Shown here in pieces: positions 1 through 64,000 of a DNA stretch of 64,000 bases. This DNA is from Nitrospirota bacterium. Its GTDB lineage: Bacteria; Nitrospirota; Thermodesulfovibrionia; Thermodesulfovibrionales; Dissulfurispiraceae. The position numbers were made by a program, and so were the translations under genes. The stretch lies in assembly GCA_009773415.1 (NCBI GenBank), contig WSNO01000007.1, forward strand, positions 1 through 64,000, given 5' to 3'. Under the pieces are notes generated by a model that was not told the origin of the DNA, did no database searches, and saw only the letters and a list, made by a program, of their open reading frames with translations. Within the stretch, counting starts at the first letter, position 1; every line of letters begins with the position of its first letter.

Positions 1-99
1 AGGAGTTTGACGACGGTGTTTCGGTTCAGATGCCGTCCGCAGACCCCGCTGAAAGGATAGCCGCCTGATGGCTTTTTACACACCTATTGACATGACCTC
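1..99. repeat. 99-bp dispersed repeat, copy A (cut by window edge)
   Basis: This stretch matches 14936-15034 in the same orientation with about six mismatches in 99 bases. Similarity ends sharply after TTGACATGACCTC in both copies. It contains a small AGCC/GGCT hairpin followed by Ts. The function is unknown. An end of an unrecognised mobile element or a small non-autonomous repeat is the likeliest reading. The copy may extend left of the window. Confidence 0.8.
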
Positions 100-643
100 G
101 AAATCTCACAGTATTGCCTCAGAACGACGCAGATGCCTCGCTGACGGGCAAAGAAGGAGTTTCTCATTGCTCAAATAAAAATATAGGTTGATAAGCACAG
201 CATCAGAAACACAATATAACAAAAGTCATGCTTTTATGACTTTTCTGATAGACCTCAGTGCCTTCACTTTAAAAAACCGACCCGGAAACGTCATGAACAG
301 AGCGGTAAACTACTGCTGTCATTCCAGCCGCCCCTGTTGCCGAGGCTGCTCACAAGTTGGCCATCACGTGGTCTTGTGCGACAAAAAACAATGCGTTCAT
401 TTTCACGGCGTCAGAGCGCCAAACTTTGAATGTTTTAATTATAACATGACTCTTTTTCGACCAAAAGCACCCGCATTGTCCATCGCAGGAGACCCTCGTT
501 GTTTCAATGAATTATACAGGAGCAATTACGGAACGGCACGCGGCAGGAATGATTGAACACATCCTGTGGACAGTCAGAGTGAAGGAAATACCGAGCGTTA
601 ATGGCAACTTCGTTCCAATCACGGCATAGTCAGTGTTCTGGCA
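100..643. other. Intergenic region with no convincing gene
   Basis: About 540 bases separate the repeat from the fumarase promoter. A 122-codon frame at 188-556 starts with TTG, is cysteine-rich without recognisable motifs and has no ribosome site, so I do not call it. The only structured feature seen is the inverted repeat at 221-244. Confidence 0.5.
221..244. repeat. Perfect inverted repeat, 9-bp arms
   Basis: AAAAGTCAT and ATGACTTTT flank a 6-base loop. The A and T runs on either side give it the shape of a weak bidirectional terminator, perhaps for a gene left of the window. It could also be an operator. Only the symmetry is certain. Confidence 0.4.
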
Positions 644-690
644 TATAATATGCTAAAATTGTTATCCGACGGCACATTTCACGGAGGTAT
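644..690 (+). promoter_or_regulatory. Putative promoter and ribosome site of the fumarase gene
   Basis: A TATAAT hexamer lies at 644-649 and an extended -10 like TGCTAAAAT follows at about 651. No good -35 is visible. The Shine-Dalgarno sequence ACGGAGG ends 8 bases before the ATG at 696. Confidence 0.4.
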
Positions 691-695
691 CGGGC

Positions 696-2318
696 ATGGC
701 TGAAGAAAAAAGCAATTATGAGTATCATGACCCCTTTCCGATAGGACCTGACAAAACGAAATACCGTTTACTGACAAAGGATTATGTGTCACTGTCTACT
801 TTTCAGGAGAAAGAAGTTCTCGTGATAGAACCAGAGGCTCTGTGTTTTCTTGCACAGCAGGCAATGCGTGACGTTTCATTTCTGCTGAGGTCTGCGCACC
901 TTGAACAGGTTGTCGGTATTCTTTCCGATCCGGAATCTTCTCCGAATGACCGGGGAGTTGCTGTGGCCATGCTCCGCAATGCCGAAGTCGCTGCACAATT
1001 CGAACTGCCTCTCTGTCAGGACACCGGCACTGCTATGGTATTTGCGAAAAAGGGTCAGCAGGTCTGGACTGGCGCAAAAGACGAAGCGTACCTTTCGGAC
1101 GGCATCTGCAAGACCTATACGGAGGAGAACCTTCGCTACTCCCAGACGGTCGCTCTCGACATGTATGATGAAAAAAACTCCGGCAATAATATGCCGGCGC
1201 AAATTGATATCTATGCAACGGACGGCATGGAATATCAATTCATGTTTGTTGCAAAAGGCGGCGGCTCTGCGAACAAGGCGATGCTGTATCAGGAAACGAA
1301 GGCGCTTCTGAATCCCGCGACGCTCGAGAAATTCCTGATTGATAAAATGAAGTCGCTTGGGACGGCAGCCTGCCCGCCTTACCACCTTGCCTTTGTGATC
1401 GGCGGAACCTCTGCCGAGGCATGCCTGAAGACGGTCAAGCTTGCAACAACAAAATACCTTGACGCGCTGCCGACCGCCGGCAACAAGGCAGGACAGGCTT
1501 TTCGTGATATCGAACTCGAAAAGAAAGTGTTAGATGCCGCTTATCAGTGCGGATTCGGGGCGCAATTCGGCGGAAAGTATTTCGCGCTCGATGTGCGCAT
1601 CATCCGTTTGCCGAGACACGGCGCGTCGTGCCCTGTCGGAATGGGCGTTTCATGTTCGGCTGATCGCAATATCAAGGCAAAGATTTCAAAAGAAGGTCTC
1701 TGGCTTGAAGAAATGGAACGCAATCCGGGCAGGTTGATTCCGGAGAAATATCGAGGCAAGCACGAGCACGGCGTGGTCAAAATCGATCTGAACCGGCCGA
1801 TGAGCGAAGTGCTGGCGAAGCTCGCGAAATATCCGGTCACCACGCAGCTCTCGCTGACCGGCACACTTGTTGTTGGTCGCGACATCGCCCATGCAAAGTT
1901 CAAGGAGCGTCTTGACCGTGGCGAAGGGCTTCCCGAATACCTAAAAAGCCATCCTATCTACTATGCCGGTCCGGCGAAGACGCCGAAGGGCAAGCCGTCA
2001 GGATCATTCGGCCCGACGACTGCAGGACGCATGGATTCCTACGTCGATCTCCTGCAGTCTCACGGCGGCTCGATGATCATGATTGCGAAGGGCAACCGGA
2101 GCCGGCAGGTGACGGATGCATGCAGGAAACATGGCGGATTTTACCTCGGCTCCATCGGCGGACCGGCTGCGCTGCTGGCGGAAGAGAACATCAGGAAAGT
2201 CGAATGCCTCGATTATCCGGAACTCGGCATGGAAGCGGTATGGAAGATCGATGTGGTGGACTTTCCTGCATTTATTCTGGTAGACGATAAAGGCAATGAC
2301 TTTTACAGGCAGCTCTGA
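696..2318 (+). CDS. fumA: Fumarate hydratase, class I (iron-sulfur, FumA/FumB type)
   Basis: This enzyme interconverts fumarate and L-malate in the TCA cycle. The 540 residues match the length of single-chain class I fumarases, in which alpha and beta domains are fused. Cys107 (in [11 protein letters not shown]), Cys226 (in GTAACPPYH) and Cys320 (in GVSCSADR) are the expected [4Fe-4S] ligands. The C-terminal beta domain carries the [11 protein letters not shown] signature. Class I enzymes are oxygen-sensitive, which fits an anaerobic or microaerobic life. A strong ribosome site supports the start. The gene downstream begins 9 bases after the stop, so the two may be cotranscribed, but no functional link is known. 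Confidence 0.95.
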
Positions 2319-2327
2319 TAGCCGCTG

Positions 2328-3200
2328 ATGACATCACTCCAGCGGCAGGTTGCCCCAAGGCGCTCCGGGAGGCCTGCGCATCTGAAATCCATGCTCGATG
2401 ATATTGCCCGGCAGTGCAATTTTTCGCAACGCATTGCCGGTGATCCCATCGAGTTTCTTTATCGGTATCACAATCCGCGCGACATTGAAGTTGCCGGTTT
2501 TATTGCTGCAGTGCTGGCATATGGAAAAGTCGATCTCTTTAAGGCAGTGGTTGAACGGATTCTGAGTCCTATGGGGTCGAGCCCGTCCGCATTTCTCGCC
2601 AGGTTTTCAAAGAGGCGTGATGCCCGCCTTTTCGAGGACATTTACTATCGGTTCAATACCAGCGCCGACATCCTGTTATTGCTCCAGACACTGCACCGGC
2701 TACTGGCAAGGCATGGAAGCGTCGAGGCTGCATTCTGCCGGAACCTGAACCCGGATGCGAAAACTGTCGAGGATGCGCTTGTCGCTTTTGTCGCGGATAT
2801 CCATGATGCATCACCTGCGAAAAAGCAGCATAGTCGAGGATTTGCCCAGTTCTTCCCGTCGCCCGCAAGCGGAAGCGCCTGCAAGCGGCTCAATCTTTTC
2901 CTACGCTGGATGGTTCGAACGGATTCGCCTGACTTCGGCATCTGGAAAGGCATCAGGCCTGATCAGCTTGTCATTCCGCTCGATCGTCATATCAGCAGAA
3001 TAGGGCGCTGCTTCGGTCTGACCTCGCGAAAAACCGATGACTGGAAAACAGCGGTCGAGATAACAGATTCATTGAAGCGTTTTGACCCGATCGATCCGGT
3101 CAAGTATGACTTTGCACTTTGTCATCTGGGCATTACGCAGGAGTGCCATGTAAGTAAGTGCGGGAGCTGCAAATACAGCAAGGAAGCATTGAGACGATGA
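2328..3200 (+). CDS. TIGR02757 / DUF2400 family protein
   Basis: The 290 residues fit the TIGR02757 (DUF2400) family, whose function is not established. Recognisable features are the early DPIEFLYRY segment, the VAGFIAAVLAYGKV segment, a central DLCRW-like region seen here as NLFLRWMVR, and a C-terminal cysteine cluster (CHLGITQECHVSKCGSCKYS). The cysteine tail resembles the metal-binding end of some helix-hairpin-helix DNA glycosylases, which is only suggestive. It follows fumA by 9 bases on the same strand and converges on the amidase gene at 3219. Confidence 0.8.
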   Translation: MTSLQRQVAPRRSGRPAHLKSMLDDIARQCNFSQRIAGDPIEFLYRYHNPRDIEVAGFIAAVLAYGKVDLFKAVVERILSPMGSSPSAFLARFSKRRDARLFEDIYYRFNTSADILLLLQTLHRLLARHGSVEAAFCRNLNPDAKTVEDALVAFVADIHDASPAKKQHSRGFAQFFPSPASGSACKRLNLFLRWMVRTDSPDFGIWKGIRPDQLVIPLDRHISRIGRCFGLTSRKTDDWKTAVEITDSLKRFDPIDPVKYDFALCHLGITQECHVSKCGSCKYSKEALRR

Positions 3201-3218
3201 CGGAAAAAGCACGGTCGG

Positions 3219-3971
3219 CTATTTCTGAAGAAAGGGGTAACATTCCCGAACTTTAGCCACCAGTGCCGGATCGATTGCAACAGTCGCCCATTTGAGATGG
3301 CTGTTGAGCTGGGCAATGGTCATTCCCATCGGGTCAACCACAAGCGAACCCCCAGCATAACGAATGCCGTTGCCGTCTTTACCAAGCCGGTTGACTCCCA
3401 CCACATAGCATTGGTTTTCAATTGCACGCGCCCGCAGCAGGGCTTCCCAGTGGCTCATGCGGCTTTCCGGCCAGTTTGCGATGACGAAAATGATCTGCAC
3501 CTTCCTGCTGACTTGACGGAACAGTTCAGGAAAGCGAAGATCATAGCAGATAAACACACTCGCACGAACATCTCCGACGGTGAAAACAACCCACTTCTTT
3601 CCCGCCCGATAAACGTCTGGCTCTCCCGAGAGGGGAAACAAGCGTTTCTTGGCATAGCGGGTAATCATGTGACCTGCGCAATCAAAGAAGAGAGCATTAT
3701 TGGTGCCGAGTTTCTCACCGGGCTTCTTCATTGCGACGCCTGCAAGGATAGGCATGGCGAACTTTTTCGCCTGTTCGGCGAGGAATGCTTTGGTGGTGCT
3801 TCCATCAGACAGAGCGGAGAGATTCATCGTGAAGCCGGTGGAGAACATTTCGGGCAGGACTGCAACATCGCACCGGGCGCCTGCCGCTTCGGCAAGCAGA
3901 TGAGAAGCGGTTCTGCAGTTTTTGGCTTCATTTTCCCAAGCGCTGTTGATTTGTAAAAGAGCGATTTTCAT
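3219..3971 (-). CDS. Carbon-nitrogen hydrolase of the nitrilase superfamily (omega-amidase-like)
   Basis: This 250-residue protein is a predicted cytosolic amidase. The nitrilase catalytic triad is visible: Glu in the LPEMFSTGF segment, Lys in YAKKRLFPLSGE, and Cys in VFICYDLRFPE. The spacing and FSTGF motif resemble YafV/Nit2-type omega-amidases that hydrolyse alpha-keto acid amides, so that is the best guess at substrate. I prefer the ATG at 3971. A GTG at 3983 would overlap the upstream gene by 8 bases. The gene is cotranscribed with the ATP-cone nuclease upstream. Confidence 0.85.
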   Translation of the reverse strand: MKIALLQINSAWENEAKNCRTASHLLAEAAGARCDVAVLPEMFSTGFTMNLSALSDGSTTKAFLAEQAKKFAMPILAGVAMKKPGEKLGTNNALFFDCAGHMITRYAKKRLFPLSGEPDVYRAGKKWVVFTVGDVRASVFICYDLRFPELFRQVSRKVQIIFVIANWPESRMSHWEALLRARAIENQCYVVGVNRLGKDGNGIRYAGGSLVVDPMGMTIAQLNSHLKWATVAIDPALVAKVRECYPFLQK

Positions 3972-3975
3972 GTCA

Positions 3976-4821
3976 TTAATCACATCCGATCAGCTCTGCC
4001 GCCTGCTTGTTAAGGTCCATCGCGATTTGTTCACTCACGTGCAGCCGCTCCGATATTTCCCGGGGGTCTATAGATGCGAGGTCCTGCACCAGAATGATGT
4101 CATTGGCTATGCACGCGTCAAGCGCACGGCGCTCGGAAAACTGCAGCACCGTCACCGGATAGAGCTTTTTATCTTCAATCATCCGCTCGAGGCTCTGCAT
4201 TTCAGGGTACCGCCAGCTCACTATTCTGAGGCCGGAGCATTCAGCAAAAGCGATCGCATCGTGTGAACACCGCGTATTAGTGACAAGCCATCCCTGACGG
4301 AAGAGCCCGTTTTTTTCAGGGGCAAGATCATATGCCTTCTTGATGTCCTGAAACCTGGCATGCACATACATTGCAACCTTCACGTCGGTTTTTTTCCCGG
4401 GATTGTTGTGATACTTGCATTCAATCATGTGCTTGCCGGTGCTGTCTGCCGCGATAATATCAACCTCATGGTTAATGCAAAACCCTTTGACAATATGGTT
4501 GGTTGAGGACTTGTAGCCGTAAGACTGGAGAATCTTCGCAAAGAATCTCTCAAACGGAAACCCTGACGGACCGAGTAAATAGATAGCGCGTTTAAGAGAA
4601 TAGCGCATGCCCGAAGCTCTGTTGAATTTACGCAGCAGCCGCTTTGCGAGCCTGAATATCTGCCTGGTATGAGCGCTGCTTGGCATCTGACGGTAAACCT
4701 CTTCGGCAATCTCGGCCGCAACATCCTGCGGAGCTCCGACACGCATAAGAGAATTGATGAGCTTGGCCTGCTGGAATTCTTCATGTTCACCGGAAGCTTT
4801 CGTTATCGACTTCGTATTCAT
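3976..4821 (-). CDS. ATP-cone domain plus PD-(D/E)XK nuclease-like protein
   Basis: The 281-residue protein joins two domains. Residues about 5-95 read as an ATP-cone: an initial K-x-SG-x-x-E-x-F, a helical middle, and YSLKRAIYLLGPSGFPFE. Residues about 105-200 carry a restriction-endonuclease-like core, with an Asp in HEVDIIA and the E-x-K of HMIECKYHN. The tail has a helix-hairpin-helix-like look. ATP-cones normally sense adenine nucleotides in ribonucleotide reductases and NrdR. Fusions to Mrr-like nucleases exist in genomes, but their role is unclear. The start codon lies only 6 bases after a good -10 box, with no Shine-Dalgarno. No methylase is adjacent. Confidence 0.75.
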   Translation of the reverse strand: MNTKSITKASGEHEEFQQAKLINSLMRVGAPQDVAAEIAEEVYRQMPSSAHTRQIFRLAKRLLRKFNRASGMRYSLKRAIYLLGPSGFPFERFFAKILQSYGYKSSTNHIVKGFCINHEVDIIAADSTGKHMIECKYHNNPGKKTDVKVAMYVHARFQDIKKAYDLAPEKNGLFRQGWLVTNTRCSHDAIAFAECSGLRIVSWRYPEMQSLERMIEDKKLYPVTVLQFSERRALDACIANDIILVQDLASIDPREISERLHVSEQIAMDLNKQAAELIGCD

Positions 4822-4827
4822 AGGGCA

Positions 4828-4856
4828 ATTTTACACGAAATCCGGAGCATTGGCAA
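4828..4856 (-). promoter_or_regulatory. Promoter predicting a leaderless mRNA for the ATP-cone nuclease
   Basis: On the minus strand TTGCCA (4856-4851), a 17-base spacer and TAAAAT (4833-4828) are followed by 6 bases and then the ATG at 4821. No Shine-Dalgarno is present. Transcription would start at or next to the start codon. Confidence 0.6.
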
Positions 4857-4898
4857 AACAGGGTCAGGCCATGACATGCAAATCGGCATACAACGCAA

Positions 4899-4924
4899 GA
4901 AAGCCCCGATTGTTCGGGGCTTTC
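4899..4924 (-). terminator. Rho-independent terminator of tRNA-Val
   Basis: An 11-bp perfect stem (GAAAGCCCCGA / TCGGGGCTTTC) with a 4-base loop lies 12 bases past the tRNA 3' end. Its T-rich 3' arm runs into TTGCG, so the U tract is short. Confidence 0.75.
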
Positions 4925-4936
4925 AGGTAAATCATA

Positions 4937-5011
<75 letters not shown>

Positions 5012-5025
5012 TCCAGAGGAATTTA

Positions 5026-5055
5026 ATTAAAGCGCAAAGGCGGAAACTTTGTCAA
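5026..5055 (-). promoter_or_regulatory. Promoter of tRNA-Val
   Basis: On the minus strand TTGACA (5055-5050), an 18-base spacer and TTTAAT (5031-5026) lie 15 bases before the tRNA. It is back to back with the transglycosylase promoter. Confidence 0.65.
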
Positions 5056-5073
5056 GCAAAGAACCATAAGTTC

Positions 5074-5103
5074 TTGAATCTCGGGTCCTTTGCATGATAA
5101 GAT
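5074..5103 (+). promoter_or_regulatory. Promoter predicting a leaderless lytic transglycosylase mRNA
   Basis: TTGAAT (5074-5079), an 18-base spacer and TAAGAT (5098-5103, preceded by TGA as in an extended -10) are followed by 8 bases and ATG at 5112. The upstream in-frame ATG at 5094 lies inside the promoter, which argues against it as the start. Confidence 0.55.
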
Positions 5104-5111
5104 TGAACCAA

Positions 5112-5903
5112 ATGAAAATAGTGCTTTTCATAAGCATTCTTTTGAGCATCTTTGCGTTCACTGCCGGCGGTGCGTCGGCGGATGTTTATCGCTCTGTTGC
5201 GCCGGATGGTTCTGTGGTCTATACAAACACTCCGTTTAAGAATACCGATCGAGTTATGTATAGAGAGAACAAGAAGTTTATACAGCCGGAACCTGAAAAA
5301 AATTCTGCTGATAAGAAGCCTGCTCAACCCTCGGGAAAAACAACGGAAAGCACAGAGCCGAAAGCCGCCACACAGAAGGATTCACTGAAGCGTGAATCGG
5401 TTTCCACCAGAAAAAATGCATACGCGAACATTGTTGAGGAAAAGGCAAAGAAACACGATGTCGATCCGAAGCTTGTAAAGTCCGTCATTCGGGCCGAGTC
5501 GAACTGGAACTCAAGTGCCGTATCTCCCAAGGGTGCAATGGGGTTGATGCAGTTGATGCCGCAAACGGCGCATCTTATGGGTGTCGGCAATGCATTCGAC
5601 CCTGAGGAGAATATCGAGGGCGGCGTGAAATATCTCCGGTATCTCCTCGGCAGATTCAACGGGAATCTCACGCTTGCTCTTGCCGCGTATAATGCCGGGC
5701 CCAAGGCTGTCGAGCGCAAAGGCGGCGTTCCAGGAATACCCGAAACAGTCAATTATGTGCAGAAAATTATGGGTGATTATACCGGCGTTGCTCCGCTTGC
5801 CTACATTCCGCTATCGTCTCAGACCCGCATTCACAAGGTGGCGCTGGAAGATGGCACCATTCTGTATACGAATTTGACATCCCGCAGATCCGGTTCTTAT
5901 TGA
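5112..5903 (+). CDS. Exported lytic murein transglycosylase (SLT family) with DUF4124
   Basis: This 263-residue protein cleaves peptidoglycan glycan strands in the periplasm. A signal peptide (KIVLFISILLSIFAFTAGG, ending near ASA-DV) is followed by a DUF4124-like module (DVYRSVAPDGSVVYTN), a charged low-complexity linker and an SLT domain from about residue 105. The catalytic Glu is in IRAESNWN. The family motifs GAMGLMQLMPQTA and ALAAYNAGPKAV are intact. The C-terminus repeats a short TILYTN element like that in the first module. The start at 5112 is chosen from the promoter position and the signal peptide. Confidence 0.9.
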   Translation: MKIVLFISILLSIFAFTAGGASADVYRSVAPDGSVVYTNTPFKNTDRVMYRENKKFIQPEPEKNSADKKPAQPSGKTTESTEPKAATQKDSLKRESVSTRKNAYANIVEEKAKKHDVDPKLVKSVIRAESNWNSSAVSPKGAMGLMQLMPQTAHLMGVGNAFDPEENIEGGVKYLRYLLGRFNGNLTLALAAYNAGPKAVERKGGVPGIPETVNYVQKIMGDYTGVAPLAYIPLSSQTRIHKVALEDGTILYTNLTSRRSGSY

Positions 5904-5935
5904 TCCGCGCTTATTGACGTTTGACGGGGGAGTGA

Positions 5936-6925
5936 ATGATTCAAGATCAGAAGCATCTTGTTGATGAAATAGTACGGCTTAAAGAACAGAGAAGAGCGAT
6001 CATCCTAGCGCACAATTATCAGAGGGACGAGGTGCAGGAGATTGCCGACTTTACCGGTGATTCCCTTGAGCTTTCCCGCACAGCCGCATCTATCGACTGC
6101 GAGGTTCTTGTTTTTTGCGGGGTTCATTTTATGGCTGAGAGCGCAGCAATCCTGTCGCCGAATAAAACCGTGTTGCTGCCGGAAATGGATGCATGGTGTC
6201 CTATGGCCGATATGGTCGAGTTGAGCGGCCCGCGTCATGTCTGGAAGGCGTTTCCCGGATATGATGAGCAGCCGGTTTTTGTTTTCCCTCACGAATTTAC
6301 GCTGAGAGATATGAAGGCTCAGTATCCTGGCGTTCCTGTTGTTGCGTATGTAAATACATCTGCTGCAGTCAAGGCCGAGAGCGATATTTGTTGCACCTCT
6401 GCCAATGTTGCGAAGGTTGTTGATTCATTGCCTGAGAATGAGATTATCTGCATTCCTGACCGGAACCTTTCCGCCTGGGCGCAGAAAAATTCGTCGAAGA
6501 AGATTATTTCCTGGGATGGTTTTTGCCATGTGCATGATCGCATTACGCTCAAAGACGTTGCAAAAGCCCGCTCAGCGCACCCGGAAGCCTTAGTGATGGC
6601 ACATCCTGAGTGCCGGCTGGAGGTGCTTGAGGCAGCCGATCATGTGACCAGCACATCGGGCATGCTGCGATATGCGAAAGCGTCCTCCGCGCCGGAATTT
6701 ATTGTCGGTACGGAGCTTGGTCTCATGTTCCGACTGCGGCGGGAGAATCCCGGCAAGGCCTTTTATCCGCTGCGGAGCGACATGATCTGCCCCAACATGA
6801 AGAAAATAACGCTGAAGAGCATTCTTCGTGTCCTTCAGACGATGGAAAATGTAATCACCGTTCCTGAAGATATTCGTGTTCGGGCAAAGCGGGCGCTTGA
6901 CCGGATGCTCGACATCCCCTCGTGA
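5936..6925 (+). CDS. nadA: Quinolinate synthase
   Basis: NadA condenses iminoaspartate with dihydroxyacetone phosphate to quinolinate in NAD synthesis, using an oxygen-sensitive [4Fe-4S] cluster. The 329 residues match the family. The AHNYQ motif lies near residue 25. The three cluster ligands are the cysteines of AWCPMAD, DGFCHVHD and DMICPNMKK. MAHPECRLEVL and TSGMLRYAK are further family motifs. A GGGGGAG ribosome site precedes the ATG. The next gene starts with GTG overlapping the NadA stop, so the two are translationally coupled. nadB and nadC are not in the window. Confidence 0.95.
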   Translation: MIQDQKHLVDEIVRLKEQRRAIILAHNYQRDEVQEIADFTGDSLELSRTAASIDCEVLVFCGVHFMAESAAILSPNKTVLLPEMDAWCPMADMVELSGPRHVWKAFPGYDEQPVFVFPHEFTLRDMKAQYPGVPVVAYVNTSAAVKAESDICCTSANVAKVVDSLPENEIICIPDRNLSAWAQKNSSKKIISWDGFCHVHDRITLKDVAKARSAHPEALVMAHPECRLEVLEAADHVTSTSGMLRYAKASSAPEFIVGTELGLMFRLRRENPGKAFYPLRSDMICPNMKKITLKSILRVLQTMENVITVPEDIRVRAKRALDRMLDIPS

Positions 6926-8049
6926 GCATACTCCGCGATAAAATCATCGATCTCATTCGACGGGCCGGCCCGATAAGTTTCGAACAGTTCATGGAGATGG
7001 CGCTGTATGCGCCCGGTCATGGCTATTATCTGCGCGACTGCCAACCGGTCGGTCGGGAGGGTGATTTCTATACGAGTTCTCACATGCATCCGGTGTTCGG
7101 CGCATTGCTCGGCAGACAGATCGAGGAGTGCTGGCTGACGCTCGGCAATCCGTCGCCCTTCTTCATTGTCGAAATGGGCGCCGGTACCGGACATCTGGCC
7201 AATGATATGCTCTCTTTTCTAAGTTCACGGCTCGTTTACAGTTCGCTCCGGTATGTTATTGTTGAACGCAATCCGCATATTCGGGCTCACCAGCAGCAGC
7301 TTCTCAAGCAGCACTCTTCTCGTATCGCATGGGTAGACAGCATCGATGCGCTTAAAGAGCCGGTAACCGGTTGTTTTTTGTCCAATGAGCTTCTTGACTC
7401 GTTTCCGGTGAGGGTTGTCCAGATGGAGGCTGCTTTTGAGGAAATTTTTGTCGGAGAATACCGCCATGAGTTTGTCGAAGTTGGCCGCCCCTGCAGCCCT
7501 GAGGTCGCGAGATATCTGTCAGAATTTGCTCCTGATCTTGCATCGGCATTCCGGGCTGGCGACAGGACAGAAGTTAATCTTCAGATCTGGCCATGGATGG
7601 AATCCATATCTGCCAAACTGGCCGAAGGGTTTGTGCTGACCATCGATTACGGGTATCCTGCGCCTGACTATTACTGCGCCGAAAGGAACCGCGGCACGCT
7701 GCTTTGCTACAGCGGACACGCTGTTGGCGAAGACCCCTATCAGAACATCGGCGAGCAGGACATTACGGCACATGTCAATTTCACGTCTCTCAAAAGGTGG
7801 GGTGAGGATGTCGGCCTGAGAACGATCGGTTATTGCCCGCAGGGCACCTACCTGATTTCGCTTGGCCTGGATGAGGTGCTTCCCGAATTGGAACCCGACT
7901 CCGACAGTTTTGCCTCGGCACGGATACGGAATCTGATCCTTCCGGAAGGAATGGGAGAATCGCACAAGGTGCTTATGCAGTACAAGGGAGAGCGTACGCC
8001 GAATCTGCGCGGATTCGCGCTCAGAAACCAGACGAAGCTTTTGACGTAA
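6922..8049 (+). CDS. SAM-dependent methyltransferase, MidA/NDUFAF7 family
   Basis: This 375-residue protein belongs to the DUF185 family typified by NDUFAF7, an arginine methyltransferase that helps assemble mitochondrial complex I. The bacterial substrate is not known. Family marks are the opening GPISFEQFMEMALYAPGHGYY, the SAM-binding VEMGAGTGHLANDML at about residue 78, FLSNELLDSFPV and TIDYGYPAPDYY. The GTG start overlaps the nadA stop (GTGA). The 3' end overlaps the convergent isomerase gene by 29 bases. Confidence 0.88.
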   Translation: MSILRDKIIDLIRRAGPISFEQFMEMALYAPGHGYYLRDCQPVGREGDFYTSSHMHPVFGALLGRQIEECWLTLGNPSPFFIVEMGAGTGHLANDMLSFLSSRLVYSSLRYVIVERNPHIRAHQQQLLKQHSSRIAWVDSIDALKEPVTGCFLSNELLDSFPVRVVQMEAAFEEIFVGEYRHEFVEVGRPCSPEVARYLSEFAPDLASAFRAGDRTEVNLQIWPWMESISAKLAEGFVLTIDYGYPAPDYYCAERNRGTLLCYSGHAVGEDPYQNIGEQDITAHVNFTSLKRWGEDVGLRTIGYCPQGTYLISLGLDEVLPELEPDSDSFASARIRNLILPEGMGESHKVLMQYKGERTPNLRGFALRNQTKLLT

Positions 8050-8806
8050 GGGCCGCCAGCCGATTCAGGCTGAGCAGAACGCGGTCAGGCGAATGATTTT
8101 CGATGGTGCTTATGAATTCCTGCCCGTGCAGCGCTGCGAACAGTTTTTTGAAATCGAAGATACCTTCCCCGACAGGCAGATGCTGATCAGAACTCCGATC
8201 ATTGTCATGCAGGTGCAGTTCCACGATGTATCGACCGAGTTCATTGAGCCAGGTTTCAAGCGGCACCGTCGAAAAGAGATTGAAGTGACCCGTGTCGAAG
8301 CAGACACCGAAATGCTTCGAGCCGACCGCCTCCATCAGCATACGGAGATTGGACGGCTCGTCTTCAAAAATGTTTTCAATGGCAATCGTAATGCCGAGGG
8401 TTTTTGCGCGTTCAATAAACGGAGTCCAGAGCTCAATGCTCTTTTCGAGCCAGGGCGTAACGCTGAGAGCATATTTCCACTTTTCATAGCCCGAGTGAAA
8501 TACGATAGCCTTCGGCTGCAGAACCTCCGCAATGTCAAATATCTGCGAAAAGCGTGTAATGGTTGCTTCGCGAATGCGCGAGTCGAGTGCAGCCGGGCAG
8601 AGGTCCATAAACGGGGCATGAAAAGAAAGCGACGGACCATATGACAGGTCTGCCCTAACGCGGCTGAGGTCGCTCAATGTGAGAAGGTCGATACAATCAG
8701 CGCTGAAATAGATCTCAAGGTTCAGCCGGTGTGCAGTGATGAGTGCAAGATAATCAGGAATGCGCTGAAGCGGAATATGGACATGCGGCGAAAAAGCGGC
8801 AGGCAT
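8021..8806 (-). CDS. Sugar phosphate isomerase/epimerase-like TIM-barrel protein (AP endonuclease 2 family)
   Basis: The 261-residue protein has the fold of xylose-isomerase-like TIM barrels. Metal-site motifs visible in order are VFHSGYE, IAIENIFED (Glu), GVCFDTGHFN (Asp, His), ELHLHDND and the final PVGEG and TIENH. Substrate cannot be read from sequence. The reading frame is open further upstream, but an ATG at 8806, four bases after the FmdB stop, gives a normal N-terminus (MPAAFSPHVH). The upstream arginine-rich part is the shadow of fmdB. Confidence 0.8.
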   Translation of the reverse strand: MPAAFSPHVHIPLQRIPDYLALITAHRLNLEIYFSADCIDLLTLSDLSRVRADLSYGPSLSFHAPFMDLCPAALDSRIREATITRFSQIFDIAEVLQPKAIVFHSGYEKWKYALSVTPWLEKSIELWTPFIERAKTLGITIAIENIFEDEPSNLRMLMEAVGSKHFGVCFDTGHFNLFSTVPLETWLNELGRYIVELHLHDNDRSSDQHLPVGEGIFDFKKLFAALHGQEFISTIENHSPDRVLLSLNRLAALTSKASSGF

Positions 8807-8810
8807 GAAA

Positions 8811-9113
8811 CTATGCCGCCTCTTCGCTTTTTTTCGTCGTTTCCGGCTTTGCTTCAGCCTTTGTCTCCGTCTTGGCAGCGGCATCAGAGCCGGTCGAGCC
8901 TTTCGCCTCAGCGTCCGCAGCTTTTTTCCGATCGGCCGAAGCATAATCGCTGATATACCATCCGCTGCCTTTCAGCACAAAGGACGTGTTTGAAATAAGT
9001 TTCTTGAGACTGCCGCAACATTTCGGGCACTCAGTAAGCGGTGTATCGCTGAATTTCTGCATGATATCAAACTGATGTCCGCACTGTTGACAACCGTATT
9101 CATAAATCGGCAC
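8811..9113 (-). CDS. FmdB-type zinc ribbon regulatory protein
   Basis: The 100-residue protein has the small zinc ribbon typical of the FmdB/CxxC-CxxC-SSSS family: MPIYEYGCQQCGH, then LTECPKCCG. The first 50 residues form the metal site. The tail after residue 60 is alanine-, lysine- and glutamate-rich and likely disordered. Family members are often called regulators, but their job is unproven. The start is GTG with AAGGAGG ahead. It is the first gene of a two-gene operon with the TIM-barrel protein. Confidence 0.85.
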   Translation of the reverse strand: MPIYEYGCQQCGHQFDIMQKFSDTPLTECPKCCGSLKKLISNTSFVLKGSGWYISDYASADRKKAADAEAKGSTGSDAAAKTETKAEAKPETTKKSEEAA

Positions 9114-9195
9114 AGTATCTTCCTCCTTGCTGAATTATCTCTGTTTTTAGTTTACCCCTGCAGCTCCGGTAAGGTCAAGAAAACGCCGGATTTTG

Positions 9196-9224
9196 TTGAC
9201 TTTTCCTGACCATTTCTGTTTATA
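9196..9224 (+). promoter_or_regulatory. Promoter of the rplU operon
   Basis: TTGACT (9196-9201), a 17-base spacer and TTTATA (9219-9224) lie about 30 bases upstream of the rplU ATG, which has a strong GAGGAGGTG ribosome site. Confidence 0.6.
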
Positions 9225-9255
9225 TAAAAGTCTGATTTTTTGAGGAGGTGAACAT

Positions 9256-9570
9256 ATGTACGCTATAATCCAGTCTGGCAGCGAACAGATCCGGGTAGCA
9301 GCGGGTGATGAGATTGCTGTTCAGAAGGTTGAAGGTGAAGCACATGCTGAAGTTGTTCTGGACAAGATCCTGATGGTTGCAAAGGACGGGACCTTTGTGT
9401 TCGGCGCTCCGTATGTGTCCGGCGCCAGTGTAAAGGCCGAAATCGTGAAAACTGAGAAGACTGACAAGGTTCTTGTGTACGGTCCGCGTCCGAAGAAGGC
9501 AATCCGCAAGCTGAAAGGCCATCGGCAGCTGTACACCACGCTGAAAATCAAGGAAATCATCGGAGGCTAA
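9256..9570 (+). CDS. rplU: 50S ribosomal protein bL21
   Basis: The 104-residue protein binds 23S rRNA in the large subunit. The N-terminal [18 protein letters not shown] and the C-terminal [15 protein letters not shown] region match bL21. It is followed after 2 bases by rpmA, the usual order in bacteria, and then by obgE. Confidence 0.97.
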
Positions 9571-9572
9571 TC

Positions 9573-9848
9573 ATGGCTCATAAAAAAGGCGTAGGAAGCT
9601 CGAAAAACGGTCGTGACAGCGAATCAAAGCGACTTGGGGTGAAACGGTTTGGCGGACAGGTTGTCCGAGCCGGAAATATCATTTGCCGTCAGCGCGGCAC
9701 AAAGTTTCATCCCGGCAACAACGTCGGCTGCGGCAGAGATTACACCCTCTTTGCCCTTGTTGACGGAGTGGTCACATTTGAACGTAAAGACAAGACGCGC
9801 ACGAAGATCAGCGTCTATCCGGCTCAGGAGCAGGCCTCCACTGCCTAG
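9573..9848 (+). CDS. rpmA: 50S ribosomal protein bL27
   Basis: The 91-residue protein lies near the peptidyl-transferase centre. [28 protein letters not shown] and QRGTKFHPG are family signatures. The start is immediately MAHKKG, so no N-terminal extension needing cleavage by Prp is present. It is cotranscribed with rplU, and a terminator follows. Confidence 0.97.
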
Positions 9849-9868
9849 TTTCCGGCAGCCAAACGAAA

Positions 9869-9905
9869 GGAAGGCAGTTCGGTGCGCCGGGCTGCCTTTT
9901 TTATT
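9869..9905 (+). terminator. Terminator between rpmA and obgE
   Basis: The arms AAGGCAG and CTGCCTT enclose a 14-base loop and are followed by a run of six Ts ending just before the obgE ATG. Partial read-through would still allow obgE expression. Confidence 0.75.
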
Positions 9906-9907
9906 GC

Positions 9908-10942
9908 ATGCAATTTGTTGATTACGTAAAAGCACATGTGAAGTCCGGCGACGGCGGAAAAGGATGTGTCAGCTTTCGTCGCGAAAAGTTTGTGCCCAAA
10001 GGCGGTCCGGACGGCGGTGACGGCGGACGCGGCGGGCATGTTATTGTTCGGTCGACGCCTGAACTGAATACTTTGCTGGATCTCCGGTATCACCGCGAGT
10101 ACAAGGCGGAGCGTGGCGATCACGGCAGGGGTTCGAACAAGAGCGGTCGTGATGCGGAGGACAAGATCATTCTGGTTCCGGTCGGCACACTGATTAAGGA
10201 TGCCGTTACCGATGAAGTCATTGCCGATCTCGACTGCGAAGGCACTGAAGTTATTGTTGCGCGGGGCGGCAGGGGAGGACAGGGGAATCAGCATTTTGCG
10301 ACAGCCCGCCGGCAGGTACCGAGGTTTGCCCAGCCGGGAGAGTCGGGGGAAGCACGGCTGCTGATCCTTGAACTCAAGCTGCTCGCCGATGTCGGTCTTA
10401 TTGGGCTCCCCAATGCGGGCAAGTCGACGCTGATATCGAAGATTTCCGCAGCGCGTCCAAAGATAGCCGACTATCCATTTACGACCCTCGTGCCGAATCT
10501 TGGCGTGGTCAAGATGGGAGAATATAAGAGCTTTGTCGTAGCCGACATCCCCGGTCTCATCGAGGGGGCGCATACCGGCTCCGGCCTGGGTTTTCAGTTT
10601 CTTCGTCACGTTGAACGCACTTCGCTTCTACTGCATCTCGTCGATGTTTCAGACATGACGGTTGACCAGCCTGTCGATACGTTTGAAAAGATTAACAGGG
10701 AGCTAGTATTATACAATCCTGAATTGATGGCGAAGCCTATGGCACTGGTTGCGACCAAGCTCGACATTGCCGGGGACCGCTCGAAAGTAAAGTCTCTGCA
10801 GACACATTGCAAAAAGAAGAAAATGCCTTTTTTTGGCATTTCTGCTGCGACCGGCGAGGGGATTCATGAGTTGGTAGCATATCTTTCTGTTCAGGTTGAA
10901 GAGGCGAGGAATGAGCCGTCTTGTCATAAAGATCGGGAGTAA
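9908..10942 (+). CDS. obgE: GTPase Obg (CgtA)
   Basis: Obg is a GTPase linked to 50S subunit maturation and stress signalling. The 344 residues comprise the glycine-rich Obg domain (to about 157) and a G domain: GLPNAGKST (P-loop, about residue 167), DIPGLIEGA (switch II/G3), TKLD (G4) and ISAATGEG (G5). The C-terminal OCT/TGS-like extension of some Obg proteins is absent. The start lies directly after the terminator T run, and no clear ribosome site is seen. Its 3' end overlaps proB by 32 bases. Confidence 0.95.
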   Translation: MQFVDYVKAHVKSGDGGKGCVSFRREKFVPKGGPDGGDGGRGGHVIVRSTPELNTLLDLRYHREYKAERGDHGRGSNKSGRDAEDKIILVPVGTLIKDAVTDEVIADLDCEGTEVIVARGGRGGQGNQHFATARRQVPRFAQPGESGEARLLILELKLLADVGLIGLPNAGKSTLISKISAARPKIADYPFTTLVPNLGVVKMGEYKSFVVADIPGLIEGAHTGSGLGFQFLRHVERTSLLLHLVDVSDMTVDQPVDTFEKINRELVLYNPELMAKPMALVATKLDIAGDRSKVKSLQTHCKKKKMPFFGISAATGEGIHELVAYLSVQVEEARNEPSCHKDRE

Positions 10943-12011
10943 TGTCCTTACACAAAGAAACGGCGGCCTGAACGCCAAAAGGATTTCGGCGATCGCAAAA
11001 GAAGTCAATGAACTCGCCGCCGGAGGGCACGAGGTCGTTCTCGTATCTTCTGGGGCCATAGCAGCCGGCATGGGCAAGCTTGGTTTTGAAAAAAAGCCTA
11101 CTGACATTCAGCTCAAACAGGCCTGCGCAGCAGTCGGACAGTCGCTTCTGATGCGCTCGTATGGCAGGTGCTTCAGGCGGTATAACCGCAAAGTCGGTCA
11201 GATTCTTCTGACGCGCGGAGTTTTTTCATATCGCGGCACTTATCTGAATGCAAAGAACACCATCGATACGCTTCTGACATTCGGGGTAATTCCGATCGTA
11301 AATGAGAACGACACCATCTCAACTGATGAGATCAAATTCGGGGACAATGATCGCCTTGCCGCACTTGTTGCCGGCCTTATTGATGCAGATAAACTGTTTA
11401 TTCTTTCCGATGTTGATGGTCTCTATCCTGATGATCCCAAGAAAAATCCACAGGCACGACTTATAACGACCGTTGAAGAGATTACTCCTGAAATAGAACA
11501 GATGGCCGGCGGCGCTGGAAGCGTTGTCGGTACCGGAGGAATGTATTCCAAGCTGCTTGCTGCAAAAAGGGCGACGGCACACGGGATTATGGTGCATATC
11601 GTTTCGGGCAGAACTTACGGCCTCGTGAGCGCCGTTCTTGATGGCAAGAAACGAGGGACGACATTTCTGCCAAAGGAGCAGCGCATATCTTCCCGCAAGG
11701 GTTGGATAGCCTATGCAATACGTTCGAAGGGATATATTGTCCTTGATGATGGTGCTGTCAGCGCATTGGTGACCGGCGGCAAAAGTCTTCTCCCGTCGGG
11801 GATTATGCGGGTAGATGGTTCATTCAAAACCGGCGACGCGGTCTTCTGCGTTGATGCCGCCGGTACGCAGTTGGCAAAGGGCATCGTCAATTACACTTCG
11901 GAAGATATTGAACGAATCCGCGGACGGCAGACATCGGAAATAGAAAGCATTCTCGGTTTCAAGTATTCCGATGAAGTGATTCATCGCGACAATATGGTCA
12001 TCTTGCAATAA
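10911..12011 (+). CDS. proB: Glutamate 5-kinase with C-terminal PUA domain
   Basis: ProB phosphorylates glutamate in the first step of proline synthesis. The 366-residue form has an amino-acid kinase domain (VIKIGSNVLT, VLVSSGAIAAGM, VNENDTIST, DNDRLAALVA) to about residue 260 and a PUA domain after about 275. I chose the ATG at 10911. It overlaps obgE by 32 bases, has GAGG about 8 bases upstream and starts directly at the conserved first strand. proA is not adjacent. Confidence 0.94.
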   Translation: MSRLVIKIGSNVLTQRNGGLNAKRISAIAKEVNELAAGGHEVVLVSSGAIAAGMGKLGFEKKPTDIQLKQACAAVGQSLLMRSYGRCFRRYNRKVGQILLTRGVFSYRGTYLNAKNTIDTLLTFGVIPIVNENDTISTDEIKFGDNDRLAALVAGLIDADKLFILSDVDGLYPDDPKKNPQARLITTVEEITPEIEQMAGGAGSVVGTGGMYSKLLAAKRATAHGIMVHIVSGRTYGLVSAVLDGKKRGTTFLPKEQRISSRKGWIAYAIRSKGYIVLDDGAVSALVTGGKSLLPSGIMRVDGSFKTGDAVFCVDAAGTQLAKGIVNYTSEDIERIRGRQTSEIESILGFKYSDEVIHRDNMVILQ

Positions 12012-12378
12012 CTTTTCTTGCAGCCTGCGCAGCAGAGTATTTCTCTATTTACCACTCGCGTTTATGTTCACTTTTGCATCACGGCTTCATCCCACTATGG
12101 GTCGTCTCTCCCAGAGGCTGAGCGAGTCGCTGATGACAATGATAGAAGTTAATACCTGCTCTGTTTGGATCAGGACGTTTATGCTCGGTTTAGGAATAGG
12201 GTAACGCCGCGCTTGTCACATAGTTAATAACTATCAGATGAAGCACGTCAATCGATAATAACTATTGGATTCTCCGTTCATCGGATTCGTATTATTAACC
12301 GTATCTGATTGTCGGCATGATACTGGCTGCAGGCGTTATTCAGCGGCATCTATAATCTCATTTCAAGGAGGAGTTAGC
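12012..12378. other. 367-bp intergenic region before the rhodanese cluster
   Basis: No gene is seen. It holds a palindrome at 12220-12234 with a partial second copy at 12255-12265, and ends in an AAGGAGGAG ribosome site for the first rhodanese gene. No sharp terminator for proB is visible. Confidence 0.6.
12220..12265. promoter_or_regulatory. Possible operator: palindrome plus half-site
   Basis: ATAGTTA-A-TAACTAT is a perfect 15-base palindrome at 12220-12234, and ATAATAACTAT recurs about 25 bases later. Repeats of this kind upstream of an operon often bind a dimeric regulator. No -10/-35 pair of good quality was recognised next to it, so the role is inferred. Confidence 0.4.
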
Positions 12379-12882
12379 ATGAAAAATGGTGGTGTGCAGT
12401 TTGTAGTGGTGGCGATGATGTTGTCATTTGTCCTTGTTTGTGCCGGTCAGGTTTTTGCCGCTGAACTCGACAACGAAAAGCTTGCCGTAACCTTCGCCCG
12501 TGAAGTAGAGCGGGGCGGTTATAAAATTGTCACGACGCAGGAGTTGAAAGGCTGGGTCGATGCAAAAAAACCGATGCTGCTAATCGACACTATGCCCTTT
12601 GCAGACAGTTACAAAAAGAATCATATTCCGGGAGCGGTACAGATGGAGTTTCCGATTCCCGAGATGACGACGCTTGATGACAAGACAAAAGGGGAGCTTC
12701 TGAAGCTGCTTGGTCCTGACAAGGACAGGCTGATTGTCTTTTACTGCGGGTTTACCAAGTGCACCCGCAGTCATAATGGCGGCATGTGGGCGAAGAAGCT
12801 CGGATACACCAATGTATACCGTCATCCTGGCGGCATCGTCGGCTGGAAGGATGCAGGCTACCCTGCCGCTTCGGTAAAATAA
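12379..12882 (+). CDS. Exported single-domain rhodanese protein
   Basis: The 167-residue protein has a signal peptide (hydrophobic VVVAMMLSFVLVCAGQVFA, cleavage after AFA-like VFA) and one rhodanese domain from about residue 40. The active-site loop reads YCGFTKCTR, with the nucleophilic Cys first. Rhodaneses move sulfane sulfur or sense it, and the physiological acceptor is unknown. The strong AAGGAGG supports the ATG at 12379 over an earlier in-frame start. It is the first of three consecutive rhodanese genes. A terminator-like hairpin follows at once. Confidence 0.88.
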   Translation: MKNGGVQFVVVAMMLSFVLVCAGQVFAAELDNEKLAVTFAREVERGGYKIVTTQELKGWVDAKKPMLLIDTMPFADSYKKNHIPGAVQMEFPIPEMTTLDDKTKGELLKLLGPDKDRLIVFYCGFTKCTRSHNGGMWAKKLGYTNVYRHPGGIVGWKDAGYPAASVK

Positions 12883-12890
12883 TATGAGAG

Positions 12891-12917
12891 AGGGGCCTTC
12901 CCAGGCCCCTTTTTTTA
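12891..12917 (+). terminator. Terminator between the first and second rhodanese genes
   Basis: AGGGGCC and GGCCCCT form a 7-bp stem with a 6-base loop, followed by seven or more Ts. It overlaps the longest frame of the next gene, which is why I start that gene at 12920. It probably attenuates expression of the second and third genes. Confidence 0.8.
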
Positions 12918-12919
12918 TC

Positions 12920-13702
12920 ATGCATAATCCTTTCAGAGTACGCGGAGTTCTTGCGCTCATCATAGTATGCACGCTGCTTTGTGCTTCATTTGTTCATTCC
13001 GAACCGGCAGCCCAAGAATACCCCGAGATTTCTACGCACGACCTTCAGACTCTTGCAGGCAGCTCCGAACAGTTCTTTCTTCTCGATGCGAGGACGAGAC
13101 TTGAGTATGAGGAGTCTCATATCCCGGGCGCGGTTAATATCGCCCCGCCATATGTGGAAGCATCACACTGCAAACTTCCTGAAATGAAACATGAGCGCAT
13201 CGTTGTGTATTGTGATGATAGAGACTGCACGGAAGATCTTGCAGTGGCAAAGAATCTTAGAACGCTTGGCTTTTCCAATGTGTATCTGTATCGGCAGGGA
13301 CTTGCCGCGTGGGAAGCGGCAGGTCTTCCGGTACATATGGGACAACCGATGGAGCCCTCCGTTCAGGCGGAGAAAATATCGCTTGCAGTGCTCAGGCAAA
13401 TCATCGATGGCAAAGGTAAGGCGCATATCATCGTTGATGTTCGAGAACCCCATGAATATAGTCAGAAACACATTCCAGGAGCAATTAATATCCCTCTCAG
13501 GGATTTTCAGACCCGCGCTGCATTCCTGTCTCCCGATCGGGCGGTCATTGTGTACTGCAATACGCAGAAACGCAGCTATATCGCCTATCGGAAACTTGTA
13601 GAGATGGGTTTTCAGCGAATATTCTTTTTTTCATTCCTTGAATGGCTTGAAGCGAATCAGCTCGCAGAAAAAAAATTTCTTGAGGTGGGAAACAATGAGT
13701 AA
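12920..13702 (+). CDS. Exported tandem-domain rhodanese protein
   Basis: This 260-residue protein has a signal peptide (VLALIIVCTLLCASFVHS) and two rhodanese domains, about residues 30-125 and 145-250. The active loops are YCDDRDC and YCNTQKRSY, so both keep the nucleophilic Cys, and the loops differ in length and charge. An ATG at 12884 would put the terminator hairpin inside the coding sequence, so I chose 12920, although no good ribosome site precedes it. Its end overlaps the next gene by 8 bases. Confidence 0.82.
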   Translation: MHNPFRVRGVLALIIVCTLLCASFVHSEPAAQEYPEISTHDLQTLAGSSEQFFLLDARTRLEYEESHIPGAVNIAPPYVEASHCKLPEMKHERIVVYCDDRDCTEDLAVAKNLRTLGFSNVYLYRQGLAAWEAAGLPVHMGQPMEPSVQAEKISLAVLRQIIDGKGKAHIIVDVREPHEYSQKHIPGAINIPLRDFQTRAAFLSPDRAVIVYCNTQKRSYIAYRKLVEMGFQRIFFFSFLEWLEANQLAEKKFLEVGNNE

Positions 13703-14441
13703 GAAAATAAGGGCAATTTCTTCAATGGCGGCCGTTGTTCTCTGCGTTATCTGCTTGAGCGTGGTATCGTGCTTTGCAACAACATTCCCGGTCATAACGA
13801 CAGATGAGCTGAGGAACATGATAGATGAGAAAAAGCCTTTCATGCTCATCGATACGCGGACAAAGCCGGAGTATCAGGAGGCATATATCGTAGGTGCTCA
13901 GAATATTCCTGAAACGGAATTCGAAAAGATGTCATCATTGCTGATACCGGACAAGAAAATGCTTCTGGTGTTGTATTGCAGCGGTATAAAATGTGGAAAG
14001 ACGAAACGCACCGCGGTTAAAGCTCAGGCGATGGGATATGAGAATATTTTTCTGTATAATGAGGGGTTCCCCGTGTGGGAAGAACGTGGCCTGAAAATCG
14101 TTGCAGGGCCGGTCTATGAGAAGAAGATAGAAACAACAAAGGTTCGACCTGAGGATCTGAAACAGTGGATTGATTCAGCGAAGAGCGATTATGTGCTTGT
14201 AGATGTTCGTGATGTTGCCGAATTCACCGAGGGCCGCATTCCGACGGCAATCAACATTCCGGCAGAACAGCTTGCTGCCCGCTCAGAGGTGTTGCCGAAG
14301 GACAAGAAGGTCGTCGTCTATTGTAACAGCGGAAGCCGGAGCTATATGGCCTATCGGAAGCTGATGCGTATGGAGTATAAAAATATCTATCAGACTATCT
14401 TTGCAGACTGGAAAGAAGCGGGGCTCCCGGTCGCAAAATAG
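13695..14441 (+). CDS. Exported tandem-domain rhodanese protein, possible lipoprotein
   Basis: The 248 residues have a signal sequence ending VVSC, which fits a lipobox, then two rhodanese domains with active loops YCSGIKCGKTK and YCNSGSRSY. The domain order parallels the preceding gene, so the pair likely arose by duplication. GAGGTGGGAAACA precedes the ATG at 13695, which overlaps the upstream stop and implies translational coupling. The substrate is unknown; a role in periplasmic sulfur transfer is plausible but unproven. Confidence 0.86.
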   Translation: MSKKIRAISSMAAVVLCVICLSVVSCFATTFPVITTDELRNMIDEKKPFMLIDTRTKPEYQEAYIVGAQNIPETEFEKMSSLLIPDKKMLLVLYCSGIKCGKTKRTAVKAQAMGYENIFLYNEGFPVWEERGLKIVAGPVYEKKIETTKVRPEDLKQWIDSAKSDYVLVDVRDVAEFTEGRIPTAINIPAEQLAARSEVLPKDKKVVVYCNSGSRSYMAYRKLMRMEYKNIYQTIFADWKEAGLPVAK

Positions 14442-14597
14442 CTGAGTTCGATTGTCGAGAGATTATCGTCCTGTTTTATAGATAGACCACTCAATACTGT
14501 TTGAGGTGGGGCGGAGGCATGTCGCCATACAGATGTCCGCTCGGTTGCCCTCTCGCTTTTTGAGGTCAATCCATTCTGCAAAGAAACCTCTATTTAG

Positions 14598-14776
14598 TCA
14601 GATGTCTGTGAGAAAATGAAAGACTCTTAAGGCAACATTATGTGAGAACCGACACTTCTGTTGTTCAAATACCATCCGCACTGCCCGATCCCGGACCTCT
14701 GGAGAATACTTCGTTGTCTTTTTCATGGCTCTATCCTCTCAGATTGTAGAGCCTCCGGTAACCCCGGGGGGATTCA
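14598..14776 (-). mobile_element. IS3-family remnant: left end and OrfA N-terminus
   Basis: On the minus strand an ATG at 14726 starts MKKTTKYSPEVRDRAVRMV, the typical opening of the helix-turn-helix OrfA of IS3-family elements. Recognisable similarity stops after about 23 codons, and the frame closes at 14598. Upstream, TGAATCCCCCCGGGGTTACC ending at 14776 looks like the element's terminal inverted repeat. The rest of the element is missing, so it is a dead fragment. Confidence 0.75.
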
Positions 14777-14935
14777 TCGCCGTTCAGTTCTGTCAGATTG
14801 AGAAACTGATGCAGCCAAACGCTTCAAGAAGGTGCGGAATGCTACAGCCATGTTCTGGATACTGCTGATGATTAGAGAAAAAGGATTCCGCCGACTCAGG
14901 GGGGGGTGAACTATGGAAAGAAGTGTATCAAGGAA

Positions 14936-15034
14936 AGGAGTTTGCTGACGGCGTTGCGGTTCAGATGCCGTCCGCAGACCCCGCTGAAAGAATAGCCGCC
15001 TGATGGCTCTTTACACACCTATTGACATGACCTC
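14936..15034. repeat. 99-bp dispersed repeat, copy B
   Basis: About 94 percent identical to bases 1-99 and in the same orientation. It ends 16 bases before the thiC stop codon. Flanks on both sides differ between copies, so the unit itself appears to be the mobile or amplified piece. Confidence 0.8.
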
Positions 15035-15049
15035 AAACGGAAAAGTAGT

Positions 15050-16336
15050 TCACTGCTTCCGGTGCAGCGCGCGGTCCACCGTTTTAATAGCGCAGAACTC
15101 TCCGCACATGCTGCAGACTTCCTTCATGCTCGGGGGCAGTTGCTTCCGCCATTCGCGAACCATGTCCGGATTGAAGCTGAGGGCAGCCTGCCCTTCCCAG
15201 TCAAGATTCTTCCGGCATTGCGCCATTTTCCTGTCTTTTTCGATCGCACCCGGAATTCCCTTGGCAATATCGGCTGCGTGAGCGGCAATCTTCGATGCGA
15301 TAACCCCGTCGCGCACATCATCGAGATTCGGCAGGCGAATGTGTTCGGCAGGGGTCACATAGCAGAGAAAGTCGGCTCCTGCGGCTCCTGCGATAGCGCC
15401 TCCGATGGCTGAAGTAATGTGGTCATATCCCATGCCGAGGTCTGTGACCAAAGGACCGAGCACATAAAACGGCGCCCCATTGCATATTTCTTTCTGTAGT
15501 TTGATGTTCAGTTCAACCTGATTGAGCGGAACATGCCCCGGTCCCTCAACAATTGCCTGCACTCCGTAATCAAGCGCGGTCTGACAGAGCTCGCCCAGCG
15601 TCAGGAGTTCTTCAATCTGACTGCGGTCGGTCGCATCGGCAAGACAGCCGGGACGAAAGCCGTCGCCAAGGCTCAGGGTCATATCATATTTTTTCGCAAT
15701 GCCGACAAGGCGATCATACTGCTCAAGAAGGGGATTCTCACGCTCATTGTAGATAATCCACTCCAGGATAAACGCGCCGCCTCGGCTCACCACATCCAGT
15801 ATCCGGCCCTCTTTTTTCAGACGCTCAATCGCCCTTATCGTAACCCCGCAATGAACGGTAACAAAATCAACGCCGCTTGCCGCGTGGTCTTCAATCACTT
15901 CAAAAAGGTCATCTGGCGTCATTTTTGCGATGTGGCCATATCGTTCGACAACCTTTACGATTGCCTCATACACCGGCACAGTTCCGATGGAAACCGGCGA
16001 TTTCTTAATCATCTCGTTTCTGAGATCGCGAATAGCTCCACCGGTGGAAAGGTCCATCACGGCATCAGCGCCGAACTTCACGAGGACGTCAAGTTTCCTC
16101 ATCTCATCGTCATAGGAAACCTTGTCTTTCGATGTTCCGATATTTGCATTAACCTTGGTTCTCATGCCCCGGCCGATACCGAGCGGCTCGATAGTCCGCA
16201 GGGTATTTCGTGAGATAACCGATACACCCTTTGCGATATCCTGCGCAAGTTGTTCAACTGAAAGACCCTCTGCAGCCGCCACCAGTTTCATTTCGTCAGT
16301 AATAATGCCCCGCTTTGCCTGTTCTATCCGTGTCAT
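15050..16336 (-). CDS. thiC: Phosphomethylpyrimidine synthase
   Basis: ThiC converts aminoimidazole ribotide to hydroxymethylpyrimidine phosphate, the pyrimidine part of thiamine, by radical SAM chemistry. At 428 residues it belongs to the short form without the N-terminal extension of the E. coli enzyme. Motifs include MSLSLGDGFRPG, EGPGHVPL and GPLVTDLGMGYDHI. The C-terminal cluster site reads CSMCGEFC, a CX2CX3C spacing rather than the CX2CX4C of the long form. Location under a TPP riboswitch with thiS and thiE favours ThiC over the related hydroxybenzimidazole synthase BzaF. The start overlaps the thiE stop by 4 bases. Confidence 0.94.
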   Translation of the reverse strand: MTRIEQAKRGIITDEMKLVAAAEGLSVEQLAQDIAKGVSVISRNTLRTIEPLGIGRGMRTKVNANIGTSKDKVSYDDEMRKLDVLVKFGADAVMDLSTGGAIRDLRNEMIKKSPVSIGTVPVYEAIVKVVERYGHIAKMTPDDLFEVIEDHAASGVDFVTVHCGVTIRAIERLKKEGRILDVVSRGGAFILEWIIYNERENPLLEQYDRLVGIAKKYDMTLSLGDGFRPGCLADATDRSQIEELLTLGELCQTALDYGVQAIVEGPGHVPLNQVELNIKLQKEICNGAPFYVLGPLVTDLGMGYDHITSAIGGAIAGAAGADFLCYVTPAEHIRLPNLDDVRDGVIASKIAAHAADIAKGIPGAIEKDRKMAQCRKNLDWEGQAALSFNPDMVREWRKQLPPSMKEVCSMCGEFCAIKTVDRALHRKQ

Positions 16337-16974
16337 TTATCGTCTCCTGTCAGTTTGAGATATTCCAGAGTTGACGCCCGCGCATCGGATGCAGCCAAAA
16401 TGCCGCTGATAAGCGCAATCCCGCTTGCTCCAGTTTCAAGAATCTCCTGAGCATTCTGTGTCTTTATACCGCCGATACCATACACTGGTATGCTTACTGC
16501 AGTTATGGTGTCGCGCAGCACGGAAAGACCTATCGGCTCGCCGTATTGTGCCTTTGACGGGGTAGCAAAGATTGGACCAAGCGTGATAAAGTCGGCCCCT
16601 TCGTCTTCCGCGCACAGTGCTTCCGCCACGCTGTGCGTCGACGCTCCGACGAGGAGATTCCTGGAAACCGCCTTTGCTGCAAAAGGAGGAATGCCCGTCT
16701 TGCCAAGATGCACGCCGTCGGCATCAACAGCGACTGCAACGTCAACGCGGTCGTTGACAAAAAGACGGGCTCCATACCGCTGAGTCAGTACCCGCATTTT
16801 TTCGGCACGGGCCAGATATTCCCGCACCGGCAGACCTTTCTCGCGAAGCTGAACAGCCCTCGCCCCCGCATCCAGCGCTGCTTCCACTGAACGGCAGAGT
16901 GATTCAAAACCGCCGCATAGCGCCGTGTCGGTAATGAGGTACAAGCGGAAATCAGTCGTTCGGGAACGGCTCAT
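16333..16974 (-). CDS. thiE: Thiamine-phosphate synthase
   Basis: ThiE joins hydroxymethylpyrimidine diphosphate and thiazole phosphate to thiamine phosphate. The 213-residue TIM barrel shows LYLITD, AVQLREKGL, LFVNDRVDVA, ADGVHLGK, GASTHS, ITLGPIFATPSK and PVYGIGGI in the expected order. I chose the ATG at 16974, 5 bases after the thiS stop. A TTG at 16995 would overlap thiS. It is the middle gene of thiS-thiE-thiC. Confidence 0.93.
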   Translation of the reverse strand: MSRSRTTDFRLYLITDTALCGGFESLCRSVEAALDAGARAVQLREKGLPVREYLARAEKMRVLTQRYGARLFVNDRVDVAVAVDADGVHLGKTGIPPFAAKAVSRNLLVGASTHSVAEALCAEDEGADFITLGPIFATPSKAQYGEPIGLSVLRDTITAVSIPVYGIGGIKTQNAQEILETGASGIALISGILAASDARASTLEYLKLTGDDK

Positions 16975-16978
16975 CGAA

Positions 16979-17176
16979 TTATCCGCCGCCAACAAAATTC
17001 ACAATCTCTACCGCATCGCCGTCATTAAGCAGAAAGCTGTCGAACTCGATACGTCGTATTATTGCATGATTGACTTCAACAGCCACTCTTTCCGGCTGTA
17101 TTGCCAGTTCTGCCAGCAGCCCGCTGACGGTTGTCTGCCCGGTTTCATGCGGCTCACCATTTATCATCAATTTCAT
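16979..17176 (-). CDS. thiS: Sulfur carrier protein ThiS
   Basis: The 65-residue ubiquitin-like protein carries sulfur as a C-terminal thiocarboxylate for thiazole synthesis. The essential C-terminal Gly-Gly is present (IVNFVGGG). MINGEP at the N-terminus and LAIQPERVAVEVNHAIIRR are typical. A TGAGGAG ribosome site precedes the ATG, just after the riboswitch terminator. thiG, thiF and thiH are not in the window and must lie elsewhere. Confidence 0.93.
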   Translation of the reverse strand: MKLMINGEPHETGQTTVSGLLAELAIQPERVAVEVNHAIIRRIEFDSFLLNDGDAVEIVNFVGGG

Positions 17177-17192
17177 TTACCCGATCTCCTCA

Positions 17193-17230
17193 AAATAAAA
17201 ACCTCTATCCCCGGAAAAGGAATAGAGGCT
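17193..17230 (-). terminator. Intrinsic terminator, likely expression platform of the TPP riboswitch
   Basis: On the minus strand CCTCTATTCC and GGGGATAGAGG form a stem followed by TTTTTATTTT, placed between the riboswitch aptamer and the thiS ribosome site. This supports control by transcription termination when TPP is bound. Confidence 0.8.
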
Positions 17231-17249
17231 TGCCGCCCGTCCGTCTTTC

Positions 17250-17340
17250 CCGTTCCCTACGCCAGTATTACCTGAATCAGGTTCGCGGGGTCTTTCCCGA
17301 TACCGGGAAACTCTCAGGCCGTAACCTCCCCCAGGGACGT
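17250..17340 (-). promoter_or_regulatory. TPP riboswitch (THI element)
   Basis: Read on the minus strand, the element contains the conserved CTGAGA box, ACCCCGCGAACCTGAT, and the block ACTGGCGTAGGGAA, which together identify the thiamine pyrophosphate aptamer. It stands upstream of thiS-thiE-thiC. The hairpin at 17193-17230 follows directly. Bound TPP is expected to shut off the operon. Confidence 0.93.
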
Positions 17341-17344
17341 ACTA

Positions 17345-17373
17345 CTTTAAAATGCCAGGTTTTTAAAAGTCAA
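17345..17373 (-). promoter_or_regulatory. Promoter of the thi operon
   Basis: TTGACT (17373-17368), a 17-base spacer and TTAAAG (17350-17345) on the minus strand lie immediately before the riboswitch aptamer, which would start close to the 5' end of the RNA. Confidence 0.5.
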
Positions 17374-17481
17374 ACAGATCCAGAAAGTCAGCTCGGGGCA
17401 ATGAGTTCAAAAGGACCGCTGATCAAAAAATGCTTCCCTTTTCGCACTGACTCGTGCCAAGCACAAAGCTGCACGCTCGTA

Positions 17482-19059
17482 CTACTTTCTGACGGTCTCC
17501 TCTACTCTCTCTTCAGCCTGTCGCACACGAACCCGCTTGCCCTTCACCATTATTTCGTTGAGCGAGCCGATAATGAGATCCGCAATTTCGGCGGGCACTT
17601 CGACAAAGGTAAACTTGTCGAAAACCTTGATAGAACCGATTTTTGAAGACGGCACCTTCGCCTCCTGCGCAATCGATTGGACAATATCAGGAATGCGGAT
17701 ATTATCCTTCCGCCCGATAGTCATGAACAGTCTCACCTTGCCTCGATCAGAACTTCGACCAAATGATGAGATCTCTTCGGAAGTCCGTGGTTCCCCGTAT
17801 GCGGTGAAGAGCGCTGCCGCCGCAATATCGCTAAAACTGAACTCTCCGGACAGGGACTCCACGACAGAAAGAAAACTCTGATGGCGATTCTCGCGTATTA
17901 CATCGGCAAGTTCCGCAGCAACGCTCTTTTCCCGGGCGCGCAGAGCATCTTCAAGAGAGGGCAATTTTTTTCTGCTGATAGTCGTTTTTGCAGACCGCTC
18001 GATTAACCGCAGTGAGTTATATTCTCGCGGCGTTACAAAAGTAATGGCGATTCCAGATTTTCCTGCGCGGCCCGTGCGGCCGATACGATGCACATAACTT
18101 TCAGGATTCTGCGGGATGCTGTAATTGATTACATGGCTGACATTCTGGATATCCAGTCCGCGGGCCGCGACATCAGTTGCTACGAGGATATCGATCTTGC
18201 CCTTTCTGAACTTGTCCATCACTTCATCACGCCGTGCCTGCGTGTAATCACCGTGCAGGGCGCTCGCATTGTAGCCAATCTGCTGTAGTTTTCCGCAGAG
18301 CTCGTCAACGTCCTTCTTCGTGTGGCAGAAGATGAGGGTCAGCTCTGTGTCCTCCACATCGAGAAGGCGGGCAAGCGCCTCAATCTTCTCATGCATTCTC
18401 ACTTCATAAAATACCTGCTTGATTTCCCGAACGACCATGTCTTTCGGACTGAGACGGATCTTCTCCGGCGTTCGCATATGGCGCTTTGCAATGTCGAAGA
18501 TCGGTTCTGGCATGGTGGCCGAAAAGAGCAGCGTCTGGCGCTCGGTCGGCGTCGCTTTCAGAATTTCCTTGATGTCATCGATAAAGCCCATGTCGAGCAT
18601 CTCGTCGGATTCATCGAGAACCGCCATTTTAATGTCTGAAAGAACCAGAGTGCCGCGCCCGATGTGGTCAAGTACACGCCCGGGTGTGCCGACAATAACA
18701 TCAACGCCACGACGCATCGCCTTAATCTGATTCAGGATTGATGCCCCTCCATATACCGGCAACGCCAGAATTCGCTTGTATTTTCCAATCCTGTTTATTT
18801 CCTCCGCCACCTGCATGGCAAGCTCGCGGGTAGGTTCGAGAATGAGCGCAAAGGGCTTTTTTCCCTTCACGCAACGATCTGCAATTGGAATGCCGAATGC
18901 TGCAGTCTTTCCGGTGCCGGTCTGGGCCTGCCCGATTACATCTTTTCCATCAAGAATTAACGGAATGGTACCGGCCTGGATCGGTGTCGGCTCTTCAAAC
19001 CCCATCGCCACGATGGACTTGAGGGTTTCCTTCGATAAACCTAACTCTTCAAACGTCAT
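17482..19059 (-). CDS. DEAD-box ATP-dependent RNA helicase with DbpA-type RNA-binding domain
   Basis: The 525-residue protein remodels RNA, probably in ribosome assembly or cold-stress mRNA decay. Helicase motifs run in order: Q motif (PTPIQ), AQTGTGKTAA, PTRELA, TPGR, DESD instead of the usual DEAD, SAT, and HRIGRTGRAGKSG. A DbpA-like RNA-recognition domain occupies about residues 440-515 (RLFMTIGRKDNIRIPDIV). This layout matches CsdA/DeaD proteins, so deaD is likely. The motif II variant DESD is tolerated in several family members. It stands alone on its strand. Confidence 0.92.
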   Translation of the reverse strand: MTFEELGLSKETLKSIVAMGFEEPTPIQAGTIPLILDGKDVIGQAQTGTGKTAAFGIPIADRCVKGKKPFALILEPTRELAMQVAEEINRIGKYKRILALPVYGGASILNQIKAMRRGVDVIVGTPGRVLDHIGRGTLVLSDIKMAVLDESDEMLDMGFIDDIKEILKATPTERQTLLFSATMPEPIFDIAKRHMRTPEKIRLSPKDMVVREIKQVFYEVRMHEKIEALARLLDVEDTELTLIFCHTKKDVDELCGKLQQIGYNASALHGDYTQARRDEVMDKFRKGKIDILVATDVAARGLDIQNVSHVINYSIPQNPESYVHRIGRTGRAGKSGIAITFVTPREYNSLRLIERSAKTTISRKKLPSLEDALRAREKSVAAELADVIRENRHQSFLSVVESLSGEFSFSDIAAAALFTAYGEPRTSEEISSFGRSSDRGKVRLFMTIGRKDNIRIPDIVQSIAQEAKVPSSKIGSIKVFDKFTFVEVPAEIADLIIGSLNEIMVKGKRVRVRQAEERVEETVRK

Positions 19060-19171
19060 TTACTGCTTCCTTTCTCTGCTCGAAATGGAATCGGATTGCA
19101 TTACATAGTGATTAACCGATTCACTGATAACTTATATATTAGCTTCTTTTCAGATGCTTCTGCAAATCGGT

Positions 19172-19199
19172 TTGACAAAGAGCCGGGTTATTAGATAAT
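19172..19199 (+). promoter_or_regulatory. Promoter of glyQS
   Basis: TTGACA (19172-19177), a 16-base spacer and GATAAT (19194-19199) lie about 60 bases before the glyQ start, which has AGGAA as a modest ribosome site. Confidence 0.6.
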
Positions 19200-19258
19200 A
19201 TGAGTGCTCAATTTTAAGCGCGTATGCGCCGGGTTGCAGCAAAAAACACAGGAAATTC

Positions 19259-20134
19259 ATGTACTTTCAGGATATCATCACAAAGCTCAACGATTACTGG
19301 GCAAAGAAGGGCTGCCTTCTGCTCCACCCGTACGACCTTGAGGTCGGTGCGGGAACGTTTCATCCCGCCACTTTTTTTCGGGTTATCGGTCCGGAGCCGT
19401 GGAAAGTCGCCTACGTTGAACCCTGCAGACGCCCGACCGACGGACGTTACGGTGAAAATCCGAACCGCCTTCAGCATTATTATCAGTATCAGGTGATTCT
19501 GAAACCGTCTCCGCTGGAAAGCCAGGAGTTGTACCTTGATAGCCTTTCCGCGCTCGGTCTTGAGGCAACCAGGCATGATATCAGGTTCGTTGAAGATGAC
19601 TGGGAGTCGCCAACACTTGGCGCATGGGGTCTCGGCTGGGAAGTCTGGCTGGACGGCATGGAAGTCACCCAGTTTACGTATTTTCAGCAGGTCGGCGGCA
19701 TCGATCTGAAACCGATCTCAGTTGAGCTGACCTACGGACTTGAGCGCATTGCCATGTACTTGCAGGATATTGACAATATTTTCGAAATCCAATGGGCAAA
19801 AGGCATAAAATACGGTGAAGTTCACAAGCAGGAGGAAATTGAATTTTCGCGTTTCAATTTTGACGAATCCAACGTTGATTTGCTCATCAACCAGTTTGAC
19901 TGGTACGAAAAAGAGGCGCGCCGCCTGAATGCAATCGGGCTTCTCATGCCATCGTATGAATACTGTCTAAAGTGCTCGCACACCTTTAATCTGCTTGATG
20001 CACGCGGAGTTATCTCGGTTACGGAGCGGACGAAATATATCGGCCGCGTCAGAGGGCTCGCGAAACTCTGTGCGGAGGCATATCTGAAGCAGCGCGAAGA
20101 TATGGGCTTCCCGATGATGCCGAAAAGCGAATAA
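19259..20134 (+). CDS. glyQ: Glycyl-tRNA synthetase alpha subunit
   Basis: The 291-residue alpha subunit holds the aminoacylation active site of the bacterial alpha2beta2 enzyme. [35 protein letters not shown] and [17 protein letters not shown] are diagnostic. The two-subunit form distinguishes this organism from those with the single-chain GlyRS. glyS follows after 6 bases. Confidence 0.97.
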
Positions 20135-20140
20135 ACAACA

Positions 20141-22219
20141 ATGACAACCGCACCTGAAAATATATATCCCTGGCTTCTGCTTGAAATCGGCACCGAAGAA
20201 ATCCCTGCCCGGTTTCTGCCTCATGCCATCGAGCGCCTCAAGGAACTTTCCGAAGCCCTATTCAGCGAATACCGCATTCCGTGCGGTCGGCTCCGGGCAT
20301 ATGGAACACCGCGTCGCCTGGTCCTCATTTCCGAGCTTGCGCCAAGCCAGATAGAAAATGAGAAGGAGGTCTGGGGCCCACCTGTCAGTGTTGCCTTCGA
20401 TACCGACGGCAATCCGACAAAGGCAGCTGAAGCATTTGCCCGCTCAACAGGGATTGAAGTCTTCCAGCTTGAGCGCAGGGAAAAAGGGAAAGGCTTCTAT
20501 CTCTTTGCACAGGTAAAAGAGGCGTCCAATTCGACCGTCGGGCTCCTGCCGGAACTCCTGCCGAAGATTATTCTTGCGCTGAACTTCCCGAAGTCCATGC
20601 GGTGGGGAAACAGTGAAATGCGTTTTGCCCGACCGATTCATTGGATCCTCGCAATGTATCAAAATGAGCGCGTCAAGTTTGAAATCGAAGGCATTAAAAG
20701 CAAGGCACTTACCCGGGGGCACCGGTTCCTCTCTCCGGCTGCGTTTGAAGTGAAGGAGGATCGCGCCTATATTAACCTGCTCAGAAACAATCTGGTCGTC
20801 GTCGACCCTGACGAACGGAAAAAGATGATTCTCGAGGGAGCTCTCAAGCTGACTGAGAGCGTTGACGGTGTGCTGGTAGAAGACGATGCGTTGCTGACTC
20901 ATGTTGTCTTTCTTGTCGAATATCCGCTGCCGGTGCTCGGGACGTTTGACCCTGAGTATCTTTCATTGCCGGAAGAACTACTTATCACCGTCATGAAAGA
21001 CCACCAGAAGTATTTTGCTGTCCGCGGCAATGATCGCAGGCTGACCAACCATTTCATAGTCGTCGGCAACACCCGTTCGGACAATGCCGACGTCGTCAAA
21101 AAAGGCGCCGAGAAAGTCCTGCGCGCCCGCTTTGAAGATGCGCGTTTTTACTTTAAATCCGACAGAAAGACCACGATAGCGGAACGACAGGAAAAACTGA
21201 AAAGTGTTACCTTTCATGCAAAACTGGGAACCGTTCATGAAAAGGCGCTGCGCATTGCTTCGATAGCCCGATTCATTGCCGAGAAATGCAGCCCTTCAAA
21301 AGCAGCTGAAGCTGAATGTGCCGCCCTCATCTGCAAAAACGACCTTGTTGCCGGAGTTGTATTTGAGTTTCCGGAGCTTCAGGGCGTCATGGCAAGCTAC
21401 TATGCGGCTGAAACAGCTGAATATAGTGCGGAAGCCGTTCATGCGCTTCGAGAACAGTATCTGCCTGCGTTTTCGGGTGACCACACTCCCGAAACTGACC
21501 TTGGTGCAGTGCTGAGTCTTGCCGATAAGTTTGACAACGTCGCGTCATTCTTCATGATTGGCCTTTCTCCAAGCGGCACTGAAGACCCCTTTGCGCTCCG
21601 CAGACAGGTTATCGGGATTATCGCAATTCTTTCACAGATTGATTGCAACCTGCGCGTTGCGGATATTCTGGAAAAGGCTCTGCAGGCATATCCCGGATGT
21701 GACAAGGCAAAAATCATTGACGACGTGCTGAAGTTCTTTGAACAGCGGCTGGATCCGCTGCTTCAGTCACACGGCTATGCGTACGATATAGTCGCAGCTG
21801 TTATCGGCTTTGTGCGAACTGAACCGGTATCCTCAATGCGCGCCCGGGCGGATGCACTCGTTGAACTCAAAAAAACAGATGGCTATGAGTCTTTTCTGCA
21901 GCTTATAAGGCGGGTGAACAACATCGCCCCGAAGAGGCCGATGCCTGAGGTGAGGGCGGAACTGTTTGTGCAGGATGAAGAAAAAATCCTCTGGTCTGAG
22001 TTCCTGCTGGCGAAACCATCTATCGATGCAGCGGTTGCCGCCGCGAAATATGCGCAGGCGATTGAAATTATCAAAACCCTGGCTTCGCCTGTCAACATCT
22101 TTTTCGATAAAGTACTGGTTATGGATAAAGACGAAACAATGAAGGAAAATCGTCTCGCCCTGATTCAGGCACTTCAGGAAACCGCTTTCTCCGTTGCCGA
22201 CTTTTCAAAGTTGGCCTGA
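20141..22219 (+). CDS. glyS: Glycyl-tRNA synthetase beta subunit
   Basis: The 692-residue beta subunit binds tRNA-Gly. The N-terminal LLLEIGTEEIPARFLP, then FPKSMRWG, FARPIHWI, TRGHRFL and the ALREQYLPAFSGD and DPFALRRQVIGI segments match the family along its full length. An HD-like region lies mid-protein and an anticodon-binding-like domain at the C-terminus. It is coupled to glyQ. Confidence 0.97.
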   Translation: MTTAPENIYPWLLLEIGTEEIPARFLPHAIERLKELSEALFSEYRIPCGRLRAYGTPRRLVLISELAPSQIENEKEVWGPPVSVAFDTDGNPTKAAEAFARSTGIEVFQLERREKGKGFYLFAQVKEASNSTVGLLPELLPKIILALNFPKSMRWGNSEMRFARPIHWILAMYQNERVKFEIEGIKSKALTRGHRFLSPAAFEVKEDRAYINLLRNNLVVVDPDERKKMILEGALKLTESVDGVLVEDDALLTHVVFLVEYPLPVLGTFDPEYLSLPEELLITVMKDHQKYFAVRGNDRRLTNHFIVVGNTRSDNADVVKKGAEKVLRARFEDARFYFKSDRKTTIAERQEKLKSVTFHAKLGTVHEKALRIASIARFIAEKCSPSKAAEAECAALICKNDLVAGVVFEFPELQGVMASYYAAETAEYSAEAVHALREQYLPAFSGDHTPETDLGAVLSLADKFDNVASFFMIGLSPSGTEDPFALRRQVIGIIAILSQIDCNLRVADILEKALQAYPGCDKAKIIDDVLKFFEQRLDPLLQSHGYAYDIVAAVIGFVRTEPVSSMRARADALVELKKTDGYESFLQLIRRVNNIAPKRPMPEVRAELFVQDEEKILWSEFLLAKPSIDAAVAAAKYAQAIEIIKTLASPVNIFFDKVLVMDKDETMKENRLALIQALQETAFSVADFSKLA

Positions 22220-22259
22220 GACTCCGGAATCTTCTTGATGCCGCCGTGCAGAACATACC

Positions 22260-22697
22260 ATGAGCTCTGTTCTGAATGATGCTCGGCTGACGATCCTCTT
22301 CCGCATATTTCTTATCTGCTATAGCATTCTTGCGGTTTTTTTCGCCTTCGCATTTATTGAAAGCATCCTTGCGGTCAGCAGGGGAGCCGATGTTAGCGGC
22401 TATATAGAGGATCTGATCAGCTTTCCGCTCTACTTGCTTATTATATGGGGTCTCAAGCTGAGACGGAGTTGGGTTCGGCCTCTGATATGCGGCGTTGCCT
22501 GTTTTTCGGTTCTTCAGATGCTGCTTGCCACGGTATCCGGGGAGCTGCTGAAAGCTGCCGCAAATCCGGTTGCTGCTGTCTTTATCTATCTGTTCAATGG
22601 ACTGTTCATTCTTTTCTATGCGTACCAGCTCTATTTCTTTTCACGAAGTGATGTAAAAGTTTTTTGCAAAACGGATCTGACTGCCTCATCCCGATGA
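22260..22697 (+). CDS. Small integral membrane protein, function unknown
   Basis: I do not recognise this 145-residue protein. Four hydrophobic helices are visible, at about residues 13-35, 50-66, 73-94 and 104-126, with a short basic segment (LKLRRSW) between the second and third, consistent with a polytopic inner-membrane protein. It begins 40 bases after glyS on the same strand without a clear ribosome site and could be cotranscribed. It converges on the glycosyltransferase gene. Confidence 0.6.
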   Translation: MSSVLNDARLTILFRIFLICYSILAVFFAFAFIESILAVSRGADVSGYIEDLISFPLYLLIIWGLKLRRSWVRPLICGVACFSVLQMLLATVSGELLKAAANPVAAVFIYLFNGLFILFYAYQLYFFSRSDVKVFCKTDLTASSR

Positions 22698-22808
22698 TAA
22701 CTGCCACACATCAGAAAGCGCGCATGCTGATGTGAAGGATCGCTTCAGCATTCCCGCACCCTTCAAGGCTGTTGCCCACAGCATCTGCCGTGCCGCTCTG
22801 AAAGCTCC

Positions 22809-24041
22809 TCATTCCCTCCATGCCCATGCCAGGCGATCCCTGAGTGATTGGGTCAAACGTTGCGTGAACACTCCGAAGGCACTTTCGCTGCAGGGAGAAA
22901 GGCAGGAATCCTTGCCGATCAGATACCGGTTTCCTCGCCATATCACCGTCTGACTTAACAGTGGAATGAACCAGATACATCCAATAATGAAATCCTTAAC
23001 TGGAACCAGAAGATAGCGTGAAGGTTTCATATCACAGTCTATGGAGCGCGCAAGCAGATAGTCGCCAAGTATTTTCATGCTTCCGACAAGAGCAGCTGTC
23101 AGGACGGTGATTTCATTAGCAGTCCAGAAGACAATGGGCAGGCAGGATACAAACACGGGATTTCCGATAAGCTCAGAGACATATCTTAAACCGCCGATCT
23201 TCCACCGCAGTTTTCCCCAGCGGGTATGACGGTTCAGAAACTTCTTCATGCTCCAGAATTCATTGACATTATTGATTAAATGCGTAGAAAGCACGACTTT
23301 TTTGCCCGCATCATGCATTCTTTTCCCGATCACATAATCTTCTGCAAGCACATCCCTCACTGCCGATAAGCCGCCCACTGCTTCCAGGTCCGTGCGACGC
23401 ATCAGCATGGATTTGCCGATAACGCACGGCATCTTCAGTATCCTGTCAAGCATACAAACACTTCCGACAATAAACGAGTTCAGATGAAGATTTTCGAAGA
23501 TTGCCCCCCACGAGCGACCTCCGGTGCCGCGTATCATGTTGCTTACAATCCCGACACCAGGATCGGCCATGTGCTGAGCAATCACTGTCAGATAGTTCCT
23601 TTCAACAAGCACATTGCTGTCGCTGATTAAGACATAGGGATGCTTTGCACGCGCATACGCAGGTGCAAGATTGTTCACCTTCGGGTTCAGCCCGAAAGCA
23701 GATCTCTCCACATGGATAGTTATATCCAGATGGGAATACTTGTCCCGGATTTTTGATGCTATCCTGAACGCCGGATCATTGTTGTCCTGCAGGGTGAAAA
23801 TGATCTCATATTGCGGATAGTCTAACTGGCAGAAACTTGCCAGATTGTCGAAAAGACTGTCGTCAAGTCCTTTCAGAGGCTTCAGGATAGTAACAGGCGG
23901 CCTAAAATTCCCGGCAACCGGATCTGTCATATTACAGTTCTTTCCAGACTCACGCGCCGCACTGTGAACCGCAAAAAACTGCAGCACATAGCCGACAAAG
24001 CCCAGCATCACGAAGATGCTGCACACTGCATAAAACTCCAT
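22809..24041 (-). CDS. Membrane glycosyltransferase, GT2/GT21 type, HpnI-like
   Basis: The 410-residue protein resembles ceramide glucosyltransferases and HpnI, which adds N-acetylglucosamine to bacteriohopanetetrol. An N-terminal membrane helix (residues 5-25) precedes the catalytic domain with PPVTILKPLKGLDD, a SDSN site in place of DxD, the LAEDYVIG Asp, and RHTRWGKLRW as the (Q/R)XXRW motif. Two or three membrane helices follow from about residue 290. No hopanoid genes (hpnH, hpnK, shc) are in the window, so the acceptor lipid is uncertain. It is cotranscribed with the PHP protein. Confidence 0.82.
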   Translation of the reverse strand: MEFYAVCSIFVMLGFVGYVLQFFAVHSAARESGKNCNMTDPVAGNFRPPVTILKPLKGLDDSLFDNLASFCQLDYPQYEIIFTLQDNNDPAFRIASKIRDKYSHLDITIHVERSAFGLNPKVNNLAPAYARAKHPYVLISDSNVLVERNYLTVIAQHMADPGVGIVSNMIRGTGGRSWGAIFENLHLNSFIVGSVCMLDRILKMPCVIGKSMLMRRTDLEAVGGLSAVRDVLAEDYVIGKRMHDAGKKVVLSTHLINNVNEFWSMKKFLNRHTRWGKLRWKIGGLRYVSELIGNPVFVSCLPIVFWTANEITVLTAALVGSMKILGDYLLARSIDCDMKPSRYLLVPVKDFIIGCIWFIPLLSQTVIWRGNRYLIGKDSCLSPCSESAFGVFTQRLTQSLRDRLAWAWRE

Positions 24042-24065
24042 GTTTCCCTCCCCTATGATGAATTT

Positions 24066-24755
24066 TCAATTGCGAAAGAGCGTGATCGCAACGCCTCTGT
24101 TGTGTCTGATACAGCTTTTTACCGCACTCACTTCTTTTCTGCAATTCAGTAACGTTTTCCATGAATAAATATGGCGGGCCTTGTGAAAATCGCTGTTTGC
24201 AATATATGGATACTGCTTCATGCCGATGACACTAAAGACATCATCGCGGTTTGCGACTTCCCATGCATCGATGTATTTCGCATATTTTTCGCGATTGTTC
24301 CAGAGATAATAGGTGTTTTTGCTCATCCCCGACATGGCATGGGGATGGCAGGCTACTGTCAACGCTTTCTGGCGCTTTGCTTCAAGAAAAATCTTCTCAT
24401 AGCTCCAGTCTGCGGGAATAAAATTTTTTACATCAAGGATCAGCATATGAGCAGACTTCTCCCGGGAAATGTAGTTTTTGCTGATTTCAATGCCGGGGAT
24501 GACCAGCATTCCGTATTTGTTCCACGCTCGGACTGCCTCATCCCGAACAGCTTGCAAGTATGTATCAAATGTTTTTTCTGTCACAGAATACTGAAAGCGG
24601 TGGGCGATTGCTCCAATAGTGCTGTCGGTGTTTACGACGTGGTCGGTCACTGCTATCACGTCGAATCCGGACTGGCCAAAAATATCGATAGTTTTTCTCA
24701 GTTCTATGGAACCGTCTGAATATGTCGTGTGAATGTGAAAATCACAGAGAAGCAT
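24066..24755 (-). CDS. PHP-domain metal-dependent phosphoesterase
   Basis: The 229-residue protein has the PHP metal site: DFHIHTTYSDGS near the start, VTDHV, IPGIEIS, VACHPHA and the late ANSDFHKA. PHP proteins hydrolyse phosphate esters such as histidinol phosphate or nucleotides, and this subgroup is unassigned. It precedes the HpnI-like glycosyltransferase by 24 bases, suggesting a shared role in lipid or envelope metabolism, which is inference. No Shine-Dalgarno is seen. A TAATCT box ends 7 bases before the ATG. Confidence 0.82.
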   Translation of the reverse strand: MLLCDFHIHTTYSDGSIELRKTIDIFGQSGFDVIAVTDHVVNTDSTIGAIAHRFQYSVTEKTFDTYLQAVRDEAVRAWNKYGMLVIPGIEISKNYISREKSAHMLILDVKNFIPADWSYEKIFLEAKRQKALTVACHPHAMSGMSKNTYYLWNNREKYAKYIDAWEVANRDDVFSVIGMKQYPYIANSDFHKARHIYSWKTLLNCRKEVSAVKSCIRHNRGVAITLFRN

Positions 24756-24829
24756 TATGAATAGATTACTGACAGCAAGTTACAGCATGATGACCCGGAT
24801 AAGAAGAATGTGTGACAGCTTCGGTCGAT

Positions 24830-24991
24830 CTACAGAACTCCCTTGATTCGGGTCACGTCCTGCCGACAGTCCGTGCGGAGCAACTCATCGATGAACTCAG
24901 AATAGGCAACCGGCAGGTTTTCTTTGATGTTATAAAAGCGATGAATACTTCTCTTCATGCCATTGCAGGAGCCGGGCAATTGAATAACCAT
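24830..24991 (-). CDS. Possible small ORF, 53 codons
   Basis: A minus-strand frame from ATG at 24991 to TAG at 24830 reads as plausible protein, with a helix-like centre (RFYNIKENLPVAYSEFIDEL). A second Met at codon 12 is an alternative start. There is no ribosome site and no family match that I recognise. It sits in a 287-base gap between the DksA-like and PHP genes. It may be chance, or a fragment of a decayed gene. Confidence 0.25.
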   Translation of the reverse strand: MVIQLPGSCNGMKRSIHRFYNIKENLPVAYSEFIDELLRTDCRQDVTRIKGVL

Positions 24992-25042
24992 CTATTTATA
25001 ACGTTCTGTCACGCGTCCACATTTCAAGCGGGGTAACGCACT

Positions 25043-25414
25043 TTACACACGCACAAGACAGCGCTCCCGGTATTCCTGACAGTCTCGGCATGCTGTCACA
25101 AATGGCAGGGCAGTGAGACGAGCGACTCCTATCTCGTCTCCGCACTCGACACAGATACCGAAGGTCCCATCGTCAATGCCGGCAAGCGCCGAATCAATCT
25201 GCCTGATAAGACGATGCTGATAGTTGAATCGTTGTGCGCTCAAGTGTTCGAGATGGTTCGATGCAGCAAAATCTCCCTCCTCGCGGCCACTGCCGATTCC
25301 TTGTCGATCCTCGCCCGACAAGAGAGATTTCATACCCTGCTGTATATTCAACACAATCTCCTCTTTTCGTTTAAGGAGTGAGACTTTTAAATCAGCGTTG
25401 ATTCCCGGCTTCAT
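25043..25414 (-). CDS. DksA/TraR-family zinc-finger protein
   Basis: This 123-residue protein has a helical N-terminus and a four-cysteine zinc finger (CVECGDEIGVARL ... CRDCQ). Such proteins bind the RNA polymerase secondary channel and modulate initiation with or without ppGpp. The acidic tip of the coiled coil is not clear here, so DksA-like activity is not certain. The ATG at 25414 is preceded by AAGGAGG. A start 8 codons earlier lies inside the glucosidase gene and lacks support. It ends a three-gene operon. Confidence 0.85.
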   Translation of the reverse strand: MKPGINADLKVSLLKRKEEIVLNIQQGMKSLLSGEDRQGIGSGREEGDFAASNHLEHLSAQRFNYQHRLIRQIDSALAGIDDGTFGICVECGDEIGVARLTALPFVTACRDCQEYRERCLVRV

Positions 25415-25424
25415 GAGATCCTCC

Positions 25425-26678
25425 TTATGGTTCGGCATGCAGTGATCTGTTGCTGATCAGATGCGCATAATACGCTGCTGCCTGCGTCCGCTTTCGTTCG
25501 AGCGTTTTAAAATCGACTTTATACAGTCCAAATCGCGAATCCAGGCCTGCCAGCCATTCATAATTGTCAATGAGCGACCACCAGAAATACCCGCGGACAT
25601 CAATACCGTTCAACATGCAGCGCTCCATGACATCGATGTGACGTTTCATGAAGCGTATTTTTTCCCGATCGTTACGCGTTGCAATGCCGTTTTCAGTAAT
25701 AATGAGCGGCACCCGCAACCGCGAAGCATAGCGCAGAACTTTCTCCAGCCCATTTGGGTGTATCTCCCATCCCATATCGGTAAGACCGAATCCGTTAATG
25801 TCGTGATGGCGCAACTCAACGCACATCCGCTTCAGCGGATTAAAGCGAAGATGAACCCGGGTATAGTAATTGACACCAAAAAAATCCAGCTTTCCCTGTA
25901 AAGGAACGCTGAAGACGATCTCGTTTCTTAATGGAAACCTAATGCGCATGTGTCCGGTCAGAAAAGCATCGATAAGGGAGTGGTTATAGAAATACTTCGC
26001 AATTCGTGCAATCACTCTGTCAATCGGATTCCATCGCCACCAAGGAGCCAATGCGGCCATATTGTGCGCTATACTGACGAGCGCGCCGGGATTTCGCGCA
26101 TGAATGGCATCATACGTGAGTGCGTGACAGATACAGATATGTTCAAGCGCCTTCAGCGCAAGGGTCGGACTCCGCAATCCCGGAGGCATACAGCCCTCAA
26201 GATAGCCGCCAAGCACAAGAACATACGGCTCGTTAAACGTAATCCAGTAGCGTACTCCTCTCAATTCCGCCAAAACGCGGTGTACGAAGCTCATGAATTT
26301 GGCAACCGATTCGGCTTCATGCCATGGATAACGCTTTGTGAACCAGAGCGGATGCGTAAAATGATGCAAGGTGAGCATCGGTTCAATACCGCTGTCGTTC
26401 AAAATATCAATAATTTTCTGATAGTGTGCCACGGCATCTGTATTCCATTCGTTTTCACGCGGCTGTATCCGGCTCCACTCAATCGAAAACCGGTATGCAT
26501 TGACGCCGAGTTCCTCCAGGAGCTTAAGGTCTTTCCGGTAAAGTACATAATGGTTCGTCACCTCAGGATTGGTAGAGAGAATCTCGTCCCATGATGCCCA
26601 ATCGGCATTCGGCGAGCCCTCCAGTTGAAAGGCCGAGGTTGCAACGCCCCACAGAAAATCGCCATTTCTGTCTGACAT
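25425..26678 (-). CDS. Glycoside hydrolase family 1 beta-glucosidase
   Basis: The 417-residue enzyme should hydrolyse beta-linked glucosides or galactosides in the cytoplasm. The acid/base Glu lies in WITFNEPYVL and the nucleophile in LIITENGIAT. FLWGVATSAFQLEG, RFSIEWSRIQP and LTLHHFTHPLW are family motifs. It has no signal peptide. Its ATG overlaps the stop of the EAL-GGDEF gene by one base, and the DksA-like gene follows after 10 bases. The link between a c-di-GMP protein and a glycosidase is unusual, and its meaning is unknown. Confidence 0.93.
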   Translation of the reverse strand: MSDRNGDFLWGVATSAFQLEGSPNADWASWDEILSTNPEVTNHYVLYRKDLKLLEELGVNAYRFSIEWSRIQPRENEWNTDAVAHYQKIIDILNDSGIEPMLTLHHFTHPLWFTKRYPWHEAESVAKFMSFVHRVLAELRGVRYWITFNEPYVLVLGGYLEGCMPPGLRSPTLALKALEHICICHALTYDAIHARNPGALVSIAHNMAALAPWWRWNPIDRVIARIAKYFYNHSLIDAFLTGHMRIRFPLRNEIVFSVPLQGKLDFFGVNYYTRVHLRFNPLKRMCVELRHHDINGFGLTDMGWEIHPNGLEKVLRYASRLRVPLIITENGIATRNDREKIRFMKRHIDVMERCMLNGIDVRGYFWWSLIDNYEWLAGLDSRFGLYKVDFKTLERKRTQAAAYYAHLISNRSLHAEP

Positions 26679-28594
26679 CAGGACTTCCTCTGTTCAAGCC
26701 TATGGTCATTCGGGAATGCAGACACGGAAGACTCATCCGAGCGATTCTCTGAACTTAAGAGGCGCCGGTCATGCACAATCGAGAAGCCCTTCTGCATTTT
26801 AGCCAGCTTTTTGATCTCTGATGCAAGCGAGGCGACCTCTCCATAAGAAGTATATTTTTTTACTTCAGTGCTCAGAATGCCGATGGATAAAGAAAGGAGA
26901 TCGAACTTCTCAAATTCGCCCTTGCGATTCTGCGCCCGATATGCGCCCCTTGCAAAATCCTCCGGTCCGTGATAATCCGACAGACCTGCCGTAAATGCAG
27001 CGACTATCTCTTCCGCAACCCTCCGCGAATACTGAGGGCGCGTTATGACAATAAAATCATCTCCACCAATATGGCCGATAAAGCACAGAGTTCCTTCGCA
27101 TAATGACCGAACGGCATGGCGCAACATATCGCCAACCGAGCGTATGACCGAATCACCTTTTTCAAAACCATAGAAATCGTTATAGGGCTTAAAATTGTCG
27201 ATGTCAATATAGAGAACGTCAAAATGCATTGACTTTGACAGTAGTCTTTCGATTTCTCTTTGAATGCACTCATTGCCGGGAAGTCCCGTAATCGGATTTG
27301 ACCCTTTTGCGATGAAAAGGCTGCGCTCAGTAATCGCATTCAAGAGATGACTAACTGCAACAATGCCCTGATACTTGCCATGACGGGTGATGCAGATGTC
27401 GTCGTAGAGATACTGCGCGCTGCGCAACTCAACCAGCTTTGCGACCTCTTCCAGAGTCGCAGCTGATTCGACCGATGAATATTCGGTTTCCATGAGTTCA
27501 TGTACTTTTTTGCGGGAATTCAGATGCATTCCGTATCCGAAGTTGCCGAGAATGTTTCTTTCAAGAAAGCGGCTCCGATGAACCATGCCGACAATCTGCA
27601 CGCCGTCGACAACAGCTAAGGAACGAAGGCTTTCATCGCTAATAAATCGCTCAAATGCAACGGAAAATGGTACGGTAGCGTCTAAAGGTTCAACAAATCG
27701 GCAGATGTCCCCGATCGTCGCAAAATGTCCGTTCATCTTGTCCCCTTCGCTCAGAAGATTTGTCGCAGATGACGTTGGTGAGAGTTCTGGAAAAACGCCG
27801 GCATCCATGCTCTCTGATGGACGCGCAAAGTAGTACCCCTGCCCATAATCGATGCCAAGACTCTGGACTATTCTGAGCTCGCTCTGGCGCTGGATGCCTT
27901 CAGCTATGATCCGGATGCCGATGCGATGACAAGCAGTGGTTACTGCATCAACGAGATTATATTTGATGGTAGCCCGGTCAATATGCGAGATAAAGTGTCG
28001 ATCGATTTTTACAAAATCAGGCTCGATAATGGAGAGCATCTTCAACCCGCCGTGTCCTGCACCGAAGTCGTCGATGGCTATCTTGTATCCGCGTTTTTTA
28101 TAATATTTCATGGCCTCCCCGAAGAGTCGGTAGTTGGTTATCGAGCTTTTTTCAGTAATTTCAAGAACAATCCTTTCTTTCGGGATGCGCCATTTATCAG
28201 AAAAGAGATCAGTCAGTCCTGGATAGTGTTCCGGAGACATGAACACTTCAGGACAGACGTTTACAAACAGAAAATAGCTGTTTTCATGCGCTCCCTGCAT
28301 GAATGCAGCTCGAAGCGCGTTTTCCCTGCAGATATAATCAAGAGTGCAGATAGTGTCCGTCAGTATTGCGTGCCTGAAAAGTTCGTCAACACGATGAAAG
28401 GGGTTTTCGACGATAACACGCGTCAGCGACTCATGGCCGAAAACAGATCCGGTTTTCAACTCATAAATAGGCTGAAAATGCACTGTCAATGACTGCTCAT
28501 TGCAGAGATTCAGAATGCTCTGTCGCATCTGTTCGCTTGCCACGGCATAATTTTCGTTCGCAATTTCAAGCTCCCACTTCAGTCGTTCAACCAT
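26678..28594 (-). CDS. EAL - CBS pair - GGDEF protein (c-di-GMP turnover)
   Basis: The 638 residues contain an EAL domain (about 35-270), two CBS repeats (about 290-410) and a GGDEF domain (about 430-600), with no membrane segments. The EAL signature is ESL (GHESLTRV), but the other catalytic residues are present: Asn in FVNVCPE, EITEKS, AIDDFGAG, KIDRHF and AEGIQ. The cyclase signature is GGDDF. Both activities are therefore possible; which dominates is not readable. CBS pairs often bind adenine nucleotides and may set the balance. The ATG at 28594 has GGAAG ahead. Confidence 0.9.
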   Translation of the reverse strand: MVERLKWELEIANENYAVASEQMRQSILNLCNEQSLTVHFQPIYELKTGSVFGHESLTRVIVENPFHRVDELFRHAILTDTICTLDYICRENALRAAFMQGAHENSYFLFVNVCPEVFMSPEHYPGLTDLFSDKWRIPKERIVLEITEKSSITNYRLFGEAMKYYKKRGYKIAIDDFGAGHGGLKMLSIIEPDFVKIDRHFISHIDRATIKYNLVDAVTTACHRIGIRIIAEGIQRQSELRIVQSLGIDYGQGYYFARPSESMDAGVFPELSPTSSATNLLSEGDKMNGHFATIGDICRFVEPLDATVPFSVAFERFISDESLRSLAVVDGVQIVGMVHRSRFLERNILGNFGYGMHLNSRKKVHELMETEYSSVESAATLEEVAKLVELRSAQYLYDDICITRHGKYQGIVAVSHLLNAITERSLFIAKGSNPITGLPGNECIQREIERLLSKSMHFDVLYIDIDNFKPYNDFYGFEKGDSVIRSVGDMLRHAVRSLCEGTLCFIGHIGGDDFIVITRPQYSRRVAEEIVAAFTAGLSDYHGPEDFARGAYRAQNRKGEFEKFDLLSLSIGILSTEVKKYTSYGEVASLASEIKKLAKMQKGFSIVHDRRLLSSENRSDESSVSAFPNDHRLEQRKS

Positions 28595-28745
28595 GATTCT
28601 TCCATTTCCTTCCGTCACGTTATTTTTTTCGAATTAAATGGTGAGTGCTGATTCATTCTGTCGCTCTTGCACGGTACTAGTCTGAATTATGAACTGTTAC
28701 AGAAATATTACGCAGATATGAAATATTGCAGCAATGTATGATCGT

Positions 28746-28774
28746 CTGCATATGCTAAACTTAAAAATATGCAG
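28746..28774. promoter_or_regulatory. Inverted repeat upstream of tpx
   Basis: CTGCATAT and ATATGCAG are perfect 8-base arms 13 bases apart, centred about 55 bases before tpx. Just upstream AAATATTACGCAG and AAATATTGCAG form an imperfect direct repeat. This could be a regulator site for the peroxidase gene. Confidence 0.35.
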
Positions 28775-28814
28775 TATCACAAAAAATGACAGGACTCTTT
28801 AGTAAGGAGGAAGA

Positions 28815-29327
28815 ATGGAACGCACGGGAGTTATTACATTTCAGGGAGGACCGCTCACTCTTGTCGGTCCAGAAATCAAGGCGGGGCAGAAAGCGCCCGA
28901 CTTCACGGTCTGCGATGCGGGACTTGCGCCGGTCAGTATGAAGGATTTCGCCGGCAAGGTGAAACTGATCAGCGTTACCCCGTCACTCGATACGCCGGTC
29001 TGCGACATTCAGGCAAAGAGATTCAACACCGAAGCGGCGAAGCTCGGTGATGATGTCGTTGTGATGAACATCAGCGTTGACCTGCCGTTTGCCATTGCCC
29101 GCTTCTGCTCGGCATCCGGCATCGACAAGGTCAAGACGCTTTCAGACCACAAGGACTTGTCATTTGGAAACGCTTACGGTGTGGTCATCAAGGAACTTCG
29201 CCTGCTTTCCCGCGCTATCTTCGTCATCGGCAAAGACGATACTGTTTCCTATGCCGAGTATGTGAAGGAAATCACCGAACATCCGAATTACGATGCAGCG
29301 CTTGAAGCTGCAAAAAGACATTCCTGA
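28815..29327 (+). CDS. tpx: Thiol peroxidase (Tpx, 2-Cys peroxiredoxin)
   Basis: Tpx reduces hydrogen peroxide and organic peroxides with thioredoxin as donor. The 170 residues match the family. The peroxidatic Cys is in SLDTPVCDIQAKRFN and the resolving Cys in RFCSASG. FQGGPLTLVG at the N-terminus is typical. TAAGGAGGAAGA is a strong ribosome site. It is a single gene, with a perfect hairpin directly downstream. Presence of an oxidant defence gene suits an organism with oxygen-sensitive Fe-S enzymes. Confidence 0.96.
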   Translation: MERTGVITFQGGPLTLVGPEIKAGQKAPDFTVCDAGLAPVSMKDFAGKVKLISVTPSLDTPVCDIQAKRFNTEAAKLGDDVVVMNISVDLPFAIARFCSASGIDKVKTLSDHKDLSFGNAYGVVIKELRLLSRAIFVIGKDDTVSYAEYVKEITEHPNYDAALEAAKRHS

Positions 29328-29334
29328 GATTTCT

Positions 29335-29377
29335 CAGCACCGAAGCTCCGGACCGTTCTGCCCTCGCTTCGGTGCTG
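29335..29377 (+). terminator. Strong hairpin after tpx
   Basis: CAGCACCGAAGC pairs perfectly with GCTTCGGTGCTG (12 bp) around a 19-base loop, 8 bases past the tpx stop. There is no T run, so it is either a Rho-independent terminator of non-standard type or a 3'-end stabiliser. Confidence 0.5.
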
Positions 29378-29471
29378 TTGGATTCACAACCCGACCAGCG
29401 TCAGTAATACAAAACTATATGCCGCTGTATCTGCCGGCTGTCCATACAACGTGTTCCCGGAGAAAGAAAGT

Positions 29472-30020
29472 ATGAAAAAAATTGCAGTATTTGTAATGGG
29501 ACCTGACAGGCCCGGCATTATTGCAGCTGTCTCCAAGACGCTTTTTGAGTACGGCTGCAATCTTGAGGATGTAAGTCAAACAATTTTGCAGTCTTCCTTT
29601 GTCGGTATCTTCATCGGGACGATACCTGAAATACTGTCCGAAGAAGCGGTCCTTGCGGCACTGCAGGCTGACGTTGAACCGATGGGACTTGCAGTTCATC
29701 TCAGCCTCACGCAGGAGCCGGCAGGGGAGCCGACAGTCAGCGAATCCTTTGTCATCACGACTGTTGGTTCTGACAGACCCGGTCTTGTTGCCGGGGTTGC
29801 CGAGATTCTGGCAAAGTCCTCGGTCAATATTACTAACTTGAAAGCAGTGTTCAGGGGAACAAAAAATCCGAACCATAATGTTATGATTTACGAAGTCGAT
29901 ATTCCGCAATCGCTCGATCAGCACTCATTTAGAACGGCCCTGTATAACCGGGCTCATGAACTGGGACTGGACATTAGCCTCCAGCACCGGGAAATCTTCG
30001 AACAAATCCATAGGGTATAA
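29472..30020 (+). CDS. Two-ACT-domain protein (GcvR-like)
   Basis: The 182 residues hold two ACT domains, about 1-80 and 95-175, each opening with a PDRPGI-like or SDRPGLV motif. ACT domains bind amino acids or other small ligands. This arrangement resembles GcvR and unclassified regulators paired with PFL-family genes. The start at 29472 follows a purine-rich stretch. It is separated by 3 bases from the next gene, so the two form one unit, a pairing seen in many genomes. Confidence 0.85.
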   Translation: MKKIAVFVMGPDRPGIIAAVSKTLFEYGCNLEDVSQTILQSSFVGIFIGTIPEILSEEAVLAALQADVEPMGLAVHLSLTQEPAGEPTVSESFVITTVGSDRPGLVAGVAEILAKSSVNITNLKAVFRGTKNPNHNVMIYEVDIPQSLDQHSFRTALYNRAHELGLDISLQHREIFEQIHRV

Positions 30021-30023
30021 AAA

Positions 30024-31397
30024 ATGCTGACAGAACGAGAAGTAATCGCAACCCTTGAAATGCTCCGAAATGAAAACCTCGACGTCCGCACGGTTACGCT
30101 GGGTGTCAGTCTTTTTGACTGCGCAAGCCATGATGCCGATCGTTTCATTCTGAATGTTCGGGCAAAAATAACCCGTGCGGCCGCAAACCTTGTTGACGTC
30201 TGTGACGAGGTGGGCCTGAAGTATGGCATTCCGGTCGTGAACAAGAGAATCTCTATTAGTCCTATTGCGGTCGCTGCCTGCGGTTTCTCTGCTGAAGAAA
30301 TGTGCCGAATCGCCGTGGCGCTTGACGACATCGCGGGTCATTTGAGAATCGACTTCATCGGCGGGTTCAGCGCTTTAGTTGAAAAGGGTTTTACAAAAGG
30401 AGATTGCGCTCTCATAGAGGCAATCCCTGAAGCACTGGCGAAAACCGACCGTATCTGCTCCTCAGTCAACGTGGCATCTACGCAGGCAGGAATCAACATG
30501 GATGCAGTTGCACTCATGGGCAGAACAATCAGGCGAACGGCTGAGCTTACGGCTGACCGCGACGGCATCGGATGCGCCAAACTCGTAGTATTTGCAAACA
30601 TCCCGCAGGACGTTCCGTTTATGGCCGGAGCTTATCTCGGTGTCGGCGAACCGGATCTGGTGATTAATGTCGGTGTCAGTGGCCCCGGTGTCGTCAAAAA
30701 AGCAATCGACCGTGCCCGAACAAACCATCCTGACATGAATCTTGGCAGCCTGTCTGAGGTGATAAAGCGCACGGCGTTTAAAGTCACCCGTGTCGGAGAA
30801 CTTATCGGCAGGGCGGTTGCCGACAAACTCGCCATTCCTTTTGGTGTTGCAGACCTCTCACTTGCGCCGACACCAAATGCCGGCGACAGTGTCGGCGAAA
30901 TTTTTCAGAGCCTGGGACTGAAGAGCATCGGGAATCCCGGCTCCACAGCAATTCTTGCCATGTTGAACGATGCAGTCAAAAAAGGCGGTATCTTTGCAAG
31001 TTCATATGTTGGCGGACTGAGCGGTGCTTTTATTCCGGTCAGCGAGGACCTAAATATTGCGGAAGCAACTCGCAACGGCAGCCTGACTCTTGACAAACTC
31101 GAAGCAATGACCAGCGTCTGCTCAGTCGGGCTCGATATGGTCGCTATCCCGGGGGATACTTCTGCTGAAACAATTTCCGGAATCATTGCTGATGAAATGG
31201 CAATCGGGGTCATTAATAGCAAGGCAACCGCTGCCCGTCTTATTCCGGTGCCCGGCAAAAAAGCAGGCGACAAAGCCTCATTCGGAGGGCTGCTCGGCGA
31301 GGCAACAATTATGAATATTCGCGACGATGGCGGTTCAGCAGGGTTTATTGCGCTCGGCGGAAGAATCCCCGCGCCGGTGCAGAGTTTCAAAAATTAG
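30024..31397 (+). CDS. PFL-family protein (UPF0210/DUF711)
   Basis: The 457-residue protein belongs to UPF0210, whose fold is related to pyruvate formate-lyase/ribonucleotide reductase barrels, but which lacks a proven activity. Recognisable stretches are EVIATLEMLRNENLDVRT, VNVASTQAGINMDAV, and the late VIPVSED-like IPVSEDLNIAEA. It is translationally coupled to the ACT protein, which is the conserved partner, so the two likely work together, perhaps with the ACT domains sensing the substrate or product. Confidence 0.88.
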   Translation: MLTEREVIATLEMLRNENLDVRTVTLGVSLFDCASHDADRFILNVRAKITRAAANLVDVCDEVGLKYGIPVVNKRISISPIAVAACGFSAEEMCRIAVALDDIAGHLRIDFIGGFSALVEKGFTKGDCALIEAIPEALAKTDRICSSVNVASTQAGINMDAVALMGRTIRRTAELTADRDGIGCAKLVVFANIPQDVPFMAGAYLGVGEPDLVINVGVSGPGVVKKAIDRARTNHPDMNLGSLSEVIKRTAFKVTRVGELIGRAVADKLAIPFGVADLSLAPTPNAGDSVGEIFQSLGLKSIGNPGSTAILAMLNDAVKKGGIFASSYVGGLSGAFIPVSEDLNIAEATRNGSLTLDKLEAMTSVCSVGLDMVAIPGDTSAETISGIIADEMAIGVINSKATAARLIPVPGKKAGDKASFGGLLGEATIMNIRDDGGSAGFIALGGRIPAPVQSFKN

Positions 31398-31542
31398 CCC
31401 GTGCATCTCAGAAGCAGCATTTTATGTGCTATTCCCGGACATGCGGGAATCGTTCGGGCAGCTTTTCAGTGAGGCTGCGAGCATGCAAGAGCCTGAATGT
31501 CCCATGCAAATACAGCAGCCGTTTTTTTATTTCTTGACCCTC

Positions 31543-33234
31543 TCAGGTATAGAGAAAACGTTTAATCTTCTGTGTCGGGGTCTTCTCAAAGGGTTCAGTC
31601 TGTTCAATCATTTTGTGCAGGCGCGAAAATGATGCTACCTGATGGTTGACGTCCTTCCGTAACTTTTCGAGCAGCAACTCAATGCGCTTGCGAATCTCCG
31701 GTTCGCTCAGATGGTCGCGGGCGTATTCCGCATCGAGTTTCTCATAGTCCAGCTGAACGCGTGCCACAAGATGCTTGCCCTGCTTCAGCACCAAGGACTC
31801 AACGACAAAAGGAGCTCTGTTGATCACCGCTTCAACCGTTTCAGGATAAATGTTCTCGCCGCTGGAACCAAGAATTACATTTTTCAGCCGCCCTTTGATA
31901 TAGAGGTATCCGTCCTTGTCAAAGTACCCCAGGTCGCCAGTTTGCAACCATCCGTCAGCAGACAGCACTGCGGCAGTCGCGTCCTCATCATGGTAGTACC
32001 CTTTCATGATGCTTTCGCCACGCACCAAGATTTCGCCTTCTCCTGTTGTCGGATCTGGCGAGTCAATTTTCACCTCCAGACCCGGAACGATGGGTCCGGT
32101 GGAGCGAAAACGCGTATGTTCCGCATTCGCGCCGGCAATGAGAGGAGATGTTTCGGTAAGCCCGTATCCGATCGCATAAGGAAACTTCGCTTCACGAAGA
32201 AATTTTTCCACCTCCGGAGAAAGCGCCGCTCCTCCGATACCGAAAAAAGTCAGATGGCCGCCGAACATGGCGCGCAGTTTCTTGCCTATGACTCCGATTA
32301 TAGCCCTGCGCACGCCGGGTAACAGACAAAGCGCACGGAGAACTCGCTTCCCCTCCAGTTCGGGCAGTATCCTGTTTTTATAGATTTTTTCTATGATGAG
32401 CGGAACCGTCAGCATGGTCGTCGGTTTAACTTCCGCAAGAGCAGGAAGCAGGACGGAAGGAGTCGGCGGCTTTCGCAGATACCAGACTACCGCGCCCTGC
32501 ATGATGGGCAGAACGAGTCCGAGTGTGCATTCATATACATGCGCCAGAGGCAGAATCGAAAGCAGGCGATCTTTTTTGGTGACAGGCGGGATTTTTGCAG
32601 ATGCATCGGCATTCCAGATAACGTTGCGATGGGTGAGCATGACCCCCTTGGATCTCCCCATGGTTCCGGAAGTGTAAATAATCGAGCAGATATCGTCTTC
32701 CTTTACCACTGCGGGCGCAACACCAGCAATTCTGCGTACAAAGGCACCTATCATGCTCAGTCCCTTTCCGCCCTCTGCCAGTATGCGCCGGAGTGACGTG
32801 CGGGTAATGTTCGACTCTATTACAGAAAGCGTATCAAGCAATACGACCGTCTTGAAGACCTTGATCTCAAGTTCTTCAACTTTCTGAAAATAGCGTTCAG
32901 AGACAAAGAGAGCACTGGCACCGGAATGGCGGATAATATGCTGGATATCAGAAGCGTGGAACTCCGGAAGGATGGGCACGATGATCGCACCCATGCAGGT
33001 AACTGCATAATACGCAATCCCCCACTGAGGACTGTTCTCGCCAAGAATCGCAACCCGGTCGCCCGGAGAGATGCCTCTGTCGTGCAGGAAGCCGGACACT
33101 TCTTCAATCTGCTTTTTCATGTCTTGATAGGTGAGCGCGGTTTCGCCGACAAAGCCGAGTGCGGCATGTTTGCCGAATAAGCGGACACTGCGATCAATCA
33201 GAGCAGGCATTGTGAAACTGGCGAGGGGTTCCAT
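31543..33234 (-). CDS. AMP-binding long-chain acyl-CoA synthetase
   Basis: The 563-residue adenylate-forming enzyme should activate fatty acids with ATP and CoA. Motifs are IIYTSGTMGRSKGVMLTHRN (the P-loop-like A3 motif), GYGLTETSP, GWLQTGDLGYFDKDGYLYIKGRLK and a late KNVILGSSGENIYPE. The C-terminal catalytic lysine region is present (ETPFEKTPTQKIKR-like tail). It is similar in length to FadD15-type enzymes. The gene is alone and ends convergent to the PFL-family gene. Confidence 0.9.
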   Translation of the reverse strand: MEPLASFTMPALIDRSVRLFGKHAALGFVGETALTYQDMKKQIEEVSGFLHDRGISPGDRVAILGENSPQWGIAYYAVTCMGAIIVPILPEFHASDIQHIIRHSGASALFVSERYFQKVEELEIKVFKTVVLLDTLSVIESNITRTSLRRILAEGGKGLSMIGAFVRRIAGVAPAVVKEDDICSIIYTSGTMGRSKGVMLTHRNVIWNADASAKIPPVTKKDRLLSILPLAHVYECTLGLVLPIMQGAVVWYLRKPPTPSVLLPALAEVKPTTMLTVPLIIEKIYKNRILPELEGKRVLRALCLLPGVRRAIIGVIGKKLRAMFGGHLTFFGIGGAALSPEVEKFLREAKFPYAIGYGLTETSPLIAGANAEHTRFRSTGPIVPGLEVKIDSPDPTTGEGEILVRGESIMKGYYHDEDATAAVLSADGWLQTGDLGYFDKDGYLYIKGRLKNVILGSSGENIYPETVEAVINRAPFVVESLVLKQGKHLVARVQLDYEKLDAEYARDHLSEPEIRKRIELLLEKLRKDVNHQVASFSRLHKMIEQTEPFEKTPTQKIKRFLYT

Positions 33235-33315
33235 ATTTCATCCTTCACGTCAGTAATATTTGCCCGGACAGAGGTCGTTCTTCAAGCCGGTAGCGACCTT
33301 CGAAAGAACGCTTTG

Positions 33316-33324
33316 ATTATACCA
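33316..33324 (-). promoter_or_regulatory. Extended -10 promoter of the acyl-CoA synthetase gene
   Basis: TGGTATAAT on the minus strand is a consensus extended -10. No good -35 is seen. The expected leader is about 75 bases. Confidence 0.5.
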
Positions 33325-33425
33325 TGGATTCCCCCTGTGAACCCTCCGGTTATTTTGTGTTGCGCCTGCTAAGGGCTTGATCCATCATTCAGACCGGGGT
33401 AGCCAGTACTGCGCCCCTTCATAAT

Positions 33426-33683
33426 AGAAAACTGCTTGAGCAGTTTGGTATGATCGCATCAATGAGCAGAAAAGGCAATTGCTATGACAATGCTCCGATG
33501 GAAAGCTTCTGGGGCTTGTTGAAGGCGGAACTGGTGCATCACTGCACGTACAGATGCTCACTGGGAAATTGCGGAGTGTATATCGAGGTGTTTTACAACC
33601 GGCAGCGCATACAGGCTCAACTTGGCTATCTGTCGCCGGCTGCCTTTGAGCGAAAGTTCTATAAAACATTGTTCGTTGCCTGA
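33426..33683 (+). pseudogene. IS3-family transposase OrfB, C-terminal fragment, frameshifted
   Basis: The frame reads LLEQFGMIASMSRKGNCYDN then APMESFWGLLKAELVHH, the signature end of the DDE integrase domain including the last catalytic Glu (in MESFWG). After TYR the conserved DAHWEIAE is found in another frame, and the original frame resumes with YIEVFYNRQR and LGYLSPAAFE. Two compensating indels thus damage the middle. The N-terminal two thirds and OrfA are absent here. The gene is non-functional. Confidence 0.85.
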
Positions 33684-33831
33684 GTGCTTTAGGGTCTGCT
33701 ATTGACAGCAGGGGGCACGTTCTTGACAATGCGGCGGCAGTGAGTGATAGTTTGATTGTATGGAACTGCGATAGTAAAAACGCGGCGCTGCAGTCAGAAG
33801 TCTGCACATGACGATACAGTGAGGTGACGGT

Positions 33832-34953
33832 ATGGCACAGGTCTATTTCGCAACGGCACGGGTAGGGAAGTGGAAGTATGATGACAGCATGCCCGGAAAG
33901 CTCGAACGTCTTCTGAAAAAGGCGGATCTCGGGACGTATTTCGAAAAGAAAGAGTGGGTGGCAGTCAAGACTCATTTTGGCTCAGACGGTGCGCATCGCA
34001 TAGTGCGACCAACGTTTCTTCGGAAAATTGCGGACGGACTGAAAGCCGTCGGTGCAAGGCCGTTTGTCACCGACACGGTGAGAATTCTCGGACTCGACTA
34101 TCTTGAGGTCGCCAACTATAACGGCATCAACCATCTTTCGGTTGGCGTACCGGTTATCCTCGCCGACGGCATTTTCGGGCACGACAATCTCATGGTCAGG
34201 GCCGGCGAGATACTCGGCGAAATAGCTGTTGCCGCAGCCATATACGATGTGCCGGCCATGGTGGTCTGTTCACATGTTAAAGGACATATTCAGGCAGGCT
34301 ATGCCGGAGCCATCAAAAATCTTGCCATGGGTGCCGTCAGCTCTACTCATAGGCATTGCGGCTGGAAGTGCGGCAGAGGCGCCATGCATGCGACAGGCGA
34401 GGGCAAGCTCGTCTGGGATGCTGAGAAATGCACGTTTTGTTTTCAGTGCCAGGAAATCTGCCCGCTCGAGTGTATCAATTTCGCAGACGGTGAGATGCGC
34501 TACGACAATGAAAAGTGCTGGCGCTGTGGCCGCTGCGCTCGTGTCTGCCCATCGGATGGACTGGAACTGCCGGGGGACGATACTCTTTTTATGCGCTCGC
34601 TTGCCGAGGCAGCTGCTGCTGTTCTGACGACGTTTCAGCCAAAGAAAGTGCTCTATGTAAATTTTCTGACCGAAATCCAGCCTGAATGCGACTGCATGCC
34701 GGCTGCGGAAGTGCCGATCATGCAGGACCTCGGCATACTTGTGACCGATGATATCGTTGCCGTTGAACAGGCATCTATCGACATGCTGCTGAAGGCAAAG
34801 CCGCTGCCCCAGTCTCTGGCACAGGATATGGGGGTGAAGGATGGCGACGATATCCTGATGAAACTGCATAACAAGCACTATCATATCCAGATTGAAGAGG
34901 CAGTGCGGCTCGGTATCGGCAGCAGGGAGTATGAGCTGATCATGCTTGAGTAG
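33832..34953 (+). CDS. DUF362 protein with two 4Fe-4S ferredoxin motifs
   Basis: The 373-residue protein has an N-terminal DUF362 domain (about 1-190), with VAVKTHFGSDGAHRIVRP and FVTDTVRILG. Two 4Fe-4S motifs follow: CTFCFQCQEICPLEC and CWRCGRCARVCPSD, at about residues 200-245. A short C-terminal domain (about 270-373) follows. Proteins of this class are predicted iron-sulfur electron carriers, but no reaction is proven. GAGGTGACGGT is the ribosome site. It stands alone and is followed by a terminator. Confidence 0.88.
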   Translation: MAQVYFATARVGKWKYDDSMPGKLERLLKKADLGTYFEKKEWVAVKTHFGSDGAHRIVRPTFLRKIADGLKAVGARPFVTDTVRILGLDYLEVANYNGINHLSVGVPVILADGIFGHDNLMVRAGEILGEIAVAAAIYDVPAMVVCSHVKGHIQAGYAGAIKNLAMGAVSSTHRHCGWKCGRGAMHATGEGKLVWDAEKCTFCFQCQEICPLECINFADGEMRYDNEKCWRCGRCARVCPSDGLELPGDDTLFMRSLAEAAAAVLTTFQPKKVLYVNFLTEIQPECDCMPAAEVPIMQDLGILVTDDIVAVEQASIDMLLKAKPLPQSLAQDMGVKDGDDILMKLHNKHYHIQIEEAVRLGIGSREYELIMLE

Positions 34954-35069
34954 TCGTTGACGTCTGCCGGAATTTTCAGGCTGCAAGAGTAACCGCAGTA
35001 TTCATAAACTTTCAGCGAGAGCAGTATGTGCTGTTTTGAAGGCTGGTTGAGCGGGGCATATATAAAGAG

Positions 35070-35103
35070 AACCACCCATGGTATCCGTGCGGCGGTTTTT
35101 TCT
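35070..35103 (+). terminator. Terminator of the DUF362 gene
   Basis: AACCACCCATGG folds back on CCGTGCGGCGGTT with one mismatch and a bulge, followed by TTTTTTCTC. Confidence 0.6.
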
Positions 35104-35130
35104 CTCCGCAGAGCCAGTAAACAGGTTTCT

Positions 35131-35895
35131 TCAGAGTTTTTGCTCGTCTGTGCGTTTAAGCTTATCAGCGTGTTGCACGTGCATCAGCATCGCTGCATCA
35201 GCATCAATAAGCCAGATCACTTCCCCGTCTCTCAGCCTGATACGGCCTGCCGGATAGTCGCCGCTCGTTCCTGCATCTCCGAGCTTTTCCATGATCGGAG
35301 CCTTTTCTTTTCCTGACGCAACAATGATTGCAGTGCGGGCATTGTTCAGCACCGGCAGCGTGAGCGTGACACGCCAGCTGCGAAGCTGCGGCACATGCAC
35401 AGCACAGGCGTATTCCTGCGAATCAAGCGCGGCAGACCCCGGGAAAAGAGAAGCAGTGTGGCCGTCGTTGCCGATGCCGAGCAGGATCAGATCAAACCGC
35501 GGCATTCCGGCAAAAAACCCGAGAAGCTCCTTTGCATATATTCCAGCTGCCGCAGGTGGATTCATTTCGCCGCAAATGCGGTGAACATTATCTGCTGGGA
35601 TGGGAACGTGAGAAAGCCAGAGACGAAATGCCATGCCGTAATTGCTTTCAGCATGTTCGGGCGGCAAGCATCGCTCGTCGGTCCAGAAGACATGAAGATG
35701 CTGCCATGGCACAGCGCTTCGGAGTGGTTCCGAAGCCAAAAGCGGAAAATAGAGTCGCGGCGTCATTCCTCCTGATAATGCCAGCGTCGCGGTGCCGTTG
35801 CGTCTGACCGTATCGGACAGAATGCTGATGATGCGATCTGCTGCTGTCGCCGCAAGCGTATCGGCATTAGCATAGACGGAGAGGATGTCGCTCAG
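35131..35895 (-). CDS. pgl: 6-phosphogluconolactonase, probable CTG start
   Basis: Pgl hydrolyses 6-phosphogluconolactone in the oxidative pentose phosphate pathway. Family motifs are [31 protein letters not shown] and [15 protein letters not shown]. The first in-frame ATG lies inside the ALSGG(M)TP motif and would delete the first strand and helix, so it cannot be the start. Upstream the frame is open with a good N-terminus ([16 protein letters not shown]). The only sensible start is the CTG at 35895, which overlaps the zwf stop as CTGA with GGAGG 6 bases ahead. This gives 254 residues, normal for Pgl. Confidence 0.85.
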
Positions 35896-37442
35896 AGCGG
35901 CCTCCAGGAACGACCGTCGAGGGAGAGCAGGGCATCGGCCTCGACCGGACCGCTGCTGCCGGCGGCATAGTTCGGAAAGTACTTCGGGTAAGCATCGGAT
36001 TCGGTCGCCCTGATAAGGGGAGTGAGCAGTTCCCAGCTGAGCGTAACCGCATCAGCCCGGACAAAGAGCAGCTGGTCGCCCTGCATGCAATCCAGCAGCA
36101 CCCGCTCATATTCGGACAGAACAACACTGCGGGGATATGTGAAGTCCATCAGCACCGTATTTAGGCAGAGGCGCGACCCCGGATTCTTAACCTGAATACT
36201 CATGCTCATGCCCTCATTCGGCTGGACACGGAGAATCAGGGTATTCGGCTCGATCTGGTCATGCATGAGCCGAGAAAACATGAGGTGCGGAACCGGCTTG
36301 AAGAATATCGCAATCTCAGCGCACCGCTGAGCGAGCCGCTTGCCGGACCGAAGATAGAACGGAACGCCTTTCCACCGCCAGTTGTCAATCATCACCCGCA
36401 GCGCTGCATAGGTGGGCGTCATGGAGTCACGAGCAACACCATGCTCCTCGCGGTAAGCGGGCATATCGACGCCATTCATGCTGCCACGTCCGTACTGGCC
36501 GAGGACGATATGTTCTAGGAGACGGTCGAGCTGAAACGGCCGGACCGACTGAAAGACCTTCATTCGCTCATCATGAACACGGCCAGCGACAAATTCCGCC
36601 GGAGGCTCCATGGCTGTCAGGGCGAGCAGTTGAAAAAGATGGTTCTGAAACATGTCGCGGAGAATGCCTGCCCGTTCATAGTATCCGGCTCGGTGCTCCA
36701 CACCGAGTTTTTCCGAGGCGGTAATCTGTACGTGATCAATAAAATTGCGGTTCCAGAGCGGCTCGAATATAGCGTTGGCAAATCTGAACATGAGGATATT
36801 CTGGACATTTTCCTTCGCCAGATAGTGATCCATGCGGTAGATCTGATGCTCTTGGAAAACGGCGCGCAGGGTTTTGTTGATGGCAAGAGCGGAGTCGATG
36901 TCATGACCAATCGGCTTCTCGATGACGATATGCCGGAACCCTTCCCGAACTCCGTCTGAAAAATTGACCTGGCCGATATGAGTAACGACATCAGTGAATA
37001 CAGCGGGAGGAACTGCCAGGTAAAAGATCAGATTTCCGCCGGTGCCGAAGCGATGAGTAAGTTCCAGCGCGCGCTTCTGCAAATGCTGATATCCTGCCGC
37101 ATCATCGTACGCAATCGAATGGTAGAAGAATGAATCTGCCAGACTATCCCATATCTCATTCCGGAATTCATCCGGCAGCGATTCCTGGACGGCTGCCCGC
37201 AGGGTTTCGCGGAATGCGGCATTACTCATCGCGGTGCGGGCGGTCCCGAGCATGAAGAAGCTCTCCGGGAGAAGGCGATTCTTTCGCAAACGATACAGGG
37301 CAGGGGCAATTTTGCGATGCGTCAAATCACCCGACGCGCCGAAAATGATGAGCCCGCAGGGAGCGGGAACGTCGATCGAGCAGGTGCTTTCACTGCCGTG
37401 AATAATGGTGCCACGGATTTCAGGCTTGTGCGGTTCAGCCAC
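35892..37442 (-). CDS. zwf: Glucose-6-phosphate 1-dehydrogenase
   Basis: Zwf oxidises glucose 6-phosphate to the lactone with NADP+ or NAD+. The 516 residues show the dinucleotide site [19 protein letters not shown], the active-site segment [13 protein letters not shown] (usually RIDHYLGKE) and [10 protein letters not shown] chose the GTG at 37442, which overlaps the gnd stop by 8 bases. The longer upstream frame reads through gnd coding sequence. Gene order gnd-zwf-pgl with overlaps indicates one translationally coupled operon. Confidence 0.94.
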
Positions 37443-38358
37443 GATTTTGCCCTTTTTTCGACGGTTTGATCGCGTGACCGCCGAACTCTTTCCGGAGAGC
37501 CGCAGTAAGGCGGTCCGAGAAGTCGTCATCTCTGCGCGATGCAAAACGCTGAAAGAGCGCCGCTGCAATAACCGGTGCAGGCACCGCCGTTTCTATTGCC
37601 TGCTGGACAGTCCAGCGCCCCTCTCCGGAGTCATCAATATGCCCGCTGATTTCTGCAAGGCGCGGGTCATTCGTAAAGGCGCGCTCCGCCATTTCCATAA
37701 GCCATGAGCGTACGACACTGCCGTGATTCCAGAGGCGCGCTACAGCGGCGTAATCGAGCGATTCGGAATAGGGAGACGCGTCAAGCAGGGCAAACCCCTC
37801 GCCGATTGCAGCCATCATACCGTACTCGATACCGTTGTGGATCATCTTCGAGAAATGCCCCGATCCGGTCGGTCCGCAATAGAGGTAGCCATTTTTCGGC
37901 GAAAGGGTTTTGATTAAAGGGAGTATTTTCCGATAGATCGGCTGCGGGCCGCCGATCATCAGGCAGTAGCCGTTTTTCAAGCCCCAGATGCCGCCGCTGA
38001 CGCCGACATCCAGATAGCCGATGCCGGCTTTGCCGAGCGCTTCTGCGCGCCGGATATCATCTTTATAATAGGTATTGCCGCCGTCCACGAGGATGTCACC
38101 TCTTGCAAGAAGCGGCACCAGTTGATCAATCATGGCATCTGTCGGCAAACCGGCCGGCAGCATCAGCCAGATGACGCGAGGTCGCTTCAACAGTGCAATG
38201 AGCTGTTCTGCGGAAAATGCGCCGGCAGCTCCTTTTCGGGCGATGCTGCGGACTTTTTCCGGCGAACGATTGTATGCCACTACGCGGTGCCTGCCAGAAA
38301 GCAGGCGGAGCGCCATATTCATTCCCATACGGCCGAGGCCGATAATCCCGACATCCAT
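37435..38358 (-). CDS. gnd: 6-phosphogluconate dehydrogenase, decarboxylating, short (GndA/YqeC-like) form
   Basis: The enzyme converts 6-phosphogluconate to ribulose 5-phosphate and CO2. At 307 residues it is the short form, which usually prefers NAD+, rather than the roughly 470-residue NADP+ form. Motifs are [35 protein letters not shown] and [22 protein letters not shown]. The ATG at 38358 follows AAGGAG by 7 bases. It heads the operon that also encodes Zwf and Pgl, so all three oxidative-branch enzymes are made together. Confidence 0.94.
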
Positions 38359-38452
38359 AGATAAACTCCTTCTCACTCCGCGCAGGTGCTATTTCAAGCA
38401 CTTTATCAGATGAATGCCGGTTTTGCAACCGAGGGCTTTCAAAAACGCGCTG

Positions 38453-38480
38453 TTGACACGGACGTGATAATGGTTATACT
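38453..38480 (+). promoter_or_regulatory. Promoter predicting a leaderless hemerythrin mRNA
   Basis: TTGACA (38453-38458), a 16-base spacer and TATACT (38475-38480) are followed by 7 bases and then the ATG at 38488. No Shine-Dalgarno is present. Confidence 0.7.
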
Positions 38481-38487
38481 AAAACTA

Positions 38488-38919
38488 ATGCTTACGTGGA
38501 CGAATGACCTCTCTGTCGGTGTTGTGGAGATTGACGAACAGCATCAGGAGCTGTTCCGGAGAATCAACCGACTGCTCGGAGCGCTTGATGACAGGGCCGC
38601 TGCGGTGGAAGTTCGCACGTTGTTTGCATTTTTGGAATCCTATGTTGTTTGTCACTTCGACACTGAATCGAAATATATGGATGATTATGCCTTGTACGGC
38701 TATGCAGATGCTGAGCACCACAAGTCGGAACACCGGGCATTTGTTCGGGATTTCCAGGAGTTCAGAACGGATCTTGAGTCTGCGGAGCCGGACCATCTTT
38801 TTATTGCCGAGTTCAGCAAGTGGATGAACAACTGGTGGCTCATTCATATTCAGAAGGTCGATCAGGGGCTGGGGGTATTTCTCCGTGGAGCCTTTCCGAT
38901 ACTCGGACGCATGAAATGA
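38488..38919 (+). CDS. Bacteriohemerythrin
   Basis: The 143-residue protein binds O2 at a di-iron centre. The ligand set is recognisable: the first His in IDEQHQELF, a His and Glu in CHFDTESKYM, His residues in AEHHKSEHRAF, and the late His-Asp in LIHIQKVDQGLG. It lacks other domains and so is a soluble oxygen carrier, buffer or sensor. The ATG at 38488 matches the usual start before the WTNDLSVGV segment. A decayed second copy of its C-terminus lies just downstream. It is divergent from the gnd operon. Confidence 0.92.
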   Translation: MLTWTNDLSVGVVEIDEQHQELFRRINRLLGALDDRAAAVEVRTLFAFLESYVVCHFDTESKYMDDYALYGYADAEHHKSEHRAFVRDFQEFRTDLESAEPDHLFIAEFSKWMNNWWLIHIQKVDQGLGVFLRGAFPILGRMK

Positions 38920-38985
38920 AAGCGCGGGCTGATGAGCAATCAATTCCCCGCATTTTTTGTTTCATCCAGCCTCAAGTTCTGCTTT

Positions 38986-39051
38986 GTTAAATATCATATC
39001 GAAAAAGCAGATAAAGGCATCGGCGCATTTCTGAAATCAGCCAAAAAATGA
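38986..39051 (+). pseudogene. Hemerythrin C-terminal remnant
   Basis: One frame reads HIEKADKGIGAFLKSAKK then TGA. This aligns with HIQKVDQGLGVFLRGA at the end of the intact hemerythrin 130 bases upstream, and looks closer to the general family consensus. Upstream similarity disappears. It is the tail of a deleted tandem paralogue. Confidence 0.7.
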
Positions 39052-39062
39052 GATAAAATAGA

Positions 39063-39090
39063 GGGCGTCCAATTCGGACGCCCTTTTGTT
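39063..39090 (+). terminator. Terminator after hemerythrin, probably bidirectional
   Basis: GGGCGTCC and GGACGCCC form an 8-bp perfect stem with a 5-base loop followed by TTTTGTT. On the minus strand it is followed by TCTATTTT and may also end the cytochrome transcript. Confidence 0.85.
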
Positions 39091-39128
39091 CAGCATGTTA
39101 ACCTGATGTTAATGAGTTCAGCTTGTTG

Positions 39129-39419
39129 TCAGCAGCCCTCCGCGGCCTTTTTCTTCTTTGCCGGAGCCTTGAGCTCAGCAGCTGATGCTTTGATATCCTC
39201 ATCGGTCAGGTTTTTGTGAAGACCTGCCTTGCTGCCGCCGCGAACCGCTTTCAACATTCCCTCGCCGTCCTTAATGTTTCCCTTGGCCGCAATCTTGTCG
39301 ACCGCCTTCTCTGCCTTGTGGCATTTTACACATTTGTCATCAATGACGCCGGCCTGAGCACTCAGCCCGAATGCGCATACAGTGAAAAGAGCTACGACCG
39401 AAACCAGTACTTTCTTCAT
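39129..39419 (-). CDS. Periplasmic monoheme cytochrome c
   Basis: The 96-residue protein has a signal peptide (KKVLVSVVALFTVCAFGLSAQA) and one heme-binding CVKCH near residue 30. The remaining sequence is lysine-rich with a few helices and a C-terminal GC. The axial sixth ligand is not obvious. Small cytochromes of this kind serve as periplasmic electron carriers. The ATG at 39419 follows GGGAGGCACCT. The open frame extends upstream only by chance. Confidence 0.88.
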   Translation of the reverse strand: MKKVLVSVVALFTVCAFGLSAQAGVIDDKCVKCHKAEKAVDKIAAKGNIKDGEGMLKAVRGGSKAGLHKNLTDEDIKASAAELKAPAKKKKAAEGC

Positions 39420-39595
39420 AGGTGCCTCCCTGTGTTTTTTGAAATTCTGAATATAATATGTCAAATAGTATGCCAGTTCATTTGCAGCAAAAAAAGACAC
39501 GAAATCAATATGAAATTCAGATTGAAGAATAAGCGGGTTCCCATTATGAGGATAAAGTTTCCGAAAAAAGGAGGTCTTTACGAAGACAGAATATC

Positions 39596-39604
39596 TGCTA
39601 TACT
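39596..39604 (+). promoter_or_regulatory. Extended -10 predicting a leaderless pseudokinase mRNA
   Basis: TGCTATACT is an extended -10 ending 5 bases before the ATG at 39610. A weak CTTTAC lies 17 bases further up. An AAAGGAGG stretch at about 39567-39574 lies over 30 bases from the ATG, too far to act as ribosome site for it. Confidence 0.55.
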
Positions 39605-39609
39605 GTAAC

Positions 39610-41115
39610 ATGCAAAAAAGTAACATATCGACTTTGGCAACTCTTTTTCTGACGGCAGCGGCTCTGCTTGGGTACCATGAGGCCGGTTCCCTGCTGCAGC
39701 CTTTTGAGAAAATATTTGGCATAAACAGTCTGCACAATGGTGGCGTTCGCTCGGAATGGGCTTTTTTTGCTGAATTAGGTGCCATCGTCTTTACAGGCTT
39801 TTTCCTCGCATTTTTTCTGCCGCTTCTGAAACCTCGAACTAGCCTGCTGATGGTACTCCTGCTGGCCTGCGCCTTGGGCAGCGCCGCCTTATCATCCCAA
39901 TATGAGATGAGAGGGTTGAGGTTTGGATATGCGATTCTGCTCCTTTTTGCAGGTTATTATGTTTCCGTGCTTTTGTCGAAGCGACAGGAGGCTGAACCCC
40001 GAGCGGCAATTGAGCAGGCAGACAGTTCGCGGGAGGCGGACAAACCTGACATTCACGAGGCTGCGCCGCACATTCAGCCCCTGCCGGATGCTCCGGCTTC
40101 TAATATTTCGTCGCCGGCTACCGATGCAACGCTAGCAGAATCAACAGAATCTATTGTTTCAGTTGCAGGAGAATTAAGCACGGCTGTTGAAGATGTCGAA
40201 ACAGCAGTACCGCACGTCGAGATCGCATCCGTTGGGCAGAATACTTCCGGGGGGATTGCATTGGAGCCAGTTGCAGATGCAGACCTGCCTCCTGAAGCTG
40301 CGGCAGTGCTGCAATTGGGCTCATTTGCGCTGATGCCTAATCCTGTTTCAGGTCCTTTCGGACTCGTTTATCAGGGGAAAAATGCTCATGGACAGATTGC
40401 AAAGATTTACACCATCCCCCTTGCTCAGATTCCTCCCCATGAACAGGATGCGTTCAGAAAGCGGATGACGATGTATGCCGATATGCTCGGCAGACTTTCG
40501 CATAGCCGAATCGCAAGGGTTCTTGAGAGCGGAGAATCAGCCGACATAGCCTATGTTGCATATGAGGAGATTAAGGGCACGCCGCTTTCTGAATACTGCA
40601 ACAAGGGTTCTCTCATGTCCTTTCAGGATGCGTTGGCGCTTATTGCAAAGATTGCTGAGGCGGTTGATTTGGCGCATAAAAACGGCCTCATTCACCGGGC
40701 GATCCGTCCTGAAACTATTCTTCTTTCTCATGACGGCGAGGTCTTGATGACGGAATTCGGGCTTGCAGCGATTGTAAACAGCGGGGGAGACGGACTGCCG
40801 CTGGAAATCATTCCGTATACCGCGCCTGAAGTTGTTTTCGGCAGGAAAGCCGATGGGCGCGCCGATCTCTTCTCTCTTGGAGCGGTTTTCTTTGAGTTGC
40901 TCACGGGCGAGCGGCTCATTGCAGGGGATATCCGTGCAGACCTTTTCTACCAGATAACAACGAAGCCATATCGTCAAATCAGCGAAATTCGTCCCGACCT
41001 GCCGGAATTCTGCGACATATTGCTGGACCGCATGGTGGCGAAATTGCGAGAGCAGCGGTATCAACTGAGCGTAGATCTTTCAGACGACATTGCAATGCTG
41101 CTCTATAATTTGTGA
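39610..41115 (+). CDS. Membrane protein with C-terminal Ser/Thr pseudokinase domain
   Basis: The 501-residue protein has about four membrane helices in the first 125 residues, a linker rich in Ala, Glu and Pro (about 130-225) and a kinase-fold domain (about 235-500). The Gly-rich loop (SGPFGLVYQG) and an AIK-type Lys (IAKIYTI) remain, as do APE (YTAPEVV) and DLFSLGAV. The catalytic loop reads HRAIRPET instead of HRDxKPxN, and DFG reads EFG, so the base Asp and the metal ligands are lost. It is a predicted pseudokinase. A PP2C phosphatase gene follows after 7 bases. Confidence 0.85.
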   Translation: MQKSNISTLATLFLTAAALLGYHEAGSLLQPFEKIFGINSLHNGGVRSEWAFFAELGAIVFTGFFLAFFLPLLKPRTSLLMVLLLACALGSAALSSQYEMRGLRFGYAILLLFAGYYVSVLLSKRQEAEPRAAIEQADSSREADKPDIHEAAPHIQPLPDAPASNISSPATDATLAESTESIVSVAGELSTAVEDVETAVPHVEIASVGQNTSGGIALEPVADADLPPEAAAVLQLGSFALMPNPVSGPFGLVYQGKNAHGQIAKIYTIPLAQIPPHEQDAFRKRMTMYADMLGRLSHSRIARVLESGESADIAYVAYEEIKGTPLSEYCNKGSLMSFQDALALIAKIAEAVDLAHKNGLIHRAIRPETILLSHDGEVLMTEFGLAAIVNSGGDGLPLEIIPYTAPEVVFGRKADGRADLFSLGAVFFELLTGERLIAGDIRADLFYQITTKPYRQISEIRPDLPEFCDILLDRMVAKLREQRYQLSVDLSDDIAMLLYNL

Positions 41116-41122
41116 GAAGTGC

Positions 41123-41881
41123 GTGAGCATTCGGCGTTCCTGTGGTATCAGTGACATTGGAAGCGTTCGGAGCAGAAATGAAGATGCATTCTGTGTTGCC
41201 GGCGACATTGGTTTTTATGGCGTTGCAGATGGCGTCGGCGGCTCTCCAGGAGGCGACGTTGCGAGCCGGATTGCGGTAGATGTCGCTGAAGCATTTCTGC
41301 GTGATGCATTTGCCGGCATGCTGCACATGCCCGGACTTTTTCGTGAAGATACATCTGCACTCAACCGTCTCATGTGCTCGGCAGTACAAAAGGCGAATAC
41401 GGCAGTTTATCATCAGAGCATCAGGGTTCCTGCCCTGTCGGGCATGTGCACGACGTTTGCTGCTGCTCTTTTCAGGGAAGATCAACTTGCTATCGTTCAT
41501 GTCGGCGACAGTCGAATCTATCGGCTTCGTAACGGTGTTCTTGACCAGCTGACCGAAGATCATACGCTTGCTCAGGAGCAGTTCCGTCGCGGCCTTATAA
41601 GCCATTCAAAACTGCTGGAGTGTGACTACCGGAATATTATTTCCCGGGTTATCGGGATTGAACCGAACGTCGAATCCGTGTTTGCTGAATATACAGTGCA
41701 GGAGAGCGATCGCTATCTGCTCTGTACGGATGGGCTTTCCAATATGCTTGGTCATGAAGTTATCCGTGAAATTCTTTCTGCAGAGGGACTGCCGGAATCA
41801 GCATGCTCATCGCTTGTCGCTGGGGCAATTCAGTCCGGCGGGTTTGATAATATTACGGTTATCGCTGTCTTCTGTAGATAA
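41123..41881 (+). CDS. PP2C-family Ser/Thr protein phosphatase
   Basis: The 252-residue metal-dependent phosphatase has all family motifs: GSVRSRNEDAF, GVADGVGGSPGG, VHVGDSRIYRL, LLCTDGLSN and GFDNITVI. The metal-binding aspartates are intact. I chose the GTG at 41123, 7 bases after the pseudokinase stop. An ATG at 41090 lies inside that gene. It is soluble and probably reverses phosphorylation of a partner, or is controlled by the neighbouring pseudokinase. No active kinase is nearby. Confidence 0.92.
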   Translation: MSIRRSCGISDIGSVRSRNEDAFCVAGDIGFYGVADGVGGSPGGDVASRIAVDVAEAFLRDAFAGMLHMPGLFREDTSALNRLMCSAVQKANTAVYHQSIRVPALSGMCTTFAAALFREDQLAIVHVGDSRIYRLRNGVLDQLTEDHTLAQEQFRRGLISHSKLLECDYRNIISRVIGIEPNVESVFAEYTVQESDRYLLCTDGLSNMLGHEVIREILSAEGLPESACSSLVAGAIQSGGFDNITVIAVFCR

Positions 41882-41931
41882 TAACTAATTGGTTCTGAAG
41901 CTTTTTTGTTTTTCCTGCCCAACCAGGTTCG

Positions 41932-41961
41932 TTGAGTTTTTGTGTCCGCTACAGGTACACT
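41932..41961 (+). promoter_or_regulatory. Promoter predicting a leaderless scpA mRNA
   Basis: TTGAGT (41932-41937), an 18-base spacer and TACACT (41956-41961) are followed by 8 bases and ATG at 41970. No Shine-Dalgarno is visible. Confidence 0.5.
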
Positions 41962-41969
41962 GATACGCT

Positions 41970-42767
41970 ATGGTTGAAGCAAACGAACATCAGCACCAAT
42001 CTGCTTACAGCATCAAGATATCCGCCTTTGAAGGGCCATTCGATCTACTGCTTCACCTGCTGAAGCAGAACAAGATTGATATTTATGATATTCCGATTGC
42101 CGAGATTACCAAACAATACCTTTATTACCTTGAGATCATGAAAGAACTAAATCTCGAAATTGCGTCCGAATTCCTGGTCATGGCCGCCACGCTTATTTAC
42201 ATCAAGTCGCGCATGCTGTTGCCCCCTCCCGAAGAGCCCGCCGACGGAGAAGAACTGGAAGACCCCAGAGCCGGACTTGTGCAGCGTCTTCTGGAGTATC
42301 AGGCATTCAAGGAAATGTCCGGAGAATTTCGGCAGCGTGAAGACATATGGTCCAATTCCTTTCCCAGACCGCCGATTGTGGATGAGAAGGTTGCGGCCGA
42401 ACCTGTGCCGTTGCTGTTCGACGTCAATCTGTTCGATCTCATGGGAGCGCTCAGGAGAATTATTGACCGGGTGCCGCCCGAGACGATGATTATCAGCCGC
42501 GAAACGCTTACGGTGCAGGATAAAATTAATCTTATTATTGACCGGCTCGATGCCGAGCAGACCATCCGCTTTGCCGATCTGTTTGCAGAAGACCGCAGCC
42601 GTCTTCATGTTATTGTGACGTTTCTCGCGCTGCTCGAAATCCTGCGGCTCGGTCTCGTGCGTGCCTATCAGGAAAATGATTTCAGCGCTATTTTCATCAT
42701 GCGTGGAGATCGGGATGCAGGCATTGCAGCCGGTGCCGAGGAACAGGAGCCGTCTGTTCGGGACTGA
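41970..42767 (+). CDS. scpA: Segregation and condensation protein A
   Basis: ScpA is the kleisin that bridges SMC heads in bacterial condensin. The 265 residues show the N-terminal FEGPFDLLLHLLKQNKIDIYDIPIAEIT, EFLVMAATLIYIKSRMLLP and the C-terminal winged-helix segment (VTFLALLEILRLGLVRAYQ) that binds SMC. scpB, usually next door, is not in the window; argS follows instead after 75 bases. Confidence 0.95.
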   Translation: MVEANEHQHQSAYSIKISAFEGPFDLLLHLLKQNKIDIYDIPIAEITKQYLYYLEIMKELNLEIASEFLVMAATLIYIKSRMLLPPPEEPADGEELEDPRAGLVQRLLEYQAFKEMSGEFRQREDIWSNSFPRPPIVDEKVAAEPVPLLFDVNLFDLMGALRRIIDRVPPETMIISRETLTVQDKINLIIDRLDAEQTIRFADLFAEDRSRLHVIVTFLALLEILRLGLVRAYQENDFSAIFIMRGDRDAGIAAGAEEQEPSVRD

Positions 42768-42804
42768 TTTCCGCTCAGAAAGCCATTTCATGCCTGTTTC
42801 AGCG

Positions 42805-42834
42805 TTGACAACTCGCCAAGCTCCCGCATAAACT
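42805..42834 (+). promoter_or_regulatory. Promoter predicting a leaderless argS mRNA
   Basis: TTGACA (42805-42810), an 18-base spacer and TAAACT (42829-42834) are followed by 8 bases and the ATG at 42843. No Shine-Dalgarno is visible, although argS is a strongly expressed housekeeping gene. Confidence 0.65.
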
Positions 42835-42842
42835 ATTCAGCT

Positions 42843-44495
42843 ATGGAAAGACAACTGAGAGCTGTTCTTCAGGATGCCTGCACCTCACTCAATGCGAATG
42901 TGCAGGTCGATGTGATTGATATCCAGGTGCCGAAAGAAGAGTTCGGTGATCTCTCAACGCCGCTTGCCATGGGCCTCGCCAAACCGCTCAGAAAATCACC
43001 GCGATCGATTGCCGAGCAGATTGTACAGGCGGTTTCAGCTTCACCTCTCTTTGAAAAGGTCGAGATTGCCGGTCCCGGTTTTATCAACTTCACCTTCTCG
43101 AAGCGCTTTCTCGTTGAGGAGTTGCTGCGCCTGATTGACAAGCCGGATACTGTTCTTCGCGAAGATATCGGCGGCGGAAAGCGTATCCAGATCGAGTTTG
43201 TAAGCGCAAACCCCACCGGCCCGCTTCATCTCGGCCACGGGCGCGGAGCTGCTCTCGGGGCTGCATTGTCAAACATTCTGCAGGACGCAGGCTACAGCGT
43301 CGAAAAAGAGTTCTATATTAACGATGCGGGCCGTCAGGTGAGAATGCTCGGTCATTCGGTCTATGCAAAGTATCAGGAGTTGCTCGGAAGGACTGTTCCT
43401 TTTCCGGAGGATGGATATCGCGGAGACTACATCACCGGAATTGCTCGGGCGTTGATGGCGGAGCAGAGTGATGCGTATGTTGGAAAAACTTTTGATGACG
43501 TTGCCGGGTTCTTTGTCGACTTTGCCTATCTCCGCATGCTCGATGCCATCAATCAGGATCTGACAGATTTCGGGGTACTGTTCGACTCCTGGCAGAGCGA
43601 GCGTCGGTTATACGTAGACAACCTCGTTGAGCAGGGAATTGATGATCTGCGGCAGCGCGGGCATATCTATGAGCAGGACGGGGCGCTCTGGTTTCGTTCT
43701 ACCGACTTTGGAGATGACAAAGATCGTGTTTTGGTGAAGCAGGATGGCGCATATACCTATTTCACGCCGGATATTGCGTACCATAGGAAGAAATTTGAAA
43801 AAGGGTTTGACGAGATTATCGACATATGGGGCGCCGACCATCACGGATACATTCCTCGCATGTCTGCTGCCGTTCAGGCGCTCGGGCACTCAAAGGAAAG
43901 CTTCCGAGTGCTGCTTGTGCAGCTGGTTTCCTTGCTGAAGGGGGGGCAGCCGGTGCAGATGTCGAAGCGAGCCGGTGAGTTTATCACGCTTCGCGAAATA
44001 ATGGACGAAATAGGAGCGGATACAACCAAATTTCTTTTTCTCACGAGGCGTTCAGACACTCCTCTGGAGATAGACATCGAGATCGCCAAGGCGCAGTCCA
44101 ATGAGAATCCTGTTTTCTATGTGCAATATGCCTATGCTCGCATCAACAGCATTTTTGAGAAGGCACGCGAAGCCGGAGTTTTTACCGGTGAGTCTCCGGC
44201 AATTCCGGACAGTATTGATTTCTCCCTCTATAACGAAGATGAATATTGCCTTATCAGGAAGTTGCTTCTCTATCCCATGATGTTTCGTGGCGCTGCATTG
44301 GCTCGGGAACCGCATCGCATCACATTTTATCTGCAGGAACTCGCCGGGATGTTTCACCCGTATTATCACAAATATCGTGTCATTACCGATGATGCTCCAA
44401 TGACGACCGCGCGACTGCTGCTCTGTCAGGCAATGAAGGTTGTACTGCGCCGCGGTCTGAAGATGCTTGGCGTACAGGCTCCAGAGAGGATGTAG
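42843..44495 (+). CDS. argS: Arginyl-tRNA synthetase
   Basis: The 550-residue class I synthetase has the N-terminal tRNA-recognition domain (about 1-110), the HIGH-type signature HLGHGRGAALG near residue 130, the MSKRAGEFITL version of KMSKS, and a C-terminal DALR anticodon-binding domain beginning near residue 430. The start codon is firmly placed because the N-terminal helix aligns directly after MERQLRAVL. Confidence 0.96.
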   Translation: MERQLRAVLQDACTSLNANVQVDVIDIQVPKEEFGDLSTPLAMGLAKPLRKSPRSIAEQIVQAVSASPLFEKVEIAGPGFINFTFSKRFLVEELLRLIDKPDTVLREDIGGGKRIQIEFVSANPTGPLHLGHGRGAALGAALSNILQDAGYSVEKEFYINDAGRQVRMLGHSVYAKYQELLGRTVPFPEDGYRGDYITGIARALMAEQSDAYVGKTFDDVAGFFVDFAYLRMLDAINQDLTDFGVLFDSWQSERRLYVDNLVEQGIDDLRQRGHIYEQDGALWFRSTDFGDDKDRVLVKQDGAYTYFTPDIAYHRKKFEKGFDEIIDIWGADHHGYIPRMSAAVQALGHSKESFRVLLVQLVSLLKGGQPVQMSKRAGEFITLREIMDEIGADTTKFLFLTRRSDTPLEIDIEIAKAQSNENPVFYVQYAYARINSIFEKAREAGVFTGESPAIPDSIDFSLYNEDEYCLIRKLLLYPMMFRGAALAREPHRITFYLQELAGMFHPYYHKYRVITDDAPMTTARLLLCQAMKVVLRRGLKMLGVQAPERM

Positions 44496-44562
44496 CAGTC
44501 CTCAACACGCACATTTCTCCTTTCTAAAGCGCGGATTAGTTCACTTGCAACCATGGTCAGGA

Positions 44563-45204
44563 TTAAACAGTTTCCTGAAGAACACTGCACCACTGGTCAA
44601 AAAGCAGCAGCTTATCGTCGCCATATCTTCTGATTATTTCCCGAACGCGATGAAGCGGTTTTTCGTTTATAAGACTGTGCTCTTCTTTTGAAAAAAACTT
44701 GTCGGCGAAACAGACAATCTGCTCCTCTCTGGAACAAGGGATCATGTCCCGGAGCGGCAGCGGGAATTGGTTTGTGACGATGTCATCAACGGTCAACCCC
44801 ATGCCGATATGCCGCTCACAGACAAGCGCATGGCGATGCAATCCAATGCTTTCCAGCATTTCGCGTCCGTGGCTTCCGTGAGTTATATACGGGTCGTAGC
44901 CGAAGCATCCGATTTGTGGTGCATAGGTACGGATAATGCCGATATCGTGCAGCAAAGCGGATTCTTCAATAAAAGAGATGTCCAGCGAAGTGTTATCCAG
45001 ACGGCGGGCGATACGCAGTGCCTTGTGAGCTACCACCTTTCCATGATGCACAAGGTAGTGATATGCCTTGGACTCCGGATCGTAAAATTTTCTGATTATT
45101 TTGAGCGTATCCACATCATCATTATAAACATTATAAACCGATCCACGCGCCTGCTTATACTTATAGATGCCATAAAAACTGCTTATTGACAAAATATTAT
45201 GCAT
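44563..45204 (-). CDS. HD-domain metal-dependent phosphohydrolase
   Basis: The protein has an HD domain with a His in YLVHHGKVVAHKALRIA, the HD pair in ALLHDIGIIR, and later THGSHGREML and ERHIGMGLT, consistent with a phosphohydrolase acting on nucleotides or similar phosphates. The start is not clear: ATG at 45204 gives 213 residues, while a GTG at 45114 begins closer to the conserved domain and lies 6 bases after a TATAAT box. I annotate the ATG. It converges on argS and is divergent from the OFA transporter. Confidence 0.78.
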   Translation of the reverse strand: MHNILSISSFYGIYKYKQARGSVYNVYNDDVDTLKIIRKFYDPESKAYHYLVHHGKVVAHKALRIARRLDNTSLDISFIEESALLHDIGIIRTYAPQIGCFGYDPYITHGSHGREMLESIGLHRHALVCERHIGMGLTVDDIVTNQFPLPLRDMIPCSREEQIVCFADKFFSKEEHSLINEKPLHRVREIIRRYGDDKLLLFDQWCSVLQETV

Positions 45205-45293
45205 TGTCTTTTTGATGATCGCTGTGGCACCATAACGCTTCGTGTCATCTGCACGTCTTAGCATCAAAATAATACAGCGAAGGTGAGGGGGAT

Positions 45294-46619
45294 ATGTCAG
45301 AAGTGGTGCGGAAAGTTCCTGTCAGGGCTTGGATTGTTACCGGGGCCGGCGTTGCTGTTAATCTCTGTCTGGGCATATTGTATGCGTGGAGCGTCTGGAA
45401 AGGCGTTCTTGTCAACGGTGCCAAAGCGAATGCGGGCGAGGTCATGACCGGCATCAACGCCGGTTGGCCGTATCTGACCGATTTTCAGGGCACGGTTGCC
45501 TATTCGCTGTGCGGACTGATTTTTGCAATTTTCATGATTGCAGGCGGCAGGATTTTTGATAAATTCGGTCCGAAAGTCAGCGTCATGATTGGCGGTGTGT
45601 TTCTCGGAGCCGGCTGCATTCTTGCCGGTCTGATGAAAAGCTATACAGGGCTTTTGCTCGGATTTGGCGTGCTTGGCGGCATTGGCATGGGCATCGCGTA
45701 TGCCGCACCGACGCCGACCGCCCTCCGGTGGTTCGGTCCTGCCAAGTACGGTCTTATAGCGGGCATCACGGTGGGTGGATTCGGAGGAGCCGCCATGTAC
45801 ATCTCTCCGCTTGGCAACTATTTGGTAGAAACCTTCGGAATCAGCGGCAGCTTTTTCGCATTCGGGGCAGCGTTTACTGCAGTTATCATAATTGCTGCGC
45901 AATTTCTCTCACTGCCGCCTGCCGGGTATGTTGCGCCTGCGCCACCTGCAAACAAGAAACTGTCGGCTCCCGCTGCAGACTGGATGCCGAATGAAATGCT
46001 CAAAACCTGGCAGTACTATGCGCTTGTCTTCATGTTTGTCGGCACTGCGCAGTCGGGCCTGCTGGTCATAGCGAATGCTGCGCCCATTTTGAAAAAAACG
46101 GCTGTCTCAACTGGGTTTTTCGCTCAGAATGCCTGGATTCTGGCTGCCTACGGCGGATTGGTTAATGCGATTGGTCGAGTCGGCACAGGACTCTATTCCG
46201 ACGTTATCGGCCGCAGGAATGCCTACACTGTCAACTGCCTCGTCTGTGCGTTCTTTTTGCTGGCAATGCCGTGGATTATCAGCACGGCGAATGTTGTGCT
46301 GCTGTTTCTTGCGGTCGGCGTTGCATACTGGCAGTATGGCGGCGGTCTGGCGCTGATGCCTGCTAATGCAGCAGATTTTTTCGGCAAGAAAAATCTCGGC
46401 ATCAACTACGGACTAATTTTTCTCGGATGGGGCTTCGGCTTTTTTGTTCCGCTTGCTGCCGGCATTGTCAAAGATATGACCGGCTCATACGATCTCGCCT
46501 TTTACGGTTCGGGAGCCCTGCTGATTGCTGCGGTTGCGCTGAATGTTATCACCCGTCGACCTGAACGTCAGACCGAGGGGGGTAATCCCGAAAGGGTTTT
46601 TGCAAGAGCAGGAAACTGA
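45294..46619 (+). CDS. OFA-family MFS transporter (oxalate/formate antiporter type)
   Basis: The 441-residue protein has twelve predicted membrane helices in two halves split by a short polar loop (about residues 205-225). The opening ending WIVTGAGVAVNLCLGILYAWSVWK, and the GGxxGxGIAYAAPTPTALRWF segment, are typical of the OFA family (2.A.1.11). Substrates could be oxalate, formate, lactate, acetate or other carboxylates, and sequence does not decide. A GGTGAGGGGG ribosome site fixes the start. No catabolic partner gene is adjacent. Confidence 0.9.
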   Translation: MSEVVRKVPVRAWIVTGAGVAVNLCLGILYAWSVWKGVLVNGAKANAGEVMTGINAGWPYLTDFQGTVAYSLCGLIFAIFMIAGGRIFDKFGPKVSVMIGGVFLGAGCILAGLMKSYTGLLLGFGVLGGIGMGIAYAAPTPTALRWFGPAKYGLIAGITVGGFGGAAMYISPLGNYLVETFGISGSFFAFGAAFTAVIIIAAQFLSLPPAGYVAPAPPANKKLSAPAADWMPNEMLKTWQYYALVFMFVGTAQSGLLVIANAAPILKKTAVSTGFFAQNAWILAAYGGLVNAIGRVGTGLYSDVIGRRNAYTVNCLVCAFFLLAMPWIISTANVVLLFLAVGVAYWQYGGGLALMPANAADFFGKKNLGINYGLIFLGWGFGFFVPLAAGIVKDMTGSYDLAFYGSGALLIAAVALNVITRRPERQTEGGNPERVFARAGN

Positions 46620-46947
46620 AATGCACTGGTTGAAACTGCTGACATAACCGTATTCAGATGTGCAACTTCATAGCACAAGAAGCGGAGGTTGCCTTCCCAA
46701 ACGTGACCGAAAATAATCCCGGAATTGTCATTGCAATAATCCAAAGCGCTCAAAGCACGGCGGGACGGGCGACGAAGCGGATTTATTCGGCAAAGCGGCA
46801 CTTGCAGGGATGCAGGTGTCAGGCGAATACCTCGGAGGTCAGATGGACGCCGTCCGAGCATGCCATATTTTAGTCTCCGTAAGCTGTCAAGACAGACCAA
46901 CTCAGTGATCGTGAAATCTGGGCAAGGTCAGAAAAAACATAGTGACT
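46620..46947. other. Convergent intergenic region, no feature seen
   Basis: This 328-base stretch between the transporter and the methyltransferase shows no credible gene, RNA or strong terminator. A 110-codon minus-strand frame at 46568-46900 overlaps the transporter and lacks motifs. Confidence 0.5.
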
Positions 46948-48108
46948 TCAGAACTGCAGAAATGCGCATTTGAGGTATTCGGTTTCGGGTGCAGCCAGAA
47001 GGACAGGGTGATCTTTTGCCTGTGAGCGGTATTCGAGCATGCGGGGAGTGCGTCCGGCATCTCGGGCTGCATGACGGAGCATGTCGAGGAAAGACTCGCG
47101 GTCTACATGATGCGAGCATGACGACGTTGCGAGAATGCCGCCTTCAGCGATCAATTTCATGCACATGGCATTTACATCCCGATAGCCGCGGAGGGCTTCC
47201 TTTATTTTTGCCTTGCTTTTCACAAAGGCAGGCGGATCGCAGACAATAATGTCGTATTTTTTTGCAGACGCTGTTTTTCTTTTCAGAAATGCGAAAACAT
47301 CGTCTCTGACCGCAGCGCACCGGCCTGTCAGTCCGTTCAATTCTGCGGTGCGATGCACCTGATGCACGGCGGCCTCTGAATCGTCGACAAACGTGACCTG
47401 CATGCCGCGCATGGCCAATTGCAACCCCCATGCACCGGCATAACAGAACAAGTCCAGCGCTGAATCCCCGTGAGCAATGGCCGCAAGAGCCATGCGGTTT
47501 TCATAGTGGTCCAGAAAGAAGCCGGTTTTTTGTCCGCCGAGCGGGTCAACATCAAAGACTATGCCGCCTTCTGTAATGCGGGGAAGTTTATCTAGCGTGC
47601 CCTTGATAACGCTCTTTTCAGACGGCAAGCCTTCCAGCGCTCGGGACTTGCTGTCGTTGCGGAGAACAATGGTCTCGGGGGAAAGCACCTCATCGAGCGC
47701 AGCAAGAATGACCTCTCGTTGATGCTCCATTCCAAGTGTAAGAATCTGGACGGAAATCGCATCTCCAAAGCGGTCGACTATCAGTCCCGGAAGAGAATCA
47801 CTTTCACTGAAAATGACCCGGTATGAGCTGCGGCCGCTGACATACTGTTTTCGCCGAGCCAGGGCAGCAGCAATCCGCCGCTCGAAAAATGACTTGTCTA
47901 TCGGCTCCTGCTGACGAGTCAACAGACGGACGGCGATGAGGGAATTGGGATTGATATAGCCGATGCCAAGAAAGATATCTTTTGTGTCAAGAACTTCAAC
48001 GAGTGAGCCGGGCTCAAACGTCTTCGGGCTGCCTGCGATTTCATTGGAAAAAATCCACGGGTGCCCGGCAAGAACGCGGCTCGAGCGATGCAGGATTACT
48101 TTCTTCAT
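46948..48108 (-). CDS. RlmI-like class I rRNA (cytosine-5) methyltransferase
   Basis: The 386-residue protein has an N-terminal PUA domain (HPWIFSNEIAG at about 12-22) and a SAM-dependent methyltransferase domain: LFCYAGAWGLQLA (motif I), FVDDSEAAV, DPPAFVKSKAK and LATSSCSHHVDRESF with the catalytic Cys. It resembles RlmI, which makes m5C in 23S rRNA. The exact position is inferred. I chose the ATG at 48108, which lies 5 bases after TACAAT on the minus strand and has no Shine-Dalgarno, another possible leaderless start. Confidence 0.87.
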   Translation of the reverse strand: MKKVILHRSSRVLAGHPWIFSNEIAGSPKTFEPGSLVEVLDTKDIFLGIGYINPNSLIAVRLLTRQQEPIDKSFFERRIAAALARRKQYVSGRSSYRVIFSESDSLPGLIVDRFGDAISVQILTLGMEHQREVILAALDEVLSPETIVLRNDSKSRALEGLPSEKSVIKGTLDKLPRITEGGIVFDVDPLGGQKTGFFLDHYENRMALAAIAHGDSALDLFCYAGAWGLQLAMRGMQVTFVDDSEAAVHQVHRTAELNGLTGRCAAVRDDVFAFLKRKTASAKKYDIIVCDPPAFVKSKAKIKEALRGYRDVNAMCMKLIAEGGILATSSCSHHVDRESFLDMLRHAARDAGRTPRMLEYRSQAKDHPVLLAAPETEYLKCAFLQF

Positions 48109-48174
48109 TAGTAATTGTACGCTATTTTTCAACCGAAAAGCGAAAATGCGCTACAATAGACGTGAGGAGGGCGC

Positions 48175-49107
48175 ATGGAGCTCAAAAACAAGACAATTGA
48201 TGAAATACTATCCTTTCTTTCCCCGTATCTGCATGGTAAATCCAATGCCCTGAAACTTGCACTTGTCGCTTTTTTTTCGCGCGGGCACTTGCTTGTTGAG
48301 GATTTACCGGGCCTCGGCAAAACAACCATAGCGATTGCAATTGCGAAAGCGCTCGGCATGAACTTCGGACGAATTCAATGCACAAGCGATCTGCTGCCGA
48401 GCGACATTACCGGGCTCTCGATGTACAACAAAAATACGAGTGCGTTTGAGTTTCATCCCGGCCCGGTTTTCAATAATATCGTACTCGTGGATGAAATCAA
48501 CCGTGCTACACCGAAAACCCAGAGTGCTCTTCTTGAGGCCATGGCGGAGAAGCAGACGACCATAGAGGGAAAGACCTACAAATTGGCGCGGCCTTTTTTC
48601 GTCATAGCGACGCAGAATCCGGTGGAACAGTTTGGTACCTTTCCCCTTCCGGAGTCACAACTTGACCGTTTCATGATGAAAATAAGTGTCGGCTACCCTG
48701 ACCGGAATGCTGTGATGGCGATCCTGAAGTCGGGAAGCCGCCGGGATGACTTGTATGACATCGTTCCGATGATGAAGAAAGAGGAAGTGATTGCCACTCA
48801 GGAAGATATTCGTACGGGCGTCACGATTTCAGACAAGGTGCTCGACTATATTCTGGACATAGTCGAGACAACGCGCTCCAGCAAATATATCCTCGCGGGA
48901 ATATCGACGCGCGGTGTTCTTGCTGTCCAGGCGACTGCCAGGACGCTCGCGTATTTCAGCGGTCGCGATTATGTCATCCCGGAAGATGTGAAGCTGCTTG
49001 CCCAGTACACGCTGCCGCACCGCCTTATTTACCGCGAAGAATACGGCAGTGTGGACAAGAAGGAGATTATCAAATCGCTCGTCGATCAGATACGCCTTCC
49101 GGTGTAA
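48175..49107 (+). CDS. MoxR-family AAA+ ATPase
   Basis: The 310-residue ATPase has a Walker A site in GLGKTTIAIA (about residue 45), Walker B in VLVDEINRATPKTQSALLEAM, sensor-1 ATQNPVEQFGTFPLPESQLDRF, and the small C-terminal lid. MoxR proteins act as chaperones that mature partner complexes, usually encoded with DUF58 and transglutaminase-like proteins, as here. GAGGAGGGCGC precedes the ATG. Its stop overlaps or abuts the next gene. Confidence 0.93.
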   Translation: MELKNKTIDEILSFLSPYLHGKSNALKLALVAFFSRGHLLVEDLPGLGKTTIAIAIAKALGMNFGRIQCTSDLLPSDITGLSMYNKNTSAFEFHPGPVFNNIVLVDEINRATPKTQSALLEAMAEKQTTIEGKTYKLARPFFVIATQNPVEQFGTFPLPESQLDRFMMKISVGYPDRNAVMAILKSGSRRDDLYDIVPMMKKEEVIATQEDIRTGVTISDKVLDYILDIVETTRSSKYILAGISTRGVLAVQATARTLAYFSGRDYVIPEDVKLLAQYTLPHRLIYREEYGSVDKKEIIKSLVDQIRLPV

Positions 49108-49112
49108 TCCGG

Positions 49113-49979
49113 ATTTCGAAAGCGGGATGGCTTTACATTGCCGTTACCCTGCTGCTCGGATTCGGCGCGGTCAATACCGGCAATAATCTTATCTATCTGA
49201 TTGTTTCAGTCTTTCTCAGCTATATGGTGCTATCTGGCTTTTTCGGGAGATACAATCTTGCATCGGCGGAGGTTGTATTCTCCCTGCCTGATGAAGTGTA
49301 TGCCGGGACGGAGTTTCCTCTTGCCGTAACGCTCCGGAACCGGCGCCTTTTTTTTCCGATCTTTCTGATGAAAGTTCATATAAAAGGCAGGGAACTGCTT
49401 TTCCCGTTTGTGGAGGCGGGGCGCGAGGAGACGCGTCATGTGCAGTGGGAATTTGAACACCGCGGGCGTTACCGGATTTCGGATATCAGTATCTGCTCGG
49501 TCTTTCCGTTCAGTTTTTTCACGCGCTGCCGGGGTTTGCCCGCAGAGCATAACGGAGTTGTGTTTGCACAACCAAAGCAGTGCGCTCTTTTTCAGGGGAC
49601 ATCGTTTTCACATCGGAGAATGCAGGGGGAGCGCTCGCTCGATTCCGCGGGCTTTGATGCGGAGGCAATTTCGGTCCGTGACTATGTGCCTGGCGATCCT
49701 CTGAAGCACATTCACTGGAAGGCGACTGCCCGCACCGGCACTCTCAAGACCAAGGAACTTGCCGCGCTGGTGCACGCACCGGTTGTGGTTGAGTTCGATC
49801 GAGTGCAGATTGAGAGCATCGAAGAGCGAATATCGTGCATTACCGGGTTCATTCTGCAACTGCATCGGCGCGGCACGCCGGTGGGGCTGTCTCTCGGCGA
49901 CAGACTGTTCAAGCCGTCTGTGCTTCAGACCCACAAGCGCGCCATGCTTCGGGAGCTTGCGCTCTATGGAAGCGAATAG
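49113..49979 (+). CDS. DUF58 membrane protein, non-ATG start
   Basis: The protein has two N-terminal membrane helices, beginning GWLYIAVTLLLGFGAVNTG and continuing to residue about 45, and a DUF58/VWA-like domain with the typical AEVVFSLPDEVYAG and VRDYVPGDPLKHIHWKATAR. The first ATG (49224) would remove the conserved membrane helices. The frame is open upstream to the moxR stop but contains no ATG, GTG or TTG. Candidate starts are ATT at 49113 or ATC at 49107, the latter sharing a base with the moxR TAA. I annotate 49113. The 3' end overlaps the next gene by 14 bases. Confidence 0.8.
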   Translation: MSKAGWLYIAVTLLLGFGAVNTGNNLIYLIVSVFLSYMVLSGFFGRYNLASAEVVFSLPDEVYAGTEFPLAVTLRNRRLFFPIFLMKVHIKGRELLFPFVEAGREETRHVQWEFEHRGRYRISDISICSVFPFSFFTRCRGLPAEHNGVVFAQPKQCALFQGTSFSHRRMQGERSLDSAGFDAEAISVRDYVPGDPLKHIHWKATARTGTLKTKELAALVHAPVVVEFDRVQIESIEERISCITGFILQLHRRGTPVGLSLGDRLFKPSVLQTHKRAMLRELALYGSE

Positions 49980-51909
49980 TATACGTATCGAAACGGTCGT
50001 CAAGGCACTGACGTATGCGGTCTGCGTGCTTGCATTTGCCATGGTCGCACGTGCGGCCGGGCTGAGCTATGCCCTGATCTTTCTCGGTCTGCTCACACTC
50101 TCCATTTATTTTGAGCGGCACTCATATTTTGCCGTTCCACGATGGCTGTTGAACCTGATAGCTGTCGCTTTTGTTGTGATAACCTTTTTCCGCGTTTCGC
50201 TGGCCGACCCGGTAACCCCGGTACTCCAGATGCTGCTGATTATGGTCGGCATCAAGCTCCTCGAGAAGAAGGGGTTTCGGGATTTCATGCAGATTTATCT
50301 GCTTTCTGTTTTTCTGCTTGCGGGGTCGGCGCTGGTATCAATAGATATGGATTTTCTTGCAGCGCTGATTATCATGATGTATCTGCTTTCAACCGCTATT
50401 GTTTTTCTTACATACTATGCGCAGGATGCTTCTCTTGAGGTTTTGCGACCGGCGGTGCGGCGCATGCTTGTAATGTCATTGCTGATTCCGACCATTGCCG
50501 TTCCCCTGAGCCTTCTTCTCTTTATTATTCTGCCGCGATCCACTTTTCCGCTTATGACCTTTCTGAACCGTGGAGGGGTGGCATCGACCGGATTCAGCGA
50601 GCAGGTTTCGCTGGGAGATGTTGCCGGCATTCAGGAAGATGCATCGATTGCATTCCGGGCTGAAATGCCGCGCATCGCTGACCATGATTTATACTGGAGA
50701 GGACTGGTGCTTGATACGTTTGACGGCAAAAAATGGACGCGTTCCACGAATCTGCCCGAAGCCGTCGGGTTTCTGGAAACGCATGCCCGGACGATACCCC
50801 ACATTATTTATCTGGAACCGTACCAGAACCGCTATCTCTTTGCGCTGGATAGGCCAGTGTCCGTTTCGCTGACGCAGGCAAGAATTTCCCGTGACCTTAC
50901 TATCACACTGCCGGCCGTATTTGAACGCAGAATCCGGTATGAAGCTGTCTCAGCGCCGGTGTCGCAGTCAAGTGATCTGGAAGTCATCTATGAGAAGTAC
51001 CTGCAGTTGCCGGAGCTGCAGTGGGACGAAGTGCGATCCCTTACCAGTGCCGTGGTTGGAAACGCGAAAGGGCATGAAGCGGCTGCTGCCATCGCTCGCT
51101 ATCTTCGCGAAAGCGGTGTTTTCTCCTATAAGCTGAGTGCGCTGCCTCTGAGCGATGACCCGGTGCATGCGTTTCTTTTTCAGGTTCGGGCTGGCAACTG
51201 CGAATATTTCGCATCGGTCATGGCTGTGATGCTTCGCATGATTGACGTCCCGGCGCGACTGGTCGGCGGGTATCGCGGGGGGTATTACAGTGAAATTGCC
51301 GGATACTACGCTGTACCGCAGAAGAGTGCTCATGTCTGGGTGGAAGCGTTTATCCCCGGACGCGGCTGGGTAAGGTTTGATCCGACTCCGGCATCCTCAG
51401 AAAGCTTTTCTGAGGCACTGGAGCGGAGCTTTGCGCTGAGAATCAGAATGCTTATTGACTATATTCAATATGCATGGAACGCTTTTGTCGTCAATTATGA
51501 TTTTCAGATGCAGGTGCAGCTTTTCAAGTCGATTCGCGACGGGGCGCGCAAGCTTGACATCCGGGTATCGCTCGACCGGAAGGTGTTGGTCATTACAGGA
51601 GCATGCCTGCTTGCACTTGGTCTGGCCGGAGGCGGCATCTGGCATCTGAAGAACCGAAAACGACCTGAGCAGAGACTTCTTGAGCATTATTTTCGTCAAA
51701 TGCAGCGCTTCGGTTATATCCGACAACCAGGAGAAGGGCTTTCCGAAATGACTTCACGCATTATTCAGAGCGACCTGCGCACGCAGGCAGTGCGTTTTGT
51801 AGAGCTGTATCAGCGCTGTTTCTACCGTGAGGGCTTTTTTGCCGAAAAAGCCGTGCGAGAACTTGGAGATATTCTGGAAATTATCGAAGGAATTCAATAT
51901 GATATATGA
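49966..51909 (+). CDS. TgpA-like transglutaminase membrane protein
   Basis: The 647-residue protein has about six N-terminal membrane helices (to about 190), a DUF3488-like segment, a transglutaminase core near 400-480, a further membrane helix near 550 and a DUF4129-like tail. The catalytic triad is visible: Cys in AGNCEYFASVMAVMLR, His in SAHVWVEAFIPG and Asp in VRFDPTP. It is the third gene of the MoxR-DUF58-TgpA unit, thought to act on envelope peptides or proteins. The ATG at 49966 overlaps the DUF58 gene. Confidence 0.9.
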   Translation: MEANSIRIETVVKALTYAVCVLAFAMVARAAGLSYALIFLGLLTLSIYFERHSYFAVPRWLLNLIAVAFVVITFFRVSLADPVTPVLQMLLIMVGIKLLEKKGFRDFMQIYLLSVFLLAGSALVSIDMDFLAALIIMMYLLSTAIVFLTYYAQDASLEVLRPAVRRMLVMSLLIPTIAVPLSLLLFIILPRSTFPLMTFLNRGGVASTGFSEQVSLGDVAGIQEDASIAFRAEMPRIADHDLYWRGLVLDTFDGKKWTRSTNLPEAVGFLETHARTIPHIIYLEPYQNRYLFALDRPVSVSLTQARISRDLTITLPAVFERRIRYEAVSAPVSQSSDLEVIYEKYLQLPELQWDEVRSLTSAVVGNAKGHEAAAAIARYLRESGVFSYKLSALPLSDDPVHAFLFQVRAGNCEYFASVMAVMLRMIDVPARLVGGYRGGYYSEIAGYYAVPQKSAHVWVEAFIPGRGWVRFDPTPASSESFSEALERSFALRIRMLIDYIQYAWNAFVVNYDFQMQVQLFKSIRDGARKLDIRVSLDRKVLVITGACLLALGLAGGGIWHLKNRKRPEQRLLEHYFRQMQRFGYIRQPGEGLSEMTSRIIQSDLRTQAVRFVELYQRCFYREGFFAEKAVRELGDILEIIEGIQYDI

Positions 51910-51993
51910 TTACTACATTGCTATGACAATTTTTTGCGGGTTTGGTGTAAAATGAACATACGATGGTAAATTTCCACACTTCAGGAGGCTGCC

Positions 51994-52224
51994 ATGAATG
52001 ACGAAAAGATTGTTGAAGTCCTGAAATCGGAGAATGAGGATTTCAGGAAGCTGTACATCGAACACCGGCATCTTGATGAACTGCTTACAAATTTCACCAC
52101 AAAGCATTATCTGTCACCCGAAGAAGAAATTGAAAAGAAACGGCTGCAGAAAGAAAAGCTCTTCAAAAAAGATAAAATGGCAGCACTTATCCGTGATTAC
52201 CGGGCTCATCAGCCCCAGGCATAA
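51994..52224 (+). CDS. DUF465 (YdcH-family) small protein
   Basis: The 76-residue protein is all helical and highly charged, with the DUF465 pattern: HRHLDELLTN, then SPEEEIEKKRLQKEKLFKKDKM. YdcH homologues have no proven function. TCAGGAGGCTGCC is a good ribosome site. It lies alone between the transglutaminase and ilvD genes. Confidence 0.82.
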   Translation: MNDEKIVEVLKSENEDFRKLYIEHRHLDELLTNFTTKHYLSPEEEIEKKRLQKEKLFKKDKMAALIRDYRAHQPQA

Positions 52225-52291
52225 TTGACGGACAGACATAAGCGATTCAGCCTGAATCCACGACGAATAACGTGAAGGGGATAGTATTGTC

Positions 52292-53950
52292 ATGAGAAGC
52301 AAGATGATCAAATCCGGACTGGAGCGGGTTCCGCACCGTGCGCTCCTCTATGCAACCGGCATTCCGCAGACAGAAATGGACAAGCCGTTCATCGGCGTTG
52401 CTACCAGCTTTACCGATCTCATTCCGGGCCATATCGGGATGCGCGATCTGGAGCGCTTTATCGAAAAGGGCGTTCATACAGGAGGAGGATACCCGTTTTT
52501 TTTCGGCGTGCCGGGCATATGTGACGGCATTGCTATGGGACACAAAGGCATGCATTATTCGCTTGCTTCCCGAGAACTGATAGCCGACATTGTCGAGACG
52601 GTTGCCGAAGGGCACCGGCTTGATGGCCTCGTTTTACTGACCAATTGTGACAAGATTACCCCCGGAATGCTCATGGCGGCTGCCCGACTGAACATACCGA
52701 GCATTGTCGTGACGGCGGGGCCGATGCTCTCCGGTCATCATCGGGGACGACGGCTGAATCTGACGAGCGACACGTTTGAAGCGGTCGGCAAGTACAAAAA
52801 AGGTGTCATTGACGACGATGAGCTGAAGGCACTTGAAGTCTGCGCCTGTCCGGGCGCGGGATCCTGCCAGGGAATGTACACCGCTAACACGATGGCGTGT
52901 GTGACTGAAGCTCTCGGCATGAGCCTGCCTGGCTGTGCTGCAGTTCCTGCAGTAATGGCGGAGAAGCGTCGCATTGCATTTGCAAGCGGCAAGCGGATAG
53001 TTGAGTTGGTAAAGAAAAACATAACGCCGTCGAAAATCCTTACACCTGATGCGTTCCATAACGCCATTACTGTTGATTTGGCGCTCGGCGGTTCGACAAA
53101 TACGGCACTTCATATTCCTGCCGTTGCCCATGAGGCTGGCGTGAAATTGCCGCTTGAAACATTCGATATTATCAGCAAGCAGACTCCGCACATTGCGAAC
53201 ATGATTCCGGGCGGTTCGCATTATATGGAAGATTTGTATCATGCCGGCGGCATCCCCGCAGTTCTTAAGCAGCTCAGGCAACTTCTGAAGCCCAACCCGA
53301 CTGTTTTGGGGAGAGATATCCTAGACATTGCGGATGCCGCGACAGTAATGGACAGCGAGGTTATCCGTCCGATGGATAAGGCCTACCACAAGCAGGGTGG
53401 CATTGCTATTCTTAAGGGCAATCTCGCTCCGCAGGGCGCCGTAGTAAAACAGACCGCAGTGTCGAAAAACATGATGAAATTTGAGGGTGCTGCCAAAGTA
53501 TACGATTCCGAAGAGGCAGCCATGAAAGCGGTTCTTGCCGGGGAGATCACGCCGGGCGATGTTGTTGTCATCCGATACGAAGGACCGAAGGGCGGTCCCG
53601 GCATGCGCGAAATGCTTTCGCCGACCTCCGCCATAGCCGGCATGGGACTGTCTGAATCGGTCGCTCTGATCACGGACGGCAGATTCTCGGGCGGTACCCG
53701 CGGTCCCTGCATAGGTCATGTTTCTCCTGAAGCGATGGAGGGCGGGCCGATTGCGTTCATCCGAAACGGCGACCGCATCCGAATCGACATCACAAAGCGC
53801 ACGCTGGAGCTTCTCGTTTCAGCTGATGAACTGGCAAAACGCCAGGTTGTATGGAAAAAGCCTGAGCCGAAGATCAAGCGCGGCTGGCTGTCTCGTTATT
53901 CGAAGCTTGTTACATCCGCCGGCACCGGTGCAGTGATGAACAGCGAATAA
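52292..53950 (+). CDS. ilvD: Dihydroxy-acid dehydratase
   Basis: IlvD makes the 2-oxo acid precursors of valine, isoleucine and leucine and needs an Fe-S cluster. The 552 residues have cluster ligands in [13 protein letters not shown] and [15 protein letters not shown], and the motifs [20 protein letters not shown] and GHVSPEA. The family places cysteines exactly at these positions. It starts 67 bases after the DUF465 gene, and tRNA-Gly follows on the same strand after 24 bases. Confidence 0.96.
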
Positions 53951-53974
53951 GGTTCGTGGTATGCTAAAGGGCGT

Positions 53975-54046
53975 GCGGGCGTAACTCAGTGGTAGAGTGT
54001 TAGCTTCCCAAGCTGAAGGTCGCGAGTTCGAATCTCGTCGCCCGCT
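53975..54046 (+). tRNA. tRNA-Gly (anticodon CCC)
   Basis: The acceptor stem GCGGGCG pairs with CGCCCGC. The D-arm contains ACTCAGTGGTAGAGT, the anticodon stem is TTAGC/GCTGA around TTCCCAA (anticodon CCC), and the T-arm has GCGAGTTCGAATCTCGT. The discriminator is U, as usual for bacterial tRNA-Gly, and CCA is not encoded. A strong terminator follows. Confidence 0.95.
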
Positions 54047-54061
54047 TGTTCTGTTCATCGG

Positions 54062-54095
54062 GGCCTCTCGCAGGAGAGGCCTTTGTTTGTTTTTC
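54062..54095 (+). terminator. Terminator of tRNA-Gly
   Basis: GGCCTCTC and GAGAGGCC form an 8-bp perfect stem with the loop GCAG, followed by TTTGTTTGTTTTT. Confidence 0.9.
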
Positions 54096-54452
54096 GCTAT
54101 CGGCTCTGATTGCTATTACTCCGGCAATTGAAATTGTCCTACGAAGCGTCCTATTCAACGCTTGATTCTGAATAGGTTTGCTCTCACAAGCGGGCTTGTT
54201 TAGTTGCCGCAGTAATAATATAAGAGCACAGAAATCCGGCAGTTTGTTATGGACGGTTGTGACATTCCTGCTAATCTCGTTTGACAACAGGGCGCTTTTC
54301 TGTTAGCTTCTACCTAATATAGCTGTGAAGCAATCGTCACGTTTTGTCCTGACAGAGGTTGAAAACCCGGCAATTCCTGCGAGCAGCGGAACTCTCTCCT
54401 TCGTCGCTGGGAGGCGCTGCTTTCATATTGCATAACTGAGGAGGAAGAGATT
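54096..54452. other. Intergenic leader region before the signalling operon
   Basis: No gene is seen in these 357 bases. TTGACA occurs at about 54280, with no clear -10 at normal spacing. The final 100 bases before the AGGAGGAAGAG ribosome site are G+C-rich and could fold, but I could not match them to c-di-GMP or c-di-AMP riboswitch consensus elements. Confidence 0.4.
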
Positions 54453-55100
54453 ATGATGCAGCAGAACCGGCGTGGCCAGCTTGGAGAAATACTTGTCCGC
54501 AATGGAGTCATTTCGCCGGAACAACTTGAACACGCCATAAAGGCAAAGATGGCATCGAACAAACGACTTGGCGACATTCTCGTGGAATTGGGATATGTAA
54601 CTCCGGAACAGATTATTCAGCATGTTTATGCGCAGCTTGCGGAGCGTATTCAGAAGGTTCTCGTGCCGATGGTCAGTTTCAAGGAAAAGATGGCAGACTT
54701 TTATATGGCATCTGCTGACAGCTTTACTGAACACGCTCGGATCTGGCGTCTGCTCGCGGCTGCTGCCCGTGCTCAGGCGGAGGACATTCGTTCGCTTATC
54801 AAGGCGATATATTTGCAACCGGATCTTTTTACTGTTAATATGATCTTCACGACTGAGTCTGTGGATACCATTCTCCATGGTGTGCTGAACACTATTGAAC
54901 GTGTAAAAAGCGGCAGCCTGACTCATAATCAGTCGTTGTACCTTGCGCGTGACGTTGAGAATTCAATGCTGGTTTCCAGGCTTCCTGATGTGCTGACAAC
55001 GAACGATGCCGAGTGGAGAAAGCGTTTCATGCAGCAGAAACAGGAACTTTTTCACCATCGCAAGGTTATTGCTGATGCCATCGCCGGCCTGAAAAAATAA
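54453..55100 (+). CDS. Protein with MshEN/GspE-N-like N-terminal motif, function unknown
   Basis: The 215 residues open with two tandem motifs (LGEILVRNGVISPEQLEHAI and LGDILVELGYVTPEQIIQHV) typical of the N-terminal domain of type II secretion and pilus ATPases, a domain that binds c-di-GMP in MshE. The rest (about 60-215) is helical, has no ATPase motifs, and I do not recognise it. GAGGAGGAAGAG marks the start. A diadenylate cyclase gene begins 19 bases downstream, so the two are probably one operon. Confidence 0.7.
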   Translation: MMQQNRRGQLGEILVRNGVISPEQLEHAIKAKMASNKRLGDILVELGYVTPEQIIQHVYAQLAERIQKVLVPMVSFKEKMADFYMASADSFTEHARIWRLLAAAARAQAEDIRSLIKAIYLQPDLFTVNMIFTTESVDTILHGVLNTIERVKSGSLTHNQSLYLARDVENSMLVSRLPDVLTTNDAEWRKRFMQQKQELFHHRKVIADAIAGLKK

Positions 55101-55119
55101 AGCGCGGGTACACCGCCCA

Positions 55120-56013
55120 ATGAAAGATCAAAAAACGCTTCTTCTCGAAAATGCGCTGCATATTGTTCACGATATGTCCTGCGAAAAGCTGTTCTTGTTT
55201 CTTAATGATCTTCAGGAGTGCCGATGGTTTACGCATGCTGCCATAAGCAGCAGGGATCGTATTGTGATTGTCGTGCCCCGCGAAGCCGACATCCGTGATG
55301 TCAAACTGAAAACTGCCTGCTGTGCTGTTGTGCCGAGTTGGTCGGGCAATCAGACGCGCTTTTCCCGCATCAAATACGCTTTTCTCAGCGCCGTTATGAA
55401 CAACGTTATACAATCAACGAGCAGGGTTGTCTGCGTGCTTGGACCCCACGGCAAACCGCACCTCGATACTATTACAATTCACGACCTCAGGCAATCATGG
55501 AGCGAAGACTTCCCTTTCGATGTCGAGTTACTGATTCACAATAGGGCATTTCATACGGTAATGGCTGTTGTTGATATTGCTCTTGATATCGGAGCCCTTG
55601 GGCGGGAAGGCAAATCGGTCGGAACCATATTTGTGATCGGTGATGCTGATGCCGTTATGAAGTCTTCGCGTCAGGTGGTGTTCAATCCATTTAAGGGGTA
55701 TCCGAAAAGAGAACGACTCATTACCGTTGGGCATGTCGTAGAGAGTGTGAAAGAACTCGCAAAGCTCGACGGCGCAATTATCATCTCCGGTGAGGGGGTT
55801 GTGGAGGCAGCAGGCCGTCATCTCGAAGCTTCGCCGGTTACTGAAAAAAAGTTCGGCGGACTTGGTGCCCGACATCGCTCGGCTGCCGGCATCACGAGAA
55901 AAACAAATGCAGTCGCAATTGTAGTTTCAGAAAGCACGGGCAGGGTGACCCTCTTTCAGCGGGGGCGCATTCTTGCAACCCTGGAGCCGCAGATCAGCCG
56001 CAGAATGGTTTAG
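55120..56013 (+). CDS. Diadenylate cyclase, DacZ-like
   Basis: The 297-residue protein should make c-di-AMP from two ATP. Residues about 150-290 form a DisA_N/DAC domain: VVDIALDIGALGREGKSVGT, the catalytic DGA (LAKLDGAIIISG) and GLGARHRSAAGIT with the RHR motif. The N-terminal 140 residues have an alpha/beta pattern like that of DacZ-type enzymes rather than the membrane segment of CdaA or the DNA-binding domains of DisA. No ribosome site is obvious. It follows the MshEN-like gene and converges on a decayed flavin reductase. Confidence 0.88.
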   Translation: MKDQKTLLLENALHIVHDMSCEKLFLFLNDLQECRWFTHAAISSRDRIVIVVPREADIRDVKLKTACCAVVPSWSGNQTRFSRIKYAFLSAVMNNVIQSTSRVVCVLGPHGKPHLDTITIHDLRQSWSEDFPFDVELLIHNRAFHTVMAVVDIALDIGALGREGKSVGTIFVIGDADAVMKSSRQVVFNPFKGYPKRERLITVGHVVESVKELAKLDGAIIISGEGVVEAAGRHLEASPVTEKKFGGLGARHRSAAGITRKTNAVAIVVSESTGRVTLFQRGRILATLEPQISRRMV

Positions 56014-56015
56014 GA

Positions 56016-56604
56016 TCATTTGTCCGTGTCTTTTTTGCCAGATCCCTTGCCGACTCCCCAGGCTCTGCCCATGTGTTTCCCGATGCCCCAGTAGTTGTTG
56101 TCGTGCATCGAGACGACAAACGGCTTCATTTTCGAAATGTCAGGCAATCCGTTCGTCAGGAACCCTTTACTCGTAAACGTATCAACAATCTCACCGACAA
56201 AGATCTCATGCGATGCTCCCACATCAACGACCTGAACAACGCGGCATTCCATGTTGAGCGGACATTCGCGAATCATCGGCGCGGTTGCGAGTGTGTCGTA
56301 AAAGCTGGTGAAGATCTTCGATTTGTCGACGTTTTTGCCTGAAATGAGGCCAATGTGGTCCGTCACCTCGACCTGGTTATCGGTCGGGATATTGACGCTG
56401 AATGTCCGGTGTTCACGAATACCGATGTTTGTATAGTGAGTGCGATGAGAAGCAAATGCTAGCATTGGCGGCATATGCTGGACAATACCGATGTATGCGA
56501 TGGTGCTGAAGTTGGGTTATCCAGTCACAAGAACTCCGATGATGACGTATGGCATCAGATAAAGGTATGTTCTTGTTCCTTATAGATATTTTATTGCTGC
56601 TCAT
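56016..56604 (-). pseudogene. Flavin reductase-like protein, disrupted by frameshift and stop
   Basis: The long open part (56474-56016) encodes a flavin-reductase-like FMN-binding barrel (AFASHRTHYTNIGIREHRTF, EIFVGEIVDTF). The missing N-terminus is found upstream in the same frame as YLMPYVIIGVLVTG, then TAA at 56519-56517, then PNFSTIAYIGIVQHMPP. The stop replaces the Lys expected in the conserved GKPNF. Further up, a GGAGGAG site and ATG at 56604 (MSSNKISIRNKN) are in another frame. The gene therefore carries a frameshift and a nonsense change and is probably inactive. Confidence 0.8.
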
Positions 56605-56719
56605 AAGCTCCTCCGTGTGCTTTTTCTACAGTATAGAGTTAAAAAGAACTTTCTGACAGCTGATAATAGTGTGATAAAATATACTAGTACGTATACGCTT
56701 TTTTTGTGAAAGGATTATC

Positions 56720-58936
56720 TTGCCTGAACAATTTTATGATGGCAGTGTTTTTCATCTGCGCAAGCTTGTTTATGAACTGAATATCCTTCGTCGCCACATC
56801 AGTTCCTATCCGCAGGGTCACCCAATGGTTGAACAGACGCTTCAGAAAGCCAGCGCGACTGTCAGCGATCTGTTGCCGCAAACCGGCAACCTGACCATAG
56901 GGATTGCCCGCGACACGCTTGTTTTGGGTGACGAGGTTCTTGATGCGTCTGAGTCCGCGGTTCGCGATTTTGCACATGCGTTGTTTTCGCACGGTATTGT
57001 GTCTCTCACATTTCATGTCGGACTGCGGCCTGATGAGTTGCGCCGCTTTAACGAATGCCTCATGTTCAAGCCTGAAGAGATGAGGACACCGGATGACTTC
57101 AGAAGAGTATTTGATGCTTTGGAGTTCGAGCATATCGGCATCGGCATGATTGACTATGGATCTCTTCAAGTTCGTGACGGACTGCAGGACGCGGTTGACG
57201 AATCATCTGATTTTTGGGAGCGTTTTGTCAAAGGAGTTCTTGCGGGTTCACTGAGCGGCAGCGGCGCTGCTCTAAATGCTTCTATGTATTCCTATGAGCC
57301 GCCGGAAGTCCTTGCTGAGATGCTCTCTGACTGTGTTTCCGGAGAAAGAGGCACGTCGCTTTCTGCCTTGCTCGGCATGTTCGGGCACTTTCTGCAGCGG
57401 GTGGACGAGAACGTTGTGGTTCGCGAGTCTCATTCCCTGGCGAGATTTATTCGTTTCCTGCAATCTCTGAAACCGAATATCCGTGAATATTTTCTGGAGA
57501 GTGCCGCAGAAGCACTGTCTGACCGTCCTGCTGTGGCAGAAGCTTTTTTTAATACCTTCTCAAACGATCTGCTTGCCGACATGCTGAATGCCGGTCTGCA
57601 GAAAGAAATCTCCGCGCCCCCAGCGATTATGGGGCTTCTTCAGCGTCTGGGGGAAACTTGCGCCATTCGATTCCCTGCGGCCGGATCCGAACCGGAGAAA
57701 GGGGCAGATGTTCCTGAAAATGCGACTGTTCTTGCGGATGAACGGCTCAGGGAGAAGCTGCAGGTTATTTTCCAGGAAGAGCACCATGATAAGTTTGTCC
57801 CCGATGAGTATAATGCAACCCTGCAGTCCCTGCTTGCAAACCGTGAGTTCACCAAATCGGAAGAGCGGGATATTCTGGCGCTGCGAGCAACACTTTCAGA
57901 GCATGGGGTTGAAGTCAAGGTATCCAATATTATTCTTGAACTGCTCGATATGTCCTTTGAATTGCTTTATATATCTGTTGATGTCGGAATTGACAGCGAT
58001 ACCCTTGGTCGGAATCTTCTGGATCTCTGCGGCTATTTCGTCAGGATGGGCGACTTTGCTGCACTGGCAGGCATATACGAGCGCACTCAAAGGCTATCGC
58101 ACTCAGAAGAGCAGCGTGAAAGGCTTCGGCTCGCCTTTCTGCAGCCCGACTTTATCGAAGAAATACTGCAGGCTCCGGTTATCTGGGGAAAACAGAAGTT
58201 TGAGGAGATTGGGGAGCTCATACGCCTTGTAGGGGAGCCGTTCATAGACCCGATACTGGATCGCTTGGCGGACGAAAACAACCTGTCACTGCGTCGTTTT
58301 TACGTGGATCGTCTCTCCGAAATGGGCTCTTCTGCGATAGCTAAAATCGGCGCCAGATTAAATGATCATCGCTGGTATTTTGTAAGAAATCTCGTGGTAA
58401 TCCTGCGGAACACCGAAAGTCCGGCCATTCTGCCGTTTCTCCGCTCATTGCAGCGGCATTCCCATCCTAAGGTGCGGCAGGATGTCCAGAAAGCCCTTCT
58501 GCAGTTTCACGACACTACTGCTCTGGCAATGCTTCTGGCCGATTTGGATGCCGGAGACGTTGAAGTGAAAATGGGAGCTATTCGTCTCGCTGAGAAACAC
58601 TGGAATCAGGATATCATCAGGAAGCTCGTGCTTATTCTCGAGTCGGGCGGACTATCTTCTGATGAGATTTCTATGAAGCAGGCGGCAGTCCGCGCGCTCA
58701 CAGGGATTGGCGATGCGTCTTGCCTTCCTTCGTTTGAGCGGATTCTCCGGAGCAGGAACTTTTTCCGGCAGGGAGCTCTCAATCAGCTCAAGGAGTCGAT
58801 TGTGATATCCCTGGGGGACTTCCGTTCACCGCAGGCCGGCGAACTTCTGCAGAGCGTCTGTAAGTTCGGCAGCAATGAACTCGCCCGGAAAGCCAGAGAA
58901 ACAGCAGCACGCGCGGAGCGGCGACATGAAAACTGA
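56720..58936 (+). CDS. Large HEAT-repeat protein with unnamed N-terminal domain
   Basis: The 738-residue soluble protein has an N-terminal domain (about 8-150) marked by YPQGHPMVEQTLQKA, LVLGDEVLD and VRDFAHALFSHGI. A helical middle follows, then HEAT/PBS-type repeats from about residue 510 to the end (LPFLRSLQRHSHPKVRQDVQKALLQF and later repeats). The N-terminal domain resembles that of the next gene product, which is HD-GYP. HEAT repeats suggest a protein-binding scaffold. The start is TTG with AAAGGA ahead. The next gene overlaps its end by 11 bases. Confidence 0.8.
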   Translation: MPEQFYDGSVFHLRKLVYELNILRRHISSYPQGHPMVEQTLQKASATVSDLLPQTGNLTIGIARDTLVLGDEVLDASESAVRDFAHALFSHGIVSLTFHVGLRPDELRRFNECLMFKPEEMRTPDDFRRVFDALEFEHIGIGMIDYGSLQVRDGLQDAVDESSDFWERFVKGVLAGSLSGSGAALNASMYSYEPPEVLAEMLSDCVSGERGTSLSALLGMFGHFLQRVDENVVVRESHSLARFIRFLQSLKPNIREYFLESAAEALSDRPAVAEAFFNTFSNDLLADMLNAGLQKEISAPPAIMGLLQRLGETCAIRFPAAGSEPEKGADVPENATVLADERLREKLQVIFQEEHHDKFVPDEYNATLQSLLANREFTKSEERDILALRATLSEHGVEVKVSNIILELLDMSFELLYISVDVGIDSDTLGRNLLDLCGYFVRMGDFAALAGIYERTQRLSHSEEQRERLRLAFLQPDFIEEILQAPVIWGKQKFEEIGELIRLVGEPFIDPILDRLADENNLSLRRFYVDRLSEMGSSAIAKIGARLNDHRWYFVRNLVVILRNTESPAILPFLRSLQRHSHPKVRQDVQKALLQFHDTTALAMLLADLDAGDVEVKMGAIRLAEKHWNQDIIRKLVLILESGGLSSDEISMKQAAVRALTGIGDASCLPSFERILRSRNFFRQGALNQLKESIVISLGDFRSPQAGELLQSVCKFGSNELARKARETAARAERRHEN

Positions 58937-60149
58937 GACACAGCGTGACGTCATGGCATTTCTACGCTTCTTTATCATAGCTCTGTCAAATGCTCGTATG
59001 TACACGCCCGGCCATCCCCAGGCATCCAGAATGCTCGGTAAAGCCCATGAGTCCCTGCGCGCGGCTATTGAGCAGAATGTGCGTCTGTCGTTCATGCTGC
59101 TTGATGACCATGTGGTTGTGGATAATGCGCGCCTTCCTGCCAGTATTTACACGGAGCGTTTTGCTGAAGTTTTTCGGGAGCGGGGTTGCAGTCATGTTAC
59201 TATTGCAGGGACTGTTGCCGAGGATGAACTTCGGGCGCTGGTCGGTGCTATGGCCGAGCCGTCGCAGCCTCTTCCGCAGAACCTTCCGTCCGTAGTTTTT
59301 GGCAACCTCACGCTTTCAGAGAGAGTGGAGCTGGGCATTCCGACTGATGAAGAAATCCTGCTCCCCTTGCTGAAAGACCTTCCTCAGGCAGAGCTCGACC
59401 AGTTTCAGGAGATTCAAGAGGCGATTCAGGCAGGGAAGCGGATAAATGTTTCCGGCCTTTATAACGTCGTCGGCGGTTTCGTCAACACGTTCCGTCAGGA
59501 GCAGCCCGTATTGAAGGCACTTGCTCCCCTGAGGCTGCTGGACGAATATACCTATACGCATTCCACAAATGTATGCGTGCTCAATCTTGCGCAGGCGATG
59601 TCGTTCGGAATTGACGGGCAGATATTGCACGACATAGGCGTTGCCGCCCTGTTGCACGACATCGGCAAGCTGTTCATTCCGGAAGATATCCTGACGAAGC
59701 CCGGTAAACTGACGGATAGAGAATGGCAGATTGTACGGCAGCACCCTGCCAAAGGAGCACGCTACCTTATGGACAACCCTGGGGTTCCCCGTCTTGCAGT
59801 TGCCGTCGTGTTTGAGCATCATCTCAAGTACAACCTGTCCGGCTATCCATCAGTTGCCGCGTCGTGGCAACAGAACATCTGCAGCCACATGACGACAATA
59901 TCTGATTTTTTTGACGCAATGAGGACGACGCGATCCTATCGCACGTCGATGAGGAAGGAAAACATCGGCATGGCGCTGATGAGCCTTGCCGGAAGCGAGT
60001 TCCATCCGGTCCTTGCGAAGAATTTCGTATTGTTGCTTGATGCTCTCGGAGAGAAGGAGAAGCAGCAGAAGCAATCGCCACCGGAATCTGCGCATCAGGA
60101 GACCTCCGGGAATGATACGGTAAAGCCAGAAGACAGATCGGTAGTATAG
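58926..60149 (+). CDS. HD-GYP protein, likely c-di-GMP phosphodiesterase
   Basis: The 407-residue protein has an N-terminal domain (about 5-140) with YTPGHPQASRMLGKA and LDDHVVVDN, like the upstream HEAT protein, and a C-terminal HD-GYP domain. Its motifs LLHDIGKLFIPEDIL, HPAKGARYLM, FEHHLKYNLSGYP and ISDFFDAMRTTRSYR are intact, so hydrolysis of c-di-GMP is expected. A Gln/Lys/Glu-rich tail follows. The ATG at 58926 overlaps the HEAT gene, indicating coupled translation. Confidence 0.9.
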   Translation: MKTETQRDVMAFLRFFIIALSNARMYTPGHPQASRMLGKAHESLRAAIEQNVRLSFMLLDDHVVVDNARLPASIYTERFAEVFRERGCSHVTIAGTVAEDELRALVGAMAEPSQPLPQNLPSVVFGNLTLSERVELGIPTDEEILLPLLKDLPQAELDQFQEIQEAIQAGKRINVSGLYNVVGGFVNTFRQEQPVLKALAPLRLLDEYTYTHSTNVCVLNLAQAMSFGIDGQILHDIGVAALLHDIGKLFIPEDILTKPGKLTDREWQIVRQHPAKGARYLMDNPGVPRLAVAVVFEHHLKYNLSGYPSVAASWQQNICSHMTTISDFFDAMRTTRSYRTSMRKENIGMALMSLAGSEFHPVLAKNFVLLLDALGEKEKQQKQSPPESAHQETSGNDTVKPEDRSVV

Positions 60150-60321
60150 CTCTTTGTTTCATTAAAGTATTTTTGTCTTTTCGTTCGTTGCTGCTCATGT
60201 TCGGAATCCTTTGAGGGCTGAATCGGCGGGAAATACGCACCGCTTCCGGCGGACGGAGGACTGACAGAAAATAGCACAAACGCTTCAGAAAGTTTTTGGC
60301 AGAAACCTTGAAAAGTAATCG

Positions 60322-60358
60322 TTGACATTTCAAATCAGCTATGTCATATTTATGACAT
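60322..60358 (+). promoter_or_regulatory. Promoter and overlapping palindromic operator of the sigma-54 activator gene
   Basis: TTGACA (60322-60327), a 17-base spacer and CATATT (60345-60350) lie 6 bases before the ATG at 60357. An 18-base inverted repeat, ATGTCATA-TT-TATGACAT (60341-60358), covers the -10 and the first two bases of the start codon. A bound dimer would block transcription. No Shine-Dalgarno is present, so the mRNA is probably leaderless. Confidence 0.65.
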
Positions 60359-61349
60359 GCCTTCTGAGACCGCGAAAAACGGCCAGTTACAGGAACTTAT
60401 CGGATCCTCATCCGCTATTCGTCGGGTTTACGACCTGATCGCAAAGGTTGCCCGTTCAGACAGCACCGTTTTAGTGCTTGGCGAGAGCGGAACCGGCAAG
60501 GAGCTTGTTGCCAGGACTATTCATTCCAACAGCAATCGTGCGGGAAAGCTTTTTGTTCCGGTAAACTGCGGTGCCATACCTACTGAACTGCTTGAATCTG
60601 AACTTTTCGGTCATGAAAAAGGAGCATTCACCGGCGCTGTTGCCATGCGGATCGGTCGGTTTGAACTCGCTGACGGCGGAACGATTTTTCTCGATGAAAT
60701 CGGTGAGATGCCTCCCATATTACAGGTGAAACTGCTCCGCGTTCTGCAGGATCGCGCCTTTGAGCGAATCGGCGGTACGAAAACGGTGCAGTCTGACGTG
60801 CGGATTATCGCAGCAACAAATAAAAACCTTGAGGACGCAGTGAAAGACGGCAGTTTCCGGGAAGATCTTTTTTACCGGCTGAACGTAATCCCTATAACAT
60901 TACCGCCGCTCCGGGATCGTTGTGAAGATGTGCTTGCGCTTGCCGAGTTTTTCATCAGGCGGCATGCGGCTCGTTTTGATCGCCCTCCGCTTACGCTCTC
61001 GTCCGAAGTCGTCGGGATTTTCAGGGCGTATTCATGGCCCGGCAATGTGCGCGAGCTTGAAAACACCCTGGAGCGCCTGCTCGTGCTGAGTGACGGAGAT
61101 GTGGTTGTTCCCTATGACCTGCCTGAGAAAATGTCCGGCAGGAAGCTCCCCGCTGTGCCTGATGGCGTCGGCGCAGACATTAATCCGTTTGTTGAGGGGA
61201 TTGATCTGAACGCTGCGCTGGAAGAATATGAAAAACGTCTGATTCAGCATGCGTTGAAGCTGTATAACGGTGTCAAGAGTCAGGCCGCGAAATATCTGAA
61301 TATCAACCGCACCACGTTGATAGAAAAAATGAAACGCCTCGGCATTTAG
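60357..61349 (+). CDS. Sigma-54-dependent transcriptional activator without receiver domain (PspF-like layout)
   Basis: The 330-residue protein is an AAA+ bacterial enhancer-binding protein. Walker A is GESGTGKE near residue 44, the sigma-54 contact loop GAFTGA is intact near 90, Walker B is FLDEIGEM and the sensor/R-finger region has [12 protein letters not shown] Fis-type helix-turn-helix closes the protein (residues about 290-330, [21 protein letters not shown]). No N-terminal sensor is present, so control must come from a partner or from its own expression. Its promoter carries an overlapping palindrome, suggesting autorepression. Targets are unknown. Confidence 0.92.
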
Positions 61350-61366
61350 GAACTACGGCGGGAATC

Positions 61367-61386
61367 CTCGGCAATTCATTGCCGAG
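61367..61386. repeat. Perfect hairpin between activator gene and IS element
   Basis: CTCGGCAA and TTGCCGAG pair around TTCA, 17 bases after the activator stop. No T run follows, so it may be a terminator of the activator or the left-end hairpin used by the IS200/IS605 transposase. Confidence 0.5.
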
Positions 61387-61494
61387 ATGAGCCAGAAGTA
61401 GGCGCTTAAAGCGAACCGCGCCATGCATACAATATGTACGATGCCAGATCGTTTGCTGGCAATAATAATTGATGTTTTGTGCTATACGATATGT

Positions 61495-61893
61495 ATGCAG
61501 TTACAGCGAGGACGAACTACAGTCTACAACGTCAACTACCATATTGTATGGTCGGTAAAATATCGACGTTCTGTCCTGGTGGGGACGGTTGAAAATAGAT
61601 TGAAGGAACTGCTGCAAAAGATATCTGACGCCAAAGGATTCATGATTCAGTCCATGGAAGTGATGCCTGACCATGTCCATGTTTTTGTCTCTGGACATCC
61701 GAAGATATCATCTTCATATATGTACAAAATGCTCAAAGGGATATCGGCAAGAAGGCTGCTGATGGAATTCCCTGCTCTCAGCAAGAAGTTATGGCGCGGA
61801 CATCTTTGGAATCCATCAACGTACGTTGAAACGATTGGGCATATATCAGAAGAGGCTGTCCGTAAATACATAGAGGACCAGAAAAAGGGATAA
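61495..61893 (+). CDS. tnpA: IS200/IS605 transposase TnpA (Y1 HUH family)
   Basis: The 132-residue single-strand transposase has the HUH motif (PDHVHVFVSG, about residue 60) and a C-terminal helix EEAVRKYIEDQ with the probable nucleophilic Tyr. YNVNYHIVWSVKYRR at the N-terminus is typical. I chose ATG 61495; it lies 6 bases after TGCTATACG, an extended -10 form, with no ribosome site. Such enzymes excise and insert a circular single strand next to a short target. Confidence 0.93.
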   Translation: MQLQRGRTTVYNVNYHIVWSVKYRRSVLVGTVENRLKELLQKISDAKGFMIQSMEVMPDHVHVFVSGHPKISSSYMYKMLKGISARRLLMEFPALSKKLWRGHLWNPSTYVETIGHISEEAVRKYIEDQKKG

Positions 61894-63086
61894 TGCACAA
61901 GGCATATCGATACCGGATCTATCCTACAACTGAGCAGAAGCTCTTTCTGGACAGACACTATGGCTGTTGCCGGTTTGTGTATAATCACTTTCTGGCGCTC
62001 CGTAAGGAAAAGTGGAAGAACGAGCAGGCTTCCCTGTCCGGCTTTGACTGCAAAAAGATGCTTCCCGAACTCAAGCGTCAGCATCCATGGCTTGCAGAGG
62101 TGAACAGCCAGAGCCTACAGGCCGCTGTGCTGACCCTTGAATCCGCGTACCGTCGATTCTTCAAAGGTCTTGGTCAATATCCCCAGCCTCATAAAAAACA
62201 CTCACGGCAGGCTTTTTCGGTGACGCAGAACTTTATCCTGACAAACGGAACGCTCCGCATCCCTAAGCTGAAAACTCCTATTCGGGTGAAGCAGCACCGT
62301 CCGCTTGGCGGCCATCCGAAGAACCTTACGATTATCCGTGAATCGTCCGGCAAATACTACGCCTCGGTAGTTTGTGAGTGCGTGCCAGCTCATTTGCCTA
62401 TCTCAGACAGCACGGTCGGTGTTGACCTTGGCCTCAGGGACCTGGCCGTGTTGAGCACCGGCGAAAAGCTCGAGCATCCGAAATGGCTCCGTAAGGCCGA
62501 GAAGCGCCTTTCAAAAGCACAACGCAGGCTCAGCCGTAAGCAAAAAGGTTCTGCCAACCGGCAGAAAGTTCGAATACAAGTAGCTCGGCTTCACGAGCGC
62601 ATCAAGAACCAGCGGCAGGACTTCCTGCACAAGCTGTCTCATCGTCTCATCATCGAAAACCAAGAGGTGAGCATCGAGAGGTTGCGAGTCAGGAACATGG
62701 TCAAAAACAGACATCTTGCAAAGTCCATCTCTGATTCCGGGTGGTCAGAGCTGGCGCGGCAGTTTCACTATAAGGCTGAATGGTATGGCCGGACAGTCAA
62801 AGTGATTGATACGTTCGCACCGTCAAGCAAGACGTGTTCGATGTGCGGATACGTCCATAAAGGGCTGAAGCTCAGCCAGAGGGTTTGGCAGTGCCCGTCC
62901 TGTCTGGTTGTGCATGATCGGGATCATAATGCCGCTGTAAATATCGATATAATAGGGCAGGGCATGCCCGAAGTTACGCCTGCGGAGAGAAGGGCCGCTG
63001 CTGTATCGGTTTTCTCGATAAAGCAAGTCCGCTCGAAGAAGCACCAAGTAGGTGCAAAGAAGCAGGAAGCTCTCGCATCTCAGTAG
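61893..63086 (+). CDS. tnpB: TnpB, RNA-guided RuvC-like nuclease of IS605 family
   Basis: TnpB proteins are omega-RNA-guided DNA nucleases, ancestors of Cas12. The 397 residues include the N-terminal HTH/wedge region (YRYRIYPTTEQKLFLDRHYG), the RuvC Asp in VGVDLGLRDLAVLSTG, the Glu in VSIERLRVRN and the final Asp in HDRDHNAAVNI. A zinc ribbon with CSMCGYVHKG and CPSC separates the last two. All catalytic residues are present. The ATG overlaps the tnpA stop (TAATG). The guide RNA should come from the 3' end of the gene. Confidence 0.94.
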   Translation: MHKAYRYRIYPTTEQKLFLDRHYGCCRFVYNHFLALRKEKWKNEQASLSGFDCKKMLPELKRQHPWLAEVNSQSLQAAVLTLESAYRRFFKGLGQYPQPHKKHSRQAFSVTQNFILTNGTLRIPKLKTPIRVKQHRPLGGHPKNLTIIRESSGKYYASVVCECVPAHLPISDSTVGVDLGLRDLAVLSTGEKLEHPKWLRKAEKRLSKAQRRLSRKQKGSANRQKVRIQVARLHERIKNQRQDFLHKLSHRLIIENQEVSIERLRVRNMVKNRHLAKSISDSGWSELARQFHYKAEWYGRTVKVIDTFAPSSKTCSMCGYVHKGLKLSQRVWQCPSCLVVHDRDHNAAVNIDIIGQGMPEVTPAERRAAAVSVFSIKQVRSKKHQVGAKKQEALASQ

Positions 63087-63117
63087 TCTTGAGATGCACG
63101 GGAATTGATTCCCGTGA
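63075..63117 (+). ncRNA. Probable omega-RNA 3' scaffold / IS right-end hairpins
   Basis: Two perfect stem-loops lie end to end: GCATCTCA-N7-TGAGATGC (63075-63097) and ACGGGAAT-TG-ATTCCCGT (63098-63115). The first overlaps the tnpB stop. Such hairpins at IS605 right ends form the scaffold of the TnpB guide RNA, and the guide is read from the DNA just beyond. The 5' end of the RNA inside tnpB cannot be placed from sequence. Confidence 0.7.
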
Positions 63118-63281
63118 GTATGTCACGTGATTCTGAGTACTCCTTCCAAGTCAGAAATTTGACTTTATTGTTTAATGATTCAGAAAGCACATTCATCAAT
63201 AAAAACAACTAACCGCTTGAAAAACAAGTGAACAGTTGTTTTGGACCGAGGTGTGGCACGTTTCTTTCATCTCTTAAGAGT

Positions 63282-64000
63282 ATGTTGTCTTTGATTTCTA
63301 TAAGCAGAGGGGTTGCTGCGGCATGCTGCGTCCTGCTATTCGTTGCCGCATGTCCTGCATTTGCAACGGAAGAGCTGTTGCAGAAGGCTGATAAAAACCT
63401 GGAGTCAAAAAACTATCTGAAGGCGAAAGAAGAGTTCCGGGAGGTCTTCATCGCCGCAAAGACAGGCGCTCTTGCAGAGCTGGCATTGTTCGGGATTGCA
63501 AAGTCTGATTTTCTCCTCAAGAATTACAGCGAGTCTGTTCTGAACATGCAGAGATATATAGCCAGCCAGAGCGCCGCCCGCCGTGACGAGGCCCGGATAA
63601 TGCTCGGCTATTCGTACCTTTTTCTGCGAAAATATCCTGAAGCGCAGAAGGCGTTTGAAGCAGCCGGAGGTGAATTTGCCGGACAGTCTTTGCTCGGTCG
63701 GGCCGAACTGGCTCTGCATGCAGGGCAGGTGAAGTCGGCAGATCAGCTTCTTGCGGCTGTGCCTTCCTCCTCTTTTGACAGCAACAGGGCCATGTTTGTG
63801 AAGGCGCTTCTTCTGGCAAAGAAGGGCGCAGGTTCAGAAGCGCTGTCGCTTATCGATAAGGTTTCTGCTCCGGCTTTGCGTGATGAGGATATTCGTGTCG
63901 ACAAGGCCGAAATATACCTGCTTTCCGGCAGGATAAAAGAGTCGGAAGCGTTTCTGAAATCGATTCTCGCAGCCCCGTTAAGCAGTGTCGAGCAGTTGAG
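63282..64000 (+). CDS. Exported TPR-repeat protein, 3' end beyond the window
   Basis: The 5' 239 codons are present; the gene runs off the window. A signal sequence (VAAACCVLLFVAACPAFA) contains VAAC as a possible lipobox, or can be cut after AFA. Helical repeats follow, resembling TPRs (LQKADKNLESKNYLKAKEEF, then ARIMLGYSYLFLRKYPEAQKAFEAAG, ALLLAKKGAGSEALSLIDK). The function cannot be inferred; such proteins often serve in outer-membrane or periplasmic assembly. TTAAGAG precedes the ATG. Confidence 0.75.
   Translation, partial: MLSLISISRGVAAACCVLLFVAACPAFATEELLQKADKNLESKNYLKAKEEFREVFIAAKTGALAELALFGIAKSDFLLKNYSESVLNMQRYIASQSAARRDEARIMLGYSYLFLRKYPEAQKAFEAAGGEFAGQSLLGRAELALHAGQVKSADQLLAAVPSSSFDSNRAMFVKALLLAKKGAGSEALSLIDKVSAPALRDEDIRVDKAEIYLLSGRIKESEAFLKSILAAPLSSVEQL

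Follow-up and report, generated by a model that had tools for sequence, protein, structure and literature searches.

A survey of 953 bacterial genomes recognized leaderless TA-led genes in 207 of them; shares were highest in Actinobacteria and Deinococcus-Thermus, and the groups named there do not include Nitrospirota (Zheng et al., 2011; PMC3160421). These TA-led genes have a TA-like -10 element about 10 bp before the start codon, carry no Shine-Dalgarno (SD) site and stand alongside SD-led genes, as do the genes described here, which also resemble the TATAAT-like form reported in the same study for mid-GC genomes. According to the passages of PMC9581028 dealing with GeneMarkS-2, leaderless transcription is predicted from promoter-like upstream signals in 21.6% of bacterial species. 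In Deinococcus-Thermus, a promoter with its -10 element a few bp before the open reading frame, comparable to the present arrangement, has been established experimentally as a source of leaderless mRNA and is strengthened by a -35 element (PMC12340547). In Caulobacter crescentus, 9.6% of the CDSs are leaderless, with transcripts starting on the A of ATG and being translated as well as leadered ones (PMC4117421). Regarding SD use, a survey gives a value of 45 (by its context a percentage) for class Thermodesulfovibrionia (PMC10783764), close to the SD share found here. The original prediction for the DNA stretch studied here had already referred to leaderless mRNAs in Actinobacteria and Deinococcus, to which Caulobacter can be added, and had pointed to the lack of a detailed description in this kind of bacterium. 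Likewise, no description of leaderless initiation in Nitrospirota was found in the open literature searched, and the arrangement, known in other phyla, is apparently undescribed for this class.

Promoters adjacent to start codons in the window

The window analyzed comprises bases 1–64,000 of one contig from a genome of 2.46 Mb. At seven of its genes, among them those for ArgS, ScpA, a bacteriohemerythrin, an SLT transglycosylase, a kinase-like protein and a sigma-54 activator, a promoter lies with its -10 element only 5–8 nt upstream of the start codon (Table 1), and the best SD match is 0 in each case. All hexamers, spacers and gaps quoted in the original prediction could be confirmed. The log-odds scores of the seven promoters, obtained with a model partly trained on these genes and thus slightly biased in their favor, were reached by 0–4 out of 1,000 dinucleotide shuffles of the respective upstream sequence. 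The RlmI-like gene and tnpA, which had been flagged beforehand as weaker cases, are indeed weak, as their scores were attained by 31 and 95 out of 1,000 shuffles, respectively. In the protein read from position 38488, the hemerythrin domain PF01814 begins at residue 11.

Table 1. Promoters and other features of the 64,000-nt window; log-odds according to the genome's own promoter model
Feature	Position	Strand	Start codon	Elements and remarks	Log-odds
ATP-cone nuclease promoter	4828..4856	-	4821	TTGCCA-17-TAAAAT, ATG 6 nt on	6.5
SLT transglycosylase promoter	5074..5103	+	5112	TTGAAT-18-TAAGAT, ATG 8 nt on; SLT domain PF01464	6.3
TPP riboswitch	17237-17342	-		Rfam RF00059, 60.6 bits	
Bacteriohemerythrin promoter	38453..38480	+	38488	TTGACA-16-TATACT, ATG 7 nt on	3.8
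Kinase-like gene (pseudokinase), extended -10	39596..39604	+	39610	TGCTATACT, ATG 5 nt on; without good -35; PF00069	4.0
scpA promoter	41932..41961	+	41970	TTGAGT-18-TACACT, ATG 8 nt on	5.2
argS promoter	42805..42834	+	42843	TTGACA-18-TAAACT, ATG 8 nt on	3.6
RlmI-like gene, weak case	48114..48119	-	48108	TACAAT 5 nt from start	1.8
Sigma-54 activator promoter	60322..60350	+	60357	TTGACA-17-CATATT, ATG 6 nt on	4.0
Palindrome at sigma-54 activator	60342..60357	+		sole match in window, 0.12 expected	
tnpA, weak case	61483..61488	+	61495	TATACG 6 nt from start	1.7

Several further observations concern the surroundings of these genes. The two leaderless-type genes at 4821–5112 point away from each other and flank a tRNA-Val gene (4937–5011, minus strand). 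The RlmI-like gene on the minus strand forms a divergent pair with a plus-strand gene starting at 48175, the promoters facing each other; the latter gene has a TACAAT further upstream and the SD sequence GAGGAGG. The kinase-like gene (39610–41115) is directly followed by a PP2C-like gene (41090–41881). Kinases usually show the motif HRDxKPE in the catalytic loop; the kinase-like protein has HRAIRPE at this position and, because of this replacement, is probably catalytically dead.

Genome-wide occurrence of near-start -10 elements

As had been proposed together with the original prediction, -10 motifs close to start codons were counted beyond the window, in 1.32 Mb (54%) of the genome read base by base. 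Genes were called by our own simple coding-potential model, which uses no upstream signal and placed the starts of the hemerythrin and pseudokinase genes wrongly. Among 896 genes with ATG start, 38% have an SD match of at least 5 and 49% have none. In the genes without SD, TANNNT is present 4–10 nt from the start in 107 cases, whereas its frequency further upstream predicts 33.7 (P = 8e-24); the gap distribution has its peak at 6 nt. Of 341 SD genes, 3 have such a TANNNT. The enrichment is strong and restricted to genes without SD, and did not vanish at the genome scale. With the same pipeline, no TANNNT excess was obtained for E. coli K-12 (300 kb) and Bacillota loci. In an open comparison at gaps of 4–9 nt, TANNNT ranked at the top of 640 three-base patterns and TATAAT, with one mismatch allowed, at the top of 4,073 hexamers. 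This exhaustive ranking was employed instead of a two-motif expectation maximization (EM) run without a promoter starting point, which recovered the SD motif and otherwise a diffuse remainder.

An EM promoter model starting from the general sigma-70 consensus, with flat priors on gap and spacer, learned a gap mode of 6 nt, a spacer of 17–18 nt (92%) and an extended TG. The conserved hexamer positions are T1, A2, and T6; the class consensus is close to TGgTATAAT and usually accompanied by a -35 element. At a log-odds above 3, promoters were assigned to 14.9% of the genes without SD, 0.85% of the shuffles, 0.5% of the SD genes and 0.4% of internal ATGs, the model being trained on the same genome and all controls being scored with it. 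Even when gaps of 0–30 nt were permitted, 66% of the promoters were located at 4–10 nt, versus 21% in shuffles. The EM attributes 21.8% of the genes without SD (11% of all) to the class; when the gap is left out of the score and a strict threshold of 5 is applied, 13% of the genes without SD (about 7% of all) remain. Hence, we estimate that 6–11% of the genes, about one in ten to fifteen, are leaderless or nearly so. EM on small samples from other genomes and loci overfits and was left out of the fraction estimates.

Class genes are mostly first in their transcription unit, and 49% diverge from the upstream neighbor versus 15–18% of the remaining genes, as expected of genes having their own promoter. 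Judged by their protein domains, the best twenty candidates outside the window include genes for DNA polymerase III alpha (dnaE), the transcription-repair coupling factor Mfd, SMC, a class A penicillin-binding protein, a sigma-70-family factor (regions 2, 3, and 4), CofH/MqnC, a histidine kinase and a diguanylate cyclase. In line with what had been proposed for the window, SD-led and leaderless-type genes thus coexist in this genome, and the latter comprise housekeeping functions (argS and scpA, and matches to dnaE, smc and mfd elsewhere). The emphasis initially put on a cluster at 38453–42845 could not be maintained, since the promoter class is spread over the whole genome and this region is nothing special; a functional clustering was rejected.

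Conservation of promoter placement among relatives

The closest named relatives of the window's ArgS are from Nitrospirota, several being labeled Thermodesulfovibrionales, and the organism is therefore presumed to belong in or close to this order. Upstream regions of argS from the window and 23 Nitrospirota loci were compared by reading the printed sequences. TAAACT is located exactly 8 nt before ATG in 16 of these 24 loci, i.e., in 15 beyond the window, mostly with a TTGACA-like -35 at 17–18 nt, and a seventeenth locus (L002) has TAAACG in the same position. The promoter-to-start spacing of argS is fixed to the base. A search of 295 genomes with the pattern TAAACTTA-N6-ATG-RAA gave matches in 29 members of the class and in a single genome from the rest of the phylum; its reversed control matched in three. 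Most of the pattern matches, for which the argS identity is putative, run on as ATGGAAAAA or ATGAAAAAA, like argS. A comparison of class membership among orthologues was significant (18 out of 30 versus 3 out of 48), albeit carrying little weight beyond argS, because this gene dominates the set and the pairs are not independent.

For the sigma-54 activator, 13 genomes show a TTGA-type -35 followed by CATATT (CAAACT in L176), the gap to the start being 6 nt in 12 genomes and 8 nt in one; in three of the 13, the start codon is GTG in the same place. The exact sequence TGTCATATTTATGACRTG occurs in 13 of 40 relatives at one copy per genome. The palindrome at this gene (Table 1) looks like an operator and is perhaps autoregulatory. 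In the case of scpA, an own promoter at a gap of 7–8 nt is present in the window and in L065, L079, L081, and L093, with TAAACT at 7–8 nt in the former three relatives and TATAAT at 7 nt in L093. In L067, L068, L070, and L077, the start of scpA overlaps the stop codon of its upstream neighbor and the gene is therefore operonic; the initiation mode thus follows gene arrangement. For the nuclease gene, TANAAT was found in four genomes at gaps of 6, 7, 8, and 6 nt, the relatives being L224, L225, and L226; homologue searches with the nuclease and the pseudokinase gave few orthologues.

Genomes outside the order were compared by pattern counts. In 78 whole genomes, exact TATAAT was counted at a gap of 5–7 nt before ATG and, in the same codon phase, at 14–16 nt. 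The near and far counts amount to 75 versus 42 in the genome studied here (P = 0.0015) and 966 versus 710 in sister genomes of its family. The ratio is 1.3–1.7 in families f2, f4, f7, f8, f9, f10, f13, and f14, 1.43 in f18 and 1.14 in f22, whereas no near-start excess was found in f3 (711/731; genomes G025, G037, and G096), f16 (625/657) and f21 (641/639). In the wider phylum, the signals per family are modest (ratios mostly 1.3–1.8). Since relatives of f3, f16, and f21 do show the excess, the class has possibly been lost in these three families. With a signal in most of the order and its absence from these families, the lineage offers a clean comparative case.

Predicted mRNA starts and relation to known systems

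In the usual sigma-70 geometry, a gap of 6 nt places +1 on the A of ATG. In the 40 class genes with gaps of 7–11 nt, the base 7 nt past the -10 is a purine in only 9 (P = 0.001), and a pyrimidine immediately precedes the start codon in 32. Rare purines at the fixed-distance site together with a pyrimidine before ATG thus favor a start on the ATG itself. From promoter position we infer leaderless mRNAs: very probably, the promoters are placed such that the mRNA begins at the start codon, without leader or SD. The transcripts would then be recognized, presumably, by ribosomes binding the 5'-terminal AUG with initiator tRNA. About 6–11% of the genes, mostly the first of a unit and often divergent, would be expressed in this way, and the remaining ones would rely on SD sites, coupling or unclassified starts.

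Where the gap is 8–10 nt, as at argS with 8 nt, leaders of 2–4 nt could result. It is unlikely, however, that transcription begins 3–15 nt upstream and that ribosomes bind a very short leader devoid of SD, considering the gap mode of 6 nt, the scarcity of purines at the fixed-distance position and the pyrimidines before ATG, of which two are present in all argS homologues having this promoter; a start upstream of the -10 itself would be incompatible with this promoter driving the gene. It is also highly improbable that the AT-rich hexamer serves translation instead of being a promoter, as an unstructured or S1-binding signal of leadered mRNAs without SD. An upstream AT bias of non-SD genes is known from several phyla and may partly reflect S1 sites (PMC5397173), but the hexamer found here comes with a -35 at 17–18 nt and an extended TG, is conserved at T1, A2, and T6, and precedes unit-first, often divergent genes. 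Start errors at leaderless genes do occur in Deinococcus annotations (PMC12340547). In the present genome, however, in-frame ATG or GTG codons with SD within 30 codons downstream are found in 3 out of 77 class genes versus 28 out of 371 SD genes; as such starts are no more common in the class, and as conservation of both ArgS and the activator protein begins right at the proposed N-terminus, miscalled codons with true SD-led starts downstream are scarcely credible.

At the sigma-54 activator, the conserved palindrome TGTCATATTTATGACA reaches across the -10 element to the A of ATG, and its function as an operator might by itself have preserved the spacing. This is very unlikely to account for the arrangement, as it concerns one gene only, with argS and the genome-wide class having the same geometry without a palindrome, and operator and leaderless start are mutually compatible. 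Chance hexamers selected by eye can practically be dismissed: TANNNT is a common pattern and the RlmI-like and tnpA cases are near chance level, but the genome-wide enrichment and the low values for shuffles, internal ATGs and SD genes have already refuted this explanation for the class as a whole.

A wider evolutionary reading seems plausible, though it falls somewhat short of being probable. In the class around Thermodesulfovibrionales, leaderless initiation might be ancient and inherited vertically, with the leaderless argS promoter and its exact 8 nt between -10 and ATG being retained since before the families split. In at least one regulator gene, the operator would cover both the -10 and the start codon, one DNA site controlling transcription and also determining where a leaderless mRNA begins. 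With the genes described here, a largely uncultured, phylum-level lineage would join those with substantial, conserved leaderless initiation for essential genes. Genome annotation is affected as well, as such starts are prone to being misplaced by start callers geared to SD sites.

Compared to the described systems, the class is smaller than in Deinococcus-Thermus, where about a third of the genes is leaderless versus 6–11% here, and the consensus differs, being TANNNT there and near TGgTATAAT, usually with a -35, here. The leaderless mRNAs of Caulobacter, a member of another phylum, have been mapped experimentally, whereas those proposed here are predicted from sequence. The most unusual aspect of the present system is the conservation of spacing to the single base.
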